From: a virus
IMG/VR virus record: IMGVR_UViG_3300032278_000139
Coordinates: 1 to 21,325 of that record
Reading direction: 5' to 3' (one strand)
Length of the DNA stretch: 21,325 nucleotides
Each line of letters begins with the position of its first letter. Positions within the stretch are counted from its first letter, which is position 1. Below are positions 1 through 21,325 of the stretch, piece by piece. A model generated the notes under the pieces. It worked only from the letters and a program-made list of their open reading frames with translations, did not search any database and was not told where the DNA came from. The position numbers and the translations under genes were made by a program.

Positions 1-158
1 AAACTAACATCATAGTTTCCAGCAACTGAATATACGTGTGTAGGATTTTGTTGGACAGATGTTTCACCATCCCCAAAATCCCATAAATATCTTAAACCAT
101 CTCCTTCTGATCTATCAGTAAATTTTACAGTTAATGGTGCTGTTCCAGAAAGTGCCAT
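1..158 (-). CDS. PKD-domain protein (C-terminus outside window)
   Basis: This gene is cut by the left edge and only its first 52 residues are visible. They read as the start of a PKD (polycystic kidney disease type, Ig-like) domain: GTAPLTVKFTDRS, then YLWDFGDGETS, then PTHVYSVAGNYDVS. The WDFGDG and HVYSVAGNYDV signatures are the hallmark of this fold. There is no signal peptide; the domain starts at about residue 4. The start at 158 is set by an AAGGAG ribosome site seven bases upstream, which overlaps the stop of the preceding paralogue at 169. The gene is the fifth in the tandem unit that follows 2661. PKD domains in phages are usually displayed on the virion as weak adhesive or decorating modules, and that role is inferred here from the tail-gene context. 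The domain call is strong. The full length and any C-terminal domains are unknown. Confidence 0.8.
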   Translation of the reverse strand, partial: MALSGTAPLTVKFTDRSEGDGLRYLWDFGDGETSVQQNPTHVYSVAGNYDVS

Positions 159-168
159 AATTATCTCC

Positions 169-684
169 TTACATTGCTTTCATACTAAAATTGGACGTCG
201 GTGCATTACCCTGAACAAGTGCCATATTAAAATTTGCTAATGGTGCAATAAATGGACTATATATTTCAAATAAATTATCTTGTTCAACAAAAAATTCATA
301 TTCTTCTGATTCATTATGATTATCTGTTTTTGGTGCTATATCAATAAACTCCCCACCACCAGTAAAAGTAATTTTATCCTGTATACCAGATATTAGAGAA
401 CCGGCTGGTGTTTCTGGAGTCTCAACCATAATAAATGAATTCATAATTTCCTTTTGATTTAAAAATGATTCAAGTAGCGGCATATTTTCAATCACTCTAC
501 CTTCTAAATTACCTGGTTGTGTCGATTCCCACAACCCATAATCTATTTCGTCATCACCTAAAGCAAACTTTGTAATTACATACGAATCATCAGTTACTCC
601 TGAAAGTGCATCTGCTAAAAGTTCTCTACCTCTTTTAGTAAAGTGTGCTGTTACAGTTTGCCTTCTTTTATCTAAATATCCCAT
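169..684 (-). CDS. Tandem-paralogue virion protein, copy 4 (171 aa)
   Basis: This is one of four adjacent paralogues; I do not recognise a named family. The shared N-terminal module is MGYLDK, then FTKRGRELL, then ITKFALGDDEIDYGLW (about residues 40-55), then a conserved stretch with a proline (ENMPLLESF) and MNSF near residue 85. After that the sequence diverges, and the protein ends in PLANFNMALVQ and SNFSMKAM. I chose the start at 684 rather than the earlier ATG at 702, because the intervening codons contain the ribosome site AGAGGAAG and because all four paralogues then begin with MG[YF]. It lies one base from the end of copy 3. A structural tail or virion role is inferred from position behind the giant tail gene. 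No enzyme motif, signal peptide or membrane segment is visible. Confidence 0.85.
   Translation of the reverse strand: MGYLDKRRQTVTAHFTKRGRELLADALSGVTDDSYVITKFALGDDEIDYGLWESTQPGNLEGRVIENMPLLESFLNQKEIMNSFIMVETPETPAGSLISGIQDKITFTGGGEFIDIAPKTDNHNESEEYEFFVEQDNLFEIYSPFIAPLANFNMALVQGNAPTSNFSMKAM
536..579. repeat. 44-base block shared by paralogue copies 3 and 4 (copy at 536)
   Basis: Positions 536..579 and 945..988 are the same 44 bases with one mismatch (G at 550, A at 959). They encode the DDEIDYG core of the shared module. The flanking coding sequence is much less alike, which suggests recent exchange between the genes or strong selection on this segment. Confidence 0.85.
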
Positions 685-685
685 T

Positions 686-1096
686 TTATCTTCCTCTACC
701 ACGTCGACGTCTTGCTATCTGTCTTTCACGTATTACTTGTGCACTTACTCTCATACTAAAACTTGCAACTGGAGGAGATAAAATTGGTGATTCGGGTTCT
801 CCACCTCTAACTATCTCTCGTTTAAATAAAAAAGAATTCATAATTTCATTATCGGTGATTATAGGTTCTGTTACTGGTAGATTATCAATTATCGTACCAA
901 GCGGTCTAACAAAATTTGAACCACTTGGAGTCATGTCCCATAAACCATAATCTATTTCATCATCACCTAAAGCAAACTTTGTAATTACGTGTTCACCTTT
1001 TCTACTTTGACCAAAAACTGCTGTTCTTAAATATTCTCTACCTTTTTTAGTAAGTACAGCGTTAATACTTAAAGAACTTTTATCTATAAATCCCAT
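686..1096 (-). CDS. Tandem-paralogue virion protein, copy 3 (136 aa)
   Basis: This is the shortest member of the four-gene paralogue family. It has the shared module: MGFIDKSSLSINAVLTKKGR at the N-terminus, ITKFALGDDEIDYGLW in the middle, then a stretch ending DNLPVTEP and NEIMNSF. The C-terminus is short and ends VASFSMRVSAQ, followed by a strongly basic tail (RQIARRRRGRGR). That tail is absent from the other copies and could bind nucleic acid or an acidic partner; this is only a suggestion. The FSM/FNM ending resembles copy 4, so copies 3 and 4 form the short subfamily. The ribosome site is weak (ACGGAA), and translation may depend on coupling to copy 2, whose stop lies six bases upstream. 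A 44-base DNA block shared with copy 4 has a single mismatch. Confidence 0.85.
   Translation of the reverse strand: MGFIDKSSLSINAVLTKKGREYLRTAVFGQSRKGEHVITKFALGDDEIDYGLWDMTPSGSNFVRPLGTIIDNLPVTEPIITDNEIMNSFLFKREIVRGGEPESPILSPPVASFSMRVSAQVIRERQIARRRRGRGR
690..697 (-). promoter_or_regulatory. Ribosome binding site that decides the start at 684
   Basis: The minus strand reads AGAGGAAG five bases before ATG at 684. The site lies inside the extra codons of the longer reading frame starting at 702, so the shorter form is the real one. Confidence 0.75.
945..988. repeat. 44-base block shared by paralogue copies 3 and 4 (copy at 945)
   Basis: This is the partner of 536..579, in the same orientation with 43 of 44 bases identical, inside paralogue copy 3. 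Confidence 0.85.
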
Positions 1097-1101
1097 TTCC
1101 G

Positions 1102-1785
1102 TTATGTACCAATATCATACGATAAATCTTTATAATTAACTCTTACAGGAAGAACATAAACTGCTCCTGATTGTTGTCCAGTTATAATAATAGAAGTTTC
1201 TCTATATCCCATTGCGGCTGTAATAGCTTGGGTTCTTATAGTTACATCATTCGAAACTATTTTCTTACTTAATCTTCCAGTTTCTTCACCATATATAGCA
1301 CCAACATCAAAATTTACATTTTTTCCCTGACCCGTTCCTATATCTACTACATTTTGATTTAATACCAAAAAACTATACTTTTCTCCATCAAACACACCAC
1401 CACTACCGGCAGTATCTGGATTTATATAATGGTCATTAAATGTCCATTGTGGATCACTTTCTGGATTATATCCAGTTTCTAATGCATTAGTACGATTTAA
1501 ATAAGTTGGTGTTATATTTTCAATATCAGGTAAATTAATCAACTTATATTTCATAACTACCTCTGGATCAACATTTGGTTCTAACATTGGAGTACTTTCT
1601 AATACAGCACCATAATAATCATTTCCTTTCGGATGTGCATGATTCCATAAAGTATAATCTATCTCATCATCCGATAATGCAAATTTTGTAATACTAAAAT
1701 TACTACCAGGTCTTGCAAGATATTCTCTACCTTTTTTAGTAAGTACTGCGTTCAGTATATATGAAGTATTATTTATAAATCCCAT
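1102..1785 (-). CDS. Tandem-paralogue virion protein, copy 2 (227 aa)
   Basis: This is a long member of the paralogue family. The shared N-module is MGFINNTSYILNAVLTKKGR, then ITKFALSDDEIDYTLW, then YYGAVLESTPMLEP and VMKYKL. It differs from the other copies at two otherwise fixed positions (ALSDDE for ALGDDE, DYTLW for DYGLW). A middle region of about 100 residues is unlike the other copies. The C-terminus (TSIIITGQQSGAVYVLPVRV) is shared with copy 1 and looks like the closing strands of a beta-sandwich. The ribosome site is AGGAAG, six bases before the start. It is separated from copy 1 by only 21 bases, so the two are probably co-transcribed. The function is unknown; a virion structural or decorating protein is inferred from context. 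Confidence 0.85.
   Translation of the reverse strand: MGFINNTSYILNAVLTKKGREYLARPGSNFSITKFALSDDEIDYTLWNHAHPKGNDYYGAVLESTPMLEPNVDPEVVMKYKLINLPDIENITPTYLNRTNALETGYNPESDPQWTFNDHYINPDTAGSGGVFDGEKYSFLVLNQNVVDIGTGQGKNVNFDVGAIYGEETGRLSKKIVSNDVTIRTQAITAAMGYRETSIIITGQQSGAVYVLPVRVNYKDLSYDIGT
1158..1199. repeat. 42-base block shared by paralogue copies 1 and 2 (copy at 1158)
   Basis: Positions 1158..1199 and 1857..1898 match at 41 of 42 bases. They encode the common C-terminal segment around TSIIITGQ and SGAV. Confidence 0.85.
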
Positions 1786-1806
1786 CTTTACTTCCTAATT
1801 ATTATA

Positions 1807-2661
1807 TTAAACTTGTCCATCTCCTTGATCCCAAGTCACCGTAACATCATATTCAAAAACTGCTCCTGATTCTTGTCCAGTTATAATAATAGAAGTTTTA
1901 GCAGGTGAACTTGATTCAGAAATTCTCTTTGGATATAAAGAAAGTGCACCCCCACCTTCAGTATTAGAGTTAAATGCATTTTCATCATGACGGAATAAAC
2001 CAGTAGAAATTCTACAATTCGGTATTGTTTGTGAAAAATGTTGTGGTGATAATACAGATGGTAGCCATAAATCTTGCATCTCTTGATTGCTTGATTGGAG
2101 ACCATGAATATTTTCATTATAATCATAATCTGTTGGTGCTAAAACTGCAACTGCTGAATCTAATAAAGTTATTGTAAATAATTCATCAACATAATCGGCA
2201 TGGTGTGCGGTAAATTCAGCATTATCTATATGTTGAATACCAAATCGACATCCACTACCTAATGTTTTATTTACAAGTACATTTTCCCAGGTGAAAATTT
2301 TATTTCTATTATTAGCATTGGCAGTATCATACCAAAATCTACTTGTAAGTAATGTTGTATGAGTTGCATCATAAACTTGTAACTTCGCCATAGCTTCCGT
2401 TCCTTCATCTCGTGTTACGAGTTTATATTTCATAATCTCTGAAGGATCATTGAAAGGTTCAAGAGTAGGTAAATTATCTATTACTGCTCCATAAAAATCT
2501 GTTCCCTTTGTATGAGTTGTATCCCACAACCCATAATCTATTTCATCATCTCCGAGTGCGAATTGAGTAACCGTAAAGTTACCACCAGTTGACAAAATCT
2601 CTCGACCTTTCTTTGTCAATATGGCGTCTAATACTCTGCTCGAATTATTTAAATATCCCAT
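1807..2661 (-). CDS. Tandem-paralogue virion protein, copy 1 (284 aa)
   Basis: This is the longest and first-transcribed paralogue. The shared N-module is MGYLNNSSRVLDAILTKKGR, then VTQFALGDDEIDYGLW, then FYGAVIDNLPTLEPF and EIMKYKL. A divergent central region of about 150 residues follows, and the end (TSIIITGQESGAVFEYDVTV) is shared with copy 2. I placed the start at 2661, not at the upstream ATG at 2679, because AGGAGAA lies within those extra codons and the family start is MG[YF]. The gene follows a 118-base gap containing a promoter-like element, so it probably opens the second transcription unit. No catalytic motif or export signal is visible. A role as a tail or capsid decoration is an inference from its place next to baseplate genes. 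Confidence 0.85.
   Translation of the reverse strand: MGYLNNSSRVLDAILTKKGREILSTGGNFTVTQFALGDDEIDYGLWDTTHTKGTDFYGAVIDNLPTLEPFNDPSEIMKYKLVTRDEGTEAMAKLQVYDATHTTLLTSRFWYDTANANNRNKIFTWENVLVNKTLGSGCRFGIQHIDNAEFTAHHADYVDELFTITLLDSAVAVLAPTDYDYNENIHGLQSSNQEMQDLWLPSVLSPQHFSQTIPNCRISTGLFRHDENAFNSNTEGGGALSLYPKRISESSSPAKTSIIITGQESGAVFEYDVTVTWDQGDGQV
1857..1898. repeat. 42-base block shared by paralogue copies 1 and 2 (copy at 1857)
   Basis: This is the partner of 1158..1199, in the same orientation, inside the 3' end of paralogue copy 1. Confidence 0.85.
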
Positions 2662-2666
2662 TTTTA

Positions 2667-2673
2667 TTCTCCT
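2667..2673 (-). promoter_or_regulatory. Ribosome binding site that decides the start at 2661
   Basis: The minus strand reads AGGAGAA five bases before ATG at 2661. It lies inside the codons that would be added by starting at 2679, which rules out the longer form. Confidence 0.75.
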
Positions 2674-2733
2674 ATACAATACATTTTTTGGATCTTTATA
2701 AGATTTCTGAATTTGTTAAAACTTGTTATTCTT

Positions 2734-2748
2734 CACTTATAAATATAA
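2734..2748 (-). promoter_or_regulatory. Candidate promoter for the paralogue unit (motif copy C)
   Basis: The minus strand reads TTATATTTATAAGTG. Its first ten bases are identical to the two elements in the divergent gap at 20116..20130 and 20182..20196. It lies 73 bases before the start of paralogue copy 1, in the only non-coding gap of the left 20 kb. No convincing -35 box sits at a usual distance, which would fit a phage late promoter. The opposite strand contains TATAAATA, the T4 late promoter consensus, but that orientation would read antisense into the giant tail gene. Confidence 0.45.
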
Positions 2749-2779
2749 TCCTTTTTAATTTTTTAACATTTTAATATCT

Positions 2780-5700
2780 CTATATTACATCAAGTGGTGT
2801 ATCTGGTGAATCTGTAGTTACCAGCCTTGTTGGTGTTGTAATTGTTACATCTACTACTGGTGATTGGTCCCCATATCTATTTCCTTGATCCGAAACAGTA
2901 GTGTCATCAGTTTGAATACATCCCTCAAAAAACAAATTATTGGTTCCAGTTGATTGGTCCCATTGATTATCGAAGTCCGATAATGTAAAACTTGATGAAT
3001 AATACAATCCCAAAGAAGCACTTAATGAAGATGAATAATAATATTCTATTTCATAATTTTGATAAGAAAGAACACCATTTTCATAAACTGGCATCGTTAC
3101 TTCTTCAAAAATTGATATTTGACTTCCTTCCTGTATAGTTGCATTATAATAATCTTGACCGTACCAACCACTTTCATCTGTATTACCGATACCATATAAT
3201 GATGGTCTGGATAAAATAGTTCTCAAGTAAGTAGGTGATGAACCCGTACCTGCGGCTATCTGTCCAACGGTATAACTTGGTGCCTCCAAAGAACTAAAAT
3301 CTGCTGACATTGATATTACTGATCCACTCGTTTTTGAATAATTATTTATTCTATATGGATCATATAAATTTAAATCTGACATAATATCTTCATATATTGC
3401 AGATGATGAAACAAATGAACCACTTTCTTGTGTGTGAAAATTAACATTAAATGGATGTGAATAACCCAATTTAGAATCAAGTTGTGTATATTCAGATGAT
3501 GCCGATATAAATGAACCACTTTCTTGTGTGTGAAAATTCACCCTGAACGGATGACTAAAATTTAAATCTGTTTCTAATTGTTGATGATAAGATGATGCTG
3601 ACATATATGAACCAGTTTCCATTTTATATTTATTAATACCAAATGGTGCTGACCAATTTATATTATTTTCATATTGTCTGTACGCTGCACTTTCAGAAAT
3701 ATACTGCATCGCATCTATATCTGTAGTATGATGTTGTGGTTCAAACGTAGGTTTCTTACCAATAATAATTTTATCCCGTTCAAGAATAGTAGGTTCAACT
3801 AATATACCAATAGTTGCATTTGCACGGGCAGGAACTAAGTCTCTAAGCTGTTTATATAATGAACTATCATAATACTTTAATAATCTCATGTAATCCCAAA
3901 AATTATTTGGTCCTGAATATTTTTGCCAATATAAATTTCGTGCTGTTGTTAATCCTGTATATTGTTCTTTATACTGGTCACGTGGATCTCCAATGTATTG
4001 GTCAAAGTCAAGATTGGGCATTGAAAGAATAATATCTTCATCAATTGGTGCTGATGGTGAGAAGAAAATACCAAGTTGATTAGAATCTATTGGTGCATTA
4101 TCATACGAAGGTATAACTATACTTTTCCCAAATTTTAATTCTGGACTATCCTTTTGGGCCTTATCTATTAAAAAATCAGATTCAATTCTTACCTTATTAG
4201 ACGACCTACCACTTGGACCCAAATTTGGAACTTTCATTTTTGTTTCATCTACTACTGATGAAAAATGATCACCAAGTCCACTTGAATAATTTACAGGAGT
4301 TGCAGATGAAGTAAATGATGTATCTGCACTTGCATCTGTAAACCATTGGTTATAAGAAACACTTAAATCTTTATCATCATCAAACGAATATCTGGTTATT
4401 AAATCCAAGTAAGAAGCAGATGGTGTATTACCATCAAATGCTATTGGAGCTGCTACATGGTTATCAAATGAAGATTCTTGTAGTGCCGTAGTCCAATTTC
4501 TATATTCCATCATAGAACCACTCAATGATTCTCCGAGTATAGCATGTTCTGGTCCACCTAATGTAACTGTTGTAGCACTACCAGAATATGCTATATTATA
4601 TGAACCAGATACTACTCCTTGTGAACCACTTATAAGTAAATCGCTTTTGGATTCATAAATTATCTTACTTCTACCAGCACCATACTTTTTAGTGTATAGA
4701 CTATAAACAACATCTAAACTGCCCGTATCACTTGTTACAAAATTTCCAGAACCTGAAAGTGTTCTTGTCACCATTACCGACCAAAATTCGTTATCATATA
4801 CAGGTAATTCTGATGAAGTTACTTCATTATATCCATGACTACCACTCAACATAAAAGATACATAACCATACCTATCTGATGAACCATTATCTTTTAATCT
4901 AATTGCCCAATCATCACCTCGTCTTACCAATACTTGATTTGAACCAGTTGCGGCTTTAAATCTAAATTCTACGGTATCTGGAACTCTATTAGTTGCAGCA
5001 CTTCCAGATTGTGCTGGTTTCCAAGTATCATTTTGAACATATGTATTCTGAGTTGATCCAAAGAAATTTAACGCCTTTGTAAATTTTCTTGTTAAAAAAT
5101 GTTCAGCGGATTGGCCAGATAATTTAGGTCCTCCATACTCTATCACTCGTAATATACTTGATGGAATACCATAACAACTTATTAAACCTTTTATTGCTCG
5201 TGCCGTTCCTTTTGTTTTTAAGAAATATGGCATATTGTTTACTATACGACTCCATATTTCTCTTGATATATCTCTTTCAGGAGTTCCAGAATATTCCCAA
5301 GGCTTTTCTGATCCTGTTTGTTCCACTCCAAACATATATCTTGGCAACGATATTAAATCTTTTCCATCACTAACTTCCCAACCGAGTGACGCTGCCACAG
5401 GTTTTAATAAATCTTTTGCAATTCCTTCAGTAAGTTTATCTCTCTTATCATGAATATCTGTCATCGATCCAATGAATACCCAAATATCATCAAAATGATG
5501 ACCTATCATATCAATAAATTTTAAAAATACATCATTCTGACTGTCATCTTGAACAAACATTGGTAGATGACTTTTTAATCTATTTTTATTTGCTTTATCA
5601 TATGCTGATGCAGAAACTATTTGATTTGAATACCAAGTAGTTGCTATAGATTGTGAAGTTCTAGCAAGAACATATGGATCTAAATATTTACCATTTCCAC

Positions 5701-8700
5701 TTCGTTTTGGCCAGGCGTTATCGTGAGTTGTTCCTATAGATTCACTTGAATATGATGAACTTTGATCAAACATATACTTTTCAAATTTATCAAATGAATT
5801 AATAGTTTCACGACGTTTTGTTTCCCAATGTTGAACTTGTGCTAACGAACCACTTATTGGTGTAAATGACGGACTAAATGTACTCGAACCAGATACAAGT
5901 AAATATGAACCAGCTCCTGGATCAGCTACTATTGGAACTACACCAACTGATCCACTTCCCGCCCCCGCTAAAGATGCACTTCTATCTGTATATTGTTCTA
6001 CTTGGTCTAATTTATATTTAAAATTTCTAACTCGTTGTTCTGCAGAACTAAAATGGATAAACTTTTCAAATAATGAAAAATCAACATTAATATTAGCACT
6101 TAAACTACCACTTAAAATTTCATCTTCTAATTTCTTTTTAAGATTAGTATCACTTGTTCCTAAAGTACCATAATTTTTATTTTTTACTGTGCCAGAACCT
6201 ATTGGACTATTTAGCATATTTCGTTCTGGTGGTCTAAGCACCGTTTCACTTATCCATTCTTCCACAAAAGGAAGTAAAGTACAAGTTTCCACTACTGGGG
6301 GAATCATTTCTCTAACAATAGTAATAAAATCTTTTTCCTGAATTAAATCTGGAAGTGGTTCATATAGTTTATAAACTACTGAATATGGATATTCAGGATA
6401 AGTGGTTTGGTCTACTTTAAAATTAGTTATTAAATCAAACTCATTTCTACCTAATTTAACTAATTTACTTAAATCTTCACTCTTATCTTGTGGATATTGA
6501 ACGAACCATTTATTAAATACAGAACCTTGTGTGACATCTGATTGTTCAAAATCATGTCCAACTTCATTACCCAACTCTGTATAAGTATTTACAAGGGTAA
6601 CTTGGTTTCCATTTACACTTTTAATTTCTCCCCGTAGTGAACCATAAACTGGTTCCTTTGTAGCCATAGAAGATATATATGAAACATTATAACTTGGAAA
6701 CACACTCCAGGGTCGAATATTAACATCATTATCCGATACCCACTGTCCATGTATATCCGTAGCCAATTCACCATATGATTTTTTTAAAGTTACTGTATTT
6801 TTATCTATTACACTTTCAATCTCTCCAACCAAGTCTCCAAATTCTGGTTCTCTTGTTATTACTTGAGTATCAAGAACCCAAGTAATTTGTAAATTTTCTA
6901 CCCACAATATTCCTTCAGTACCATAATTTCCAAGTACACGCAAACTTGGTGCTACCATCAAATCAAAATTTTCATCAACTTCTACATCATAATTAACTTC
7001 TTGCCATTCACCTGCTTTTGTAACAGGTATATACCTTAACCAATCTGAATCGTTTGATTCTAACCAAGTATCGTCATCTACTGGTGCTGAATGAGTTATT
7101 CCTGTTTGTGGTCCGTATCCCATCTGATTATCATTAAGTCTGTTATGTAATAATCCAACTCTTGCACCCTTTCCAACAGTATCAGATTTTTGTCTCCAAG
7201 ATATATTAAGTTTATCACCTACTGTAATACCTTGACTTGCCATATTATGATTCAATGTTTGTGAAAGATTTTGGGGTCTATGTATTAAAGTATCATCCGA
7301 TGCATTTGATCCAGTAGTTGCGTGAAGTCCAGTATAATTTTCATGATTAGGATTCTGAAACTCAGAATTCTGGTCAATAAATTTCATACATGCTCCACCA
7401 TCCCGTCCATCTTCTGGAACAAATTTAGCGTGATGTCCCGTCCAACCCGTATGTCTAAATCTAGCTGTAAGATTATTAAAATTAAAATTATCAAATCCAT
7501 TAGTCCAATCATCTGGCCATATTGCATCAGTTCGTAATGCTGGATCTGGATAATTCCATATGTAATTAACAATATCTCCTATTGGTTGCCACTCAAACAA
7601 TGCCGTGGAATCTTCTCCTTCGGCACCCCGTGATGGCCATATCCATTCAGATTGTTTTAAATCTGGTGCTACATCTTCATTCTCTTTAGGGTTTCCATGA
7701 TTGGTAATAGTTCCGGCCGGGTTTTTCCAAATTCCAGGTAAATGAACTGTTTCTATTTGTCCCGTTTCCGAATCAGGATAATAATCAAATTCTGGATCTC
7801 CAGTTTTATATACCGCCCCTTTATAATCTATTTTTGAAATAAATCCATGTCCTGATTCATCATCAATTATACCACCTTCTCCTGCTTTTTTATTAGCAGT
7901 AACTCTTAATTTATCAATAGGTTGAAAATCTGGAATTGTCCATACTTTTTCAATTTCTGGAGAACTAATATCATCTACAAGAGTAAGTTTTACATCTTCT
8001 ACCCACAGTATTCCTTCAGGACCTCCTTCACCATAGACACGAAGCAATGTATGTATGGGTCTATCACCATAAATTGAAGTTTGTCCTGTTTTAAATAAAT
8101 CCCAATTATCATCAACTGTAAAAGTAAATTCTGCTTTTTCCCATACACCCGCTTCAGTAACATATATTCGTCTGGATGAATCAGTTTCGGTATTTGGAAC
8201 TCCACTATAAGTTCCAGGACCAGTTGCACCACTACTCCAAAATCCGTAGTCTGATGGTGGTGCTACTCCATTATTCATTTTCATTTTCCAATATCTTAAA
8301 ACAACAAGTGCACCCTTACCTTCAACTTCTGATTTTTGCCACCAAGAAACTTTAATTTTATCACCATGTTGTATTCCTTGTGCTCCAGGTGTTACTGACA
8401 ACCATTGATCTATAAACTGATACCTTCCTATTAAGGACGTAGCATCACCACTATAATTTCTATATCCATAAGTTTGTGTATCATCGGGGATTCTATTGCC
8501 CTCTGCATCAAATTTCATACCAGTATAGCCCGTATGATTAGGATTTTGAAATTGTGAATTTTGGTCTATAAACTTCATGGTATTTCCACCATTTCTACCC
8601 TCACCACGGGTCCATTTTCCATGATAACCTACCCACTGAGTTCTCCACCATTCAAAATCTTCTCCTCCCCAATTCCAAGATGGGGGACCAGCAGACCAAT

Positions 8701-11140
8701 TATTTGGCCATATTGCATCACTACCTAAACTTGGATCTGGGTATCTCCAAATGTAATTTCGAGGACTTGTCGCAGGGGTCCATTCCCATTGAATTTCTGA
8801 ATCCCCCATGGCTTCTGCCGAATTACCTTTAGATCCCCAAATAATGGAAGATTCCTTAAAATCACTATGATATCTTCCTTCACCTACTTTACTTACTACT
8901 TCTTCAGGTGGCCAATATGCTGCCCAGTCCAATATCGGCTCCCCATCAACATCCACTTGAGTAGTATCGGCAATCTCCCAAACTCCAGGTGTTGAAGCAT
9001 CAACATCAACCATATCAAGATCATCTTCATCTGCATACATATCAAGATTATCTCCAGTATTATATTTTATACCCTTATAGGATATACGTGCTATAAATCC
9101 TGCTGCAGTTCCGCTAGTTTCTTTCGTAACGGCTATTAATTTTTCACCTATCTCAAAATCATTAATAATAAATTTAGAAGTAGCATACCAACCCACGGAA
9201 TTACCAATAAGATTTCCACTACTAACTGAATTTCTATATAATGAAAATTTATTATCTGCTGCTAATCGTACTGTTAATCTACTTGGACCTACATCTGGAG
9301 TACCATGATATGGACTGGAAGTCCAATGAAATTTCCCCTCAGATCCTGCTTGAGTAACACCTTTTTTATATTCACGAATCTGTCCACCACTTTGATTTCC
9401 TATTATTAATTCATCAAGCTCCCGTACTATTTCTGGAACTTTATATCTTCCAATAAATATAGATTCTTCATCTGGACCAGAAATATGATTTAATTGATAT
9501 TCGTCTTTTGATTGTAGTGTTATGTTTAACTCATCAGAATCGGGAAAAGGAGCTCCTGTGTGAAATGGACTCTGATGAAATTCTCCTTCATTTCCATTTT
9601 CTCTAACAGTAGATGCATCAGTATTCTCTACTGGAATAACATCTATAACATCTCTACTTCTGTCAGATATTTCTCTCTCATTTATAACAATAGCATCTTT
9701 AATAGTTAATATACCACTTCCCCTACCTTCTCCATCTGATTCCATTAATGAATTGAATCCAGGATCTTCATCTGAAGTAATAGTCTGTATCGTATCATTA
9801 TCTATAAATGTAATAAATCCAGTAGATTGAGCTTCTACTTCTTCAGTTCTTGGATGTATCATATAAGGTGTTGGTAGTGATACTCCAGATCCTGGTTCTA
9901 ATTGAATATCAGTAAAATATCTATAACCATTAGTATTTCCATCTCCATTATACCCAAAAATCCACATAACCGTTTCTTCTTCTGTTGTAAATCTTTCATA
10001 CAATCTTTTCCAAGTATAACCATCAACTATCTTTTCTTCGAGTTCTATACCAGGTACAGTATAATTTAAAATATTTGATGCATTCGAATCTTGTAAAAAG
10101 AAAATACCTTGATCTGTTAGACTATCCCAATCATCCGTCCACATTACCCAACAACTTAAAACATAAGTTTCACCTGGAATAAGATTGTCTATACTCATTC
10201 TATATTGATTACCAACAACACCACCTACTGAAGTCATTCGTAAACAATATTTACTATGACCTGGATTTGAAAATTCAACTATTTCATTTACTCCATACGC
10301 ATTTGGATCTATGATTTGAGAAGTATGTTCTCCACCTTTAAAATGCCCATTAACAATAAAATTTTCAGTTATAGGAAGTTGTGTAGTTTCAGTTGTAGGA
10401 GTATAATTTGATGTTACCTCTGGAGTTTCATCATAATCTATAATAAAAGCTTCTCTTATAATAAGAGTTCCGCCTTTCATAGCATCTTTTAATAATACTG
10501 ATCCGCCAGTTATCGTTGCTGTATTACCTTCAATAGTTATATTAGATTCACCACTTATATCTGAATAAGATAAACACGTATATCCTAATAATCTAAACTG
10601 TTCATTGATATCTGGATCATTAATTGCTGGATTTGGTCGTAGTCTTATTTCAGTTCGTGAATTTGAAATTTCTTGTAACCAAAATTTATCTTCTTGAACA
10701 AGTAGTTCTATTCGTTTATTATTTTCATCTAATAGTGGATTATCAATACTTCCAGCATACATCTTTCCATCAGTATTTACAAAATACTCATCCTTATGAA
10801 TACTCTTATCTGATTTTTTAGTTAAAACAACTTTACTTGATCCACCAATCTGTCTTAAAAAATTAAATACAATTTTATAAGTTCCTCTATTATAACCGAG
10901 CTGTCTAACATATTTACCTATATCCAAAGTGGTTGGAATTGGATAATGAATTTCTCCTGAAGCTATATATTCATCATCAGTAGTATAAAGGCAATATTCA
11001 ATAATATCTGTTGTAAGTGTACCAAATGGTGCAATAGGATCACCATCATTTAAACCATCTATACCGATCAAAGACAAATCTTTTGACTTTAATCTTGATA
11101 ATTTTCCTGTATTGGGATCGTGTGTTAGTGGATGTGGCAT
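2780..11140 (-). CDS. Giant mosaic tail/baseplate protein with P2 gpI-like segment (2786 aa)
   Basis: This is the largest gene of the window and the last of the long operon. Residues 1-170 form a probable attachment region ending EISNSRTEIRL. Residues 258-428 resemble a carbohydrate-binding jelly roll (NFIVNGHF, YVLSCWVMW). Paired duplicated modules follow: about 515-555 with 599-640, about 664-1060 with 1075-1425, and about 1432 with 1497. HFSSAEQRVRNFKYK lies near 1690. Residues 1854-2004 resemble P2 gpI tail protein, including MPYFLKTKGTARAIKGLISC. A LamG-like concanavalin sandwich lies near 2057-2217. Four 32-residue repeats near 2490-2615 precede the C-terminus. T4 gp7 is the structural counterpart of gpI and also follows gp6, so I infer a wedge protein fused to surface-binding modules. 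At nearly three times the length of T4 gp7 (1032 aa) it is unusual. The start ATG overlaps the previous stop (TAATG). The reading frame is certain; the wedge role is moderately supported. Confidence 0.85.
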   Translation of the reverse strand: MPHPLTHDPNTGKLSRLKSKDLSLIGIDGLNDGDPIAPFGTLTTDIIEYCLYTTDDEYIASGEIHYPIPTTLDIGKYVRQLGYNRGTYKIVFNFLRQIGGSSKVVLTKKSDKSIHKDEYFVNTDGKMYAGSIDNPLLDENNKRIELLVQEDKFWLQEISNSRTEIRLRPNPAINDPDINEQFRLLGYTCLSYSDISGESNITIEGNTATITGGSVLLKDAMKGGTLIIREAFIIDYDETPEVTSNYTPTTETTQLPITENFIVNGHFKGGEHTSQIIDPNAYGVNEIVEFSNPGHSKYCLRMTSVGGVVGNQYRMSIDNLIPGETYVLSCWVMWTDDWDSLTDQGIFFLQDSNASNILNYTVPGIELEEKIVDGYTWKRLYERFTTEEETVMWIFGYNGDGNTNGYRYFTDIQLEPGSGVSLPTPYMIHPRTEEVEAQSTGFITFIDNDTIQTITSDEDPGFNSLMESDGEGRGSGILTIKDAIVINEREISDRSRDVIDVIPVENTDASTVRENGNEGEFHQSPFHTGAPFPDSDELNITLQSKDEYQLNHISGPDEESIFIGRYKVPEIVRELDELIIGNQSGGQIREYKKGVTQAGSEGKFHWTSSPYHGTPDVGPSRLTVRLAADNKFSLYRNSVSSGNLIGNSVGWYATSKFIINDFEIGEKLIAVTKETSGTAAGFIARISYKGIKYNTGDNLDMYADEDDLDMVDVDASTPGVWEIADTTQVDVDGEPILDWAAYWPPEEVVSKVGEGRYHSDFKESSIIWGSKGNSAEAMGDSEIQWEWTPATSPRNYIWRYPDPSLGSDAIWPNNWSAGPPSWNWGGEDFEWWRTQWVGYHGKWTRGEGRNGGNTMKFIDQNSQFQNPNHTGYTGMKFDAEGNRIPDDTQTYGYRNYSGDATSLIGRYQFIDQWLSVTPGAQGIQHGDKIKVSWWQKSEVEGKGALVVLRYWKMKMNNGVAPPSDYGFWSSGATGPGTYSGVPNTETDSSRRIYVTEAGVWEKAEFTFTVDDNWDLFKTGQTSIYGDRPIHTLLRVYGEGGPEGILWVEDVKLTLVDDISSPEIEKVWTIPDFQPIDKLRVTANKKAGEGGIIDDESGHGFISKIDYKGAVYKTGDPEFDYYPDSETGQIETVHLPGIWKNPAGTITNHGNPKENEDVAPDLKQSEWIWPSRGAEGEDSTALFEWQPIGDIVNYIWNYPDPALRTDAIWPDDWTNGFDNFNFNNLTARFRHTGWTGHHAKFVPEDGRDGGACMKFIDQNSEFQNPNHENYTGLHATTGSNASDDTLIHRPQNLSQTLNHNMASQGITVGDKLNISWRQKSDTVGKGARVGLLHNRLNDNQMGYGPQTGITHSAPVDDDTWLESNDSDWLRYIPVTKAGEWQEVNYDVEVDENFDLMVAPSLRVLGNYGTEGILWVENLQITWVLDTQVITREPEFGDLVGEIESVIDKNTVTLKKSYGELATDIHGQWVSDNDVNIRPWSVFPSYNVSYISSMATKEPVYGSLRGEIKSVNGNQVTLVNTYTELGNEVGHDFEQSDVTQGSVFNKWFVQYPQDKSEDLSKLVKLGRNEFDLITNFKVDQTTYPEYPYSVVYKLYEPLPDLIQEKDFITIVREMIPPVVETCTLLPFVEEWISETVLRPPERNMLNSPIGSGTVKNKNYGTLGTSDTNLKKKLEDEILSGSLSANINVDFSLFEKFIHFSSAEQRVRNFKYKLDQVEQYTDRSASLAGAGSGSVGVVPIVADPGAGSYLLVSGSSTFSPSFTPISGSLAQVQHWETKRRETINSFDKFEKYMFDQSSSYSSESIGTTHDNAWPKRSGNGKYLDPYVLARTSQSIATTWYSNQIVSASAYDKANKNRLKSHLPMFVQDDSQNDVFLKFIDMIGHHFDDIWVFIGSMTDIHDKRDKLTEGIAKDLLKPVAASLGWEVSDGKDLISLPRYMFGVEQTGSEKPWEYSGTPERDISREIWSRIVNNMPYFLKTKGTARAIKGLISCYGIPSSILRVIEYGGPKLSGQSAEHFLTRKFTKALNFFGSTQNTYVQNDTWKPAQSGSAATNRVPDTVEFRFKAATGSNQVLVRRGDDWAIRLKDNGSSDRYGYVSFMLSGSHGYNEVTSSELPVYDNEFWSVMVTRTLSGSGNFVTSDTGSLDVVYSLYTKKYGAGRSKIIYESKSDLLISGSQGVVSGSYNIAYSGSATTVTLGGPEHAILGESLSGSMMEYRNWTTALQESSFDNHVAAPIAFDGNTPSASYLDLITRYSFDDDKDLSVSYNQWFTDASADTSFTSSATPVNYSSGLGDHFSSVVDETKMKVPNLGPSGRSSNKVRIESDFLIDKAQKDSPELKFGKSIVIPSYDNAPIDSNQLGIFFSPSAPIDEDIILSMPNLDFDQYIGDPRDQYKEQYTGLTTARNLYWQKYSGPNNFWDYMRLLKYYDSSLYKQLRDLVPARANATIGILVEPTILERDKIIIGKKPTFEPQHHTTDIDAMQYISESAAYRQYENNINWSAPFGINKYKMETGSYMSASSYHQQLETDLNFSHPFRVNFHTQESGSFISASSEYTQLDSKLGYSHPFNVNFHTQESGSFVSSSAIYEDIMSDLNLYDPYRINNYSKTSGSVISMSADFSSLEAPSYTVGQIAAGTGSSPTYLRTILSRPSLYGIGNTDESGWYGQDYYNATIQEGSQISIFEEVTMPVYENGVLSYQNYEIEYYYSSSLSASLGLYYSSSFTLSDFDNQWDQSTGTNNLFFEGCIQTDDTTVSDQGNRYGDQSPVVDVTITTPTRLVTTDSPDTPLDVI
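3300..3680 (-). repeat. Four 32-residue tandem repeats near the C-terminus of the giant protein
   Basis: The units align as SAPFGINKYKMETGSYMSAS, SHPFRVNFHTQESGSFISAS, SHPFNVNFHTQESGSFVSSS and YDPYRINNYSKTSGSVISMS, each followed by about 12 helical-looking residues. The period is 32 residues (96 bases). The two central units share a perfect 30-base direct repeat at 3413..3442 and 3509..3538. The repeats probably form a regular linker or stacked fibre segment. Confidence 0.85.
6868..7918 (-). repeat. Long internal duplication of the giant protein, second block
   Basis: This is the second copy of the block at 7975..9151. It is about 40 residues shorter and keeps the NYIWNYPDP, MKFIDQNSEFQNPNH and EGILWVENLQITW landmarks. 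The DNA itself has diverged, so the duplication is not recent. Confidence 0.8.
7975..9151 (-). repeat. Long internal duplication of the giant protein, first block
   Basis: This block (about residues 664-1060) matches 6868..7918 (about residues 1075-1425) at the protein level. Both contain, in order, [RK]IDYKG or RISYKG, then NYIW[RN]YPDP, then DAIWP, then MKFIDQNS[QE]FQNPNH, then GDK[IL], then EGILWVE[DN] near the end. The blocks start 411 residues apart. The repeated part looks like a carbohydrate-binding, tryptophan-rich jelly roll with a small leading domain. Confidence 0.8.
9222..9347 (-). repeat. Small duplicated module in the giant protein, second copy
   Basis: This is the partner of 9470..9597. 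The conserved landmarks are G-[NS]-E-G-[EK]-F-H, a proline-rich loop and a two-strand end. Confidence 0.65.
9470..9597 (-). repeat. Small duplicated module in the giant protein, first copy
   Basis: Residues about 515-555 read GNEGEFHQSPFHTGAPF then ELNITLQSKDEYQL. They match a second copy 84 residues later (9222..9347) reading GSEGKFHWTSSPYHGTP then RLTVRLAADNKFSL. Confidence 0.65.
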
Positions 11141-11439
11141 TAAAATTCCGTAAATTCTCGTTTGATTATTTTATCAAGTTCTTCATTCTCTTCATATATC
11201 CAATATCCATCTTCATAAGAAAGTGTATGATTTTCTGGATGACTTGTTCCATCCGTTCCTTGTCCTGGAATAATTTTTTCAAATAAAATGATATTTCCAG
11301 ATTTATCCCTCAATATAGTACCATCTATCTGACCAGACTTAGTTTTATTTTTTATAGTATCTTGATATTTAGACTCATCTTTTCTTGCTAGCTCTTGATA
11401 AAATTCAAGAGTTTTTAACTCTTCTGTTGAATATGGCAT
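11140..11439 (-). CDS. Small hypothetical protein of the baseplate operon (99 aa)
   Basis: This is a short acidic and lysine-rich protein that I do not recognise. The N-terminal half is helical (YSTEELKTLEFYQELARKDE). The middle has a small beta segment (GTILRDKSGNIILFEK), and the C-terminus returns to charged helix (EENEELDKIIKREF). There is no signal peptide or membrane segment. It sits between the DNRLRE-like gene (three bases away) and the giant tail gene, whose start overlaps its stop by one base, so the giant protein is probably translated by coupling to this gene. A chaperone or assembly partner for the giant protein would suit its size and position, but nothing in the sequence proves it. 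Confidence 0.75.
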   Translation of the reverse strand: MPYSTEELKTLEFYQELARKDESKYQDTIKNKTKSGQIDGTILRDKSGNIILFEKIIPGQGTDGTSHPENHTLSYEDGYWIYEENEELDKIIKREFTEF

Positions 11440-11442
11440 CCT

Positions 11443-12978
11443 TTATCTCTCCACTTTAAACGAATGATTCTCATCAAAATACTGAATGGTTTCATCAGAA
11501 GTTCCGCTACCACTTATTACTTTATAGTTTATTCTATAAAATCTTTCTGATTGTAATCCATCCATCCACAAATTAAAATAATTTCCAGTAGAATCACAAC
11601 TAACTTTCGAACCACTTCCAAAAGGTATAATAATATCTTCTGTATAAGCATCTTTTATTTGATAAAATGTACCATCACCAGAAACACTTGAGCTCGGTAG
11701 ATATTTTGCTGTTGTGTATCCTGTACTATATCCACTTGTTACATATGTTTTTTCTGGATATCTTTCTCGACCAACAACTCTAAATTTTACTTTTGATTTT
11801 TCTTTATATTTTGGTTTAAATCCTCTCATATAAAGAACCATATCTTCTAAATTAGCAGATGAAAGTGCCGATAAAGAACCTGTTGACCATTTGGAGTCAT
11901 TCCAAACTACTTCAAGTTTTGGTTGATAAATTGTATGTGTTTCCCTACCAAAAAAACTAAAATTACCATATTGTGTAGTATTTCCTTCTTCAGCATTTGC
12001 ATCTGAATTTCCAATACTACCACTTCTCTTTATCATGAACCCTTCATTATTAATTGTACCAGATAACCACTTCCACATAATATTAGTTACATCCATTCTT
12101 ACATCTTTTGGTTCGTGGGTGAAAGATTGAGAAGCCTCATATCCACTTCCACTATACCAAGTTCCACCACCTCCAGATAATGTAGTAGTTAAATCTGTAC
12201 CACCTTCTGACGCCTTCGCTTTGTCTCCATTAAATGTAAATAAAACTGACGATGATGCGGCTGATAAATTAGCTGATGTACCTCTGACGCTACCAGATAA
12301 TATTAAATAATCTGCTCCACTTCCAACTACACTAGCTGAAATTGGTAATCCATGTAAAGAACTACTAACATTAATTGTATCTCGTAAATTTGAAACTGAA
12401 CTACCAGTTGTTGATCCAGATGATATAAATAATTCTGTTGAACTATCGTCAAATATGTCAGTTGAACCACTTACAAATACAAAATCTACTCCACCAATAG
12501 TAACTTGTTGATTATGAAAATCTCCATTTGATATTGTTAAAGTTCCACTAGCATAACTGTTACCTTGTAGTGTATTGTAAGTTCCTATCCACGGTGTGTC
12601 ATCAACATCATTGTCTTTATATTTCCAACTTGCACCATCTCCAATTAAAGGATTTGAATCTGTCCTTCCAGATCCCATAGTCCAAGATTGACTAACGGGA
12701 TATGAATATAATTTTTGTGATACATTTAATCCTCTTGAATTCGCATCATATAAATTTAAATAAAATTTTGTAGCCGAGCCCGAAGTAATTAATCCTGATG
12801 CTACCGATTTTGATATATAATTCAAATCAAATTTAATTAAGGCACGAGTAATATTTACGACTGTGGCATCTGCATTAGTATCTTTTCTAATTTCAAGAAT
12901 CTCATCAAGTCCAGTATTCATACTTTTACTTACTTCATATAACGTAGTGTCTTTTGTTGCGTATTCAAAATAATGCAT
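11443..12978 (-). CDS. DNRLRE-like structural protein with inserted domain (511 aa)
   Basis: The N-terminal half (RALIKFDLNYIS near residue 45, FYLNLYDANSRG near 72, SWTMGSGR near 98) and the segment from about 290 to 362 (DVRMDVTNIMWKW, FFGRETHTIYQPKLEVVW) together read as one DNRLRE-like beta-sandwich. Between them, at about residues 145-250, is an inserted domain (QVTIGGVDFVFVSGS, then NLRDTINVSSSLHGL, then LPISASVVG). It resembles the short beta domain repeated in phage adhesins. The remaining C-terminus is beta-rich and ends SGSGTSDETIQYFDENHSF. The protein is rich in Ser-Gly-Ser. It overlaps the gp6 stop by one base (TAATG) and has a GGGAG ribosome site. A surface-exposed baseplate or tail role is inferred; DNRLRE domains are otherwise known from cell-surface proteins. 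Confidence 0.75.
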   Translation of the reverse strand: MHYFEYATKDTTLYEVSKSMNTGLDEILEIRKDTNADATVVNITRALIKFDLNYISKSVASGLITSGSATKFYLNLYDANSRGLNVSQKLYSYPVSQSWTMGSGRTDSNPLIGDGASWKYKDNDVDDTPWIGTYNTLQGNSYASGTLTISNGDFHNQQVTIGGVDFVFVSGSTDIFDDSSTELFISSGSTTGSSVSNLRDTINVSSSLHGLPISASVVGSGADYLILSGSVRGTSANLSAASSSVLFTFNGDKAKASEGGTDLTTTLSGGGGTWYSGSGYEASQSFTHEPKDVRMDVTNIMWKWLSGTINNEGFMIKRSGSIGNSDANAEEGNTTQYGNFSFFGRETHTIYQPKLEVVWNDSKWSTGSLSALSSANLEDMVLYMRGFKPKYKEKSKVKFRVVGRERYPEKTYVTSGYSTGYTTAKYLPSSSVSGDGTFYQIKDAYTEDIIIPFGSGSKVSCDSTGNYFNLWMDGLQSERFYRINYKVISGSGTSDETIQYFDENHSFKVER

Positions 12979-14906
12979 TATATATCTCCCAATACCCTAC
13001 CACGAATATCAGTATCGGGGTATTTAATTTCAAATATTGCAGGATCTGTTGATGGATAAACGACACTATTAAAAGTTGCATCGGGAATATGATAGATATT
13101 AGTAACATAACCACGAGATGAGTCCCACTCGTTCTTAATATTAATTAACTCTTTCGACTGCTCTGTTGGTTTTACTACCGTACCCACTCCATCAACTGAT
13201 AATATTTCAGATGCAACATCAGCTAAAATAATAGGTTGATTTATTTGCCACCTATCTATCTCAAAATATGATTTTAGTTTGTCTACACATTTCAATAATA
13301 CTTCATTTTTATTGTATCCTTTTCTCGTAAGAATTGCAAAATTAACTGATATGTTAATTCTCCAGGCATCTTTTAATTGTAAAGCATCGGTCATCATTCT
13401 ATATTGACTTAAATAAACTTTTATATTCTCTTTCACGGCATTATTTAATCTAACTAATTTTTTATTTTGGTCATATCCAAGCATATATATATTTAATGCC
13501 AACGGATTTGGCTGGTAATCAGTATCACCTTCATTTTGTCCCTTTCCGGCTGCCTGTTCATCTTGTATCATATAAATTTTTGCTATATTACCATATTTAG
13601 GTGGTAACGAATAAACACGAGTTATATAATCATCCTTTGTTACTGCCCTTCCTTGTGATTGAAAATAAGCTAATGCATTAGTTCTAACATTCTCAAGTGT
13701 TTCTGCCCCACTTCCCCCAGTTGCTGGAGTAAAATTTGTTATTGCCACAGACTTCAATGTTTGTTCCTTTACTGTTGCATTTAATGCAGCTGAATTATCA
13801 ATTTGTGGATTAATAGCAGTTATATTTCTGATTGCATTGGATGCTACATTATCATCTATTCCACCACCATAAGAATATTTTATGGTTAGTACTGTATTAG
13901 TCGGACATTGACCATAAGTTTCTGTATTAAGAAAATTTGCTGGATCAAATGCTGTGTCAAGAAAACTCGGTGTTCCTGGTAAATTAGAACCAACATTATT
14001 AGGATTTGGTATTATCTCTTCATCTGAACCAGCTGCTGTACCTGAACCAAATCTCATTTCAGTCCTACCGTCAGTTCTAATAAAAGTTGTAAATCGTTTT
14101 GATGTCTTTACGAGTTTTAATAAGAATGGTGCAAAGTTTCTACCATTCACCAAATCAGGAGAATTTTTCGATGTATTTTGAAAGTCCTCATATATCGTGT
14201 CTTGTGCTAAGAATGGAACTTCATACCATTTATTTCCATCACTATCTGTTACAGAGATAATTTCTAATACAGGAGTATTACTCAATACAACTCTTTTATA
14301 TTTCTCAGCCAATCCGAATTTTATATATTCAGTAGTAACAGTTCCACTAACTGCTTGTACTGATTTTTTTAACAACCACTTAGTAATATTTTGTTCGTCA
14401 TCTACTTCAGCTATAGATTGTTCTCTCGGACTCATTGAACTCGAATCAGCAAATACAACATCGGATGTAGTTCTAAAAACTGTTCCGTTAGTAGATTTAA
14501 CTAACATTCCTGCATCAATAGTAAGACAATAATCTTCGTCAGGTTGTCGCTTTTCATTTACTTCATTATCAGAATCTCCAGGTACGGTTTGGAACACATC
14601 AATTGATACGGTTGCACCTGCTGCTTGCTTTGGTTTATATCCGTATCCTTGTGCAATTTCATATATGGTTTTCTTTTCTTCTGCAAATGATAACATACTT
14701 TCTTTAAATTGTTCGTCCATATAATAAGACAATGTATCCCCAACATATGATGCCATTTCTATAAACATCATACCTGGATCTGATTCATTGAAATCATTAT
14801 ATGTATTTGGAAAATAAGTTTTAGCAAATTCTATTAAACTATTTCTAAAAGAAGAAAAATCTTTATTTAAATATTTTACATCTTTACTAACTGCTGTCGT
14901 AGCCAT
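12978..14906 (-). CDS. Baseplate wedge protein, T4 gp6 / Baseplate_J-like (642 aa)
   Basis: This is the core subunit of the contractile-tail baseplate, whose dimers form the wedge ring around the hub together with gp25 and gp7. The N-terminus has the family signature: VKYLNKDFSSFRNSLIEFAK at residues 10-29, then NESDPGMMFIEMASYVGDTL at 40-59, and YYMDEQF at 61-67. The Baseplate_J-like part covers about residues 385-450, with TGGSGAETLENVR and QGRAVTKDDYITRVYSLPP. Its length is close to that of T4 gp6 (660 aa). It lies directly after the gp25 gene, as expected for a wedge cassette, with a GGAGAA ribosome site. The stop overlaps the next start by one base. This is one of the most secure functional calls in the window. 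Confidence 0.93.
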   Translation of the reverse strand: MATTAVSKDVKYLNKDFSSFRNSLIEFAKTYFPNTYNDFNESDPGMMFIEMASYVGDTLSYYMDEQFKESMLSFAEEKKTIYEIAQGYGYKPKQAAGATVSIDVFQTVPGDSDNEVNEKRQPDEDYCLTIDAGMLVKSTNGTVFRTTSDVVFADSSSMSPREQSIAEVDDEQNITKWLLKKSVQAVSGTVTTEYIKFGLAEKYKRVVLSNTPVLEIISVTDSDGNKWYEVPFLAQDTIYEDFQNTSKNSPDLVNGRNFAPFLLKLVKTSKRFTTFIRTDGRTEMRFGSGTAAGSDEEIIPNPNNVGSNLPGTPSFLDTAFDPANFLNTETYGQCPTNTVLTIKYSYGGGIDDNVASNAIRNITAINPQIDNSAALNATVKEQTLKSVAITNFTPATGGSGAETLENVRTNALAYFQSQGRAVTKDDYITRVYSLPPKYGNIAKIYMIQDEQAAGKGQNEGDTDYQPNPLALNIYMLGYDQNKKLVRLNNAVKENIKVYLSQYRMMTDALQLKDAWRINISVNFAILTRKGYNKNEVLLKCVDKLKSYFEIDRWQINQPIILADVASEILSVDGVGTVVKPTEQSKELINIKNEWDSSRGYVTNIYHIPDATFNSVVYPSTDPAIFEIKYPDTDIRGRVLGDI

Positions 14907-14917
14907 TGTTTTCTCCG

Positions 14918-15346
14918 CTATTGTTTAATTACTGATTCAAATTGATCAAAATTTATTGAAACAGTTTCTAACCTATCAGGTTCGAATGCCAATCCAAAAT
15001 CAATTGTTATATTAACTCTATTTATATCATAATCTGGAGTTATAATTTTTATATCTTTAATTTCTATATAAGGTAACCAGGTTGACAAAGAAGCTCTAAT
15101 TCCTTCTTCCAACGAATCAGAAAAATCATCTGCCATAGGTTCAAAAAGAATTTCGTGTAATACTGAACCAAATGTTGGTTGTCCTAATCTTTCTCCTGGA
15201 ATTGTTTTAAATAAATTTATTATATTATATTTTGCCTGATCGAACGTAGTTTTAGTTTGTTTAAAAAATCCAGAATCAGAATATCCAAGTGGAAGTTGTA
15301 ATCCAATAAAGGTATCTGGATTTAAATCCTTTTCTCTTGCTCCCAT
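14918..15346 (-). CDS. Baseplate wedge protein, gp25 / GPW family (142 aa)
   Basis: This belongs to the GPW_gp25 family of contractile-tail baseplate proteins. In assembled baseplates gp25 sits at the sheath-proximal end of the wedge and initiates sheath polymerisation. The diagnostic stretch is INLFKTIPGERLGQPTFGSV at about residues 42-61, which matches the family pattern of Leu, Gly-Glu-Arg, Pro and Phe-Gly. The LFEPM segment and the helix SDSLEEGIRASLSTWLPYIE follow, then the closing beta strands. The length is typical (T4 gp25 is 132 aa). The start is supported by AAGGAG seven bases upstream, which also overlaps the stop of the fibre gene. The gp6 gene follows directly. Confidence 0.95.
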   Translation of the reverse strand: MGAREKDLNPDTFIGLQLPLGYSDSGFFKQTKTTFDQAKYNIINLFKTIPGERLGQPTFGSVLHEILFEPMADDFSDSLEEGIRASLSTWLPYIEIKDIKIITPDYDINRVNITIDFGLAFEPDRLETVSINFDQFESVIKQ

Positions 15347-15357
15347 TTATATTCTCC

Positions 15358-16410
15358 TTAATTTCCTATTGCTATCCAATTTATTGATTGAGTACCACTA
15401 ATACCATCATCCCTATTAATAGTAAATCCAGTTGAAGTAATTGTTGTTGCTGTTACCGCCCAAGTTTTACGCATCCCATCAGCTTCAGTAGCCTGTCTAT
15501 TCACCGTAACTGAAAAACATGCATTAGGAAATGGTGTTGGGAATGAAATTACATATGCTTGATCTGAATTTCTAGCGTCCGTTCCCCATTGTAAAAGTAA
15601 ACCTCCCGTTAATTCTGCATATCCATTAGGTGCTAAACTTTGTGCTGGTTTTCCAGTTTTACTTTTGAATAATAAATCACCTTTAATTGTTACATCACCA
15701 TCAACTTCAACATCCCTTTTAACAGAAAGAGAATTATTAATCATTACACTTTTACCTACTACAAGATTGTCTCTTATATTTGTATTTTTTCCAACGTTTA
15801 ACTTTCCAAGTATATTAGTATTTCTACCAACACGTAAATTTCTATTTATAATTTCATTCTTATTAACCCTTAAACTTTTGTTTATTATACCATCACCAAT
15901 GACATTTAAATTTTTATTTACGATTCCACTTCCACCTATAATAATATTATCACCTACATTTACTATACCTTTTACTTCCAAATTCTTACCTACAGCAATT
16001 TTATCACGTTTAAAAATAATATTTAAACTGTCAAAAATCTTTTTAAGAATTTTTAATTTTATTCCACGATCTTTATTAGCTCCACCAAAACCTTTATGTT
16101 TGCTTAATAATGCCATAATTTTTGACATTTTCTTTTTTGGCGGTTCAACTTGTGATATATTTAACTCACCTTTATCTGAAATAAACAAATTTCCCGGCAT
16201 TGAATCTGGATCTAAAAAAGACCTATTACTAAATATCCGAATTGGATCCATTCCAGTTAAATAAGAATGAATTGCATCTGCTTCCTCTTGTGATCTCTTT
16301 GCATTTTCTTTTCTTACTTCTCTTTTAGTATCAGAATCTTGATCCTTAAAAATTCTTTCATTCTTAATCTTTTCAAGTTTATACTTTAAAAACTGTTTAT
16401 CTAATGCCAT
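15358..16410 (-). CDS. Tail fibre/spike with beta-helix and gp53-like receptor-binding tip (350 aa)
   Basis: The protein has three parts. Residues 1-60 are charged and helical, a likely trimerising or docking region. Residues about 138-250 are a short-period beta-helix: repeats of about six residues with alternating Val/Ile/Leu and turns of Gly/Asn (GRNTNILGKLNVGKNTNIRD, NSLSVKRDVEVDGDVTIKGD). Residues about 263-350 match the C-terminal domain of gp53-like tail fibres: GYAELTGGLLLQWGT, then ISFPTPFPNACFSVTV, then STGFTINRD and INWIAIGN at the very end. That domain is the receptor-binding tip in short tail fibres. It is the gene just before gp25, so it is probably mounted on the baseplate. The ribosome site is GAGGTGAG. 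The tip domain call is strong; calling it the main host-range fibre is inference. Confidence 0.85.
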   Translation of the reverse strand: MALDKQFLKYKLEKIKNERIFKDQDSDTKREVRKENAKRSQEEADAIHSYLTGMDPIRIFSNRSFLDPDSMPGNLFISDKGELNISQVEPPKKKMSKIMALLSKHKGFGGANKDRGIKLKILKKIFDSLNIIFKRDKIAVGKNLEVKGIVNVGDNIIIGGSGIVNKNLNVIGDGIINKSLRVNKNEIINRNLRVGRNTNILGKLNVGKNTNIRDNLVVGKSVMINNSLSVKRDVEVDGDVTIKGDLLFKSKTGKPAQSLAPNGYAELTGGLLLQWGTDARNSDQAYVISFPTPFPNACFSVTVNRQATEADGMRKTWAVTATTITSTGFTINRDDGISGTQSINWIAIGN

Positions 16411-16421
16411 TACTCACCTCA

Positions 16422-16943
16422 CTATGGACGAAAATTCGATCCACCACCTTTTTTCTCTTCAATAGCTTTCATTAAACCACTATAATCTTTCGTTAATGCA
16501 TCTTGTACATGGTCAGGAACTTGGTCAACCGAAACACCTGCTTTCTTAATAGAATCAACTGCTGCTATTTCTCTCTTTATTTCTTTTGAGTTTGCAGTAT
16601 TTCCTAAACCAGTTGCTCCAGCAAGTACATCATTTATCTTACTGGTATCATAAACTCCACCACCCATAGTTTCATATCCACCTTCTTTTTGTGGAACTCC
16701 ACCAACGGTTTCATTCAGAACTTTATTAAGTGCCTCATTTGATGTATAATGAACCTCTTTTTTAGGTTTAGTTTTGTACTGTTTCCTAATAGGAGTTTTA
16801 AACTCCTTTTCAGCCAATGGTTGTGAAACCAATTCGGTAAGTGAAGCTGAGTCGTTATCTTTAATAAATATCTCATTCATTTGTTTTTTGACTTCCTTAC
16901 GAACTACTGTTTCAATTATTTTTATTAGTTCTTGTTTCTTCAT
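16422..16943 (-). CDS. Hypothetical protein with helical N-terminus (173 aa)
   Basis: I do not recognise this protein. The first 27 residues form a charged amphipathic helix (ELIKIIETVVRKEVKKQMNE). A lysine-rich linker follows (TPIRKQYKTKPKKEV), then a glycine-rich segment (GGVPQKEGGYETMGGGVYDT), and then a helical C-terminal region containing VDQVPDHVQDALTKDYSGLM. There is no membrane segment or catalytic motif. It lies between the fibre and the 471-aa protein, with a perfect AAAGGAGAT ribosome site. Such small helical proteins in tail operons often are assembly chaperones or minor virion parts; which one applies here is open. Confidence 0.75.
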   Translation of the reverse strand: MKKQELIKIIETVVRKEVKKQMNEIFIKDNDSASLTELVSQPLAEKEFKTPIRKQYKTKPKKEVHYTSNEALNKVLNETVGGVPQKEGGYETMGGGVYDTSKINDVLAGATGLGNTANSKEIKREIAAVDSIKKAGVSVDQVPDHVQDALTKDYSGLMKAIEEKKGGGSNFRP

Positions 16944-16956
16944 TTTATTATCTCCT

Positions 16957-18372
16957 TTATAAACCTACTAAATAATCTTTTAATATTGGATCAGCAAAAC
17001 ACTTATCCAATTCTTCAATCTGTTTTGCCAATTCATCGGTAAGTGCTGAAGTATCTACTTGGTCAAAATCTGTATCTACACTCAGGTCTGTCCAAGTTCC
17101 TCCTACAGCCTCACAATCTTTTTGATTGGTATGTTCAACTATCGAACAAAAACCAAATGCGTCACCGTCTGGACTTACCCCACCTATTCCTGAATCACTT
17201 CTATCACTATCTCCATCTCCAATATTAGAATAGTCTGAACTAGCCATGGCTGATATTGCACTTGTTTCTCTCTCCATTTGTTCATATAATTCTTGTAATT
17301 CTGCTACATCTTCTGGGTCAACCCAACCAACACCGTTTGCCTCACAATTTTCTTTACTATCTAACGGTTCTTCAACACACCCAGCCAAAATACTTATTAA
17401 TTGTGCATACAACATCGGTAATATTGCATTAAATTTACCTACAGTTTGAATTAAAAGATTAACGACCATATCTACCAGTCCCATCAAAGCGAGCATATCC
17501 ATTAACTTTTCTACTATTGGAACTATAAATGGTGGTGTCCATTTTAAAATCTTTCTAACTATTTTTAAAGCTCGTTTTATAAGTTTAATAACTTGTAATA
17601 TTGCCATTAATACTGGCATTAATTTCATCATAGCCTTTATAAAATTTGTTAATTGAGTAATTCTTCTCTTTACTGGTGGAGTACAAATTTTATCTGGATC
17701 AAGTTTTGCCTTATCAACTATAGCATCCACTTCTTGTTGAACCTTAGCTACGGCTGACGATACTTTGGTTAATTGTTTTGTTATATATGCAGTAAAACCA
17801 CTTAAATTAAATAGTTTTAAATCTGGTATTTTTAAGTTTGCTAAATCAAGAAGAAATTGTTTATCTTCTTCTCCAGGAAATATACCATTCGGATCACAAA
17901 ATCCTTCTCTTTCTCCATCATCTGGAGGAGTACCTCGTGTCGGATTCTGTTCTCCAGAATCTCCTTCGTCCCCATCCGCCGTACCATCATTTCCGAATCC
18001 AAGACTGGAATCTGCGGGACCTGCAGAAGCTCCTTCATTCTCTACGGTATGTGGTGCATCAAACCATTCTCCACCATCATTAACTTGTCCCTGATGAACG
18101 TCTGTTCCAACTGGAATAGATTCTCCACGAGAGTATTGATAAACATCATTCCCGGTTTCAGGCCATATTACAGTTGCCCCATCATCACTAGCATACGCAA
18201 CTAAATCTTCATCTGAAAAAAATACGGGTGGGAATACTTCCGTTCCGCCTTCTCCAAGATTTATAGCATTAATAAGTGCCGAACCATCTATCAGTTCGCA
18301 TCCAGATATTATATTACTCCCAGGTCCCAATGATACTCTTTGTCCTGCTATGGATCCACAACGAAATGCCAC
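16957..18372 (-). CDS. Structural protein with long hydrophobic helical core, GTG start (471 aa)
   Basis: I do not recognise a named family. The N-terminal 150 residues are acidic and glycine-rich (DGTADGDEGDSG). Residues about 170-225 are helical with a coiled-coil look. Residues 243-331 are strikingly hydrophobic and helical (MMKLMPVLMAILQVIKLIKR, then LMDMLALMGLVDMVVNLLIQ), with interspersed Lys/Arg, so membrane-interacting or tightly packed helices are both possible. The C-terminal part has a cysteine motif twice: NCEANGVGWVD at 342 and DCEAVGGTWTD at 419. There are nine cysteines in all, unusual for a cytoplasm-assembled tail protein. The start is GTG at 18372, overlapping the previous TAG stop, with a perfect AGGAGG ribosome site. 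It is next to the gp5-like spike gene, which suggests the tail tip. Confidence 0.8.
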   Translation of the reverse strand: MAFRCGSIAGQRVSLGPGSNIISGCELIDGSALINAINLGEGGTEVFPPVFFSDEDLVAYASDDGATVIWPETGNDVYQYSRGESIPVGTDVHQGQVNDGGEWFDAPHTVENEGASAGPADSSLGFGNDGTADGDEGDSGEQNPTRGTPPDDGEREGFCDPNGIFPGEEDKQFLLDLANLKIPDLKLFNLSGFTAYITKQLTKVSSAVAKVQQEVDAIVDKAKLDPDKICTPPVKRRITQLTNFIKAMMKLMPVLMAILQVIKLIKRALKIVRKILKWTPPFIVPIVEKLMDMLALMGLVDMVVNLLIQTVGKFNAILPMLYAQLISILAGCVEEPLDSKENCEANGVGWVDPEDVAELQELYEQMERETSAISAMASSDYSNIGDGDSDRSDSGIGGVSPDGDAFGFCSIVEHTNQKDCEAVGGTWTDLSVDTDFDQVDTSALTDELAKQIEELDKCFADPILKDYLVGL

Positions 18373-19682
18373 TACTTTCCTCCTACTTTAGGGCCGATAA
18401 TATGTGCAACATTAACACTTCTACTTTTGGGTTCATCTAATCTACCCTTTAATGTTTCTAAGGCACTCGCTAAGGCTCCTGCTGCTATATTTACTTGACT
18501 TAACGGAACTCCATTTCCAGGAAAAGTTGTTATACCTGTGGCTGGAATTAAATTATTAGCAAACTCTTTAATTATATCCATTAATGATGCTATAAGTTTC
18601 ATAGTATGATCTCCACCAAGAACTGGTTCTGTCGCATCTAAATCTCCTAACTTTAATTTACCTGCTGGATTATTAGGACTTAATCCATCAGATACATTAT
18701 CTTGATTTAATTGTAAAGAAATCATCTGATTAGCAGATATATCCACCGCCTCGTTAGCTGAAATAAGAACTTGACTTTTCTTTGCATTAAAAACTATTCT
18801 ATCAGAATTCAAAATTATTTGTTTTCCATCTAACTTTGGTACAAATCTATTTCTTAATTTACCATAAACTTCTTCTTTTAATGGAACTGTTTGATTAGTG
18901 GTTATCCAAATAGAAGAATCATCATTATTTATATCTTCAAATACTGGTCTGTTTGGGAAATCATCTAACTTCCATTTAAATTCTGATAATTTTGATGGAT
19001 CTCCCTGACCTGCTCTTATAATAATATTTGGTGAATCTGATTCGCCCATATCAGGGATTTCTTCTGAACTTTCACCTTCGAGTTTATACACTTTTGTAAT
19101 ATTGCTTCCAAATCTAATTGATTGACCAAACCTTCCGTTAAATGTAATATCACCTTCAAATGCTTGAATTTGTCTTATGTTACTATTTTTTACAAATTGA
19201 TATCTGGGTTCATCATCCACATGAAAAGGTTGCATTGGTAAACTATGATTACGGTCTGCTTTATTTAAATTTACAGAATTTTTTAAATTTAATTTTTGAG
19301 TATAATATTTTTTATCAAAATAAGTTGCAACAATAACATATTCTCCTGGTCTTGGATACTCTTTTATATTAGAATCTAAAGGTCTAACTTCTATCTGATC
19401 AGATATACCACTATTTTTCTTTGCCATTCTGACCTTTACCCAACCATATTTTGAATAATCAGGATAAATTTTGTTATCTCTTACAGTTACAGCCTTATTA
19501 CTTATTAAAGCATTTTCATCCAAATAAACTGCCAATACTTTTGCAGGTTCTAATTCATAAAAACGTTGCCCAGGAAGCGGAGTTCCATATTTTTTAAGTT
19601 CTTTGTGTATATCTTTTACTGACGCGACACCTTCCGAAATGGGTGAAACATTCCTAGCATCTGGTGGATCTAAATAGGACAT
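18372..19682 (-). CDS. Baseplate hub/spike protein, gp5-like OB-fold (436 aa)
   Basis: This protein is probably the central spike below the tail tube. Residues about 46-130 form an OB-fold like that of gp5/VgrG proteins: KVLAVYLD, then YGWVKVRMAKK, then YPRPGEYVIVATYFDKKYYT. Residues about 174-265 carry a segment known from marine T4-like phage structural proteins: EGDITFNGRFGQSIRFGSN and SPNIIIRAGQGDP. Residues 287-327 are short alternating strands (KQIILNSDRIVFNAKKSQVL, ISANEAVDISANQMISLQL), as in the gp5 C-terminal beta-helix. The end has a LGDLDATEPVLGGDHTMKLI segment. The T4 gp5 lysozyme domain is absent: the total is 436 aa against 575, and no catalytic Glu/Asp/Thr arrangement is visible. 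The start overlaps the preceding stop (TAATG), with an AAGGA ribosome site. The OB/spike call is good; exact equivalence to gp5 is inferred. Confidence 0.85.
   Translation of the reverse strand: MSYLDPPDARNVSPISEGVASVKDIHKELKKYGTPLPGQRFYELEPAKVLAVYLDENALISNKAVTVRDNKIYPDYSKYGWVKVRMAKKNSGISDQIEVRPLDSNIKEYPRPGEYVIVATYFDKKYYTQKLNLKNSVNLNKADRNHSLPMQPFHVDDEPRYQFVKNSNIRQIQAFEGDITFNGRFGQSIRFGSNITKVYKLEGESSEEIPDMGESDSPNIIIRAGQGDPSKLSEFKWKLDDFPNRPVFEDINNDDSSIWITTNQTVPLKEEVYGKLRNRFVPKLDGKQIILNSDRIVFNAKKSQVLISANEAVDISANQMISLQLNQDNVSDGLSPNNPAGKLKLGDLDATEPVLGGDHTMKLIASLMDIIKEFANNLIPATGITTFPGNGVPLSQVNIAAGALASALETLKGRLDEPKSRSVNVAHIIGPKVGGK
18379..18384 (-). promoter_or_regulatory. Strong ribosome binding site for the GTG start at 18372
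   Basis: The minus strand reads AGGAGG six bases before GTG at 18372, a perfect anti-16S match. It compensates for the GTG start and for the one-base overlap with the upstream stop (TAGTG). Confidence 0.8.
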
Positions 19683-20074
19683 TAATTTTCCTTAACTGAT
19701 TGTATATCTTCTGTTATTTCATCTGATTTCTTTTGAATGTCTACAACTACTTCATCAATGCTCGTTAGTAATTGTTCTTTTTCTTTTTCCGATAAACCGA
19801 ACTCTGATTCTGCACCACCTTTAGATTCGGCAGCAATTAATCGTTGAACAACGGTTGCCAACTTAACAAGTTGTTCATCATTCTTTACATTAATTTCCAA
19901 ATACTCTTTTATCATAGGAATTAACTGAACAGCCATATCCCCATCTTTGATAAAACTCGTAACTTCTTTTACTAACATTTCAAGTTGAGTTTTATTGTGT
20001 CTGGAATTATCATAAATGTCCTTGAATAATGATGATAGTGATTTACCTTCAAATAATTCGTAATCCTGACTCAT
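19682..20074 (-). CDS. Helical protein opening the baseplate operon (130 aa)
   Basis: This is an all-helical acidic protein that I do not recognise by name. Landmarks are FEGKSLSSLFKDIYDNSRHN at residues 8-27, then LIPMIKEYLEINVKNDEQLV near 51-70, LATVVQRLIAAES near 72-84, and a coiled-coil C-terminus (IDEVVVDIQKKSDEITEDIQ). It is the first gene of the long minus-strand unit, with a GAGGAAA ribosome site. Its stop overlaps the start of the spike gene, so the two are translationally coupled. A spike or hub assembly partner is a reasonable inference from that coupling. The candidate promoter lies about 45 bases upstream of its start. Confidence 0.8.
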   Translation of the reverse strand: MSQDYELFEGKSLSSLFKDIYDNSRHNKTQLEMLVKEVTSFIKDGDMAVQLIPMIKEYLEINVKNDEQLVKLATVVQRLIAAESKGGAESEFGLSEKEKEQLLTSIDEVVVDIQKKSDEITEDIQSVKEN

Positions 20075-20115
20075 TTTGATTTCCTCATATTGTATTAAAA
20101 ATAGATGTTATAACT

Positions 20116-20130
20116 CATAAATAAATATAA
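20116..20130 (-). promoter_or_regulatory. Candidate promoter of the baseplate operon (motif copy A)
   Basis: The minus strand reads TTATATTTATTTATG, exactly the same as the plus strand at 20182..20196. It points at the 130-aa gene, 42 bases upstream of its start. No clear -35 box is seen at the usual distance on this strand. Confidence 0.5.
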
Positions 20131-20181
20131 AGTAACTCAAAAATTGATGCATATATATTGCAAAACAAAAAATAGTATATA

Positions 20182-20196
20182 TTATATTTATTTATG
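20182..20196 (+). promoter_or_regulatory. Candidate promoter of the plus-strand membrane-protein gene (motif copy B)
   Basis: The plus strand reads TTATATTTATTTATG, facing the gene at 20281. A TTGCAA at 20158..20163 lies 18 bases upstream and could act as a -35 box with TTATAT as -10. The identical inverted copy at 20116..20130 makes the arrangement symmetrical and divergent. Confidence 0.5.
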
Positions 20197-20214
20197 TCGG
20201 AAGTTGATTTCGAC
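20196..20214 (+). promoter_or_regulatory. Leader hairpin 1 upstream of the plus-strand gene
   Basis: GTCGGAA and TTTCGAC form a 7-base-pair stem (one G-U pair) around a five-base loop. It begins right after the candidate promoter, so it would lie at or near the 5' end of the transcript, where such stems protect phage mRNAs from decay. Confidence 0.55.
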
Positions 20215-20243
20215 AACAGAAAACGGAAGTTAAAAATCCCTTT

Positions 20244-20268
20244 TTTGTTAAATGATAAGAATAACAAA
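20244..20268 (+). promoter_or_regulatory. Leader hairpin 2 next to the ribosome site
   Basis: TTTGTTA and TAACAAA form a 7-base-pair perfect stem with an 11-base loop. It ends two bases before the GGGAG ribosome site and could present or mask it. Confidence 0.5.
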
Positions 20269-20269
20269 C

Positions 20270-20274
20270 GGGAG
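20270..20274 (+). promoter_or_regulatory. Ribosome binding site that decides the start at 20281
   Basis: GGGAG lies six bases before ATG at 20281. The upstream in-frame ATG at 20194 has no ribosome site and falls inside the promoter/hairpin region, so the 73-residue form is preferred over a 102-residue one. Confidence 0.75.
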
Positions 20275-20280
20275 AAAACA

Positions 20281-20502
20281 ATGAAGGAAGTCATCGCATT
20301 AGTCAAAGGTTGGGTAGATGATATCGCTCAACTACTTGCCTCTTTCATAGCAATAGGAGCTGTAAGCGAAGTATTGTTCGGAAGTGGTATCTTTGGCGTA
20401 AATGTAATTGGTAACCTGACATCAATCATAAATCAGTTCGGCGAATCCGGTTTCGCTGGGTTAGTCGCATTGTTGGTGTTGGTGGGTTTATTCCGTAAAT
20501 AG
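20281..20502 (+). CDS. Small two-helix membrane protein, opposite strand, probably highly expressed (73 aa)
   Basis: This is the only plus-strand gene. It encodes a short N-terminal amphipathic part (KEVIALVKGWVDDI), a first hydrophobic helix at about residues 13-33 (IAQLLASFIAIGAVSEVLFG), a polar loop (NLTSIINQFGES), a second helix at about 56-71 (GFAGLVALLVLVGLF) and a basic end (RK). Codon choice differs from the neighbours: five of six Phe codons are TTC, and ATC, GTC, GGC and CTG codons appear, which suggests selection for high expression. It has its own candidate promoter, leader hairpins and terminator, so it is an independent unit. Size and topology fit a class II holin, but a holin is not usually made in bulk and no lysin gene is visible here. 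A virion-associated or membrane-remodelling protein is equally possible. The function is unknown. Confidence 0.85.
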   Translation: MKEVIALVKGWVDDIAQLLASFIAIGAVSEVLFGSGIFGVNVIGNLTSIINQFGESGFAGLVALLVLVGLFRK

Positions 20503-20518
20503 CTATTATCGGATAATG

Positions 20519-20548
20519 AAAAAGGGGAACTTTGTTCCCCTTTTTTTT
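20519..20548. terminator. Strong bidirectional rho-independent terminator
   Basis: AAAAAGGGGAAC, loop TTT, GTTCCCCTTTTT form a perfect 12-base-pair stem with A-tract on the left and T-tract on the right. It lies between the convergent genes ending at 20502 and 20554 and should stop transcription from both sides. Confidence 0.95.
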
Positions 20549-20553
20549 GCGGT

Positions 20554-21000
20554 TTAAATTGTTATATCAAGTACCATATCAACATTTCTTGAATATATGT
20601 AACATACTTGTATTTGATATTCGCCAGGTGGAATATCATCTCCATAATCTTCTGTATAATATAACATCCAAGTATATGTAAAATCTCTGTATCTACCATC
20701 ATCCCACGGACTTCTCTGAAATGGTTGGGTGTGAACTACCTCACCTTCATTATTAATAACTTGTATAAATGTATCTCTATTAAAAACCCTATATTTAATT
20801 TTTACAATATCACCCTGTTTCCCATTCCATTTCTCTTGTGTATCTTTCCAAGCTACCAATGGGTAATCATCGTAAGCAATCTCGTCAATTATGACTTCTT
20901 TTTTTGTTGGCTCATCACCAAAATTGCCAAATGTAAAAACTAAGATTACACCTATCGTCGCAATCAAAATCCATTCTAATTTTGTTTTATCTATTTTCAT
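20554..21000 (-). CDS. Membrane-anchored protein with beta-sandwich ectodomain (148 aa)
   Basis: The N-terminus is a short basic segment followed by a single hydrophobic helix at about residues 10-26 (WILIATIGVILVFTFGNF). There is no cleavage motif, so it is a signal anchor. The rest, about 120 residues, is beta-rich: DIVKIKYRVFNRDTFIQVIN, VVHTQPF, FTYTWMLYY, and IPPGEYQIQVCYIYSRNVDM at the end. The PPGEYQIQV turn recalls FlgD-type or other Ig-like domains that close with Pro-Pro-Gly-x-Tyr; this is a fold impression, not a family match. The domain would face the periplasm or outside. The start has only a weak AAAGG site ten bases upstream. It converges on the terminator and is separate from the baseplate operon. 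A host-envelope function such as superinfection exclusion is conceivable but unproven. Confidence 0.75.
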   Translation of the reverse strand: MKIDKTKLEWILIATIGVILVFTFGNFGDEPTKKEVIIDEIAYDDYPLVAWKDTQEKWNGKQGDIVKIKYRVFNRDTFIQVINNEGEVVHTQPFQRSPWDDGRYRDFTYTWMLYYTEDYGDDIPPGEYQIQVCYIYSRNVDMVLDITI

Positions 21001-21054
21001 TTTAAATATACCTTTCCAATTTATACTGGAACTTACACAAAAAAAGTGTTAAAA

Positions 21055-21325
21055 TCAAGCCTTTTTTAATTTTATTTTTAATTGATAAATGTAACTATCT
21101 ATCTTTTTCGTATCACTATCAGCAGGCATCCCTTTTCGTTTGATGATTAACTTACCTAATGCTCTTTGTAAATCTAATTTAGATAATCCTTTCATACTAT
21201 GTCTGTAATATAAATGATGAAGTGCTTCATCTTCTGCTTCGGCTCCACGAACACCAGCAACTGCTGTTATATTATCTACTTCTTGTATCTCTTCATTTGC
21301 TATATCTTCAATTTCATTCCATATA
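21055..21325 (-). CDS. Unrecognised protein, N-terminus outside window
   Basis: The last 89 residues are visible and the start lies beyond the right edge. The visible part is helical: IWNEIEDIANEEIQEVDNIT, then ALHHLYYRHSMKGLSKLDLQ, then RALGKLIIKRKGMPADS, ending SYIYQLKIKLKKA and a TGA stop. No known motif is clear. The intact frame with typical phage codon use and tight spacing (54 bases) to the next gene support a real gene. It could belong to the same transcription unit as the 148-aa protein. Confidence 0.75.
   Translation of the reverse strand, partial: IWNEIEDIANEEIQEVDNITAVAGVRGAEAEDEALHHLYYRHSMKGLSKLDLQRALGKLIIKRKGMPADSDTKKIDSYIYQLKIKLKKA

Follow-up and report, generated by a model that had tools for sequence, protein, structure and literature searches.

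Why does one small gene run against the direction of a long block of phage tail genes, with what looks like a transcription unit of its own, and what could its product do for the phage? The window in which this question arises, the whole 21,325-nucleotide stretch of the IMG/VR virus record IMGVR_UViG_3300032278_000139 that was analysed, carries near its end a plus-strand ORF of 73 codons plus stop. From the sequence alone, the original prediction had described a two-helix membrane protein preceded by its own promoter-like element, two leader hairpins and a good ribosome site, written in C-ending codons unlike those of its neighbours and closed by a perfect terminator, and had concluded on abundant, separately timed production, with a virion-membrane, envelope-remodelling or host-takeover protein to be considered in place of a conventional holin. 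The elements concerned are located in the window as follows, P2 being a bacterial protein described below:

19682 to 20074, minus strand: 130-aa gene heading the run of tail genes, divergent neighbour and synteny anchor (65/67 testable loci)
20120 to 20127, plus strand: upstream element AATAAATA, in relatives exactly 32 bp ahead of TATAAATA
20184 to 20192, plus strand: promoter-like element ATATTTATT, resembling a motif that precedes other phage genes (33/41 non-redundant loci)
20195 to 20215, plus strand: leader hairpin 1 (compensatory changes)
20216 to 20248, plus strand: leader hairpin 2, with an A-rich/U-rich stem and a U-run on its 3' side (98.6% of cells paired)
20270 to 20275, plus strand: ribosome-binding site GGGAGA, ahead of the ATG (ACGGGAGA conserved across related leaders)
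20281 to 20502, plus strand: CDS of the 73-aa P2-like small membrane protein (IMG/VR relatives, dN/dS, bacterial P2 homologues)
20519 to 20549, both strands: terminator AAAAAGGGGAAC-TTT-GTTCCCCTTTTTTTT, terminator-like in either direction (scan; 38/41 loci)

By its conservation, the ORF, translated as MKEVIALVKGWVDDIAQLLASFIAIGAVSEVLFGSGIFGVNVIGNLTSIINQFGESGFAGLVALLVLVGLFRK, is a real gene. Relatives of the protein occur in at least 444 IMG/VR stretches in one scan and in 403 with a second query, 31 aligned relatives share 68-97% identity with the window protein, and a dN/dS of about 0.1 over 662 pairs indicates purifying selection. A longer in-frame ORF begins at 20194; as this extension is variable or missing at other loci, 20281 is the likely start. 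No match was found among 50,697 named phage records, cultured relatives included, nor in Pfam, NCBIfam or PDB, and the best PHROG match is a weak one to a single unannotated PHROG (E = 0.0074). Hydropathy and helical moments predict an amphipathic helix, a transmembrane segment, a second amphipathic helix and a second transmembrane segment, with both transmembrane segments strongly hydrophobic and the C-terminus basic. The description as a two-helix protein is approximate, a low-confidence AlphaFold2 model (pLDDT 70, pTM 0.37) having three helices. None of the PDB or viral structures compared with this model reached significance (the best were GldL, E = 3.2, and His1 ORF24, E = 3.7), and the model is too weak to discriminate between the possible roles.

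The orientation seen in the window is maintained well beyond it. The convincing ORFs around the gene are minus-strand tail and baseplate genes, including those of gp25-like and gp6-like baseplate proteins and a tail fibre, and in about 80 homologous loci the gene likewise stands on the plus strand amid minus-strand genes. The comparison of homologues and their neighbours, which had been proposed as a check, revealed a fixed partner: anchored on the 130-aa gene, the 73-aa gene is found divergently upstream in 65 of the 67 loci with enough upstream sequence, at a spacing of 130-220 nt in all but two of these 65, and the two loci with the 130-aa gene alone are both partial contigs. Among the 93 ORFs of the 106-kb contig G005, no other opposite-strand gene is convincing, the one further candidate being a 64-aa ORF that looks spurious; in G002, a contig of 132 kb, all opposite-strand ORFs apart from this gene appear non-coding when judged by eye. 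Gp23 capsid genes in G002 and G264 and the gp25 and baseplate wedge genes of the window characterize the carriers as T4-like phages, and by its synteny the gene is nearly core in this marine T4-like group. A divergent contig (G012, L171:2409-2639) and locus L024 have the gene next to a tRNA-Ala gene instead of the usual 130-aa gene, and in G012 the relative still runs opposite to most genes. Elsewhere in the window, four adjacent paralogous ORFs of differing lengths with a common MGFINNTSYILNAVLTKKGREYL-like N-terminus (169-2679, minus strand) probably encode structural proteins, and the related phage contig G005 encodes a Nol-like carbamoyltransferase (L183:13865-15352; PHROG 1601, E = 1e-106).

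Outside this group, the Microcystis phage Mel-JY01, the Flavobacterium phage immuto (Immutovirus) and the uncultured phage LR756508 possess a related baseplate wedge gene (39-46% identity) and a related gp5-like gene (27-28% identity), but all three are devoid of the 73-aa gene. Its absence from the complete cultured Microcystis and Flavobacterium phages is consistent with a link between the gene and particular hosts.

Strong, self-contained expression of the gene is made plausible by its codons, its structured leader, the ribosome site and the terminator taken together. The fraction NNC/(NNC+NNT) is 0.50 for the 73-aa gene versus 0.04-0.20, around 0.10, in 13 neighbours (Fisher p = 3.5e-9), and the C-ending fraction exceeds that of the neighbours in 76/76 loci; the gene tops the ranking of 92 genes in G005, and it reaches 0.41 in G002, as compared with 0.28 for the Gp23 capsid gene, although in such a short and hydrophobic protein amino-acid composition may contribute to the C-richness. 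The two leader hairpins are real by comparative criteria, with helix 1 paired in 88.8% and helix 2 in 98.6% of the cells of 20 related leaders, and with 13 double-change cells, every one of them in helix 1, as compared with 4.1 for shuffles (0/500 as high). Across 41 non-redundant loci, folding stability exceeds that of shuffles in the leader (mean z -2.2) and does so by far more in the 3' region (mean z -4.4); a terminator-like hairpin follows the stop in 38 of these loci, compared with 11/205 shuffles. Since the scan detects the window terminator in both directions, shielding of the gene against antisense read-through may be a second role. A known RNA element in the leader was considered and rejected, since an Rfam scan of the loci returned tRNA and tmRNA only.

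Less of the predicted transcriptional independence withstood the comparison. The promoter-like element recurs, as ATATTTATT or ATAGTTATT immediately upstream of hairpin 1, in 33/41 non-redundant loci, but a sigma-70 reading was abandoned with a scan at chance level (19 found versus 24.9 expected). The T4 late promoter TATAAATA was absent from the intergenic gaps of G005, and the motif WTATTTATW fits better. This motif, which the upstream element resembles, also precedes other genes of these phages (17 occurrences on the coding versus 3 on the opposite strand, p = 0.0026), genes around the capsid gene among them. Of the abundant, separately timed production foreseen, the signals of strong expression are therefore retained, while separate timing is unsupported because the promoter-like motif resembles that of other genes of these phages. 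In at least 20 loci (L035, L041, L047, L078 and L154 among them), AATAAATA or TATAAATA elements are paired between the divergent genes at a spacing of exactly 32 bp, some three helical turns, and are possibly a regulator binding site. Many phage copies (ATTATCGGATAATG; window 20500-20520) and bacterial P2 genes (TCTCGTCGGA; 3' regions of L187-L200) share a TCGGA motif located between the stop codon and the terminator.

It is the kinship of the protein that gives the gene an interest different from the one first proposed, as it is, by alignment and profile search, a homologue of an uncharacterized bacterial membrane protein family. A search with the viral profile retrieved a chromosomal gene of the metagenome-assembled genome 'bacterium TMED198' (G010:C39, E = 4e-14), which adjoins a second related gene; the similarity is significant and spans the full length of the protein. 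The 70-aa P2 protein is matched in 21/23 genomes of the GTDB family of TMED198, and the P1/P2 family is present in 140/245 genomes of its GTDB phylum, mostly in two copies. In 35 bacterial loci that were read, P1 and P2 stand in tandem in nearly all while the flanking genes vary between lineages, which makes the pair itself the conserved unit. The homology of the 73-aa phage protein to chromosomal P2, an unannotated family of about 70 aa, is carried by residues common to both in the joint alignment (G26, the FGVI segment, G54 and the GLVA segment), the positions invariant in P1/P2 as well, and by the same amphipathic-transmembrane-amphipathic-transmembrane layout; the bacterial P2 leaders are structured too (mean z -2.9). 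Compared with P2 of TMED198, likewise of about 70 aa, the viral members are 41-47% identical. They differ from bacterial P2 in a two-residue insertion (FGVNVIGN) and an LFRK-type C-terminus, and the viral gene is single at all phage loci read, whereas the bacterial genes form a tandem pair.

All viral sequences group in a single clade of the tree (100/99), next to P2 (93/75), and the main P1 group is separate (100/98); those bacterial pairs that diverge most do not sort neatly into P1 and P2. A sister relationship of the viral clade to P2 has moderate support, and the long viral stem (1.12) allows a changed function. As a control, 184 other genomes from the class of NAT245, a metagenome-assembled genome labelled Gammaproteobacteria, contained divergent tandem pairs in two cases, L340 (G295) and L341 (G366), so that the family extends beyond one phylum and is rare in that class.

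Which bacteria are infected by these phages? A viral contig carrying the 73-aa gene was binned into TMED198, the chromosome of which has the P1-P2 pair, and homology and binning together suggest that the hosts are P1/P2-bearing bacteria. Judged from genome sizes, marine origin and a 16S site, TMED198 probably belongs to Marinimicrobia/SAR406 (Marinisomatota), and the hosts are thus probably Marinimicrobia; a literature search for TMED198 retrieved no paper. At what we take to be the FISH 16S probe site of this candidate phylum, two host 16S genes differ at one base, and the site was dropped as proof of the phylum. Phage contigs of the group encode tmRNA genes (Rfam RF00023, 84-102 bits; L071:17563-17975(-), L028:14261-14684(-) and L031:18506-18849(-)), with the ARAGORN tag GTQANLTYAYA in L031 and L035, and the bacterial tags in the order of TMED198 are mostly ADYGYAAAA-like; the similarity of the tags is insufficient, and they were rejected as proof of the host.

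Cyanophages carry host-derived membrane genes (reviewed in PMC5083919). Along these lines, the 73-aa protein is best read as a host-type membrane protein supplied during infection, with a probability that we put at roughly 0.45. An ancestral phage would have acquired the gene from its host, and the product, made in quantity during infection, would insert into the host inner membrane and join or replace the P1/P2 assembly, whose envelope function could in this way continue or be tuned while host expression fails. It would thereby act much as the small hli membrane proteins of cyanophages do. This reading draws on the homology to P2 with its shared residues and pattern, the invariant tandem pair and the position of the viral clade beside P2, on the structured leaders of both phage and host genes, the near-universal synteny and the C-rich codons, and on the absence of the gene from complete cultured relatives of other hosts together with the viral contig binned into TMED198.

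A host-takeover or envelope-remodelling role, as originally considered, is possible. In its specific form, a viral P2-like protein would poison, block or remodel a host P1/P2 assembly, for example to close an inner-membrane route used by competing phages; its relationship to one member of what is probably a two-protein assembly, a long stem followed by strict conservation and the strong-expression signals all agree with such host takeover or superinfection exclusion, but P1/P2 gave no sign of serving phage entry or defence and the pair looks more like a chromosomal unit kept stably across the phylum than like a defence locus, which makes it unlikely. Derivation from a host membrane protein could also have led to a holin which permeabilizes the inner membrane as infection ends. 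Although size, two hydrophobic segments and the basic C-terminus are those of small two-transmembrane holins and the gene is conserved in nearly all group members, the protein matches no holin family in Pfam, PHROGs or NCBIfam, the window neighbours scanned contain no lysin or other lysis match, the bacterial homologues are stably kept on chromosomes, and strand isolation and a hairpin leader are not hallmarks of holins. The reservation against a conventional holin is thus shared here, and we regard this function as rather improbable. A virion or tail/head assembly protein, suggested by the fixed place in the tail/baseplate region and by strong expression, is very improbable given the chromosomal homologues, the position beside a tRNA gene in G012 and the assembly of related tails without it by cultured relatives; a virion-membrane protein in particular found no specific support. 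That the family arose in viruses and then moved into bacterial chromosomes, as the sporadic divergent pairs in the class of NAT245 might indicate, is hardly to be expected with phylum-wide tandem pairs, a deep P1/P2 split, viruses confined to one clade on the P2 side, no P1 match in named phages and no P2 match on plasmids.

With a host-type membrane protein supplied during infection as the preferred reading, the 73-aa gene offers a putative sequence-based host link for a large and widespread group of uncultured marine phages, to which nothing named in the collection searched is closely related. At the same time it exposes a conserved, unannotated pair of small membrane proteins, in a large and mostly uncultured group of bacteria, that viruses found worth carrying, and the homology to P2 hints at an unstudied membrane function as well as at the hosts. 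Going further, P1/P2 might be an undescribed, phylum-wide conserved membrane complex that T4-like phages must supply or disarm if they are to replicate, with the phage copy a core infection gene marking hundreds of contigs as viruses of that phylum; this proposal is tentative and less likely than not.

Host-type genes in marine T4-like phages are already known, while the P1/P2-like family and its strand-isolated, near-universal placement in phage genomes are, as far as found, undescribed. The closest parallel in kind is hli of cyanophages, which encodes small host-derived membrane proteins. No sequence relation to hli is claimed, and the 73-aa gene is unlike it in being non-photosynthetic and in forming a strand-isolated unit; what both have in common is that a gene for a small host-type membrane protein has become widespread in marine T4-like phages.
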